In this document: one piece after another, positions 1 to 39,585 of the stretch | Layout of the letters: every line of letters begins with the position of its first letter | Numbering within the stretch: position 1 is the stretch's first letter | Assembly: GCF_014634805.1 (NCBI RefSeq) | Contig: NZ_BMBS01000017.1 | Span: 1-39,585 of the forward strand | Direction: 5' to 3' | Source of the DNA: Leuconostoc falkenbergense | GTDB lineage: Bacteria > Bacillota > Bacilli > Lactobacillales > Lactobacillaceae | Length of the DNA stretch: 39,585 nt | Program-made: the position numbers and the translations under genes | Notes under the pieces: model-generated | The model's input: the letters and a program-made list of their open reading frames with translations, nothing else | Told to the model about the DNA's origin: nothing | Database searches by the model: none

Positions 1-87
1 CACGGCGCATCATCCATCTAAGTATAAATTTTATACTCAGAGCATGTAGGAGCTACCTACGAATAATAATATAAGGATAATATCAGT
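1..87 (+). promoter_or_regulatory. Upstream flank of integrase gene with two small inverted repeats
   Basis: The 87 bases before the integrase hold an AT-rich inverted repeat at 21-37 (AGTATAAA, one base, TTTATACT) and a second at 46-60 (GTAGG, five bases, CCTAC). A Shine-Dalgarno-like AAGGAT at 73-78 lies about nine bases before the ATG at 88. Inverted repeats here could be protein-binding sites of the element's control region, but no protein partner is visible and I do not see a convincing -35/-10 pair. Confidence 0.35.
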
Positions 88-1266
88 ATGATAAAAAAAG
101 TTACTACTGGCAGATTTGCCGGAAAATATGTTGTAAGAACATCAACTCGTGACCAATTGGGAAAACGCCATTTTTCACCTAGAAAATATGTTGATTCCTA
201 TCAAGAGGCAAAGGAGATAGAAAGCGAAGACAGAATTGCGTTCGCAAGTGGCTATATAGCCGCCAACGGATCTATGGCATTGTGGCGATATTTTGAACAA
301 TGGTATCTATCAAACGTTGAACCATATCTTGAAACAAATAGTAAGAATAACTACAATACACTGATCAAACGATTGCGTATTGACTTACCCGGAAAACCAC
401 TAAAGTTTTTCGATGGTAACAAAACGGCTATTCAACTCTATTTTAATTCATTGGGAAAACGCTATGCTACTAGTACCGTCAATAAGTATCGCTCATTTCT
501 TTCTAAGGCGTTCTCTGACGCTGAATATGACGGCTTAATCAGAAAGACACCTATGCCTTCAGAATACCGTATAAAGACCACAGGCGTGGATAAAGGGCTA
601 TTTAAACCGGTCGCTAGTTTAAGCATGGAAGATGCAAGTAAGTTACGAAACTATTTCTATGAACACACTAATTTGATTCATCAGGAATATTTAACACTAC
701 TGATCATGCTAGAGTGTGGGCTAAGACCTAGTGAAGCTAAAGCATTGCAGTTTGATGATTTAAACGTAACAAGGCACTTACTACATGTTCACAATACGTA
801 TGTGGAACAAGACAATGCTATCAAGCCTTACACTAAAACTCGTTCCGAACGAAACGTGCCTGTCTCTCCACAATTAGAGGAGTTAATCATTTCATTTAGT
901 GAAGACAAACAAAAAAGGCTCGCTACTTATAATATAAGCAACGAGCATAATTTAATGTTTAGAAATGATTGTCCGCCAACCTCTCGTGGTGATAGACTAT
1001 TATCTTCTGGTGCTAATACTGGTAAAGTCCTGCGCAATGTTCTGTCTCAACTTGATATTCCTTTAAAAACTCATGACGGTTTGAGCATAACACCTAAAAC
1101 TTTGAGAGCTACCCACGATACTATTCTGATTCAAAAAGGTATTTCATTGGATTATATTGCTAGAATATCTGGGCATACAATTGAAATCATTCATAAGCAC
1201 TATCATGCGTTTTTAGATGAGGTTGCAAACGCTGAAGCTGATAAGGTCAAGGGTATATGGGATTAG
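88..1266 (+). CDS. int: Tyrosine-type site-specific integrase (phage/ICE)
   Basis: 392 aa, the usual length of a phage or ICE integrase of Gram-positive bacteria. It should catalyse recombination between the element's attP and a chromosomal attB. The N-terminal part (about 1-60) looks like the arm-binding domain, about 65-165 like the SAM-like core-binding domain, and 175-385 is the catalytic domain. Visible active-site residues: R213 (GLRPSEA), K250, box II with K337 and R340 (TPKTLRATH, K where many members have H), H363 (SGH) and nucleophile Y372 (HKHYHAF). It reads towards the 3' end of tRNA-Ser about 140 bases away, the classic position at the edge of an element integrated in a tRNA gene, so the body of the element should lie left of the window. 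No frameshift is seen. Confidence 0.93.
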   Translation: MIKKVTTGRFAGKYVVRTSTRDQLGKRHFSPRKYVDSYQEAKEIESEDRIAFASGYIAANGSMALWRYFEQWYLSNVEPYLETNSKNNYNTLIKRLRIDLPGKPLKFFDGNKTAIQLYFNSLGKRYATSTVNKYRSFLSKAFSDAEYDGLIRKTPMPSEYRIKTTGVDKGLFKPVASLSMEDASKLRNYFYEHTNLIHQEYLTLLIMLECGLRPSEAKALQFDDLNVTRHLLHVHNTYVEQDNAIKPYTKTRSERNVPVSPQLEELIISFSEDKQKRLATYNISNEHNLMFRNDCPPTSRGDRLLSSGANTGKVLRNVLSQLDIPLKTHDGLSITPKTLRATHDTILIQKGISLDYIARISGHTIEIIHKHYHAFLDEVANAEADKVKGIWD

Positions 1267-1284
1267 GTTAAGAAAAGTTGAGTG

Positions 1285-1303
1285 TGGCTCCAATTTGGCT
1301 CCA
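1285..1303. repeat. Direct repeat of TGGCTCCA, 11-base period, next to integrase
   Basis: TGGCTCCA occurs at 1285-1292 and again at 1296-1303, one helical turn apart, between the integrase stop and the tRNA. Integrase arm-type sites are often short direct repeats at this position, so this is a candidate arm site. That role is an inference. Confidence 0.35.
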
Positions 1304-1348
1304 CGAGAGCTGTTCTCTCACGTTATTTTACGTTTAGTGAAATAAAAA

Positions 1349-1371
1349 AACGTTGATTTAACAACGTTTTT
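1349..1371. terminator. Bidirectional intrinsic terminator between int and tRNA-Ser
   Basis: A 7-bp stem AACGTTG (1349-1355) and CAACGTT (1362-1368) with a six-base loop is followed by a T run to 1371 and preceded by a run of A. It can end the rightward int transcript and the leftward tRNA transcript. Confidence 0.75.
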
Positions 1372-1405
1372 GTACATATAGTTACATGCGAACACACGTT
1401 CGAAA

Positions 1406-1493
1406 GGAGCTAGCGGGATTTGAACCCGCACACCGCCAAGAGCGGCTCGACGGATTTCGAGTCCGTTGCAGTACCAGATTGTGCCATAGCTCC
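1406..1493 (-). tRNA. tRNA-Ser (anticodon CGA), likely attachment site
   Basis: An 88-base class II tRNA. On the minus strand the 7-bp acceptor stem is GGAGCTA (1493-1487) with TAGCTCC (1412-1406). There is a short D stem with GG in the loop, an anticodon stem ACGGA/TCCGT around loop CTCGAAA (anticodon CGA, reads UCG), a long variable arm with a CCGC/GCGG stem, and a T arm GCGGG-TTCAAAT-CCCGC. CCA is not encoded. The base after the acceptor stem (discriminator 73) would be U, whereas bacterial tRNA-Ser usually has G. The integrase sits beside its 3' end, so this end is probably the att core. Confidence 0.93.
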
Positions 1494-1543
1494 ATCATGA
1501 AGCAGTTAGAATATATACCTACACTACTTCAAGCGTATAAAAA

Positions 1544-3382
1544 TCACTTTGATGCTTTGCGGCGCTTTGCAGCCTTTTCACGCTCAGCTGTGTTCAAAAT
1601 AGCTTTACGAATACGAACATTTTCAGGTGTCACTTCAACATATTCATCATCGTTCAAGAATTCAAGTGACGCTTCCAAATTCATTGTACGAGGTGTCTTG
1701 ATTGAAGCAGTTTGATCCTTGTTTGAAGAACGAACGTTTGATTGTGGCTTCAATTTTGTGACATTGACTGAAATATCATTGTCACGTGCATTCATACCGA
1801 CAACCATACCTTCGTATACTTCAACACCGGCACCAACAAACATTTGACCACGGTCTTCAACACCCATAATAGCGTAGTTAGAAGTTGCCCCTTGGTTAAT
1901 TGAAACTAAGGCACCATTACGACGTCCTGGCTCCCAGTTACGTACAACTGGACGATATTCAGCATACGTATGGTTAAAGATACCATAACCTCTTGTAGCT
2001 GACATGAATTCTGTTGAATAACCAATCAAACCACGTGAAGGTGCCATATAAGTCAAACGTGTTTGACCGTTTCCGACAGACTCCATATTAACCATCTCAC
2101 CCTTACGTTGGTTCAATGAATCAATAACAGTTGATGAATATTCATCAGGTGTATCAATTTGCACAGATTCATAAGGCTCTGACTGAACCCCGTCGATATC
2201 ACGGTAAATAACTTGTGGACGTGATGCTTGCAATTCAAAGCCTTCACGACGCATTGTTTCAATCAAGATGGCCAAGTGCAATTCACCACGGCCAGATACT
2301 AACCAAGCACCAGCTTGATCAGTATCTTCAACACGCAAAGAAACATCAGTGTGCAATTCGCGGCGCAAACGATCTTCAATTTGACGTGCGGTAACAAACT
2401 TACCTTCTTTACCAGCAAATGGGCTATCATTTTGACGGAAAGTCATTTGCAAAGTTGGCTCGTCAATACGAAGGATTGGCAATGGATCTGGGTGAGCAGG
2501 ATCAGCAACTGTTTCCCCAACAGAAATGTCTTCCATACCTGACACAGCAATCAAATCACCGGCTTTGGCTTCTTCAATGTCAACTTGATCCAAGCCAATG
2601 AAACCAGACAATTTCGTTACACGGAAACTTTGTGTTGAGCCATCTAACTTCAAAACTTCAACGTTATCACCAATTTTGATTGTGCCGCGCTTAACACGAC
2701 CAATTCCAATACGACCAACGAAGTCGTTATAATCCAACATTGCCACTTGGAATTGAAGTGGTTCATCAGAATTATCGACTGGCGCAGGAATCGTTGCAAA
2801 AACAGCATCAAAGATTGGCTTCATTGTGTGTTCTTGATCTTCAACAACTGGTGATAATGATGATGTACCATTCATAGCTGAAGCAAAGATAACTGGGAAA
2901 TCCAAATCCTCTTCGTCAGCACCCAATTCAATGAACAAATCCAAAACTTCATCAACAACTTCTTCAGGGCGAGCACCAGGGCGGTCAACTTTATTGACAA
3001 TCACGATAGGTGTCAAGTGTTGTTCGAAAGCTTTTTTCAAAACGAAACGAGTTTGTGGCATTGTGCCTTCAAAGGCATCAACAACCAACAAAACACCGTC
3101 AACCATACCCATGATACGTTCAACTTCACCACCAAAATCCGCGTGACCTGGTGTATCCAAAATGTTAATTTGCTTGTCACCAACCTTAACGGCTGTGTTC
3201 TTTGACAAGATAGTGATACCACGCTCTTTTTCGATATCGTTGGTATCCATGGCGCGATCACCCAATTCCTTGCGTGAGTCCAAAGTGTCTGATTGTTTCA
3301 AAAGCTCGTTAACCAGCGTCGTCTTTCCGTGATCGACGTGGGCAATGATAGCGATGTTACGAATGTCTTCGCGATTTGCCAA
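1544..3382 (-). CDS. typA: Translational GTPase TypA/BipA
   Basis: 612 aa, full length for the family. This ribosome-binding GTPase is related to EF-G and EF-4 and supports ribosome assembly and stress or cold growth. Visible motifs are the G1 loop HVDHGKT (residues 15-21), G3 [14 protein letters not shown], and G4 [10 protein letters not shown], followed by the domain II, III and V regions and the typical BipA C-terminal domain. The start ATG at 3382 is preceded by AAAGGAGC. It lies 40 bases after the terminator of the IMPase gene, so it is probably expressed from its own promoter or by readthrough; I could not see a clean promoter in that gap. No terminator separates it from tRNA-Ser, so the tRNA may be partly co-transcribed. 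Confidence 0.97.
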
Positions 3383-3421
3383 TTTTCCAGTGCTCCTTTA
3401 ATTTAAATGCTACTCACATAC

Positions 3422-3453
3422 AAAAGCTAGGGAATCCGTATTCCCTAGCTTTT
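3422..3453 (-). terminator. Intrinsic terminator overlapping the IMPase stop codon
   Basis: A perfect 14-bp stem, AAAAGCTAGGGAAT (3422-3435) and ATTCCCTAGCTTTT (3440-3453), with loop CCGT. The TAG stop of the upstream minus-strand gene (3445-3447) lies inside the stem. The T tract after the stem is short (TTTTG). Confidence 0.8.
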
Positions 3454-4230
3454 ATGCAACTCGACAATGTCGCGATGCGCTCGTTTCGTAGCAACTAATA
3501 CTATGTTTGATGATAACATATCCAGTACTTGCCCGTCAATATCTGAAACAATTAAACCTAAAGTTTTCGCTAAAACTTGGCCCGCAGCAAAATCCCAAGG
3601 CATCATTTTTGACGAATAACCAACGGCTTGCCCTGTAATAACCCGTATAAATGAGGGGCCGGCTGCGCCAATAACTCGATATCCTAGAGCAGCTTTAGCA
3701 ATTTGATCATAGCCAAACATACCATACAGCAATCGGGCACCGCTAAGCAAAACCACGCCTTCCGCCAAGCTGTCGTCTTCTGGTTGTTGAATGCGCAGCT
3801 GATTCGCAAACACGCCGATTTTTGGCCCGCCATGATATACAACATTGTCAACCACATCCAGAATCCAACCGAGAACTGGTTGATTATCCACATACAATGC
3901 TATCATGATAGCAAAATCAGTATGCTCTTTGACAAAGTTCATTGTGCCATCAATGGGATCAACAAACCAAACGTGACCATTCATATCTGTTGGTTTATCA
4001 CCAAATCCCTCTTCACTCACAATTTGTGCATTGGTATCAAAAGATCTAATAAGCGCATTGATTTTTTGTTCATTGGCCTTATCCACATTGGTAACCAAAT
4101 CACGCTCATCACGTTTTGTACCAACTTGTAAATGTTGCCTCATTGCACTGATTGTGTCCTTTTGTAGCTCATCAAGCCACAGAAGTACCGTTTGATCAAT
4201 ATTTTGAACTTCAAACTGACTCATCGTCAT
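3445..4230 (-). CDS. Inositol monophosphatase family protein
   Basis: 261 aa. It belongs to the Mg-dependent, Li-sensitive sugar-phosphatase superfamily (IMPase/SuhB/CysQ). The metal-site motifs are present: EE at 73-74 (SEEGFGD), DPIDGTMNF from residue 91, and WDFAAG at 212-217. The substrate cannot be told from sequence; inositol-1-phosphate, NADP or other sugar phosphates are all possible. It starts within the stop of the UPF0223 gene by a 4-base ATGA overlap (4227-4230), so the two are translationally coupled. The same UPF0223-IMPase-typA order is, to my knowledge, common in lactic acid bacteria and bacilli. Confidence 0.9.
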   Translation of the reverse strand: MTMSQFEVQNIDQTVLLWLDELQKDTISAMRQHLQVGTKRDERDLVTNVDKANEQKINALIRSFDTNAQIVSEEGFGDKPTDMNGHVWFVDPIDGTMNFVKEHTDFAIMIALYVDNQPVLGWILDVVDNVVYHGGPKIGVFANQLRIQQPEDDSLAEGVVLLSGARLLYGMFGYDQIAKAALGYRVIGAAGPSFIRVITGQAVGYSSKMMPWDFAAGQVLAKTLGLIVSDIDGQVLDMLSSNIVLVATKRAHRDIVELHKS

Positions 4231-4499
4231 AGCCGCACCCGCTTTTCTGTGCTCGTCTGCAATAACTTAGTTACTTGATAAATACTATGTCCCGTTTGTC
4301 GCTCAAAGTCCTTGTCAAAACGCTTTTGTTCGCTTTTAGAAGGCATAACAGCGCGATAATCATTATAGCGTTGCACCAATTCATCCCTTGAAACACCGCT
4401 TTCATAAGCCTTTAAAATAGTGTCAACAAAATTTGAAACAATCACAATATCTTCAGTTGTCCAATTACCGTCAATTGGTAAAGTATAATTTTCACTCAT
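4227..4499 (-). CDS. UPF0223 family protein (YktA-like)
   Basis: 90 aa, acidic and basic mixed, soluble. The sequence pattern (YTLPIDGNWTTEDIV near the start, then Y-RAVMPSKSEQKRFDKDFE) is that of the UPF0223/YktA family, whose function is unknown. It is the first gene of a two-gene unit with the IMPase and overlaps it by 4 bases. A promoter is likely in the short divergent gap before def: an extended -10 TGTTAAAAT can be read on the minus strand. Confidence 0.85.
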   Translation of the reverse strand: MSENYTLPIDGNWTTEDIVIVSNFVDTILKAYESGVSRDELVQRYNDYRAVMPSKSEQKRFDKDFERQTGHSIYQVTKLLQTSTEKRVRL

Positions 4500-4508
4500 A
4501 ATCTTATT

Positions 4509-4535
4509 TTAACATGTTCAAACGTTTGATATACT
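4509..4535 (+). promoter_or_regulatory. Promoter of def in a divergent gap, over a 10-bp palindrome
   Basis: An extended -10 (TG at 4527-4528, TATACT at 4530-4535) with a poorly spaced TTAACA upstream at 4509. A perfect palindrome CAAACGTTTG (4519-4528) sits between this and the opposing -10 of the UPF0223 gene, so both promoters share the same few bases. Confidence 0.5.
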
Positions 4536-4554
4536 AGAATATGAGGTAAAAAAC

Positions 4555-5133
4555 ATGACAATCAGATTTACAATGGATAAAATAACGCGGGACGGCGATC
4601 CTGTCTTGCGCCAAACAGCTAAAGATATTGCATTTCCGCTCAGCGATGAGACCGCTCAGCTGGCTAAGGATATGATGACCTATTTGGTTGTTTCTCAAGA
4701 TGAAACCGAAAATGAAAAATATGGCCTTCGTCCCGGCGTCGGTTTAGCTGCGCCACAAGTTGGTTATTCTTTAAGAATGGCGTCAATTTTGGTACCATCA
4801 CTCGATCCACACGAGCACCCAGATGAACCCTATTTTAAAGGTACAATATTCAATCCTGTGATTATTTCTGAGTCAGTCAAACGTGCCGCACTGGACGTTG
4901 GTGAAGGCTGCTTATCTGTCGATGAAGACGTGCCTGGATTTGTCCCGCGCGCCGACCGAATCACTGTTCGTTATCAAGATGAGACCGGCAAGACACAAAC
5001 AATTAAACTGCGTGACTACCCTGCCATTGTTTTCCAACATGAAATTGATCATTTGCATGGTCATCTTTATTATGATCATATTGATATCAAAGCCCCATGG
5101 CAAATTGATGATGATACTAAATATATTGAATAA
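4555..5133 (+). CDS. def: Peptide deformylase
   Basis: 192 aa. It removes the formyl group from the N-terminal Met of new proteins and is a metal (Fe/Zn) hydrolase acting at the ribosome. All three PDF motifs are intact: GVGLAAPQVG (61-70), EGCLS (117-121, metal Cys119) and HEIDH (162-166, metal His and catalytic Glu). The insertion between motif 1 and motif 2 and the length fit type II deformylases of Gram-positives. GAGGT stands 8 bases before the ATG. It is convergent with dnaJ, and both stops lie within one 36-bp inverted repeat. Confidence 0.97.
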   Translation: MTIRFTMDKITRDGDPVLRQTAKDIAFPLSDETAQLAKDMMTYLVVSQDETENEKYGLRPGVGLAAPQVGYSLRMASILVPSLDPHEHPDEPYFKGTIFNPVIISESVKRAALDVGEGCLSVDEDVPGFVPRADRITVRYQDETGKTQTIKLRDYPAIVFQHEIDHLHGHLYYDHIDIKAPWQIDDDTKYIE

Positions 5134-5205
5134 TCATCAAATAAAATGAACTTCTTGAGTTATAAAAGCAACTCAAGAAGTTCATTTTATTTGATGATTA
5201 TTCAA
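5126..5205. terminator. 36-bp perfect inverted repeat/bidirectional terminator shared by def and dnaJ
   Basis: The arm at 5126-5161 is perfectly complementary to 5170-5205 with an 8-base loop. The inner 13 bp (AACTTCTTGAGTT with its complement) followed by CATTTTATTT forms a terminator in both directions. The outer 20-odd bp go well beyond what a terminator needs and hold the stop codons of both convergent genes (def TAA 5131-5133; dnaJ TGA 5182-5184) and the last codons of DnaJ. Confidence 0.85.
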
Positions 5206-6105
5206 TTTATCGAAGAAACCTTTGCGCTTTGTGCCCGTTGTTGCCTCTTGGAAGGCTTCTAACGCCTTCTTTTGCTCTTTATTCAGCTTCGTTGGCACAT
5301 CAACAGTAACAATCACGAATTGATCACCATTTCCATTGCCGCGCAAACGAGGCGCTCCCTTCCCACTCAAGCGGAAACGTTTACCGGTCTGTGTACCAGC
5401 GGGAATACGTAACTTAACTTCTCCGTGCACAGTTTTCACTTGGATATCATCACCCAATGCAGCCGTCACGAAACTAATTTTTTGTTCAAGATAGACATCA
5501 GCACCATCACGTTCAAATCCGTCACGCGAAGCAGATACTTGGAAGACAACGAACAAATCACCATGTGGTCCACCGTTAAAGCCTTCTTCACCTTGACCAG
5601 CCAAACGCATTTGTTGTCCAGTTTCAACACCAGCAGGCACGGTCACTTTAATTTCATGTTGAGAACCATCGCCGCGTTTGAACTTAATCGTCGTTTCCTT
5701 ACCAAAGATAGCTTCCTCAAATGTCAAACGCATACGGTACTGTAAATCTTGTCCTTTTCTTGGTCGATTAGGATCGTAACCGCCACCAAACATTTGGCTA
5801 AAAATATCTCCCAGGTCAGAAAAGTCACCAAAACCACCCTGTTGCTGGTAACCACCAAAGCCACCTTGTCCACCAAAACCGCCTTGCGCGCCAGCTGGTC
5901 CAAATTGATCATATTGTGCCCGCTTTTGTTCGTCACCCAAAGTTTCAAAAGCTTCTTGGACTTGTTTATACTTATCTTCAGCTCCTGGTTCATGGTTCAA
6001 ATCAGGATGATATTTTTTTGATAACTTTCGATATGCTTTTTTTATTTCATCTTGACTAGCGTTCTTATCTACGCCGAGACGGTCATAGTATTCTGTGTTA
6101 TTCAC
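5182..6105 (-). CDS. dnaJ: DnaJ/Hsp40 co-chaperone lacking the zinc-finger domain
   Basis: 307 aa, about 70 shorter than a standard bacterial DnaJ. The J domain is intact with HPD at 33-35, followed by a Gly/Phe-rich linker (about 73-110) and two beta-sandwich client-binding domains ([26 protein letters not shown]). The four CxxCxGxG repeats that should lie after [16 protein letters not shown] are absent, and the protein has no cysteine. It is therefore a class II (CbpA-type) architecture at the dnaJ position of the dnaK operon. The start is GTG with AAGGAG seven bases before it. The last residues (LNNHQIK) are encoded by the 36-bp inverted repeat shared with def, so the C-terminus may not be ancestral. 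Confidence 0.93.
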
Positions 6106-6132
6106 GTGCCCGCTCCTTCTAATTTATGTACA

Positions 6133-6159
6133 CAAACCGCACTCAACGAATGCGGTTTG
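6133..6159 (-). other. Intercistronic stem-loop between dnaK and dnaJ
   Basis: A 9-bp stem, CAAACCGCA (6133-6141) and TGCGGTTTG (6151-6159), with a nine-base loop and no T tract. A hairpin here could set mRNA stability or partial termination and lower dnaJ relative to dnaK. Confidence 0.5.
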
Positions 6160-6171
6160 CATGATTAATAA

Positions 6172-8019
6172 TTACTTCTTGTCGTCTTTTTTGGGATCAA
6201 CTTCTTCAAAATCGCCATCAACTGTATTATCATCAGCTGCCTTCGCTTCGCCTTCAGCACCATCTTTTGGTGCTGCTTGTTGGTAAAGCTTCATTGCTAA
6301 TTCACCAGCAACCTTTGTCAATTCCTCTGACTTAGCCTTCAAATCAGTTAAGTCAGCATCCTCAGCAGAAGCACCTTCCTTGGCCTTTTTCAAAGCTTCC
6401 AAAGCATCTTGAGTTGGTTTTTTATCGTCATCACCCAACTTGTCGCCAACTTCTTCCAAAGTCTTTTCAGTTTGGAAAATGAGTTGGTCAGCTTCGTTGC
6501 GAGTGTCAACCGCTTCTTTCTTCTTAGCATCGGCTTCTTCGTTGGCCTTGGCATCATTCATCATTTGTTCAATTTCTTCATCAGACAAACCACCAGCGGC
6601 TTGGATAGTAATCTTTTGCTCTTTTTGAGTACCCAAATCCTTAGCAGAGACATTTACAATACCATTACGGTCAATATCAAATGTCACTTCGATTTGTGGT
6701 ACGCCACGCTTTGCAGCTGGAATATCTGATAATTGGAAGCGTCCTAACGTTTTGTTATCAGCGGCCATTGAACGCTCACCTTGCAAAACATGAATATCAA
6801 CTGCAGGTTGGTTATCAGCCGCAGTTGAGAAGACTTGAGACTTTGATGTTGGAATAGTAGTGTTGCGATCAATCAACTTTGTGAAGACACCACCCATAGT
6901 CTCAATACCTAATGATAGAGGTGTCACGTCAAGCAAAACAACATCTTTAACATCACCCGTAATCACACCACCTTGAACAGCAGCGCCTAAGGCAACAGCT
7001 TCATCAGGGTTAATTGAATGGTTTGGTTCTTTACCAGTCAACTTTTTAACTGATTCTTGAACAGCTGGAATACGTGTTGAACCACCATTCAAAATAACTT
7101 CATCAATATCTGAGAATGACAAGCCAGCATCCTTCAAAGCATTCAAAACTGGTTGCTCCGCTTTCTTAACCAAATCAGCTGTCAATTCATTAAACTTAGC
7201 ACGTGTCAAAGATGTTTGCAAGTGCAATGGACCTTGATCACCTGAAGCAATAAATGGCAAATCAATTTGTGCTTCGTTAGCTGAAGACAACGTCTTCTTT
7301 GCTGATTCAGCGGCATCCTTCAAACGTTGCAAAGCCAACTTGTCATCTTTCAAATCAATGCCATTTTCAGCTTTAAATTGCGCTGCCAAGTAGTCAATGA
7401 TTTTGTTATCAAAATCATCACCACCAAGGTGTGTATCACCGTTTGTTGACAAAACTTCAAAGACACCGTCACCTAATTCAAGGATAGAAACATCAAATGT
7501 ACCACCACCCAAATCATAAACCAAAATCTTTTCATCTTTGTCTAATTTATCTAAGCCGTACGCCAAAGCAGCAGCAGTTGGTTCGTTAATGATACGTTCA
7601 ACTTCCAAGCCAGCAATCTTACCAGCGTCTTTAGTTGCTTGACGTTGGGCATCGTTAAAGTAGGCAGGCACTGTAATCACTGCTTTGTCAACTTTTTCAC
7701 CCAAGTAGTCTTCAGCATATCCTTTGATGTATTGCAAAACCATTGCTGAAATTTCTTGTGGTGTATAGTCTTTACCATTGGCTTTAACCTTGTAACCAGC
7801 TTCACCCATGTGTGACTTAATTGAAATGATTGTGTCTGGGTTTGTAATAGCTTGACGCTTAGCCACGTCACCAACTTGGCTTTCACCATTTTTAAATGAC
7901 ACAACTGAAGGTGTGGTGCGACCACCATCTGGGTTTGTAATAATCTTTGGTTCGCCACCTTCAAGGACGGCAACAGCTGAGTTTGTAGTTCCTAAATCAA
8001 TACCAATAATCTTTGACAT
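6172..8019 (-). CDS. dnaK: Chaperone protein DnaK (Hsp70)
   Basis: 615 aa, normal for a Gram-positive DnaK, including the shorter nucleotide-binding domain typical of Firmicutes ([12 protein letters not shown] region). The ATPase domain begins GIDLGTTNS (5-13) and contains [14 protein letters not shown] and the phosphate and adenosine motifs. The substrate-binding domain (from about 360, [14 protein letters not shown]) and a helical lid follow, ending in a charged tail. It works with DnaJ and GrpE in the ATP-driven folding cycle in the cytoplasm. It is third in the hrcA-grpE-dnaK-dnaJ operon, with AAGGAAG before the ATG. Confidence 0.98.
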
Positions 8020-8098
8020 GAATATATTCTTCCTTTACTTTTTAATTAATTAGTTAGTCTTTTTAAGGTGTGGTGCCAGCGCTGAATCACCATAATAA

Positions 8099-8659
8099 TT
8101 ATTTCGCAACAGCAACCATTGCTGGTCGCAACACTCGATCTTGCAACATATAACCTTTTTGCAAAACCTGTGCAATTTGATCTGATTCAACATCATCACT
8201 GTCAACTGATTGAATTGCTTGATGTTTAGTGGGATCAAATGTCTCGCCAACTTCACCTGTTGCAATAATACCATTGTCCGTTAACGCCTGAGTTAAAGTT
8301 TTAAGTGTCATATCAACACCAGTTTTAATTTGTTTTGCAACTGCATCATCTGCTTCGACTGCTAGAGCACGTTCTAAGTTGTCAACTGCTGGTAAAACTG
8401 ATGTCGCCAAACGTTGTCCGTCATATTTGCGAATGCCTTGTATTTCTCGTGCATTACGTTGCTGAATATTTTGAATTTCTGCTTGAGATCGAAGTAATTT
8501 ATCTTCTAATTCTGTTACCTTTGCGGTTAATTCGTTAATTTCTACCTGTTTGGGATCAACATCAGTATCCAAATCATCAACATCAGCTTCAACTTCTTGT
8601 GTTGTCGTTTCGTCGTCAACAACTTGTTCTTCAACCACTTCTTCGTTTTTATCTGTCAC
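8099..8659 (-). CDS. grpE: GrpE nucleotide exchange factor for DnaK
   Basis: 186 aa. It has an acidic N-terminus (about 1-35), a long coiled-coil helix (about 36-85), then the conserved four-helix and beta-wing part: ILPAVDNLERAL-like sequence and the C-terminal GETFDPTKHQAI and VLQKGYMLQDRVLRPAMVAV. It releases ADP from DnaK. The start is preceded by AGGAGG and follows the hrcA stop by 17 bases. Confidence 0.97.
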   Translation of the reverse strand: MTDKNEEVVEEQVVDDETTTQEVEADVDDLDTDVDPKQVEINELTAKVTELEDKLLRSQAEIQNIQQRNAREIQGIRKYDGQRLATSVLPAVDNLERALAVEADDAVAKQIKTGVDMTLKTLTQALTDNGIIATGEVGETFDPTKHQAIQSVDSDDVESDQIAQVLQKGYMLQDRVLRPAMVAVAK

Positions 8660-8676
8660 AGGTGTGACCTCCTAAA

Positions 8677-9702
8677 TTATGTATATTCAATCATCTTTTG
8701 ACTTAGTGCTTCACCGAAAGCGTCCATTAGTAACGCATTTTTACTATACGCCATCGGTATTGGACCAAGTAAGGCAATAACACCATTACCTTGATTAGGC
8801 ACCACGAATTCTCGCGTGATTAAGCTAAAATTGGAAAGCAATTTTTCGCCAATTTCTCGACCAATTTTAATTTGTACTTGTGGCGAGGGTGCCACAATTT
8901 GTCTAACTGCTCTCGCATTAGTGAGAAACTCCAGTAAATGCTTAATATTGTTAACACCAGTTTCACCACTGAAATCAAGGACGTTGAGTCTGCCACCAAT
9001 GTGAACATTATCACCGACGGAGCGGGCTAATACATCACCAAACAATTGTAAAAATGCAGCCGGTGTTTGAATCATACGACTCATTTGAGTCGGTAACTCA
9101 TCAGATTGCATCATTTTTAGAACATCATTAACTGGTCTACCAACCATCTGCTCGTTAATATATTTAACCATGCCCTCCAATGATTCAATCGCCATTTCGT
9201 TTGGCAGTTTGAAAGTTTGGCTGGTCACCTTACCATCATTAGTAACAAGAACCGCAATCAGTTGATGTCCCTCTAATGGTACGAGACGGAACCCAGAAAC
9301 TTTAATGTCCGAACGTTTAGGCTTAAGAATCAAAGCCGCATAGCCAGTTAGTGCAGAAAGTGTTCTCGCTGTTTCATCCAACAAATCATCAATTTCATGA
9401 AAATTACCTCGGAAGGATTGAATAACAGCACGAACATCTTGTGAGGATGCATTACGAGTAACCATCAAATGGTCAAGATAATAACGATATCCCTCGTAAG
9501 ATGGTACTCGACCTGCAGAAGTGTGTAATTTTTTGATAAAAGCATCAGCTTCTAGTGTTGCCATCTCATTACGAATAGTAGCAGAACTTACTTTAATATT
9601 AAGTTGCTCTTGCAGGCTTTTTGAACCAACCGCATGAGCAGTCTGAGTATATTCATAAATGATAGCACTCAAAATTAACTTTTGTCTGTCGGTCAGTGCC
9701 AT
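8677..9702 (-). CDS. hrcA: Heat-inducible transcription repressor HrcA
   Basis: 341 aa from the ATG at 9702. It represses class I heat-shock genes by binding CIRCE elements. The N-terminal winged helix contains [16 protein letters not shown] and [14 protein letters not shown], and the central and C-terminal domains follow the family. The frame stays open to a further ATG at 9744, but those 14 codons are encoded by a CIRCE-like repeat and have no ribosome site. The 9702 ATG has AGGAG seven bases upstream and gives the usual HrcA N-terminus. It is first in the operon, so HrcA autoregulates. Confidence 0.96.
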
Positions 9703-9715
9703 CTCATCACTCCTT

Positions 9716-9741
9716 TTAGCACTCTTTTTTTTAACTGCTAA
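9716..9741 (-). promoter_or_regulatory. Second CIRCE-like operator just upstream of hrcA
   Basis: On the plus strand TTAGCACTC (9716-9724, identical to the consensus half site), 8 T residues, then AACTGCTAA (9733-9741, 7 of 9 matches to GAGTGCTAA). The spacer is 8 rather than 9. It lies between the predicted transcription start (about 9743) and the Shine-Dalgarno of hrcA, the common place for CIRCE in bacilli. Confidence 0.7.
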
Positions 9742-9749
9742 CATCTATT

Positions 9750-9777
9750 ATGATACACTAATTTTTCAAAAAAGCAA
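9750..9777 (-). promoter_or_regulatory. Promoter of the hrcA-grpE-dnaK-dnaJ operon
   Basis: Reading the minus strand, -35 TTGCTT (9777-9772), 16 bases, -10 TATCAT (9755-9750). It sits between the two CIRCE-like repeats. Confidence 0.65.
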
Positions 9778-9783
9778 CCCTTT

Positions 9784-9810
9784 TTGGCACTCTTTTTATT
9801 AGAGTGCCAA
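9784..9810. promoter_or_regulatory. CIRCE operator (variant) upstream of the hrcA promoter
   Basis: TTGGCACTC (9784-9792), 9 bases, GAGTGCCAA (9802-9810). This matches CIRCE (TTAGCACTC-N9-GAGTGCTAA) except one symmetric change in each half, so the dyad is perfect. Flanking A and T runs mean it could also fold as a terminator. Confidence 0.85.
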
Positions 9811-9840
9811 AAAAGACACTTGATTATTTTTCAAGTGTCT
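9809..9840 (-). terminator. Intrinsic terminator of ribF, abutting CIRCE
   Basis: A perfect 10-bp stem AGACACTTGA (9814-9823) and TCAAGTGTCT (9831-9840) with a 7-base loop that contains the ribF stop codon (9824-9826). On the minus strand it is followed by six T, whose last two positions are already part of the CIRCE half site. Confidence 0.85.
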
Positions 9841-10771
9841 CAAAATATTGTTGCGTCGCCGTTTGATCTTTAACAAGTTGCTCAATTAGTTCCTCAGCAT
9901 TATTGAATTTAATCTCACCGCGCAAACGATGATACCAAGCAACCTTAACTGCCTCACCATAGACCTCATTATGAAAATTCAAAATATTAATTTCCACAGT
10001 CACTGGTCTATTTTCGCCAAAAGTGACATTCCTACCAATACTTGCCATGCCAATATACCACTGACCAGCAATTTTAATTTTGACAGCATAAATGCCGATT
10101 CCTGGTAACCATTCTTGTTCTGGTGTTTGAATATTAGCAGTTGGAAAACCTAGTTCTCGCCCTCTCGCCTTGCCATGAACAATCATCCCCGTTGTCGTGT
10201 GGATCCGGGCCAATTGTCTCGCTGCCTCATCAACATCACCGTCGTCGAGTGATTTCCTGATTTGTGAAGAACCAATTTTTTGATCGTCTAAGCTGAATTT
10301 TGGCACAGTAATTGCTTCAAATCGTTTGCCAGCATAACCTTGTAAATGCGTCATGTCACTATTGGTATGTGCCGGACCATACAAGTGATCAAATCCAGCA
10401 ACAACTGCCACTGGATTTAAATGCATTAACACCTCATCCACGAATTGTTGTGCTGTTAAATGCGCAAGAACAGATGTAAATCGCATGACGTACACACGAT
10501 CAACACCCAAATCTGACATCAATTCAATTTTTTGATCCAATGGCGTAAGATATCTCAAGGGTTGTGTTAACGTTTTGAAAGCGACAATCGGATGAGGGTC
10601 ATACGTTAATACAGCGAGTGGCACGTGCCGTTTTTCAGCCTCAAGTTTAGCACGTCTAATCACTGATTGATGACCTTGATGAACACCATCAAAAAAGCCC
10701 ATCGCAACAACTTGTTGCGTTGGCTCGAAATCATTTTGAATTGGATAGTGAAGTTTAATTATATCTGTCAT
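9824..10771 (-). CDS. ribF: Bifunctional riboflavin kinase/FMN adenylyltransferase
   Basis: 315 aa. It makes FMN from riboflavin and FAD from FMN. The N-terminal adenylyltransferase domain has GFFDGVHQGHQ (25-35) and the SSQIRKSL motif. The C-terminal flavokinase domain has GKARGRELGFPTAN followed by the beta barrel with GIYAV and the VTVEINILNF segment. It follows truB by two bases and is last in its unit, ending in the terminator next to CIRCE. Confidence 0.96.
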   Translation of the reverse strand: MTDIIKLHYPIQNDFEPTQQVVAMGFFDGVHQGHQSVIRRAKLEAEKRHVPLAVLTYDPHPIVAFKTLTQPLRYLTPLDQKIELMSDLGVDRVYVMRFTSVLAHLTAQQFVDEVLMHLNPVAVVAGFDHLYGPAHTNSDMTHLQGYAGKRFEAITVPKFSLDDQKIGSSQIRKSLDDGDVDEAARQLARIHTTTGMIVHGKARGRELGFPTANIQTPEQEWLPGIGIYAVKIKIAGQWYIGMASIGRNVTFGENRPVTVEINILNFHNEVYGEAVKVAWYHRLRGEIKFNNAEELIEQLVKDQTATQQYFETLEK

Positions 10772-10773
10772 AT

Positions 10774-11682
10774 TTATTGATTATCAAATACATAACGTGA
10801 ACGCCAAACCTGTTCACTGTTATCATACTGATAGACCGCTTTTAATTTATCGTTATAATAAAGTTGTTTAAAATTTGTACTTGGTTCCCAGTGGGCATTT
10901 TTTTGACCATTTTTAACGGCAAACCATTCATCATCTGAGAGAATGTGAGTCGGCCAAGTCAAAATGTCTTTGATTGGAACAATAATTTGAAGCAAATCAT
11001 CTGGTGCAAGCTTTTCAACCTCTGTTAGATCATGAGCTTGGCTCAATGTGAAGCCACTGCCCATCGTCCGTGTTAGACTCGTCATAGTTGCCGGTATATC
11101 AAGTGCTTTGCCAGTATCTGAAGCTAACGTCCTGATATAGGTTCCTTTAGATACAGTTGCCTCAAAATTAAATTTTTGGACATTATTTTCAAAATTAACA
11201 TCTGACGTTCGATGAAAATCATAAATCATTGCATCGCGTTCTGGGCGCGTCACTGTCTCACCTGATCTGGCATAGTCATAGAGACGACGACCGTTCACTT
11301 TCACAGCTGAATACATCGGTGGAATCTGTTTAATTGCGCCATTTAAAACTTTTATTGCAGCATCAATTGTTGTCGTTGCAATTGGTGTATCAATGGTTTT
11401 TCTGGCAATAACAGCACCATCTAAATCCTCTGTTTCCGTAGCAAAGCCAAGCGTAATCTCACCAATATAGCGTTTTGGCCTAGTTTGGAGCTCATCAATT
11501 AATTTAGTCGCTTTGCCAAGCGCAACGACTAACACGCCTGCCACAGATGGGTCTAATGTACCAGCGTGCCCAACCTTTTTTTGTCCAAACAGCCGACGCA
11601 CCTGCCGAACAACATCAAAAGAAGTAACACCCCTTGGTTTATCGACAACCAGAACGCCATCAATCATCTGCTTGTTTGTCAT
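10774..11682 (-). CDS. truB: tRNA pseudouridine(55) synthase TruB
   Basis: 302 aa from the ATG at 11682. It makes pseudouridine 55 in the T loop of tRNAs. The catalytic motif GHAGTLDP (38-45, Asp44) is intact, preceded by DGVLVVDKPRGVTSFDVV. The C-terminal segment is PUA-like. The frame is open to 11790, but GAGGA at a good distance precedes 11682 and the family N-terminus begins there. It overlaps the end of the EIIA-like gene by 23 bases, and ribF follows after two bases, so truB and ribF are coupled as in most Firmicutes. Confidence 0.96.
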   Translation of the reverse strand: MTNKQMIDGVLVVDKPRGVTSFDVVRQVRRLFGQKKVGHAGTLDPSVAGVLVVALGKATKLIDELQTRPKRYIGEITLGFATETEDLDGAVIARKTIDTPIATTTIDAAIKVLNGAIKQIPPMYSAVKVNGRRLYDYARSGETVTRPERDAMIYDFHRTSDVNFENNVQKFNFEATVSKGTYIRTLASDTGKALDIPATMTSLTRTMGSGFTLSQAHDLTEVEKLAPDDLLQIIVPIKDILTWPTHILSDDEWFAVKNGQKNAHWEPSTNFKQLYYNDKLKAVYQYDNSEQVWRSRYVFDNQ

Positions 11683-12199
11683 TAAAGTCGTCCTCGGATT
11701 GCCAAATGTTTTGTCCTGCATAAACTGAACCAAAACGAACTTTGGGTACTTGATGTTCTGACCAAACAACATATATGCGAACAGCCTCATTATTTTGTGC
11801 TAGGATTCTTTGACTAGCTGTTCCCACAACATCACCAGCATGTAATTGTTGCCCAGCGCTATAACGCGCTAATCGAGCAGCCTCGCCTTGTCCAACTAAG
11901 CTCATTGTCACGCTTTGGTCAAGACCATCAGTAATCATTAGCTTTTCCGTTGTCGATTCACTCACAATTCCGGATACGGGTAGCATTAAATTTCCGCCGT
12001 TTGGAATCAACATAATACCATTGGCCGCTTGATAGTGCTCATCATGACTTTCCTTAATAGGTCGTAATTGTCCACTGGCCGGTGCCACCAAAACAAGCGT
12101 CCCCGTTTTCTTTGCCATTTTAATAGCATTGAGCCGCCCAGTCGCATTTACTTGTGTTTGTTTTTTCTTCAAGCGAAAAATTCGTTGCCAAAAATTCAT
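11660..12199 (-). CDS. Degenerate EIIA-Glc-like protein without the phospho-histidines
   Basis: 179 aa. Residues about 33-130 follow the EIIA-Glc (Crr) beta-sandwich pattern: APASGQLRPI (39-48), an LPVSG turn (73-77), a GLDQSV segment and AGQQLHAGDVVG (115-126). The two histidines of true EIIA are not there: the TKHA position reads TTEK (about 86) and the VHIG position reads MSLVG (about 100). It cannot carry phosphate as a standard PTS EIIA. A basic, possibly membrane-proximal N-terminus (1-30) precedes the fold. It is coupled to the aminotransferase by ATGA (12196-12199) and to truB by overlap. A sensor or scaffold role is conceivable; the function is unknown. Confidence 0.65.
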   Translation of the reverse strand: MNFWQRIFRLKKKQTQVNATGRLNAIKMAKKTGTLVLVAPASGQLRPIKESHDEHYQAANGIMLIPNGGNLMLPVSGIVSESTTEKLMITDGLDQSVTMSLVGQGEAARLARYSAGQQLHAGDVVGTASQRILAQNNEAVRIYVVWSEHQVPKVRFGSVYAGQNIWQSEDDFNDKQADD

Positions 12200-13383
12200 T
12201 TTGAACTGCGTACCTTTTCAATATAGTTTGTTATACGTTTCATGCCTTCAGCTAAATCAGCATCAGACGCAGCGTACGAAATTCTAATATATGGGTTAGG
12301 TTCTTCACCGTGACTAAATGCTGATCCCGGAATCACAGCAACCTTGCCCTGTTGCGCCAATTCTAATGCAAAGCTATCCCCATCGTTACCTAAATCTGCA
12401 GGTAGTTTTGCAAATAGGTAGAAAGCACCCTCAGGTTCAACAACCTCAAATCCCAACTCTTGCAATTGTGCCAGCAAATTGTCGCGACGGTTTTGATAAG
12501 TATCACGCATCAATACCGGTGCCTCTGTCACGTCACGTAAAGCAACTAACGCTGCATCTTGAACGAATGTTGGTAGCGCAAATACAAGCGCACCGTGCAC
12601 TTTCTGCATTTCATCAATAATTTCTTTTTGCGCTAAAATAAAGCCAACGCGATAACCAGTCATTGCATGTGATTTTGACAAACCGTTAATATAAATTGTT
12701 TGTTCAGGAATAATTTCAGCCAAAGACACATGCTCTTTGTTATAGGTCAAAACTGAATAAATTTCATCAGAAATCACCCAGAGATGATGCTTTTTAAATG
12801 TTACTGCCAGCGCTTCTAATTCTTCACGTGAATATGTTACCCCAGTAGGATTGGTAGGATAATTCATCAGAATAGCTTTTACAGGTACTGTTGCTTCAGC
12901 AATTGCTTTGTCAACCATTTCTGGTGTCAATTTAAAGTGATTTGGTGTTGTATCAATACTAATTCTGGTCCCACGCGCCAAATCAAGTGAAGCAAAGTAA
13001 GGACCATAGGCTGGTTCCGGAATTATCAAACCATCATTAACATTTAATAGTGTTTGAAAAACGACGTTAACGGCTTCGCTCACACCTTGCGTCACAATAA
13101 CATTATCTTCGTTTTTAAAATTCAAATGATATTTTTCATTGAAGTAGGTGACAACTTCCTGTCGCAAATTAGTTTCACCTTGACTCTCAGCATAATGCGA
13201 TCGATTATGATTAATCGCATTAATTGTCGCTTGTTTAATTTTATCGTCAACATCGAAACCCGGTTCTCCAAAAGTAAGACGAAGAATGCCGGGGATATCG
13301 CGAATCATCAATTGGAAGTTCAGCAATTTATCTGCCGCCATCTCTGCAACAGCACTGTTGATTGGTTGTCTCAATTTAGTCAT
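12196..13383 (-). CDS. PLP-dependent class I/II aminotransferase
   Basis: 395 aa, fold type I aspartate-aminotransferase family (PatA/AraT-like). Seen: NYPTNPTG at 174-181, SDEIYS near 205-210, and the Schiff-base Lys237 in SKSHAMTGYRVGF. The C-terminal Arg for substrate carboxylate lies in NPYIRISYA. The substrate is not decided by sequence; aromatic amino acids or N-acetyl-LL-diaminopimelate (PatA) are the main candidates. It is first in a unit with the EIIA-like gene, truB and ribF; the terminator of rbfA lies just upstream. Confidence 0.9.
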   Translation of the reverse strand: MTKLRQPINSAVAEMAADKLLNFQLMIRDIPGILRLTFGEPGFDVDDKIKQATINAINHNRSHYAESQGETNLRQEVVTYFNEKYHLNFKNEDNVIVTQGVSEAVNVVFQTLLNVNDGLIIPEPAYGPYFASLDLARGTRISIDTTPNHFKLTPEMVDKAIAEATVPVKAILMNYPTNPTGVTYSREELEALAVTFKKHHLWVISDEIYSVLTYNKEHVSLAEIIPEQTIYINGLSKSHAMTGYRVGFILAQKEIIDEMQKVHGALVFALPTFVQDAALVALRDVTEAPVLMRDTYQNRRDNLLAQLQELGFEVVEPEGAFYLFAKLPADLGNDGDSFALELAQQGKVAVIPGSAFSHGEEPNPYIRISYAASDADLAEGMKRITNYIEKVRSSK

Positions 13384-13430
13384 GTATTAGCTCATTTTCT
13401 TAAAATAATTTGATAATCCTATTTTAACAC

Positions 13431-13464
13431 AAAAGACTCTTCCCCAAATGGGGGAGAGTCTTTT
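13431..13464 (-). terminator. Intrinsic terminator of the rimP-rbfA operon
   Basis: AAAAGACTCTTCCCC (13431-13445) pairs with GGGGGAGAGTCTTTT (13450-13464), one G-T wobble, 4-base loop, flanked by A and T runs. It lies 12 bases after the rbfA stop. Confidence 0.88.
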
Positions 13465-13476
13465 CTTCACAACTTA

Positions 13477-13830
13477 TTAATTTTCTTTGTGTAACTGACG
13501 GATTAAGTCCTCAATATGATTACCATATTGAACGGAATTATCACGCACAAATTTTAATTCAGGAATCTTATACACCGTCAAACGCGAACCTAATTCTTTC
13601 CGAATTAAACCACTAGCGGCTTCTAATCCTGCTTGTGCTTTTTTAGCATCACTTGCTAAATCAGACAAGATTGAATAATAAATTGTTGCAATTTGCAAAT
13701 CACCTGTCAATTCAACACTTGTGACCGTAACATCTTGTACACGAGGATCATTGATTCGCTTGAGCAATAGATCTGTTACATCACGTTGAACTTCTTGAGC
13801 AAGACGACCTGCGCGTTGTGGATTAGCCAT
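13477..13830 (-). CDS. rbfA: 30S ribosome-binding factor RbfA
   Basis: 117 aa. This KH-fold late 16S rRNA maturation factor is needed for 17S to 16S processing and cold growth. Seen: an N-terminal RAGRLAQEVQRDVTDLL helix, then TVTSVELTGDLQIATIYYS and the ELKFVRDNSVQYG motif. It is last in the rimP-nusA-ylxR-ylxQ-infB-rbfA operon, 44 bases after infB. Confidence 0.96.
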   Translation of the reverse strand: MANPQRAGRLAQEVQRDVTDLLLKRINDPRVQDVTVTSVELTGDLQIATIYYSILSDLASDAKKAQAGLEAASGLIRKELGSRLTVYKIPELKFVRDNSVQYGNHIEDLIRQLHKEN

Positions 13831-13874
13831 AACTGCATGCCTCTTTTCTTTAATTGATTATATTTGTTTCCAGG

Positions 13875-16382
13875 TTACTTAGGCTTAACTTCTTGCATCA
13901 CATAGGCTTCAACAACATCGCCCACATGAACATCGTTGTACTTGGCCACAGTGAATCCGAATTCAAATCCCATTTTGACTTCGTTCACAGCATCTTTACC
14001 ACGTTGAAGTGAGCCAACCTCACCATCAAATACGACAACACCATCACGAATGACACGAACTTTAGATTCTTTGGTAATTTTACCTTCTTCAACCATAGCA
14101 CCGGCAATGGTACCAACTTTAGAGAACTTGAAGAGTTCTTTAACAACCACCTGGCCGATAATCTTTTCTTCAAATACAGGTTCAAGTTGGCCTTTCATAG
14201 CTGCTTCGACATCATCAATAGCGTTATAAATCACGTTGTAGAAACGAATATCAACTTTTTCCGTTTCAGCCTGAGATTTAGCCAATGGCGTAGGACGTAC
14301 ATTGAAGCCAATGATAACAGCCCCAGATGCTTCGGCCAATGTCACATCAGATTCATTGATAGCACCAACAGCCGTGTGAATAATATCAACACGAACACCA
14401 TCCACTTCAATTTTCTTCAGTGAGCCAGAAAGTGCCTCAACTGAACCTTGTACATCAGCCTTAACGATAATAGGAACAGTCTTCATGGCCTTCTCTGCCA
14501 TTGTATTAAACAAAGTATCAAGTGTAACGACTGAACCTGAATTACGAATGGCTTCTTGCGCACGCTTTGCACGTTCTTCACCAGCTGCACGAGCTGTTTT
14601 TTCATCAGCCATAACGATGAAACGATCACCAGCTTGCGGTACATCATTCAAACCAGTAATTTGAACTGGAGTTGCTGGTAGCGCAGCTTCTAGTTCAACA
14701 CCGCGCTCATTTGTCATTGTTCGAACGCGACCATAAGTATTTCCTACAACAATTGGATCACCAACATGCATACTACCTTGTTGCACCAACACAGTCGCAA
14801 CAGGTCCACGTCCACGATCCAAACGTGCTTCAATCACTGAACCACGAGCTGGCATATCAGGATCGGCCTTAAGTTCAAGCACTTCAGCTTGTAGCAAAAT
14901 CATTTCCAGTAACTCATCAACATTTTGTCCAAACTTGGCAGAAATCTTAACAAAGATTGTGTCACCACCGTATTCTTCAGGCACTAAATCATATGCCAGC
15001 AATTGGTTCATCACATCATCTGGATTGGCACCAGGCTTATCAATCTTGTTAACTGCCACGATGATAGGTGTTCCGGCTGCTTTGGCATGGTTAATCGCTT
15101 CGATTGTTTGTGGCATAACACCATCATCAGCAGCAACCACCAAAATTGTCAAATCCGTCACGTTAGCACCACGCGCGCGCATCTCTGTAAAGGCTGCGTG
15201 CCCTGGTGTATCCAAGAAAGTGATTAACTTATCATTCAAACGAGTTTGATAAGCACCAATGTGTTGTGTAATACCACCAGCTTCGCCTTCAGTCACGTGT
15301 GAATTACGCAAGTAATCTAACAAAGTTGTTTTACCATGATCGACGTGACCCATGATTGTAACAACAGGTGGTCGAGGTACCAATTTGCTTTCATCAATCG
15401 TTTCATCATCAAAGAAACGATCAATATTGGCAACATCTTCTTCTTCTTTAACTTTAGCATCAATACCGTAATCTGCAGCCAAAATTTCAATTGTATCTTC
15501 GTCCAAACTTTGGTTTTGGTTTGTTACAATTCCCAACAAGAACAACTTTTTGATAATTTCTGCTGTATCACGATGCAAAAGTTTTGACAAATCTTGGACG
15601 TTCATGCCAATACGATATTCCAAAACTTCTGGCAATGGCTGCTCCTTTCGAACAGTCACTGGTGCTGCTGGTTGGTGCTTTGCGGCAATGCGACGTGACT
15701 TTTTAGACCCACGTGGTCGATCATTACGGCGTGGCGTTTGCTGTCCAGTTCCATTAGTATTACGCTTGCGTGAATTATTACGCGCAGAGTTATTACCAGA
15801 AGCTAGTGCACCACCAAACTTACCTGTTCCAGCGGCAGGAGTTGCTGGTTGTGCTGCGGCTGCAGGTTGCGCTTTAGGTTGCGTTGCTGGTTTAGCAGCA
15901 GCCTTTTTGGGATGTTTAACTGCTTCAGAGGCTTGACGCTTTTTTTCGTTTTCATTCACGTACTGTTTGAGACTATTATCAGGTTTAGCTGAATAATCTA
16001 CTTGTCCGGCACGTGGCTTGGTTGACCAATTTTTCTTTTCACGAACCATTGGACGGCCTTCAGATGGGGCCACTCGTGAACCTGGTCGGCTACTATTACG
16101 GTTAGCGTTGTTTGTATTTGAACGACTCTGACCATTATTATTTGGTCGATTCTGAGATGTAGTACGCTTTTGACCTTGGCCACCGTTGTTTTGGTGACCT
16201 TGACCATTATTGTTATTTGGACGTCCCTGACGTGCTGGACGTGAACTATTTTGAGCTGGTGTTGCACCATCTGCTAACTTAGCCGCATGGCGTCGTTGCG
16301 ATGCGGGCAATTCCTTACGTTCTGGCACTGCCTGTTTTCTTGCAGGACGGTTTGAGCCTGAGAATTTCTTTTCTTCTGCCAT
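13875..16382 (-). CDS. infB: Translation initiation factor IF-2
   Basis: 835 aa. It brings fMet-tRNA to the 30S subunit and promotes subunit joining. The first 240 or so residues are low complexity (Asn/Gln/Gly/Arg runs, then Ala/Pro/Lys) and are likely disordered. Next is the conserved IF2-N helical region, then the G domain near 340-510 with [20 protein letters not shown] and NKID. Domains II, III and IV follow, ending [12 protein letters not shown]. It starts directly after the ylxQ stop with no gap. Confidence 0.97.
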
Positions 16383-16703
16383 TTAGTTCCGCTCCTTTTC
16401 TGATATTAATTGTTTAATTTTGTGACTAAAACCATGATCCGCAACTGCAAACACACCCCGATTAACACCGATGGCATCTGTCAATTGCTGTTTAGTATAG
16501 TCTTGTATTAATCTGACATTGTAAAACGATGATTTGTCGGCTAATTTTTTAGCTTGGCTTGCGCCACCGTCGCTTGGAAAAAATGCCAATGACACTTTTT
16601 GTCCACGAATAGCTGCAAGAGTTGGTGCCGTTCCCAACACTAATTTTCCAGCACGCATTGCCAAACCTAGCAAATTTAAGATCTGTTCGTCCTTACTGAT
16701 CAC
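16383..16703 (-). CDS. ylxQ: L7Ae-family K-turn-binding ribosomal protein YlxQ
   Basis: 106 aa from a GTG at 16703. It is a small L7Ae/L30e/S12e/Gadd45 RNA-binding protein (LLGLAMRAGKLVLG near the N-terminus) found between ylxR and infB in Firmicutes. The GTG has GGGAG seven bases upstream and overlaps the ylxR end by 11 bases. An ATG at 16736 in the same frame would lie deep inside ylxR and lacks a ribosome site, so I reject it. The function is thought to be K-turn RNA binding; the target is unknown. Confidence 0.88.
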   Translation of the reverse strand: MISKDEQILNLLGLAMRAGKLVLGTAPTLAAIRGQKVSLAFFPSDGGASQAKKLADKSSFYNVRLIQDYTKQQLTDAIGVNRGVFAVADHGFSHKIKQLISEKERN

Positions 16704-16989
16704 CGAACAACTCCCGACGCGCTTGCTGATGGTCAACGTATGCTATCAGTTCGTCATAAAACTGATCAGGCACTTTCACCTCAAACGCTTTATCAAAGAT
16801 ACGCTTTTGTTTAGCTTTTTCCGCTACGGCCACATCTAAACTAATGTATGCACCACGGCCATTTGCCTTGCTTGTAGGATCTAAAGTGACCTTACCTTCT
16901 TTGTCGCGAACGACACGAACGAGATCTTTTTTAGGAAACATTTCACCTGTTACAATGTCTTTTCGCATTGGTATTTTACGAGGTTTCAT
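16693..16989 (-). CDS. ylxR: YlxR/RnpM family RNA-binding protein
   Basis: 98 aa. DUF448 family, with KPRKIPMRKDIVTGEMFPKKDLVRVVR and GRGAYISLD. In Bacillus subtilis the protein has been linked to RNase P regulation (RnpM). It lies between nusA and ylxQ in the standard order. The 57-base gap after nusA contains an imperfect GGTGTG/CACACC hairpin without a T run. Confidence 0.93.
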   Translation of the reverse strand: MKPRKIPMRKDIVTGEMFPKKDLVRVVRDKEGKVTLDPTSKANGRGAYISLDVAVAEKAKQKRIFDKAFEVKVPDQFYDELIAYVDHQQARRELFGDQ

Positions 16990-17046
16990 AGTTTTAAAAC
17001 ATTAGGTGTGAGATCTGTGATTTCACACACCATGTATCCTTTCAAA

Positions 17047-18147
17047 TTATTCTTCGCTTTCGTCAACCGGTGTGTCGTCAGATGGCTTTTGCGCCAATGA
17101 TTCGGCCGCTTCACTTTCTGATTTGATGTCAATCTTAAATCCTGTCAATCGAGCTGCTAAACGTGCATTTTGACCTTTTTTACCAATTGCTAATGACAAT
17201 TGATTATCAGGAACAATGACGGTCACTGCGCGGTCATTTTCGGAATCAAAAATAACGTCCGTGACTTCAGAAGGATTCAAAGCGTTCGCAATGTATTGCG
17301 CTTCGTCTTCAACCCACTCTACAATATCCATATTTTCGCCGGCTAATTCGTTGACAACGCTTTGAACACGTGCACCACGTTGACCAACCATAGCGCCCAC
17401 AGGATCTAAATCACCATCATGCGTGTAAACAGCGATTTTTGAACGATCACCTGCTTCACGTGCAATCGACATAATTTCAACCGTACCATCGTAAACCTCT
17501 GGCACTTCTTGTTCAAATAAACGCTTAACCAAGTCAGGGGCTGTACGTGAAACAAAAATTTGTGGCCCCTTGGCATTATTTTCAACTTTATTAACCAAAA
17601 CCTTTATACGATCACCCATGTGGTAACGTTCATTTGGCATTTGATCATTGGGGGCCATGACAGCTTCTTGATTACCTGGCAAGTTCACATACAAGAAACG
17701 TGAATCTTGTCGATCGACTTCACCGGTAATAATTTCGTTTTCATATTCAGCAAACTTATTATAAACCGCTTGACGACTTGCTTCACGCATTTTTTGGACA
17801 ATCACTTGTTTGGCTGCTTGTGCAGCCATACGACCAAAGTCTTTAGGCGTGACATCAAATCGAATTTCGTCACCAGCTTCATAGGCTCTATTCAAAGCCA
17901 AAGCGTCAGACAATGAAATTTCAGTTTCATCATCTTCCAAATCATCATCTAAGACGACGTTTTTCACTTGCTTAATACTAATGTTACCCTTTTTATCGTC
18001 AAACGTTGCTTCAACATTATCGGCGGTGTTGTATTGCTTTTTGTAAGCTGCTTTTAGGGCGTCCTCTAAAGCATCAACAACAACCGAACGATCAATACCA
18101 CGTTCTGCCTCAAGAGCATCAAGTGCATCTACTAATTCTTTACTCAT
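17047..18147 (-). CDS. nusA: Transcription termination/antitermination factor NusA
   Basis: 366 aa, the usual Firmicute length without the C-terminal acidic repeats of enterobacteria. The N-terminal RNA-polymerase-binding domain (about 1-125) is followed by S1 (EIITGEVDRQDSRFLYV), KH1 with DPVGAMVGQRGARVQSVVNEL, and KH2 with LSLAIGKKGQNARLAARLTGFKI. The end is a short acidic tail. It may also act on the hairpin seen in the leader of its own operon. Confidence 0.97.
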   Translation of the reverse strand: MSKELVDALDALEAERGIDRSVVVDALEDALKAAYKKQYNTADNVEATFDDKKGNISIKQVKNVVLDDDLEDDETEISLSDALALNRAYEAGDEIRFDVTPKDFGRMAAQAAKQVIVQKMREASRQAVYNKFAEYENEIITGEVDRQDSRFLYVNLPGNQEAVMAPNDQMPNERYHMGDRIKVLVNKVENNAKGPQIFVSRTAPDLVKRLFEQEVPEVYDGTVEIMSIAREAGDRSKIAVYTHDGDLDPVGAMVGQRGARVQSVVNELAGENMDIVEWVEDEAQYIANALNPSEVTDVIFDSENDRAVTVIVPDNQLSLAIGKKGQNARLAARLTGFKIDIKSESEAAESLAQKPSDDTPVDESEE

Positions 18148-18170
18148 TCGATTTCTCCATTTTTTACCGA

Positions 18171-18647
18171 TTAAAACTGAACATCTAATATCGCTTTTGC
18201 TATCTCATCGAAAGTCAAAGGCAAATCACCATTTTCAGTCTTTAAGACTAAACCATCTTGATCAAGCGACTGAATTTTACCTTGCCACCTCTTTTGACCA
18301 TTTTTATTGGTGAATAGAGACACTAGTATGTCCTCGTTTGCTTCTTTCGCCCATTCAAAATGCCAATTCTCTTTCAATGGACGATCGGCTCCGGGTGAAG
18401 AAATGTCTAACATGTATGCTTCAGGTATTGGATCTGGATCAACCGTATCTAATAATTCATTAACATCTTGTGTAAAAGTTGTTAACTCATCCATCGTAAT
18501 AAATTCATGGTTAGGTTTGTCAATCAGTATGCGTAAAATCTTTTGACCACCTTCTTTAGTGATCGTCAAATCCCACAGCAAATCATCATGAGTCTTTAAA
18601 ATTGGTGTGATCAGGTCTATAACAACTTGTTCCGTTTTACTGGTCAT
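18171..18647 (-). CDS. rimP: Ribosome maturation factor RimP
   Basis: 158 aa from the ATG at 18647, which has AAGGAG seven bases upstream. The frame is open 16 codons further (18695) but lacks a ribosome site there. It is a 30S assembly factor with LWDLTITKEGGQKILRILID in the N-terminal domain, the motif YMLDISSPGADRPLK, and an Sm-like C-terminal domain. It is the first gene of the rimP-nusA-ylxR-ylxQ-infB-rbfA operon. Confidence 0.96.
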   Translation of the reverse strand: MTSKTEQVVIDLITPILKTHDDLLWDLTITKEGGQKILRILIDKPNHEFITMDELTTFTQDVNELLDTVDPDPIPEAYMLDISSPGADRPLKENWHFEWAKEANEDILVSLFTNKNGQKRWQGKIQSLDQDGLVLKTENGDLPLTFDEIAKAILDVQF

Positions 18648-18739
18648 TTGCTTTCTCCTTTCGACTAAATTCAGACTACTATTTTTGGTACACATTTGAA
18701 TACCTGTTCGTGTGTATTGACAGCAAGCGCTAATCTCAT

Positions 18740-18782
18740 AAAAAATGAGCCGGCCTCTTTTTACAAAGTGACCCGCTCATTT
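18740..18782 (-). promoter_or_regulatory. Terminator-like hairpin in the rimP-nusA operon leader
   Basis: On the minus strand a stem starting AAATGAGC (18782-18775) closes with GCTCATTT (18750-18743). The inner part continues with mismatches to a 4-base loop, and six T follow (18745-18740). It lies between the predicted promoter and the rimP start, so transcripts must pass it to reach the operon. A candidate attenuator, perhaps for NusA feedback. Confidence 0.6.
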
Positions 18783-18810
18783 ACAATTGCTATGTAAATT
18801 AACTATCTTG

Positions 18811-18839
18811 ATTGTAGCTTATTTATGAAAAAAATGCAA
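18811..18839 (-). promoter_or_regulatory. Promoter of the rimP-nusA-infB-rbfA operon
   Basis: On the minus strand, -35 TTGCAT (18839-18834), 17 bases, -10 TACAAT (18816-18811). The predicted start near 18804 gives a leader of about 155 bases. Confidence 0.75.
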
Positions 18840-18864
18840 ATTCACTGTTTGTTTTCACAAATAA

Positions 18865-18887
18865 AAAAAGCCGCAAGCCGGCTTTTT
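18865..18887 (-). terminator. Intrinsic terminator of rpmG-rpsN
   Basis: AAAAAGCCG (18865-18873) and CGGCTTTTT (18879-18887) form a 9-bp stem with a 5-base loop, followed by more T on the minus strand. Confidence 0.85.
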
Positions 18888-18905
18888 AAAATAATATATA
18901 AGTGC

Positions 18906-19175
18906 TTACCAAGAAGCCTTACGCACACCAGGAATTTGACCCTTGTGTGCCAATTGACGGAAGTTTAAACGTGACATACCAAATTCGCGCATGTAAGCAT
19001 GAGGGCGACCATCAATCAAATCACGATTGTGAACACGTACTGGAGATGAATCTTTTGGCAAAGCAGCCAAACCGATGAAATCACCAGATGCTTTCAATGC
19101 AGCACGCTTTTCAGCATACTTTGCAACTAAAGCTTCACGCTTTTGTGCCTTAGCAATTTTTGACTTTTTTGCCAT
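18906..19175 (-). CDS. rpsN: 30S ribosomal protein S14, zinc-free (C-minus) type
   Basis: 89 aa. It is the longer S14 form without the CxxC zinc motif and has the C-terminal [24 protein letters not shown] signature. Its ATG shares one base with the rpmG stop (TAATG at 19177-19173), so the two are coupled. In Bacillus the C-minus S14 is a zinc-limitation paralog; here it pairs with a C-minus L33. No Zur-like operator is evident upstream. Confidence 0.96.
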
Positions 19176-19324
19176 TACTTAATCTCCTTAAATGTCACTA
19201 CTTTACGAAGTTTTGGTGAGTACTTCTTCAACTCGAGGCGGTCAGGCGTATTACGACGGTTTTTAGACGTCAAGTAAATACGCTCACCAGTTTCATCATT
19301 TCCTAAAACGACGTGGATACGCAT
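19175..19324 (-). CDS. rpmG: 50S ribosomal protein L33, zinc-free (C-minus) type
   Basis: 49 aa, too short for many gene callers but clear on translation of the minus strand: it begins [17 protein letters not shown] and ends [28 protein letters not shown] is the L33 signature. No cysteine, so this is the C-minus form. The stop TAA overlaps the rpsN start. An AAGGAGC-like site precedes the ATG. Confidence 0.95.
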
Positions 19325-19385
19325 AATCCTTGCTCCTTAGTGTGTTTTCTTAAAAATTTTTATTTGCTTGTCAATACAAATAATT

Positions 19386-19414
19386 ATTATACATGAACTA
19401 TTGGGCACTGTAAA
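19386..19414 (-). promoter_or_regulatory. Promoter of rpmG-rpsN
   Basis: On the minus strand, -35 TTTACA (19414-19409), 17 bases, -10 TATAAT (19391-19386). Confidence 0.72.
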
Positions 19415-19485
19415 GCCCTTTTTTCTAACTTGACGAAATTTTGTTCGTAAAAGTTTATATCTCAGCTTAAGATTTTTAAAAAATC

Positions 19486-20394
19486 TTAAAATTGTTGCTC
19501 AAGTGGTGGGACAACTTGTTTTTTACGAGACACTACACCTGGTAAATCAATGACATTGCCTGCTAATTTCGCATTGAAAGCACTTTCAATGGCATCGTTT
19601 GCATCCCCTAGATAAATTGCTTTTGAATTAGAATTCAAAATGTCTGTAATGACAAACAAGAAGTCCTCGTAGCCTTCAGACTTGATGGCATCTTCAATAC
19701 CCGCTTGGCGTGCCAAAACGTCATCAATATCAACAGTGTTCACTTGTCCAATGCGAAATTGGTGACCAGCCATGTCAAATGACTTTGCATCGCCATCAAT
19801 CAACTCTTTATCAGTACGTGAAGAAAGGTCAGTCCCTGCCTTCAACAAATCTAAACCATACTTTTCATAGTCTTCAAGACCAGCTATTTCTGACAATTCT
19901 GACAAAGCAACTTTATCAGCTTCAGTGGTCGTTGGGCTTTTAAGCAACAAAGTATCTGAAATGACAGCCGATGCCATCAAGCCAGCTATGTTAGCTGGAA
20001 TTGTAATGTCATTATTTTTAAATTCAAAGTATAAAATAGTAGCTACTGAACCCCAAGGCTTAGCCACAATATAAAGTGGCGTGCTATTGGAAAAATTGAA
20101 TTTATGGTGATCGTATATAGCTGCTACTGTCACATCAGCTAAATTATCAATTGATTGCGCTGCCTCGTTGTGATCGACTAAGACAACATCATCGGTATCA
20201 GCACTTGTAATGACGCGAGGTGCTTCTAGTTTAAAGTAACTCAAAGCGAACTTTGTTTCCTCGTTTGGTGTCCCTAGTGCAACTGCTTCTGTGTCCCAGT
20301 TGTATAGGTGACGTAATAAATGAGATGTGGCAATCGCCGAAGCAATTGTGTCTGTATCAGGGTTTTTGTGCCCAAAAACTAAAGTCTTAGCCAT
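19486..20394 (-). CDS. ppaC: Manganese-dependent inorganic pyrophosphatase (DHH family)
   Basis: 302 aa. It hydrolyses pyrophosphate and so drives biosynthetic reactions. This family II enzyme has GHKNPDTDTIASA (His9, Asp13, Asp15 as metal ligands), LVDHNE, YDHHKFNF (the DHH motif), and the C-terminal SRKKQVVPPL substrate motif. AGGAG precedes the ATG. It follows parC by 49 bases with no clear terminator between, so readthrough is likely. Its stop lies in an AT-only palindrome (19467-19489) that would be a weak terminator. Confidence 0.97.
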   Translation of the reverse strand: MAKTLVFGHKNPDTDTIASAIATSHLLRHLYNWDTEAVALGTPNEETKFALSYFKLEAPRVITSADTDDVVLVDHNEAAQSIDNLADVTVAAIYDHHKFNFSNSTPLYIVAKPWGSVATILYFEFKNNDITIPANIAGLMASAVISDTLLLKSPTTTEADKVALSELSEIAGLEDYEKYGLDLLKAGTDLSSRTDKELIDGDAKSFDMAGHQFRIGQVNTVDIDDVLARQAGIEDAIKSEGYEDFLFVITDILNSNSKAIYLGDANDAIESAFNAKLAGNVIDLPGVVSRKKQVVPPLEQQF

Positions 20395-20443
20395 GAATTT
20401 TATATCTCCTAGATTAATATAGTTTCATTTTAACAAAAAATTG

Positions 20444-22882
20444 TCAATTTGTCGTTACCAATGTTAGCGGTGTCATTATCCATGGTGTCCCATTTTTATC
20501 AACATCTACAACATACTGACCATTTCCTATCCGTTGAGATGGTCGGTAATCACTCAATTGAATTTCTTGAACTTGATAGCGCGTTGTCAGAATTGATAGT
20601 GCAGTAACTGTCTCGTCAAAAATTGTTGCTGTTGCCACATGATAAGCTACTGTCTTCTTTTGAGTGAAAATCAGCAGTCCCTTGTTGGCACGCTTTGAAC
20701 GGCTAATTTCAGAAACGGGCATATACTTAAACGCCCCATTTGTTGCGGCTATTGCAACTTTTTGCTGGTTATCAGTAATTAATAGTGCTGCTTTGATGGT
20801 GTCTCCATCACGCAAATCCATCGCCTTGACACCTGCCGTTCGCGCACCAATTTCTGGTACGTCAGACAGTGCAAAACGCAATCCCACACCATTATGAGAT
20901 AGTAACAATACGTCCTGTTTAGCAACCTTATCAACATAAACAACGTTCACTAAATAACTCGTTTCCTGTTTTAGCTTAATCGCCATGGCTGACTTTTTCT
21001 TATAAGATTTCGGCACAATATCTGAAACTGACGTTTGCTTAATATAACCATCATTGGCTACTAATAAGAAATCGCCACCTTGGTCAATATCCGTAAGTGC
21101 TATTGCTTTGATGACATACTCGTCACTCACCCAATTAGAAAGCTGCTGAGAAAAATGCTCACCAGTATCTTTCCATTTGGTATCAGGTAACTCATGAACT
21201 GGTCGATAAATGACATTCCCTTTATTAGTGAACATCAGCAAATGCGCCGTGGTATTGAGGGTTCCCTCAAATATTGTTAAATCATCATCCGCCAAGCCAT
21301 TTTCGTTATCTGAAGCTTTATATGAACGAATCGATGAACGCTTGTAATAGCCATTTCGTGAGACCAATACACGGACATCTTCTTCAGCAATCGTAACCGC
21401 TGTATCAATCACTAGCGTTTCAACTTCTGCCTCAATTTCACTACGACGAGGAGAAGCATATCCTTTCGTGATAGCCGCTATCTCAGCACGAATCACATCT
21501 TTTAGTGCACTCTCATCCGTTAAAATCAAGTTCAGTCGTGCAATTTTGTCATTTAATTGCGCAAATTCTTCCTCTAATTGCGTGACATCAGTGTTTGTTA
21601 GACGATACAACTGCAAGGTAACAATTGCTTCCGCCTGTGGTTGCGTAAATTGAAACTTGTCGATTAAGTTTTGCGTCGCATCCTTGCGGTTTTTTGAAGC
21701 ACGAATTGTCGCCACTACCTCGTCCAAAATTGATAGCATGCGAATTAGACCTTCAACAATATGTTGCCGCGCCTGAGCTTTTGCTAATTCATATGCAGAT
21801 CGTTTTAGGACAACTTCTTTTCGGAAATCCAAGAAAGCAGATAAACCGTCCTTTAGGCCAACATGAACAGGTCGCTGATCATGAATGGCGACCATGTTAA
21901 AGTTATACGATATTTGTAGGTCAGTCTTTTTGAACAAATACGTCAAAATACCTTCAGCATTCGCATCTTTTGAAAGTTCAATGACGATGGACATGCCTTC
22001 ACGATCAGACTCATCGCGCACTTCAGCAATACCAGCAACTTCTTTATTGAGTCGAATAGCATCTATTTTAGAAACTAATGTTGATTTGACAACCTCGTAT
22101 GGCAATTCAGTAACTTCAATTTTTTGTTTCCCGCCTTTCAGCGTTGAAATAGCTGTTTTAGCGCGAACAACAATTTTACCGCGTCCAGTCTTATAAGCTT
22201 TTTTGATACCATCCAAGCCTTGAATAATACCACCTGTTGGAAAATCAGGGCCTTTAACGTAACGCATTAATTGTGATAACGTTGCTTCTGGATGATCCAG
22301 CAAATACGTCAACGCCGCATTGATTTCTTTGAGATTATGTGGCGGAATCTCAGTCGCATAACCAGCAGAAATACCGGTCGCACCGTTGATAAATAAACTT
22401 GGAATACGTGACGGCAAAACTGTTGGCTCATAGGTGGTATCATCAAAATTCAACACCATGTCAACCGTTTCTTGTCCCAAATCAGCCATCATCTCACCGG
22501 CAATTTTGGATAAACGTGCTTCTGTGTAACGCATGGCAGCAGCTGGATCATTGTCAATTGAACCATTGTTACCGTTCATATCAATTAATGGTTCACGCAC
22601 TTTCCAACTTTGAGATAAGCGAACCATCGCCTCATAGATTGATGAATCCCCGTGTGGATGAAAGTTACCCATCACATTACCAACCGATTTTGCCGATTTA
22701 CGGTATGGATGATCATACGTGTTGCCGTCTTGATCCATCGCAAATAAGATACGTCGCTGAACTGGTTTTAGACCATCACGAATATCTGGTAATGCGCGTT
22801 CTTGAATAATATATTTGGAATAACGCCCAAAGCGTTCTCCCATCACTGTTTCCAGTGATAGATCAGTTATACGATCTGCCAT
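20444..22882 (-). CDS. parC: DNA topoisomerase IV subunit A
   Basis: 812 aa. It is the breakage-reunion subunit that decatenates daughter chromosomes with ParE. The partner gene and the QRDR sequence HPHGDSSIYEAMVRLSQSWK (rather than the GyrA form) identify ParC. Catalytic Tyr119 is in AAAMRYTEARL. Quinolone-resistance positions S80 and E84 are the unmutated type. The C-terminal beta-pinwheel follows from about 490. It is 51 bases after parE, in one unit. Confidence 0.96.
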   Translation of the reverse strand: MADRITDLSLETVMGERFGRYSKYIIQERALPDIRDGLKPVQRRILFAMDQDGNTYDHPYRKSAKSVGNVMGNFHPHGDSSIYEAMVRLSQSWKVREPLIDMNGNNGSIDNDPAAAMRYTEARLSKIAGEMMADLGQETVDMVLNFDDTTYEPTVLPSRIPSLFINGATGISAGYATEIPPHNLKEINAALTYLLDHPEATLSQLMRYVKGPDFPTGGIIQGLDGIKKAYKTGRGKIVVRAKTAISTLKGGKQKIEVTELPYEVVKSTLVSKIDAIRLNKEVAGIAEVRDESDREGMSIVIELSKDANAEGILTYLFKKTDLQISYNFNMVAIHDQRPVHVGLKDGLSAFLDFRKEVVLKRSAYELAKAQARQHIVEGLIRMLSILDEVVATIRASKNRKDATQNLIDKFQFTQPQAEAIVTLQLYRLTNTDVTQLEEEFAQLNDKIARLNLILTDESALKDVIRAEIAAITKGYASPRRSEIEAEVETLVIDTAVTIAEEDVRVLVSRNGYYKRSSIRSYKASDNENGLADDDLTIFEGTLNTTAHLLMFTNKGNVIYRPVHELPDTKWKDTGEHFSQQLSNWVSDEYVIKAIALTDIDQGGDFLLVANDGYIKQTSVSDIVPKSYKKKSAMAIKLKQETSYLVNVVYVDKVAKQDVLLLSHNGVGLRFALSDVPEIGARTAGVKAMDLRDGDTIKAALLITDNQQKVAIAATNGAFKYMPVSEISRSKRANKGLLIFTQKKTVAYHVATATIFDETVTALSILTTRYQVQEIQLSDYRPSQRIGNGQYVVDVDKNGTPWIMTPLTLVTTN

Positions 22883-22933
22883 TTAACTTTGGTTCTCCTT
22901 GATTTATAACTGTAAAAATAACGACTGCGTGAC

Positions 22934-25000
22934 TTAATCGTCATTTTGCCATGATGTAATCACCGGTCCCTGTTCCTTGGCTGCAGTAATTGTTTCACTA
23001 CTTGGCGACTCATGATGACGTGCTTTTTCGAAAACATCGCTTGACTTAGTATCCCCTTCAACTGTATCCAAAATAGAACCAGCTTCATCCAATGTAAATT
23101 GGACATTAGCTTCAATCCAGTCACGTCTTGGTTCGACTTTATCACCCATCAAGGTCGTTACCCGCTTTTCAGCAAGTACAGCGTCATCAATTTTGACACG
23201 AATTAATGTTCTTGACTCAGGATCCATTGTTGTTTCCCAGAGTAATGATGCGTTCATTTCACCCAATCCCTTAAAACGTGTCAGTTCGTAACGTGCCTCA
23301 CGTTTGCTGGTAATTTGCTCAAGTTCATCGTTGGTCCATGCAAATTGATCGGGAATCTTTTTAGATGAATATTTAACGCGATAAAGTGGTGGCAACGCAA
23401 TATATACGCGACCTGCTTCAATCAATGGCCGCATATACTTGTAGAAAAAGGTGAGTAACAAAGTTTGAATATGAGCCCCATCATCATCAGCATCAGTCAT
23501 GATAATAATTTTACTGAATGCGGCATCATCTACTTTAAAATCAGCTCCAACGCCACCGCCAATTGCATAGATTAACGTTGATATTTCTTCGTTTTTCAAA
23601 ATGTCGGCTAATTTCGCCTTTTCAGTATTTAAGACTTTACCACGTAAGGGTAGAATCGCTTGAAACTTACGGTCTCGACCTTGTTTAGCTGAGCCACCGG
23701 CCGAATCACCCTCAACTAAAAACAACTCATTTTTGTCGGCATTTTTTGATTGTGCTGGTGCTAATTTACCTGACAACAAACGATCTTTAGCACCCTTTGA
23801 TTTGCCAGTACGACTTTCGTCACGCGCCTTACGTGCTGCTTCACGTGCCTCACGCGCTCTGATTGCTTTGCGAATCAAGCTTTGCCCAAAGTCACCATTT
23901 TCCATCAGGAAACGACCTAGCGTTTCGTTGACAACCGCATCAACGATACCACGAGCTTCCGGTGTACCTAGCTTGTCCTTAGTTTGACCTTCAAACTGTA
24001 AGAATTGTTCTGGCACACGCAATGAAATAACGGCGGCTAGGCCTTCACGTACATCTGTCCCTTCCAAATTCTTATCTTTATCTTTCAACAAATTAACTTT
24101 TCGGGCATATTCGTTAAATGCTTTTGTCCATGCAGTTCGAAAACCGACTTCATGTGTGCCACCATCTTGAGTTCGCACATTGTTGACGAATGACAGCAAG
24201 GTTTCTGAGTAGCCGTCATTATATTGGGCAGCAACATCAACCACAATACCTTCTTGCTCACCCTCAAAAGTCATGACTGGTCCGATGGTTTCTTTGTCCT
24301 CATTTAAAAAGCCAACGAAGGCTTCCAACCCTTTTTCATAATGATATTCTTCAACGCGAACTGGATCTACTCGCTCATCTGTCAATGTAAATTTAACACC
24401 ACTCATTAAGAAAGCTGATTCACGTAACCGTTCTGACAACGTTTCATACTTATATACAGTGGCGCTAAATATCGTTGGATCAGGCTTAAAAGTTACTGTT
24501 GTACCAGAATGCGCTTTTGTTTTACCTAAATCACGCAGTGTGCCAACAGGATTCCCACCATTAATAAAGTCTTCTTCCCATTTGTGTCCATCACGGACAA
24601 TCGTTACTTGTAAACTTTCCGATAAGGCGTTCACAACTGATGACCCAACACCATGTAAACCGCCTGATGTCGCATAACCACCTTGCCCAAATTTACCACC
24701 GGCATGCAAAACTGTCAAAATAACCTCTGGTGTTGGTTTGCCTGATTCATGCATGCCTACCGGCATCCCACGGCCAAAATCTTGCACGGTTATGGCATTG
24801 TTAGGGTGAATCGTCACACGAATATCATTTCCAAAGCCACCTAAAGCTTCATCAACCGCATTATCAACGATTTCGTACACTAAATGATGTAAACCGCGAC
24901 CGTCAGTTGAGCCAATATACATTCCTGGTCTTTTTCGAACGGCCTCCAATCCTTCTAAAATTTTTATTGAATCTGAATCATAATGATTTTTTTCTGGCAT
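22934..25000 (-). CDS. parE: DNA topoisomerase IV subunit B
   Basis: 688 aa. This is the ATPase subunit (GHKL fold): EGLEAVRKRPGMYIGSTD, the ATP-binding EIVDNAVDEAL, and GGLHGVGSSVVNALS. The TOPRIM domain has LVEGDSAGGSAKQGRDR and MTDADDDGAHI. ParE rather than GyrB is supported by pairing with parC and the divergent plsY neighbour, as in many lactic acid bacteria. The leader before the ATG contains a hairpin plus five T. Confidence 0.96.
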   Translation of the reverse strand: MPEKNHYDSDSIKILEGLEAVRKRPGMYIGSTDGRGLHHLVYEIVDNAVDEALGGFGNDIRVTIHPNNAITVQDFGRGMPVGMHESGKPTPEVILTVLHAGGKFGQGGYATSGGLHGVGSSVVNALSESLQVTIVRDGHKWEEDFINGGNPVGTLRDLGKTKAHSGTTVTFKPDPTIFSATVYKYETLSERLRESAFLMSGVKFTLTDERVDPVRVEEYHYEKGLEAFVGFLNEDKETIGPVMTFEGEQEGIVVDVAAQYNDGYSETLLSFVNNVRTQDGGTHEVGFRTAWTKAFNEYARKVNLLKDKDKNLEGTDVREGLAAVISLRVPEQFLQFEGQTKDKLGTPEARGIVDAVVNETLGRFLMENGDFGQSLIRKAIRAREAREAARKARDESRTGKSKGAKDRLLSGKLAPAQSKNADKNELFLVEGDSAGGSAKQGRDRKFQAILPLRGKVLNTEKAKLADILKNEEISTLIYAIGGGVGADFKVDDAAFSKIIIMTDADDDGAHIQTLLLTFFYKYMRPLIEAGRVYIALPPLYRVKYSSKKIPDQFAWTNDELEQITSKREARYELTRFKGLGEMNASLLWETTMDPESRTLIRVKIDDAVLAEKRVTTLMGDKVEPRRDWIEANVQFTLDEAGSILDTVEGDTKSSDVFEKARHHESPSSETITAAKEQGPVITSWQNDD

Positions 25001-25014
25001 GTTTATTTATCCTT

Positions 25015-25037
25015 AAAAACACGAACCAGTGTTCGTG
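25015..25037 (-). promoter_or_regulatory. Terminator-like hairpin in the parE 5' leader
   Basis: On the minus strand CACGAAC (25037... in complement with 25020-25026) forms a perfect 7-bp stem with a 4-base loop, followed directly by five T (25019-25015). It lies between the predicted parE promoter and the ribosome site, so it is a candidate attenuator or 5' stabilising hairpin. Confidence 0.55.
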
Positions 25038-25057
25038 CGTTAATGTCAATCTATTTT

Positions 25058-25086
25058 ATAATAGATTAAAAAATGTATTCTGACAA
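25058..25086 (-). promoter_or_regulatory. Promoter of parE-parC
   Basis: On the minus strand, -35 TTGTCA (25086-25081), 17 bases, -10 TATTAT (25063-25058). Confidence 0.65.
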
Positions 25087-25177
25087 GTAGTAATATTTTA
25101 AAATTGATTAGTTATGGCATATACTAAGTGCTTTTATGGTAAACTAATAAATGGTTTTTAGTTAAAGGAGTTAAGTT

Positions 25178-25795
25178 ATGTTAACCACCATTACCATGTT
25201 TATTTTGGCCTATTTATTAGGTTCTTTAGTGCCAGGCTATTGGGTCGGCAAAATTTTTTATCATAAAGACATTCGTGACGAAGGTTCCGGAAATATTGGC
25301 ACAACAAATTCATTCCGTGTTTTAGGCGTTCGAGCAGGTATCACCGTTTTGATTCTTGATTTACTTAAAGGAACAGCAGCTGGACTACTACCTCTATTAT
25401 TTCAAAGTAACATTAATCCAATGATAATTGGATTAGGTGCGATTCTTGGTCATACCTATTCGTTTTGGATTGGTTTCAAAGGTGGCAAAGCGGTTGCAAC
25501 TTCGGCCGGCGTGCTACTAGCCTATAATCCACCTTTCTTTTTAATGGTCTCTGCAGTGTTTATCATCGCTCTATTAATTAGTTCAATGGTATCCTTAAGT
25601 TCTATGATTGGATTTGGATTTGCAACGGTGGTTTCCTTTTACTTTCATGATTGGATATTAACACTGGTTGCTATCGTATTAACTATTTTTGTTTTCTATC
25701 GTCATCGTGCTAACTTATCACGTATTAAAAATGGCACTGAAAGTCTTGTTTCGATTGGTTGGTACTATCATCACAAAAAAAACGCTCAGAAATGA
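25178..25795 (+). CDS. plsY: Glycerol-3-phosphate acyltransferase PlsY
   Basis: 205 aa, an integral membrane protein with several hydrophobic segments. It transfers acyl from acyl-phosphate to glycerol-3-phosphate, the first step of phospholipid synthesis. The three PlsY motifs are seen: GSGNIGTTNSFRVLG, GHTYSFWIGFKGGKAVATSAG, and the last-loop RHRANLSRIKNGTE. AAAGGAG stands before the ATG. It is divergent from parE, and its stop TGA lies in a terminator stem shared with dtd. Confidence 0.97.
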   Translation: MLTTITMFILAYLLGSLVPGYWVGKIFYHKDIRDEGSGNIGTTNSFRVLGVRAGITVLILDLLKGTAAGLLPLLFQSNINPMIIGLGAILGHTYSFWIGFKGGKAVATSAGVLLAYNPPFFLMVSAVFIIALLISSMVSLSSMIGFGFATVVSFYFHDWILTLVAIVLTIFVFYRHRANLSRIKNGTESLVSIGWYYHHKKNAQK

Positions 25796-25803
25796 GCGTT
25801 TTT
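25778..25803. terminator. Bidirectional terminator between plsY and dtd
   Basis: AAAAACGCTCA (25778-25788) and TGAGCGTTTTT (25793-25803), 11-bp stem, GAAA tetraloop. It contains the plsY stop (25793-25795) and touches the dtd stop (25802-25804). Confidence 0.92.
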
Positions 25804-26248
25804 ATTTTTGATCGGTATCAAAAATAATTGTTACCGGGCCATCATTGGTCAACGTTACTTGCATATCAGCACCAAATGTACCCGTTTCGACTGATACACC
25901 GGTTGTCAATAAACGCTCATTAAACAGTTCATACATTTTTTCTGCAAAATCGGGTGCGCCGGCGTCAGTAAAACTTGGTCGATTACCCTTTTTGGTATTT
26001 GCGTACAATGTAAATTGTGAAATTGACAATATGCCACCATTAATATCTTTAAGGCTCAAATTCATCTGACCATTATCATCACTAAAAACGCGTAAATTTG
26101 TAATCTTACGAACAAGGTAATCAATTTCAGCCTCTGTATCATGATCACTAATACCTACTAAAAGGACAAATCCTTGCCCAACTTGACCAGTTGGTTGACC
26201 ATCAATGGCTACGACCGCTTGTTTAACCCGTTGTACTACTACTCTCAT
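25802..26248 (-). CDS. dtd: D-aminoacyl-tRNA deacylase
   Basis: 148 aa. It hydrolyses D-amino acids from tRNAs (proofreading). Family motifs are present: [11 protein letters not shown] at the start, [13 protein letters not shown] in the middle and the NDGPVT segment near the C-terminus that makes the cross-subunit active site. A GGAG site precedes the ATG. It is commonly next to rel, but here a terminator and its own promoter separate the two. Confidence 0.96.
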
Positions 26249-26286
26249 ATTGTCTCCATTTTTAAAGTATATCTTTTATTGTTATC

Positions 26287-26315
26287 ATGATACGTGAAAT
26301 AGCATTGTGTTTCAA
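26287..26315 (-). promoter_or_regulatory. Promoter of dtd
   Basis: On the minus strand, -35 TTGAAA (26315-26310), 17 bases, -10 TATCAT (26292-26287). Confidence 0.7.
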
Positions 26316-26416
26316 GCGCCATCATAATAAGGTAGCATGTGCCGGTATTAATAAAGCATCCAGTGTCTTATTTTAATCACACAAAATTACAAAGAACATT
26401 AACTACATTTATAGCA

Positions 26417-26448
26417 AAAAAAGATTTATCTGCAGATAAATCTTTTTT
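26417..26448. terminator. 32-bp perfect palindrome, terminator of rel
   Basis: AAAAAAGATTTATC (26417-26430), centre TGCA, and GATAAATCTTTTTT (26435-26448). It lies 22 bases after the rel stop with A/T runs on both sides. Confidence 0.8.
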
Positions 26449-26470
26449 ATCGCGTTACAAAACGAACTCA

Positions 26471-28708
26471 TTAATGAAATGCGCGTTCAACATCATATAC
26501 GGAAGGCAAATTATTGAGTGCATCCATAATAACGGTTAACTGCTCAACATTGCGCACACCTAATGATAACGCGACCTGTGCCATACCATTTTTTGTCACA
26601 TGACCATTAACTGAGTTGACATATTTAGTACGACCATTGACGCTTCGCAAAACATCGTTCAGCAAGCCATTACGATTTTCTCCACGAACAGTTAGATCAG
26701 CGTCATAATTAGGTTTCAAGCCAGAATCATCTTCCCATGCGACATCAACTAGCCGTTGTCCCTGTGCTTCAGCAGCACGAATGTTGGGGCAACCAAGTCG
26801 ATGGACAGATATGCCACGTCCTTTAGTGATATAACCCTTTACAGCATCCCCCGGAACTGGTGTACAACAACGTCCTAATCTAACCAACAGGTTATCAACG
26901 CCTGCAATGACAATATCATCGGCCGAGGCTTTTTGACGTTTAGTAAAGGCTGTTTCATCACGTTTAATGCCATGTCCTTCTTCAAGCATTTCACGTTGTA
27001 GCTCTTGTGCCGCTGCTTCTTGCTGCGCCTCACGTATTTTTTCCGTAAGTTTGTTGACAACACCAGGTAAGGCAACATCACCAAAACCAATCGCAGCTAA
27101 CATATCATCCGATGAGTGGTAGTGCATTTTTTCAGAGACTTCCTGAATATTGTCTGCCGTTAATATATCATTGACATTATAACCACCATCTTTAATGCTA
27201 TTACTCAATAATTCTCGAGCTGCTTCAATATTATCATCACGATCAAGCTGCTTAAAATACTGCTTAATTTTATTACGAGCCCGACGTGTTGACACTAACT
27301 CCAGCCAATCGCGACTTGGTTTGGCATTAGCTGACGTGGTGATTTCGATAATGTCACCAGTTTTAATTTTGTAATCAAGCGGTACAATGCGACCATTAAC
27401 TTTAGCACCCGTGGTCTTAATGCCCACGTTTGTATGAATTGAAAAGGCCATATCTAATGGTCCAGCACCTTTGGCCAGTTCAAAAACATCTCCTCGAGGT
27501 GTAAAGGCATACACACGATCCGAAAATAGGTCGCCTTGCACACTATCCATGAAGTCTTCAGCATTTTTGGCATTTTCTTGAAGCTCTAGAATACCTTGTA
27601 TCACATTTAATGTTTGCTGGTTTTTATCCTTGACGTTAGCTTCTTTGTTAGAACCTTTGTTTTGTTTATAGGCCCAATGAGCAGCCACACCAAATTCAGC
27701 AACTTCATGCATATGATGCGTTCTAATTTGGACTTCTAATGGACGTCCACCAGGTCCAATTACTGTGGTATGTAAACTCTGATAACCATTGGCTTTAGGT
27801 AACGCAATATAGTCCTTGAATCGGCCTGGAATTGGTGTCCATTTAGAATGAATAGCACCTAGAACTGCATAGGTATCAGGAATAGAATCGGTTAAAATCC
27901 GGACAGCTGACAAATCATAAATTTCTTCAAACGCCTTGTGTTTGTCAGTCATTTTACGATAGATTGAATAAATATGCTTAGGTCGTCCGTTGACGTCCAC
28001 ATCTTGTAATTCTAATTCATGAATTGCATTTTCAATTTCTTTAACAGCCTCATTGACATAACTAATGCGCTCATCACGTTTCATATTCATCAAGGAAGCA
28101 ATACGATGATATTGTTCAGGATTGATAAAGCTTAATGATAAATCTTCTAATTCCCACTTGATTGCACTAATTCCTAAACGATCAGCCAAAGGTGCATAGA
28201 TGTCAAGCGTTTCATTAGCAATTCGCTTTTGCTTATCATCACGCAAGGCGCCAAGTGTCCGCATGTTATGCAAACGGTCAGCTAACTTAACAATAATCAC
28301 TCGAATATCTTTTGACATTGCCAAAAGTAATTTACGATGATTTTCGGCCAATTGTTCTTGTGAACTTTGGTATTGAATTTTACTGATTTTGGTCACACCA
28401 TCAATGATTTGAGCAATCGTATCACCAAAACGTTCTTGTACATCTGCCAATGTCGCTGGCGTGTCTTCGACAACATCATGTAAATAACCTGAAATAACTG
28501 TGGCGGTATCCATTTTCAATTCAGCCAAGATTCCCGCAACTTGAATTGGATGAATAATGTAAGGTTGCCCTGATTTGCGCTTTTGTGTCTTATGCAAATC
28601 TGTTGCCCATTCATAAGCCGCTTTAACTTTTTGAGCATCTTCACTTGACATGTATTCATTAACCATATCAAGCACTTCTTGTCCAGTATAATCTTTTGTT
28701 CTTGCCAT
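26471..28708 (-). CDS. rel: Bifunctional (p)ppGpp synthetase/hydrolase (RelA/SpoT homolog)
   Basis: 745 aa from the ATG at 28708. It makes and degrades the stringent-response alarmone. The N-terminal HD hydrolase has IIHPIQVAGI and HDVVEDT (77-83) intact. The synthetase domain has RPKHIYSIYRKM and YQSLHTTVIGPGG. A TGS domain (VYAFTPRGDVFELAKGAGPLDMAF), a zinc-finger/helical region with GRCCTPVPGD, and a C-terminal ACT domain follow. An in-frame GTG at 28729 is an alternative start; neither start has a strong Shine-Dalgarno. Confidence 0.96.
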   Translation of the reverse strand: MARTKDYTGQEVLDMVNEYMSSEDAQKVKAAYEWATDLHKTQKRKSGQPYIIHPIQVAGILAELKMDTATVISGYLHDVVEDTPATLADVQERFGDTIAQIIDGVTKISKIQYQSSQEQLAENHRKLLLAMSKDIRVIIVKLADRLHNMRTLGALRDDKQKRIANETLDIYAPLADRLGISAIKWELEDLSLSFINPEQYHRIASLMNMKRDERISYVNEAVKEIENAIHELELQDVDVNGRPKHIYSIYRKMTDKHKAFEEIYDLSAVRILTDSIPDTYAVLGAIHSKWTPIPGRFKDYIALPKANGYQSLHTTVIGPGGRPLEVQIRTHHMHEVAEFGVAAHWAYKQNKGSNKEANVKDKNQQTLNVIQGILELQENAKNAEDFMDSVQGDLFSDRVYAFTPRGDVFELAKGAGPLDMAFSIHTNVGIKTTGAKVNGRIVPLDYKIKTGDIIEITTSANAKPSRDWLELVSTRRARNKIKQYFKQLDRDDNIEAARELLSNSIKDGGYNVNDILTADNIQEVSEKMHYHSSDDMLAAIGFGDVALPGVVNKLTEKIREAQQEAAAQELQREMLEEGHGIKRDETAFTKRQKASADDIVIAGVDNLLVRLGRCCTPVPGDAVKGYITKGRGISVHRLGCPNIRAAEAQGQRLVDVAWEDDSGLKPNYDADLTVRGENRNGLLNDVLRSVNGRTKYVNSVNGHVTKNGMAQVALSLGVRNVEQLTVIMDALNNLPSVYDVERAFH

Positions 28709-28833
28709 ATCATTACTTTGTAAGCGCACATAATATCACTTTTGGCGCTCATTTCCCTTCATATAATCAGGAAGATACTTCACTATTTTTAAAACCGCAA
28801 AATACCTTAATAACGCTTTTTAAACGTACATCA

Positions 28834-28862
28834 ATTATAATCAAAATTTAATTTATTCACAA
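28834..28862 (-). promoter_or_regulatory. Promoter of rel
   Basis: On the minus strand, -35 TTGTGA (28862-28857), 17 bases, -10 TATAAT (28839-28834). A leader of about 120 bases follows. Confidence 0.65.
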
Positions 28863-28870
28863 GTCAAGGT

Positions 28871-28890
28871 TTAAAATGTGCACATTTTAA
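28871..28890. promoter_or_regulatory. 20-bp perfect palindrome between rel and the MFS gene (candidate operator)
   Basis: TTAAAATGTG followed by CACATTTTAA. It lies 8 bases upstream of the rel -35 and upstream of the MFS leader. Perfect symmetry with a TGTGCACA core suits binding by a dimeric regulator, but I do not recognise a specific consensus. Confidence 0.5.
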
Positions 28891-28944
28891 CATTTAGGGA
28901 TAAAATGGAATAATAGTTTATATCATTTTATAACATACTAAGTT

Positions 28945-29024
28945 AAGGAGGTCGCGTATCGATGATGTTACATCTAAGGTTCACCCTTAACAACACATCG
29001 TTTTTAATAGTATTAATCGCTTAA
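28945..29024 (+). CDS. Short leader ORF with strong Shine-Dalgarno, upstream of the MFS gene
   Basis: AAGGAGG (28945-28951) is followed after 10 bases by ATG at 28962 and an ORF of 20 codons ending TAA at 29022-29024. The predicted peptide is MMLHLRFTLNNTSFLIVLIA. The start codon and first half of the ORF are inside a terminator hairpin (28960-29005), and the ORF ends 26 bases before the MFS ATG, which has no ribosome site of its own. This is the layout of a regulatory leader peptide. The coordinates include the Shine-Dalgarno; the ORF itself is 28962-29024. Confidence 0.6.
28960..29005 (+). terminator. Candidate transcription attenuator in the MFS leader
   Basis: CGATG (28960-28964) pairs with CATCG (28996-29000), TGTT (28966-28969) with AACA (28992-28995), TAAGG (28975-28979) with CCTTA (28985-28989), and five T follow (29001-29005). 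A competing 7-bp pairing exists between GTTAAGG of the Shine-Dalgarno region (28942-28948) and CCTTAAC (28985-28991), which would break the inner terminator stem and hide the ribosome site. Confidence 0.6.
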
Positions 29025-29050
29025 ATTTACTATTAGTTCGCGTAATATTT

Positions 29051-30262
29051 ATGTCTGAAAATTCTGAAAGTACACTTTGGAAGCGTAATGTCTTTGTTCT
29101 CTGGTTTGGCGTCTTCATGACTGGCATTGCATTGAGTGAGGTAATACCATTTCTGGCCTTATACATTGACACATTAGGTGATTTTAACAAAAATGAGCTC
29201 ACGTTTTACTCTGGTGCTGTCTTCGCTATAACCTTTTTGGTAACGGCAGTTGTGTCACCATTTTGGGGAAAACTAGCAGACCGCAAAGGTCGAAAACTAA
29301 TGATGCTGCGCGCTGCGCTAGGTATGGCAATTGTATTATTTTTGATGGGTTATGTCAGTAATGTTTGGCAACTATTTGCTTTAAGGGCGTTGCAAGGCGT
29401 CATGGGTGGTTTTGTTTCTAACTCAAATGCTTTGATTGCCACCCAAACGCCAAAAGAGCATGCTGGTCACGCTTTAGGTATTTTAGTTACTGGTATGACA
29501 GCTGGTAACTTACTTGGTCCATTGTTTGGTGGCACGTTAGCTTCGCTAGTCTCTTATCGCATGTCATTTCACATCACAGGTGTCATTTTATTCCTCGTTT
29601 TTCTACTGACACTATTTTTAGTCAAGGAAGAACCTGTTAAAATATCGCCTCGAACCGCTCGTGCTTCCACAGCACAACTTTGGCAAGCCGTTCCAAATAA
29701 ACAACTCATTCTAGGTTTGTTCATTACGACCATGTTAGTTCAAACTGTGAACACGTCAATTAATCCTATTGTGAGTTTGTTCGTTCGTGAATTAACTCAT
29801 AATGCTTCTAATACAACGTTCATAGCTGGTGTGGTCGCGGCCATGCCTGGTGTGGCAACGGTTATAGCCGCCCCGCAATTTGGTAAAATTGGTGATCGTG
29901 TTGGTACTGACCGCATGATTAAAATCGGGTTCATGATTGCCGTTGTGGCCTTTGTACCAACAGCATTTGTCACGAGTATTTTTATGTTAATGGTCTTTCG
30001 ATTTATTGTCGGTATTAGTGATGCTACGATGTTGCCTGCCGTACAAACGCTACTCTCTAAAAATTCACCAATGGCCATGACTAGCCGCATTTTCAGTTAT
30101 AATCAAAGCTTTCAAGCTCTTGGTAGTGTGATGGGCCCTATGTTTGGTGCCCTGATTGCTAGTATGTTTGATTACCGAGGCATTTTTATTTTCAGTGCCC
30201 TACTAATTATTCTCAATGCTATTTTATTTAATTTCAACGTCAAAGTTACTCAAAAAAAATGA
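29051..30262 (+). CDS. MFS transporter, probable multidrug efflux
   Basis: 403 aa with about 12 membrane segments. It belongs to the drug:H+ antiporter group (PmrA/NorA-like): motif A GKLADRKGRKLMML between TM2 and TM3, and motif C-like GNLLGPLFGGTLAS in TM5. The substrate is unknown. The ATG lacks a Shine-Dalgarno, so translation may depend on the upstream leader ORF. It is divergent from rel and ends in a bidirectional terminator against the 99-aa gene. Confidence 0.9.
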   Translation: MSENSESTLWKRNVFVLWFGVFMTGIALSEVIPFLALYIDTLGDFNKNELTFYSGAVFAITFLVTAVVSPFWGKLADRKGRKLMMLRAALGMAIVLFLMGYVSNVWQLFALRALQGVMGGFVSNSNALIATQTPKEHAGHALGILVTGMTAGNLLGPLFGGTLASLVSYRMSFHITGVILFLVFLLTLFLVKEEPVKISPRTARASTAQLWQAVPNKQLILGLFITTMLVQTVNTSINPIVSLFVRELTHNASNTTFIAGVVAAMPGVATVIAAPQFGKIGDRVGTDRMIKIGFMIAVVAFVPTAFVTSIFMLMVFRFIVGISDATMLPAVQTLLSKNSPMAMTSRIFSYNQSFQALGSVMGPMFGALIASMFDYRGIFIFSALLIILNAILFNFNVKVTQKK

Positions 30263-30268
30263 GACTTC

Positions 30269-30306
30269 AAAAAAAGCGTAGACACATGTCGTGTTTACGC
30301 TTTTTT
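30269..30306. terminator. Bidirectional terminator between the MFS gene and the 99-aa gene
   Basis: AAAAAAGCGTAGACAC (to 30285) pairs with GTGTTTACGCTTTTTT (30291-30306), one G-T wobble, 5-base loop. The stop of the opposing gene (30295-30297) is in the stem. Confidence 0.88.
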
Positions 30307-30594
30307 GTATGGTAATAACAAATCACTATCAACAGTTTCTGATGTCCATCGTTGCATTGGCGTGTAATTATGACGTTGATTGAAAGGTAATTTTTCTACT
30401 GCTATAACAGCGATAGTTTGGTTATTTTCAGTCAAAAAAACTTGTCCAAAATTAGCATATTTACCCTTTGTATGCTTACCTGTTCGCCAAATATTTGGCT
30501 TGGCACCATTATTTTTTGGCATGTATCGTCCAGAAGCATCCTGTTCAACTAAAACACCTGTGTATAAGTATGTCTCATATTTTGATTTGCTCAT
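30295..30594 (-). CDS. Hypothetical protein, last gene of the pyrR/carAB-like unit
   Basis: 99 aa, soluble and basic, with many Tyr, Asn and Lys. No domain recognised. It begins 20 bases inside the end of the CarB-like gene, so it is translated from the same mRNA. A GGTAGG stretch lies 11 bases before the ATG, a weak ribosome site. Its place at the end of the operon may tie it to the CarAB-like pair. Confidence 0.7.
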   Translation of the reverse strand: MSKSKYETYLYTGVLVEQDASGRYMPKNNGAKPNIWRTGKHTKGKYANFGQVFLTENNQTIAVIAVEKLPFNQRHNYTPMQRWTSETVDSDLLLPYKKA

Positions 30595-33088
30595 CGTATT
30601 TAATACCTACCCCAATCTCAAAACGCGTGCCATCAATCATCTGTGTTGGCTGTAAGTGTAAGGCATAGTTAATGTCTGAAGCAATCATAGCAACATCTGC
30701 TTGTAAAGTTAATTTATTGACATTAGTTAATAGTTCACTGTCCTGCGACGTCATTCTTGCCAACAATGCTCTCACTGTCATACGCAACCATTGCACCTGC
30801 ATCACCTTACTCATAAATGCCATTTGGCCAAATGGCATTGGTCGCAACCATGTATCATGTGAAATATCAGGCACATCAACATGTTTTACCCATTCTGAAG
30901 TATCCTGATACCAAATTACTTGGTAAACACCAGGATTTTCTAAATGTGTTTGCGCCAGTTGAATCGGCAGTTGCGCAATTTCTGGTACAATACGTAGCTC
31001 ACCAGTCATGTGTTGCGTAATATTGATTGGATAAATGTTATGCCCATCGGAAAAGACATTTAGTGCGAATTCCGTTTCAGTGTCATCTGGTCCATTCGGT
31101 ACGTGCTTTTCTTTTGGCAAAATTAAAACATTTTGCTTCAAATCAGCTAAGGCATCAATCAACTTACGTCGATTGCCAGGCACAATGATAGCAATTGGTT
31201 TTTCAAGTGCCACTACTTTCATAACATCTGATATTTCTAAGGGTTCCAAATACTGCTTGTCAGCCAGATTTTGTAGTAAGGTGGCATCACTTGCATTATT
31301 ATTCATAATCACGGTGTGATATTGTAAACGTCTTAATTCCGACAGAACAATCGTGGTTGCATAACCACCAGCGGCGGCATCACCCATTCGGAATGCGCCA
31401 CTACCAATCACTAAGACAGTATCTTCACTAACTGGCAATGATTCATTTTCCTCTTCATAAGTTGAATAATATTGTCTGGCATTTTCTGGGAATTCACCAG
31501 CAGATGGTTCTAATGCTTTGAAAGTTGGTTCAATATGATTTTCGTGTGCTAATGTTGCAATATTTTTAAAATTAGTCCGCCAGAATCGTGCTAACAAGCC
31601 GTCTGACAAACCATATTTTTTCGCACGTCGCAACGCCTCAACACTTTCAACTTGTTGTTCAACTTCTAATTCTAACTTTAACAAATGACGTAATTGGTAG
31701 AAAAAGAATTCGTCAATATTAGTTAATTCAGCCAATTCATCAATTTCATAACCACGCTTAATGGCTTCAACTAAGAGTAAAACACGATTGTCTTCCGGAT
31801 GAATCAATTGTTGAATCAATGCATCATCTGAGCTATGACTCATATTGGTTGGTGAAAAACTTGCGTTATTAAAGTGGGCTGAACGAATGGCTTTTTCAAG
31901 CGCTTCGATAAATGTTCGTCCAAAACCAATTGTCGATCCGACAGATTTTTGAATACTATTGAGCTGACGATTAACTGAAACGCCTGCTTGTTCCAATTCA
32001 CCGAAGGGAAAAATCGGTAATTTAACAGTGACGTGATCCATCATCGGTTCCATCATCGCCATTTTTTTGCCAAAATCATGGGATAAAACAATTTCTTCAA
32101 GGGCAACACCCATTGCCAAATTGATTGCAACCAGCATAACAGGGTATCCTGTTACCAATGCCATGCGGCTGGCCATTTGATCTATATAAGGTGATATCTT
32201 GATAATATAGATAGCATTCGTCAAATCATCAACAGCAAACTGGACATGCAGTACACCCCTTAGTTCCAATAAATCGGCAACCTGAAAGGCATAAAATCTC
32301 ATTTTTTCTAAAATTTGGTCTGAAAGCGTTAGTGTCGGTGATACACTCAAGGAATCAGCAGTGTGAATCCCAATTGGATCCATATCTTCACTAGCTCCAA
32401 TTTGCATTTTGTTGCCTCGAAAATCTCGTAACACTTCAAGGCTGATTTCTTTCATGCCATTAATAGCCCTTGAAATCACGATTTCTTGTGTCATCGACTG
32501 ACTCTTAGCACTCTTGACAGCCGTTTCAAATTCATCTAATCGTTCAACAATTTGTCGTGTGTTGGCCTGATTTGGGTGCAAGGCACGTACCATCAATGGT
32601 AACTTAATTTCACGTAATAGTTCATTAGCGTCTTCTTGTGCCTTGGCAACGTGATTGGTAATTACTGGTAAACCAGCATCGGCCATCATACTTGTCAAAA
32701 CGGCCACGTTATTAACACGCAATAACATGTCAATGGTTAGTCCAAGTGTTTGAGGGACTGGGCCATCGCCATGTGACCACGCCTGCACTGTTTGCGACCA
32801 TAAACGTAACGCCCTTTCACCACCGAAAAGTGGTAACACCGTATCAATTTGATACTGTTTAATGACCGCCTTAATATTTTCAACAGTTAGAGGTTTCCAA
32901 ATAGCCGTTGCCGCAAGACTTTCCAACGACAATGAGTAAGGGTTTTCATCAATCAGGTAGACATTAACGCCATGACCACGCAGTTCTGGCATGACTTGAT
33001 AAATGGCTGCATCATACTCTGCTTCACGACCAAAATCGTTAGCACCTGCACCGATAAATAATACATTGTTAGCTGTGATGTTCGACAT
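30575..33088 (-). CDS. Truncated, degenerate carbamoyl-phosphate synthase large-subunit-like protein
   Basis: 837 aa against about 1060 for CarB. Residues 1-405 follow the first CarB half: LPLFGGERAL (85-94), MKEISLEVLRD (212-222), DMDPIGIHTADSLSVSP (235-251), a TGYP segment, and GRTFIEAL (390-397). The active site is lost: the Gly-rich ATP loop is HPNQANT (171-177), and the metal/ATP residues of IEVNPR read IKISPY (296-301: E to K297, N to S299, R to Y301). An oligomerisation-like region (about 420-550) and a second pre-ATP-grasp region (556-650, VLVIGSGAFRMGDAAAGG) follow, but most of the second ATP-grasp half is missing or unrecognisable. The frame is open throughout. Start chosen at 33088 (GGAGG close upstream). 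Confidence 0.8.
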   Translation of the reverse strand: MSNITANNVLFIGAGANDFGREAEYDAAIYQVMPELRGHGVNVYLIDENPYSLSLESLAATAIWKPLTVENIKAVIKQYQIDTVLPLFGGERALRLWSQTVQAWSHGDGPVPQTLGLTIDMLLRVNNVAVLTSMMADAGLPVITNHVAKAQEDANELLREIKLPLMVRALHPNQANTRQIVERLDEFETAVKSAKSQSMTQEIVISRAINGMKEISLEVLRDFRGNKMQIGASEDMDPIGIHTADSLSVSPTLTLSDQILEKMRFYAFQVADLLELRGVLHVQFAVDDLTNAIYIIKISPYIDQMASRMALVTGYPVMLVAINLAMGVALEEIVLSHDFGKKMAMMEPMMDHVTVKLPIFPFGELEQAGVSVNRQLNSIQKSVGSTIGFGRTFIEALEKAIRSAHFNNASFSPTNMSHSSDDALIQQLIHPEDNRVLLLVEAIKRGYEIDELAELTNIDEFFFYQLRHLLKLELEVEQQVESVEALRRAKKYGLSDGLLARFWRTNFKNIATLAHENHIEPTFKALEPSAGEFPENARQYYSTYEEENESLPVSEDTVLVIGSGAFRMGDAAAGGYATTIVLSELRRLQYHTVIMNNNASDATLLQNLADKQYLEPLEISDVMKVVALEKPIAIIVPGNRRKLIDALADLKQNVLILPKEKHVPNGPDDTETEFALNVFSDGHNIYPINITQHMTGELRIVPEIAQLPIQLAQTHLENPGVYQVIWYQDTSEWVKHVDVPDISHDTWLRPMPFGQMAFMSKVMQVQWLRMTVRALLARMTSQDSELLTNVNKLTLQADVAMIASDINYALHLQPTQMIDGTRFEIGVGIKYDEQIKI

Positions 33089-34148
33089 AGTCCTCCACCG
33101 TTTCAAAAAAATCTGCAAAGACTGCTGTGGCTTCTAAAGGGCCAGGCGCTGCATCAGGGAAGAATTGTACACTAAAAGCGGGGTATTCACGATGCCTCAA
33201 TCCTTGCACGGCGCCATCTACTAAATCGCGATAAGTAACAAATAACTTTTTGCGATCAATTGAGTCATTATCAACAGCATAACCTTGCCCTTGCATCGCA
33301 AAGAAAATCTGTCTCGAAATGATTTCTTGTATTGGATGATTCATGCCATGATGTTCCGACGATAGCGGTGCCAAAGTAGCATCATTGGCTAGTGCAAATA
33401 ACTCATGACCTAACCCGATGCCTAGTAATGGTGCCTTTGTTTGCAAAACGCGAATTAGTGTCAATACACTATCTGGTAATGAGCGCGGATCACCAGGTCC
33501 CGTGGACAAAATGATACCGTCAGGATCCAGTGTGAGCACCTCGTCAACGCTTGTTGTATATGGCAATACAGAAACATTGGCATCATAATCACCCAACATT
33601 CTCAGAATGCCATGTTTTAAACCGAAGTCAATGACAACAATATGTCGTCCACGCCCTGGATTAGCATAAGGTTTGAGTGTTGCCGTATTTTGTACTTGCT
33701 TGTTTGTCAACACCGTAGCGACCAATTGATCCACCGCGTGATCGTCTGCAAAATCAACGATGGTAGCCTTTTGTGGGCCAGTCTCTCGCAAATGACGAAT
33801 TAATTTACGTGTATCAACCTGATATAAACCAGGTATGTTATGTTGCTTCAAAAAACGGTCTAAATTCATACGGCGCTGTCGATTAACCGAAACTTCCGCC
33901 AAATCGTGCACAATCATTCCCCTGATGGCGGGCTTGACAGACTCATAAGCTTCAGCATGAATACCTGCCGCACCAATAACAGGCATAGCAAATACAATCA
34001 TTTGACCATCATATATCGGATCTGTAATGATTTCTTGATAACCAGTCATGGCAGTATGAAAGATGATTTCACCAAACGTCGTAGCATGTGCACCAAAACC
34101 AAGACCTTCAAAAACAGTCCCGTCTTCTAAGATTAAATGTCTTTTCAT
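33069..34148 (-). CDS. Carbamoyl-phosphate synthase small-subunit-like protein, glutaminase-dead
   Basis: 359 aa, full CarA length. The N-terminal CarA domain that contacts CarB is well kept: LILEDGTVFEG, TAMTGYQEIITDPIYDGQ, VIDFGLKHGILR. The C-terminal class I glutamine amidotransferase domain keeps STGPGDP, but the triad is lost: GICLGHQ reads GIGLGHE (Cys to Gly245), and QYHPE reads QFFPD (His to Phe330, Glu to Asp332). It therefore should not hydrolyse glutamine. Start at 34148, GGAG upstream, 59 bases after pyrR; the CarB-like gene overlaps its end by 20 bases. Confidence 0.85.
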   Translation of the reverse strand: MKRHLILEDGTVFEGLGFGAHATTFGEIIFHTAMTGYQEIITDPIYDGQMIVFAMPVIGAAGIHAEAYESVKPAIRGMIVHDLAEVSVNRQRRMNLDRFLKQHNIPGLYQVDTRKLIRHLRETGPQKATIVDFADDHAVDQLVATVLTNKQVQNTATLKPYANPGRGRHIVVIDFGLKHGILRMLGDYDANVSVLPYTTSVDEVLTLDPDGIILSTGPGDPRSLPDSVLTLIRVLQTKAPLLGIGLGHELFALANDATLAPLSSEHHGMNHPIQEIISRQIFFAMQGQGYAVDNDSIDRKKLFVTYRDLVDGAVQGLRHREYPAFSVQFFPDAAPGPLEATAVFADFFETVEDYVEHHS

Positions 34149-34207
34149 AAAATACCACACTCCAAAGTTGTCATGATCTAACATCAAGATAACCAACAAA
34201 TTACAAT

Positions 34208-34735
34208 TTAGTGGACAATTTCCACGGCGTCCTTGCCATCAATTTCCTGTACAAATACTTTGATTTTTTCATTCTGAGCTGTTGGAATATTTTTTCCAAC
34301 AAAGTCTGCACGAATTGGCAATTCTCGGTGACCACGATCCACTAAAACAGCCAAGGCAATCGTTTTTGGACGACCAATATGAATTAAGGCGTCCAATGCT
34401 GCACGAATTGTTCGTCCAGTAAACAGTACATCATCAATCAGCACAATATTTTTTTCAGAAATGTTTAACCGTTCAGCTTGATTCAGTCCCAGATCATCAT
34501 GATGATCTGGGATATCATCACGAAAATTAGTAATATCAATCGCCATCACTGGTATACGAACACCTTCAAGTTGTTCTAGTCGATCGGCAATGCGATGTGC
34601 CAAAAACTCACCGCGTGTTTTAATACCAACCAAAACGAGGTCTTCTCCACCTTTGTTTCGCTCAATGATTTCATATGTAATACGAGTTAGCGCTCTTTGC
34701 AAAGAGGCATTATCTAAAACTTCTTTATTTGCCAT
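34208..34735 (-). CDS. pyrR: PyrR, pyrimidine operon attenuation regulator/uracil phosphoribosyltransferase
   Basis: 175 aa from the ATG at 34735 (AAGGA 8 bases upstream; an ATG at 34744 has no space for a ribosome site). It binds UMP and pyr leader RNA and has weak UPRTase activity. The PRPP loop [13 protein letters not shown] (97-109) is intact, and [14 protein letters not shown] is the family motif. It overlaps the rluD end by 11 bases. I do not see a PyrR-type antiterminator in the 59-base gap before the CarA-like gene, so its targets are probably elsewhere. Confidence 0.95.
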
Positions 34736-35663
34736 TGTTTTCATCCTTTCGAATAATAGGTGTTAATGTTGCTAACGCTTTATCAAAATAATCTGGGAGT
34801 ACACTATCAAACGTTAACTGTTCACCTGTCGTTGGCTGCGTTAATGACAAGGTCTTTGCATGTAATAGCTGACCATTCAGTGTAACATTTGCTAACTTTT
34901 GTGCATTACCATAGACCGGATCACCGACAATAGGGTGCCCAATATAAGTCATGTGAACACGAATTTGATGTGTACGTCCGGTTTCTAAACGAACTTGCAA
35001 TAGTGTATAGCCGACAAACCGTTTTAAGACTTGAAAATGTGTAATGGCTTCCCGTCCGCCTTCAGTCACAGCTTGCTTTTTACGATCAACTTTATGACGC
35101 GCTAGCGGTGCCGAAATGGTGCCAGTATCTTCCTGAAATTCGCCGCGAACTAGTGCAATATAGATACGTTGATTTTTATGAGCTTTTAATTGTGCTGACA
35201 GTGCTTGATGAGCAACATCATTTTTAGCAACCATCAGCAAACCACTAGTGTCGCGGTCAATGCGGTGCACAATGCCCGGCCGAAATTCACCATTAATAGT
35301 AGACAGTGGTGAATGATACATTAGAGCATTCACCAAGGTACCGCTTGTATGGCCGGCCGCCGGATGCACAACTATGCCCTGAGGTTTATTAACGACTAAC
35401 AAATCATCATCTTCGTATACAATATCAAGCGGTATATTTTCAGCCAAAATTTCAGTGTCTTTAGTTTCTGGCGGCGTAATTGTGACAACATCACCTGAAG
35501 ATACTTTGTAAGATCTTTTCACTTGTTTGCCATTGACTAAAATATTGCCATTTACCAGCCATTCTGAAAGTGTTGTCCTAGAATATGGTAACGTTTCTTT
35601 TGCCAAAACACCATCAATACGCCCAACCTGATCAACAATGTTAATCGTTATGTTATCTACCAT
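34725..35663 (-). CDS. rluD: RluD-family 23S rRNA pseudouridine synthase
   Basis: 312 aa from the ATG at 35663. An N-terminal S4 RNA-binding domain (about 14-60) is followed by the RluA-type catalytic domain with HRIDRDTSG (133-141, catalytic Asp136), RTHQIRVHM and GDPVYG. It modifies uridines in 23S rRNA. It overlaps ebsA by 11 bases and pyrR by 11 bases. The rluD-pyrR-carAB order is, as I know it, common in lactobacilli. Confidence 0.94.
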
Positions 35664-36042
35664 TCGTATCTTTATATCCTTTAATTTGTTCTGCAACATT
35701 GCGACTTAATAGGTATTTTCTTTTGCGATCTGCGCGTTCAAAAGACAGAAATCGTCCCTTTATTTGCCAATTATCAATATCTTCTAACTTAACTTTTTCG
35801 TATTCAGCCATTAAAATACGTCCCAAAAAAATTTGTGAGCCGGCCAAATAAACGCGCCTACGAATAATCATTAACAGGCCCACTAAGACCACTACTAAAA
35901 TGCTAGCAATTGGAAAAATATCAAACTTGAAGCCAATTTCATTCCAAATAATAAAGCTTAACATTAAAAATACGCCCCACCATAACCAACTCATGAGGCC
36001 GACAGAATCAATTGGCTGAAAATAACCGCGTTTTGGTACCAT
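35653..36042 (-). CDS. Small membrane protein, EbsA family
   Basis: 129 aa with two hydrophobic segments (about 16-33 and 42-60), then a basic cytoplasmic tail with a PH-like pattern (RILMAEYEKVKLEDIDNWQIKGRFLSFE). Length, two-TM layout and its place beside an RNase HI-like gene fit the EbsA family of lactic acid bacteria, whose function is not established. It is the first gene of the ebsA-rluD-pyrR-carAB-like unit. Confidence 0.65.
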   Translation of the reverse strand: MVPKRGYFQPIDSVGLMSWLWWGVFLMLSFIIWNEIGFKFDIFPIASILVVVLVGLLMIIRRRVYLAGSQIFLGRILMAEYEKVKLEDIDNWQIKGRFLSFERADRKRKYLLSRNVAEQIKGYKDTNGR

Positions 36043-36076
36043 GTGAAACTCTTTTCTATAAACGTATTCGTAACCT

Positions 36077-36085
36077 ATTTTACCA
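36077..36085 (-). promoter_or_regulatory. Extended -10 promoter of the ebsA-rluD-pyrR unit
   Basis: On the minus strand TG, one base, TAAAAT (36085-36077). No good -35 is visible, as expected for an extended -10. Confidence 0.5.
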
Positions 36086-36167
36086 GATTTTTGATATTAA
36101 AAAAATGATGACAAACAAAAGTTAGCTCGCCAATATCAAAGCGATAATTTTTTAGACACCCGACTTC

Positions 36168-36176
36168 TGTTATACT
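36168..36176 (+). promoter_or_regulatory. Extended -10 promoter of the RNase HI-like gene
   Basis: TG at 36168-36169, one base, TATACT at 36171-36176. The AGAGG ribosome site follows at 36194-36200. Confidence 0.6.
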
Positions 36177-36209
36177 AGGGATTGTAAACAATTTTAGAGG
36201 ATTTTGGAC

Positions 36210-36593
36210 ATGATGACACTTTATGTTGACGCCGCCCGAAACGTGCATGACGGACAATCAGCAGTTGGCGCAGTTTTAATTATTAACAAACAACAGCAAC
36301 AACTCAAAAAGGCTTTACCTCAAAGCGCTGATAACCATGAAGCCGAATTTATGGGACTTATCTGGAGTATCAAACAGCTACCTATGGTTGATAATTTACA
36401 GATTTATACCGATTCAAAAATCGTCGCTGACGCCATTCAAAAAAAATACGCCAAACATTATCAGTCTTATGTTGATCAAATTATGACCTTATTAACTGAA
36501 TATCCTTTGGTTCTAGTCAATTGGATACCTGAAAAGCAAAATCAGGGCGCTCATCAGCTCGCAATGCAAGCGTTAAAAAAAGCGAAACGCTAA
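36210..36593 (+). CDS. RNase HI-family protein
   Basis: 127 aa from the ATG at 36210 (AGAGG upstream; a TTG at 36204 is less likely). RNase H fold: Asp7 (LYVDAAR), Glu46 (HEAEF) and Asp68 (YTDSK) match three of the four catalytic carboxylates. The fourth, usually Asp in an ADALA-type motif, is His115 (GAHQLA). The family cleaves RNA in RNA-DNA hybrids; activity here is uncertain. It is divergent from ebsA and ends inside a large palindromic terminator. Confidence 0.85.
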   Translation: MMTLYVDAARNVHDGQSAVGAVLIINKQQQQLKKALPQSADNHEAEFMGLIWSIKQLPMVDNLQIYTDSKIVADAIQKKYAKHYQSYVDQIMTLLTEYPLVLVNWIPEKQNQGAHQLAMQALKKAKR

Positions 36594-36674
36594 TCGATGT
36601 GAACCCAAATAGTTGAACAGATTTTTATTCTGTCCAACTATTTGGGTTCACTTCATAATCGTTTCGCTTTTTTT
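36575..36674. terminator. Bidirectional terminator whose loop holds a second palindrome
   Basis: Outer stem of 15 bp: AAAAAAAGCGAAACG (36575-36589) and CGTTTCGCTTTTTTT (36660-36674). It includes the end of the RNase HI-like gene (stop 36591-36593 just inside) and reaches the stop of the opposing gene (36673-36675). Confidence 0.8.
36599..36651. repeat. 53-bp palindrome in the terminator loop, possible mobile-element remnant
   Basis: Two 23-base arms (36599-36621 and 36629-36651) with one mismatch and a 7-base loop. The arms run from TGAACCC through AAATAGTTG to ACAGA, with TG/CA near the tips. This is reminiscent of IS3-group terminal repeats placed tip-outwards with the interior gone. No clear target duplication is seen. 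Confidence 0.45.
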
Positions 36675-37071
36675 ATTTTGACAGTATACTTTCAATATAC
36701 TTGACAAAGTTTATTTTTTTTTGGTGAGCAGTATTCCAATATTTTAATAATTCATTATCAGAAATTGAAGATGAATCAATCCCTGCTTCATATAGTGCCA
36801 TTCTTGCTTTATTTATCTTTGATTTTAGTGTAGCATCTTCCCTCAGCGTCGTACTACTAGATGATGAATTACTTGATGATTGTTCAGTATCAATCGATGA
36901 GCTATTATGAGGCTCACTAATTTTCGTCGTTGAACTAGACCGTTGTTGCGTTCTTTCAGCTGTTTTTTTGCTAGTTGTTTTTATTTGCAAACTGTGAAAA
37001 TAAAAAGTAAAACCTATTATCATCATTAACATTATAATGATTAAAACGCAATTTATTTTTTTATATTTCAT
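36673..37071 (-). CDS. Small anchored or secreted Ser/Thr-rich protein
   Basis: 132 aa. A basic start and one strong hydrophobic segment (about 8-26, VLIIIMLMMIIGFTFYF) act as an uncleaved signal anchor or signal peptide. A Ser/Thr/Asn-rich linker (about 32-75) and a helical C-terminal region (about 80-132) follow, ending NFVKYIESILSK. No family recognised. It follows the ChW/C39 gene by 9 bases, so the two are co-transcribed and may work together at the surface. Confidence 0.75.
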   Translation of the reverse strand: MKYKKINCVLIIIMLMMIIGFTFYFHSLQIKTTSKKTAERTQQRSSSTTKISEPHNSSSIDTEQSSSNSSSSSTTLREDATLKSKINKARMALYEAGIDSSSISDNELLKYWNTAHQKKINFVKYIESILSK

Positions 37072-37080
37072 AATATTTCT

Positions 37081-38697
37081 TTACCTAATCGCAAATACTG
37101 GTCTTCCTGCATCCCAATCAACCGGATCCGTTCCCACTTTATTCCACATATAATTAAGAGAGTTCCATCCTTGAAAAAACATTTTATTGTAAGGATCAAA
37201 CACTTCAGTTTTTCCATTGTTATACCCGTACACCGTAACAGCATGATCTATCCCAACATTTTCAATCATTATGAGTGGTATACCCTGACTTAATAATAAT
37301 TGAGCTCGAGACTGCGAACTAATTTGTTCGACTGAGCGACCGTAAGATTTTGCGGTCACGACTATGTCCTTTCCGGAAGCACCTATTGCCCAAGGACTAA
37401 ATCCATCCATTCGTTTTGCTACGTCAGCTGGGGACAAATTCATTCCATAAGAACCGTGTAAAATCATAGCTAAACTGGTCGGTACACAACCAGTTGGACC
37501 GATTGTTGACGAGTTAAATTTATTTTTAGACCATCTAGAATCCAATTGTGAAAAATACGTCGGTTTTGGTCTTGGAAAATCATTAATTGTCGCATATGAA
37601 TGGTTTCCAATAGCTGGTGCAGTTGCACCCTTTAAAACCAGTAAAATCTGAACAGATTCCATTCTCTTTGAAGCACCTATGCTACCAATTATTCCACCAT
37701 TTTTTGTCCAGTCCAACCAGCCTTTATTCTCAACATGTGCACGATAATATACGTCATAATATTTGGATAATTCACCCCTTAACGATACTTTTAAAGCTTC
37801 CAAGCGCTTACCCTGTCCAACAGTACCAGTAATAACATTATTTCCAACCTCGGATTGCCAGCCAACATCTTGCACATGCCCTTGATAAACTATGCTTCCT
37901 CCCAATCCATTGTTAATAGTATTTATTCTAAGAGCTTCCATCCTTAAGCCTTTACCAGTTGTTCCCGAAATTTCACCATTATTTACAGAAGATTGCCAAC
38001 CAATATTTTGAACATGGGATTGGTATGAGATAGAGCTAGCTGAAATGAATGGTCGTAACTGATCCTCTGAAAAAGCTGTTCCTTTTGCAACTAGCTTGAT
38101 TTGAATTGCTTCTAAACGCGATGCAAAACCAGCAGAACCAACAGGAGCATCATTCTTTCCCCACGAAAGCCAGCCGAAATTTTCTACATGGACTCTGTAA
38201 TATACATCATAATGCTTACTTAATTCCCCAGTAAGATTTATTTTGATGGCTTCTAGACGTAGTGATCTACCAGTTGTTCCTGCTGACTCGCCATTAGACA
38301 AATAACTTTGCCAACCAATATTTTGAACATGGGTTGAGTAGGTCACACCACCAGGATAGGTTTTATTCAAATTAGCAACTTGTATTTTTATTGCTTCTAG
38401 TCTTAATCTCTGCCCTGTCGTTCCAGAAACAGCACCGTTTTCAACATTTTTTTGCCATCCTTCATTTTGAACATGTGTAGAATAACTAATCACAGGTTTT
38501 TCTACTGTTTCATTATTCACTTGACTCACACTGGAGTCACTAGTAACTTGAGAACTAATGGCGCCATTATCTTTTGAATCGTGTGTGTTTAAACTACTCT
38601 TGACAGATGTATCATTAGTTCCATCATTAGCGTAGCAATGGATAGACTCACCGAAAAACATTAAACACATGATAAAGCACAGAACAACTTTTTTCAT
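37081..38697 (-). CDS. Secreted ChW-repeat protein with C39-like peptidase domain
   Basis: 538 aa from the ATG at 38697. A signal peptide (about 1-23) is followed by a Ser/Thr/Asn-rich segment. Six clostridial hydrophobic W (ChW) repeats, each with a (T/S/G)HVQN-GW or HVEN-GW core and RLEA near its end, are arranged as two related triplets. The C-terminal 150 residues form a peptidase_C39_2-like domain: FSQLDSRWS, Cys404 (TGCVPTSLAM), His485 (IDHAVTVYGY), Asp501 (FDPYN). All three catalytic residues are present. The protein is probably wall-associated; the substrate is unknown. Confidence 0.88.
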   Translation of the reverse strand: MKKVVLCFIMCLMFFGESIHCYANDGTNDTSVKSSLNTHDSKDNGAISSQVTSDSSVSQVNNETVEKPVISYSTHVQNEGWQKNVENGAVSGTTGQRLRLEAIKIQVANLNKTYPGGVTYSTHVQNIGWQSYLSNGESAGTTGRSLRLEAIKINLTGELSKHYDVYYRVHVENFGWLSWGKNDAPVGSAGFASRLEAIQIKLVAKGTAFSEDQLRPFISASSISYQSHVQNIGWQSSVNNGEISGTTGKGLRMEALRINTINNGLGGSIVYQGHVQDVGWQSEVGNNVITGTVGQGKRLEALKVSLRGELSKYYDVYYRAHVENKGWLDWTKNGGIIGSIGASKRMESVQILLVLKGATAPAIGNHSYATINDFPRPKPTYFSQLDSRWSKNKFNSSTIGPTGCVPTSLAMILHGSYGMNLSPADVAKRMDGFSPWAIGASGKDIVVTAKSYGRSVEQISSQSRAQLLLSQGIPLIMIENVGIDHAVTVYGYNNGKTEVFDPYNKMFFQGWNSLNYMWNKVGTDPVDWDAGRPVFAIR

Positions 38698-38827
38698 TAT
38701 TTTTCTCTCACTCTCTATATCAATTGTAAGTATAACTAACAATTAATTAATTACCGAACAAGTATCATTATATATTAATTGCATTTTTTTGCATAAAATT
38801 ATATAAGAGTTTAGTATATTATCCAAA

Positions 38828-38855
38828 AAAAAGTGTGGTTTAATTCACACTTTTT
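38828..38855. terminator. Intrinsic terminator of the nitroreductase gene
   Basis: AAAAAGTGTG (38828-38837) and CACACTTTTT (38846-38855), 10-bp stem, 8-base loop. Outer ATCCAA/TTGGAT bases extend the symmetry. The AT-rich stretch 38698-38820 between it and the ChW gene should hold the ChW promoter, but I cannot single one out. Confidence 0.85.
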
Positions 38856-38874
38856 CATGATTGGATATTATTTT

Positions 38875-39480
38875 TTATTTACTATAATGTTTAAAACGCT
38901 CATTATCTTCAACAAAATCTTTATTAGCAGCTGGTGCTTCAATAGATCCAAATACTAATTGCGCACGTAAACGCCATGTACTAGGGACATCAAAAGCTTT
39001 GGCCACTTCATCGTCAATCAATGGATTATAATGTTGCAAGGAAGCGCCCAATCCTGCTTCTGTTAATGCTAACCAAGTAGCGTATTCCGCAATACCATGA
39101 CCTTGTTCAGACCAATCCTGAAAATTTTCTGCGTAAAGTGGTATATTTTCTTCAAATGACTTCACAATCGAAGTGTCTGTGAAAAACAATACGGTACCAA
39201 ATCCAGCCTTAAAGCTCGCATTAATTTTTGCTAAAGTTGCTTGATAAGCGCTTTCATCGGGTACTTCTTCTTTTAAACGTTTTGCGACAATGTCCCAAAG
39301 CTTTTCATGGGCATCGCCAGTCAAAACAATACTGCGCACCGTTTGATTATTGAATGCAGTTGGCGCTTGACGAACTGCTGACTTGACGAGGTCAAATAAA
39401 TCTTCTGGTGTTTGCTGAACATTTCGACCCAGTCCGTAAATTGTCCGCCGCTGTTGTTGTAATTCTGTAAATGATGTCAT
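38875..39480 (-). CDS. Nitroreductase-family FMN oxidoreductase
   Basis: 201 aa from the ATG at 39480 (AAGGGG seven bases upstream; the frame is open six codons further). Nitroreductase fold of the YdgI/Frm2-like group: LQQQRRTIYGLG (FMN phosphate site), APTAFNNQTVR, and GLGASLQHYNPLIDDEVAKAF. It reduces nitro compounds or quinones with NAD(P)H; the physiological substrate is unknown. It stands alone with its own terminator. Confidence 0.9.
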   Translation of the reverse strand: MTSFTELQQQRRTIYGLGRNVQQTPEDLFDLVKSAVRQAPTAFNNQTVRSIVLTGDAHEKLWDIVAKRLKEEVPDESAYQATLAKINASFKAGFGTVLFFTDTSIVKSFEENIPLYAENFQDWSEQGHGIAEYATWLALTEAGLGASLQHYNPLIDDEVAKAFDVPSTWRLRAQLVFGSIEAPAANKDFVEDNERFKHYSK

Positions 39481-39585
39481 CTGTTGACCCCTTATCAAAT
39501 TAATATAGGGTAGATTGTAAAATTAAACCGAACACTTGAATAAAAAAGCCGCAGCGCCTTTAATGGTAATTGTCTAAAACAACCA

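Follow-up and report, generated by a model that had tools for sequence, protein, structure and literature searches.

The CarA-like and CarB-like genes and their surroundings

The window, i.e. the whole stretch of 39,585 nucleotides of Leuconostoc falkenbergense DNA that was analysed, contained two genes on the minus strand that resembled those of a carbamoyl-phosphate synthetase (CPS). The first encoded a CarA-like pseudo-glutaminase subunit of 359 aa (33069-34148; ATG at 34148, stop at 33069-33071), and the second a CarB-like subunit of 837 aa without part of ATP-grasp 2 and the MGS domain (30575-33088; ATG at 33088). As the earlier note on this DNA had described, both frames were open and the genes overlapped, by 20 bases; GGAGG stood ahead of the CarB-like ATG. 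PyrR (34208-34744, minus strand; NF003548, 260 bits against a cut-off of 218) lay directly upstream with a gap of 59 bases. It was the sole PyrR found in the genome, as the other match of the PyrR search was only 25% identical (E 1.8e-6) and was judged to be a different phosphoribosyltransferase. An RluA/RluD-family pseudouridine synthase (34725-35699, minus strand) was the upstream neighbour of this conserved block. At the other end, the start of a gene for a 99-aa DUF7671 protein (30295-30594, minus strand; Pfam PF24710, E 2.6e-40) overlapped the 3' end of the CarB-like gene. Of the 64 pair loci searched, some of which repeat a genome, 27 contained DUF7671, all in the groups labelled g1, g8, g7, g39 and g2; in the Leuconostoc group the protein probably belongs to the unit as well. 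The intact carAB that the earlier note had suggested looking for was present on another contig of the same genome, in a pyrB-C-carA-carB-D-F-E operon with a PyrR RNA element ahead of pyrB. No such element was found for the operon of the pair between 33000 and 37500 of the window. The two matches that the RNA scan gave in this interval were chance snoRNA/miRNA hits. The promoter scan (25 versus 18.9, sd 4.7, in shuffles) and the terminator scan (7 versus 5.4, sd 2.2) were little above the shuffled sequences, and co-transcription is therefore argued from the gene spacing alone.

Pfam analysis of the CarA-like protein revealed the CarA N-domain (PF00988, 154 bits) and PF00117 (109 bits), both above cut-off, and its scores exceeded the cut-offs that NCBIfam sets for functional CPS small subunits. 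The catalytic Cys269 of E. coli CarA was replaced by Gly245 (codon GGG, 33414-33416, minus strand; numbered from the CarA-like ATG) and the catalytic His353 by Phe330 (33159-33161, minus strand). These positions were compared at 54 pair loci, which were chosen mostly from full-length matches and include one genome twice (L081 and L093). The Cys269 position was Gly in all 54, versus Cys in 75 of 79 canonical CarA, and the His353 position was Phe in 44, Ser in eight, Leu in one and Asn in one but never His, which was present in 77 of the 79. The Cys nucleophile and the His of a class I glutaminase were thus both missing. The loss of a complete triad had been claimed from the sequence of the window; the Cys and His substitutions stood, but Asp332 in place of Glu is no loss, because the intact CarA of the same genome reads QFHPD there and Asp occupied this position in 22 of the 79 canonical proteins. 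The domain arrangement in the AF2 model of the CarA-like protein was weak (pTM 0.55, whole-chain rmsd 17), and only the fold was taken from it.

In the CarB-like protein, the metal ligand Glu299 of the first ATP-grasp site (E. coli CarB numbering) was replaced by Lys297 (32198-32200, minus strand), Asn301 by Ser299, and Arg303 by Tyr301 (32186-32188, minus strand), and the Gly-rich loop was gone, all of which agreed with the earlier description. The Glu299 position was Lys in 46 and Arg in eight of the 54 loci, and the Arg303 position was Tyr in 44, Phe in six, Leu in two, and Asn and Ser in one each; Asn301 was kept in only seven. Glu, Arg and Asn were invariant in 78 canonical CarB. Arg178 (32555-32557, minus strand), in the former loop, was specific to the pair (52 of 54, versus Gly in all 78 canonical proteins), while Gly175 was kept in 15 and Gly176 in seven of the 54 loci versus all 78. 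Arg129 was lost in 53 of the 54; Glu214 and His242 were retained in the cleft. The residues known to handle ATP and bicarbonate in E. coli were mostly lost in the pair. The second half of the protein was shortened, as had been noted (837 aa, whereas the intact paralogue reaches 1069): Pfam detected one ATP-grasp (CPSase_L_D2) stretch rather than the two of a working CarB and no MGS domain, and the aligned relatives had the same gap. By contrast, the CarA-like protein kept its N-domain (PF00988) and the CarB-like protein its oligomerisation domain (PF02787, 72 bits, likewise above cut-off). The mean identity of the latter, the D3 domain, was 0.49, versus 0.48 in 11 Lactobacillaceae CPS-P, whereas that of ATP-grasp 1 was 0.41 versus 0.77. 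The AF2 model of the CarB-like protein superposed on residues 1-925 of E. coli CarB with a Z score of 37.0 (788 aligned residues, rmsd 3.0). The pair was therefore similar to the bacterial glutamine-dependent CPS (CarAB/PyrAaAb; E. coli 1a9x and 1jdb) in its two overlapping genes, the CarA N-domain, the glutaminase fold and the CarB D1, D2 and D3 domains, but lacked the glutaminase Cys and His, the metal Glu and Arg303 of CarB, part of ATP-grasp 2 and MGS.

Conservation and descent of the pair

A search of relatives, which the earlier note had proposed, found the CarA-like gene in 19 of 19 Leuconostoc genomes including its own (88-100% identity) and the CarB-like form in at least 225 of 397 Lactobacillaceae genomes and at least 21 of 40 genera. 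The cut-off for the latter (1e-44) was placed between the weakest pair-type match and the best canonical match, and the true number may therefore exceed 225. Two genomes, G141 and G164, gave two matches each in this family search. In other families of the Lactobacillales, about 320 genomes in all, no CarB-like form was among the matches listed. The CarA-like genes formed one clade (support 100/100) nearest to the CarA of Enterococcus, Streptococcus and Lactococcus (97/97). By sequence comparison this shows the pyrimidine-operon CarA of other Lactobacillales as the closest relative, and the ancestor of the pair was probably a pyrimidine-pathway enzyme.

The key losses were the same at all 54 loci, with fixed replacements, and therefore do not reflect random decay; the frames were open at every one of these loci. 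The median dN/dS within ten Leuconostoc genomes was 0.022 for the CarA-like gene (15 pairs) and 0.031 for the CarB-like gene (4 pairs), both below the 0.042 of the intact CarA (10 pairs). In each of 45 pairs compared, the CarA-like gene had a lower dN than the intact CarA, while the CarB-like gene had a higher dN than the intact CarA in 43 of the 45, so the CarB-like gene is less constrained. Purifying selection thus persisted despite the lost catalytic residues. The lost active sites, the deletion in CarB and the broken frames of G003 might be taken as signs of decaying pseudogenes. G003, in which the CarA-like gene was in two frames and the CarB-like frame was cut, is a poor assembly (890 contigs, 89% complete, 5% contamination) outside the ten genomes compared, and its breaks may be an assembly error or real damage. 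Against the low dN/dS, the open frames of mostly full-length matches and the single clade of CarA-like proteins, the probability of decay is practically negligible, and pseudogenes or a sequencing error were ruled out by the family-wide conservation and dN/dS. The sequence comparisons show an old pair that is not decaying and is under strong purifying selection; the proposal of a selected pseudoenzyme pair was borne out by this conservation, the low dN/dS and the intact carAB elsewhere in the genome.

Of 53 unique pair loci, 52 had RluD no more than 2 kb upstream and 44 had PyrR no more than 400 bp upstream; in the other nine no PyrR adjoined the pair, and the Paucilactobacillus- and Limosilactobacillus-type loci kept the pair without it. 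In loci of Enterococcus, Streptococcus and Caldibacillus, RluD and PyrR also stood ahead of canonical pyr operons, and the comparison of gene order showed the pair in the ancestral rluD-pyrR slot. The PyrR linked to the pair fell on one side of a branch, apart from PyrR1, with moderate support (87/78; 85% of 200 bootstrap trees), and appears to have been co-inherited with the pair.

Carriers with and without a canonical CPS

Canonical CarB coexisted with the pair in 39 of 56 carriers, although that of G257 was split in two frames. It was absent (E<=1e-60) in the other 17, of which 11 were also without PyrF; four of the CarB-less carriers (G031, G348, G076 and G051) are single-contig assemblies of 98-99% completeness. 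The pair was open with the same residues in these genomes. It did not occur only with a canonical CPS, as an obligatory partner would, and is therefore not simply a CPS partner. In six CarB-less carriers, the first ORF after a PyrR element encoded a xanthine/uracil-permease-family protein (three), a nucleoside deoxyribosyltransferase (two) or an MFS carrier (one). No PyrR RNA element was found in nine of the 56 carriers (E<=0.001, stricter filters), four of which were also without CarB and PyrF, and among the elements listed only one (G061) was located just before a pair-linked PyrR.

The Lactiplantibacillus-like genomes (g38, assigned to this genus by inference, the chromosome order fitting L. 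plantarum) contained two PyrR in five of five. In G265 these were 62.2% identical and the second was directly upstream of the pair; PyrR1 and PyrR2 of L. plantarum are reportedly 62% identical. The PyrR adjoining the pair in these genomes is thus probably PyrR2. L. plantarum likewise has a further CPS-like pair, CPS-A (carAB), beside CPS-P, and the four g38 genomes tested had three CarB each. The CPS-A-like genes of G265 (CarB of 1022 aa, CarA with GICLGHQ and QFHPE) were separate from the pair, which ruled out the pair as the arginine-specific CPS.

Proposed function and its alternatives

We propose, with about even confidence, that the pair forms a catalytically dead CPS complex, spread across the family, that is linked to PyrR and acts in pyrimidine control. 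Held together by the CarA N-domain and the CarB oligomerisation domain, the two proteins would still form a particle of CPS shape. A small ligand would bind in the rewired cleft of the first ATP-grasp site, with Arg178, Lys297, Tyr301 and the retained Glu214 and His242, and through PyrR this state would influence the genes for the synthesis and salvage of pyrimidines. The assembly and the ligand are guesses from sequence, and only the neighbourhood and co-inheritance suggest the link to PyrR. Points against the proposal are the nine loci with no adjoining PyrR, the nine carriers in which no PyrR RNA element was found and its absence near the pair in the window, the moderate support for the PyrR branch, the weaker constraint on the CarB-like gene, the weak CarA-like model, the loss of most ATP and bicarbonate residues and the split frame of G003. 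A regulatory sensor was the best fitting of the functions offered by the earlier note; the partner of a true CPS was weakened by the 17 carriers without canonical CarB, and a new ligase appeared unlikely. In a narrower form, the pair would sense bicarbonate or a carbamoyl-phosphate precursor and report the bound CPS substrate to the co-encoded PyrR, which we consider unlikely. An excerpt of PMC3582564, citing Arsene-Ploetze et al. 2006, attributes inorganic-carbon control of the pyr operon in L. plantarum to PyrR2. Through the link to PyrR2, bicarbonate would become a candidate ligand in Lactiplantibacillus, being itself a substrate of CPS, and a carbon-sensing role of the pair is possible there. 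A parallel is known from Pseudomonas, where, according to PMC6022934, aspartate transcarbamoylase requires an inactive dihydroorotase for its assembly: again an enzyme of the pyrimidine pathway that is dead but retained for its structural role, although that is another enzyme with a pathway enzyme as its partner, whereas here a whole two-subunit complex is dead.

Several other explanations were weighed. The pair might be a scaffold or moonlighting complex independent of PyrR, perhaps tied to rluD or the DUF7671 protein, with PyrR adjacency merely inherited. RluD adjoined the pair more often than PyrR did, some loci lacked an adjoining PyrR, and DUF7671 overlapped the CarB-like gene in the Leuconostoc group. 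However, the apparent co-inheritance of PyrR and the probable pyrimidine-pathway ancestor make this reading fairly unlikely, and the rluD neighbourhood is itself probably inherited because it also precedes canonical pyr operons. The fixed replacements (Lys/Arg for Glu299 in 54 of 54, Arg178 in 52, Tyr/Phe301 in 50) would also suit a new enzyme in which Arg178, Lys297 and Tyr301 catalyse another reaction without the ATP-grasp metal site, but the loss of the glutaminase Cys and His and the metal Glu in all 54 loci, of Arg129 in 53, and of two loop Gly in 39 and 47, together with a single ATP-grasp stretch in the window protein, render it quite improbable. We give about as little credit, or slightly less, to mixed oligomers in which the dead subunits tune or inhibit the true CPS: the kept CarA N-domain, an oligomerisation domain as conserved as in working CPS beside catalytic domains that are not, and the coexistence in 39 carriers point that way, but the 17 CarB-less carriers with an open, unchanged pair do not. 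Mammalian CPS1 has lost its glutaminase and keeps the CarB synthase motif, and the CarA of Allobacillus halotolerans (L107), which like the CarA-like protein lacks the nucleophile Cys, stood beside a CarB with the metal motif kept; loss of the glutaminase alone is thus compatible with an active, ammonia-dependent CPS. For the pair this is highly improbable, since Glu299 was lost at all 54 loci and ATP-grasp 2 is incomplete.

No description of a dead CPS pair was recognised in the open-access literature searched. With at least 225 of the 397 Lactobacillaceae genomes carrying it, this dead copy of an entire two-subunit enzyme would represent a large family of pseudoenzymes in food and gut bacteria that are well studied. 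Since the CarA-like protein passes the NCBIfam cut-offs, metabolic models may include a CPS in organisms that have no working one: the dead CarB was the only CarB found in 17 of the 56 carriers. The pair is a concrete candidate for how PyrR2 could connect pyrimidine control to inorganic carbon, and the reading as a sensor of bicarbonate or a carbamoyl-phosphate precursor, if true, would explain why pyrimidine and arginine synthesis in lactobacilli depends on CO2 as well as the inorganic-carbon role of PyrR2.

Gene order and residue replacements

The window contig, C17, was part of a 1.96 Mb Leuconostoc genome (94 contigs, 99.9% complete); G012, another genome of the genus, carried this locus too. 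Its minus strand carried, in order, the genes for an EbsA-like protein, an RluA-family pseudouridine synthase, PyrR, the CarA-like protein (33069-34148), the CarB-like protein (30575-33088, with GGAGG 5' of the start), and DUF7671 (30295-30594). PyrR and the CarA-like gene were 59 bases apart, and overlaps of 20 bases joined the CarA-like gene to the CarB-like gene and the 3' end of the latter to DUF7671. DUF7671 accompanied the pair at 27 of 64 loci examined for it (a few genomes are counted more than once), only in Leuconostoc and the genera g8, g7, g39, and g2. A further gene of this strand (37081-38742) encoded six stretches of ChW repeats together with a domain resembling C39 peptidases.

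The E. coli residues compared here have catalytic roles, and Cys269 is named in PDB titles. Numbering from the starts given above, the CarA-like protein of the window had Gly245 for Cys269, Phe330 for His353, Asp332 for Glu355, and Glu249 for Gln273. The CarB-like protein lacked the glycine-rich loop and had Lys297, Ser299, and Tyr301 for Glu299, Asn301, and Arg303. The earlier note had correctly observed the active-site loss in the pair, but the change from Glu355 to Asp is not a loss because Asp also stands there in this genome's intact CarA and in 22 of the 79 canonical CarA.

Replacements were counted in 54 pair loci from 53 genomes, the whole set of loci read, mostly picked from full-length matches. 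Cys269 was replaced by Gly in all 54, and Gln273 by Glu in 51, whereas all 79 canonical CarA had Gln. His353 was Phe in 44 loci, Ser in eight, and Leu and Asn in one each; Glu299 was Lys in 46 and Arg in eight; Arg303 was Tyr in 44, Phe in six, and another residue in four. The former loop Gly was Arg178 in 52 loci, and the Arg169 position held Lys or Arg in every one. Glu215 and His243 were each retained in 52, Gln285 in 42, Arg306 in 37, Asn301 in seven, and Arg129 in one. All 78 canonical CarB had Arg129, both loop Gly, Glu215, His243, Gln285, Glu299, Asn301, Arg303, and Arg306. Positions 129, 175, and 176 of the CarB-like protein do look relaxed. A single replacement fixed across genera would not be expected from plain decay, but would be expected from a repurposed cleft.

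Loss of the glutaminase alone recurs outside the pair, since canonical-type CarA without Cys269 were found in a Robertmurraya MAG (L108, Asp), a Clostridia MAG (L163, Gly), and Rikenellaceae (L158, Ser). In Allobacillus halotolerans, independently of the pair, CarA (L107:4872-6008) had Gly for Cys (GIGLGHQ) and Gln for His (QFQPE) inside a normal-looking pyr operon, and CarB retained its metal motif (IIEVNPRVSR); this CPS is probably ammonia-dependent.

Fold and selective constraint

Of the two ATP-grasp stretches expected of CarB, Pfam found one in the window CarB-like protein, and it detected no MGS domain. Its AF2 model (pLDDT 76.5, pTM 0.80) aligned to residues 1-925 of E. coli CarB over 788 residues (Z 37.0, rmsd 3.0), so the modelled protein retains the CPS frame without the allosteric domain. 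Mean identity across genera in the CarB oligomerisation domain was 0.49 in the pair versus 0.48 in 11 Lactobacillaceae CPS-P, whereas it was 0.41 versus 0.77 in ATP-grasp 1, 0.35 versus 0.78 in the first pre-ATP-grasp domain, and 0.23 versus 0.70 in the C-terminal part. The two halves of the CarA-like protein reached 0.62 and 0.61, against 0.60 and 0.68 in the comparison set. These values indicate that the assembly parts of the pair are conserved and the catalytic parts relaxed.

Divergence was compared over the 45 pairs formed by ten matched Leuconostoc genomes. The median dN values were 0.043 (CarA-like), 0.129 (CarB-like), 0.093 (intact CarA), and 0.050 (PyrR). Pair by pair, dN was lower than that of intact CarA in all 45 pairs for the CarA-like gene and in just two for the CarB-like gene. 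Few pairs gave a usable dN/dS because synonymous sites were near saturation in most (median pS 0.70-0.75); at dS 0.05-1.5 the medians were 0.022 (CarA-like, 15 pairs), 0.031 (CarB-like, 4), 0.042 (intact CarA, 10), and 0.040 (PyrR, 10). In the Leuconostoc genome G003 (89% complete, 5% contamination), the CarA-like gene lay in two frames (G003:C675:33710-34800, locus L026) and the CarB-like frame was cut; with an assembly of 890 contigs, the split may be either an error or real damage.

Distribution and origin

Profile A3, built on the C-terminal part of the CarB-like protein (316 positions) and sampled within Lactobacillales, told the pair type from canonical CarB. In the order-wide sample, pair-type proteins covered at least 190 of the 316 positions (frames of 823-901 aa, at least 156 bits), whereas canonical CarB, among the matches listed, covered about the first 116-143 (frames of about 1058-1153 aa, at most 142.5 bits). 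Pair-type CarB (E<=1e-44) occurred in 225 of 397 Lactobacillaceae genomes and 21 of 40 genera. Carriers known by name from a separate scan were Leuconostoc, Periweissella, Weissella, Furfurilactobacillus, Secundilactobacillus, Levilactobacillus, and Limosilactobacillus. Pair-type CarB was present in 37 of 395 genomes sampled across the order, all Lactobacillaceae; about 320 newly drawn genomes (G397-G717), all those listed belonging to other families, gave canonical-type scores or no match. Among the matches listed in a scan of named genomes, 12 of 80 loci were of the pair type, again all Lactobacillaceae. At two Limosilactobacillus-like loci (L087 and L211, g6), the two CPS forms are near neighbours: a canonical CarB of the same orientation precedes the dead pair by about 4 kb.

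In a tree of 56 CarA, in which 15 of the 53 inner branches were unresolved, a single branch (100/100, recovered in each of 200 bootstrap trees) separated the 27 pseudo rows from the rest, and these rows grouped with the CarA of Enterococcus, Streptococcus, and Lactococcus (97/97), apart from lactobacillar CPS-P and CPS-A. RluD-PyrR also stood upstream of the canonical pyr operon in Enterococcus, Streptococcus, and Caldibacillus loci. Because of this grouping and gene order, the pair is probably the former pyrimidine CPS, inactivated a single time and still at its original site, with the working pyr operons elsewhere. In the 53 unique pair loci, the CarB-like gene always followed the CarA-like gene. 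RluD was located upstream within 2 kb at 52 of them, and PyrR upstream within 400 bp at 44; the nine without an adjoining PyrR were of Paucilactobacillus and Limosilactobacillus type. Pair-linked PyrR (32 of 46 rows) likewise formed one side of a branch, apart from PyrR1 (87/78, 85% of bootstrap trees).

PyrR linkage and possible roles of the pair

The only PyrR of the window genome was the pair-linked copy. Since a PyrR RNA element preceded pyrB (56.4 bits, cut-off 54), the pyr operon is presumably controlled by this copy. No PyrR RNA element was found in nine of the 56 carriers (E<=0.001, stricter filters). Among the matches listed, the only element directly 5' of a pair-linked PyrR was at G061:C1:121494-121581, at 40.9 bits, below the cut-off.

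The pair might be an obligatory partner of a working CPS, but 17 of the 56 carriers have the pair and no canonical CarB, and 11 of these 17 also had no PyrF match (E<=1e-45), which argues against such a role. Four of these carriers were single-contig assemblies (G031, G348, G076, and G051), and some others (G045, G354) were less complete. In another carrier (G257:C1:764986-767873, g14), canonical CarB was apparently divided between two frames, of 676 and 355 aa. For six of the carriers that lack canonical CarB, the nearest ORF downstream of a PyrR RNA element was identified: it encoded a xanthine/uracil-permease family protein in G041, G031, and G045, a nucleoside deoxyribosyltransferase in G033 and G100, and an MFS carrier in G051. 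PyrR therefore probably still controls salvage there; no ORF was found downstream of the element in G119.

Two PyrR were present in all five genomes examined of genus g38 (2.6-3.7 Mb). In one of them, G265, the pair-linked PyrR was 62.2% identical to the other, and there were three CarB frames (1071, 1028, and 863 aa). These properties of g38 and its gene order are consistent with L. plantarum, and we infer that g38 is Lactiplantibacillus. The pyrR1 and pyrR2 genes of L. plantarum are lp_2704 and lp_1782 (PMC7911632), and PyrR1 responds to pyrimidines and PyrR2 to inorganic carbon (PMC3582564). The boldest reading, that the pair is a carbon sensor, seems improbable.

From its joint inheritance with PyrR, its ancestry, and its fixed residues in the cleft, we propose a mechanism in which the pair would act with PyrR. 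There is good support for the "selected pseudoenzyme pair" of the earlier note, and the term can be extended to a pseudo-CPS found across the family Lactobacillaceae. The pair would bind a ligand, and a role in PyrR-linked control, to which we give an even chance, is the best present reading.
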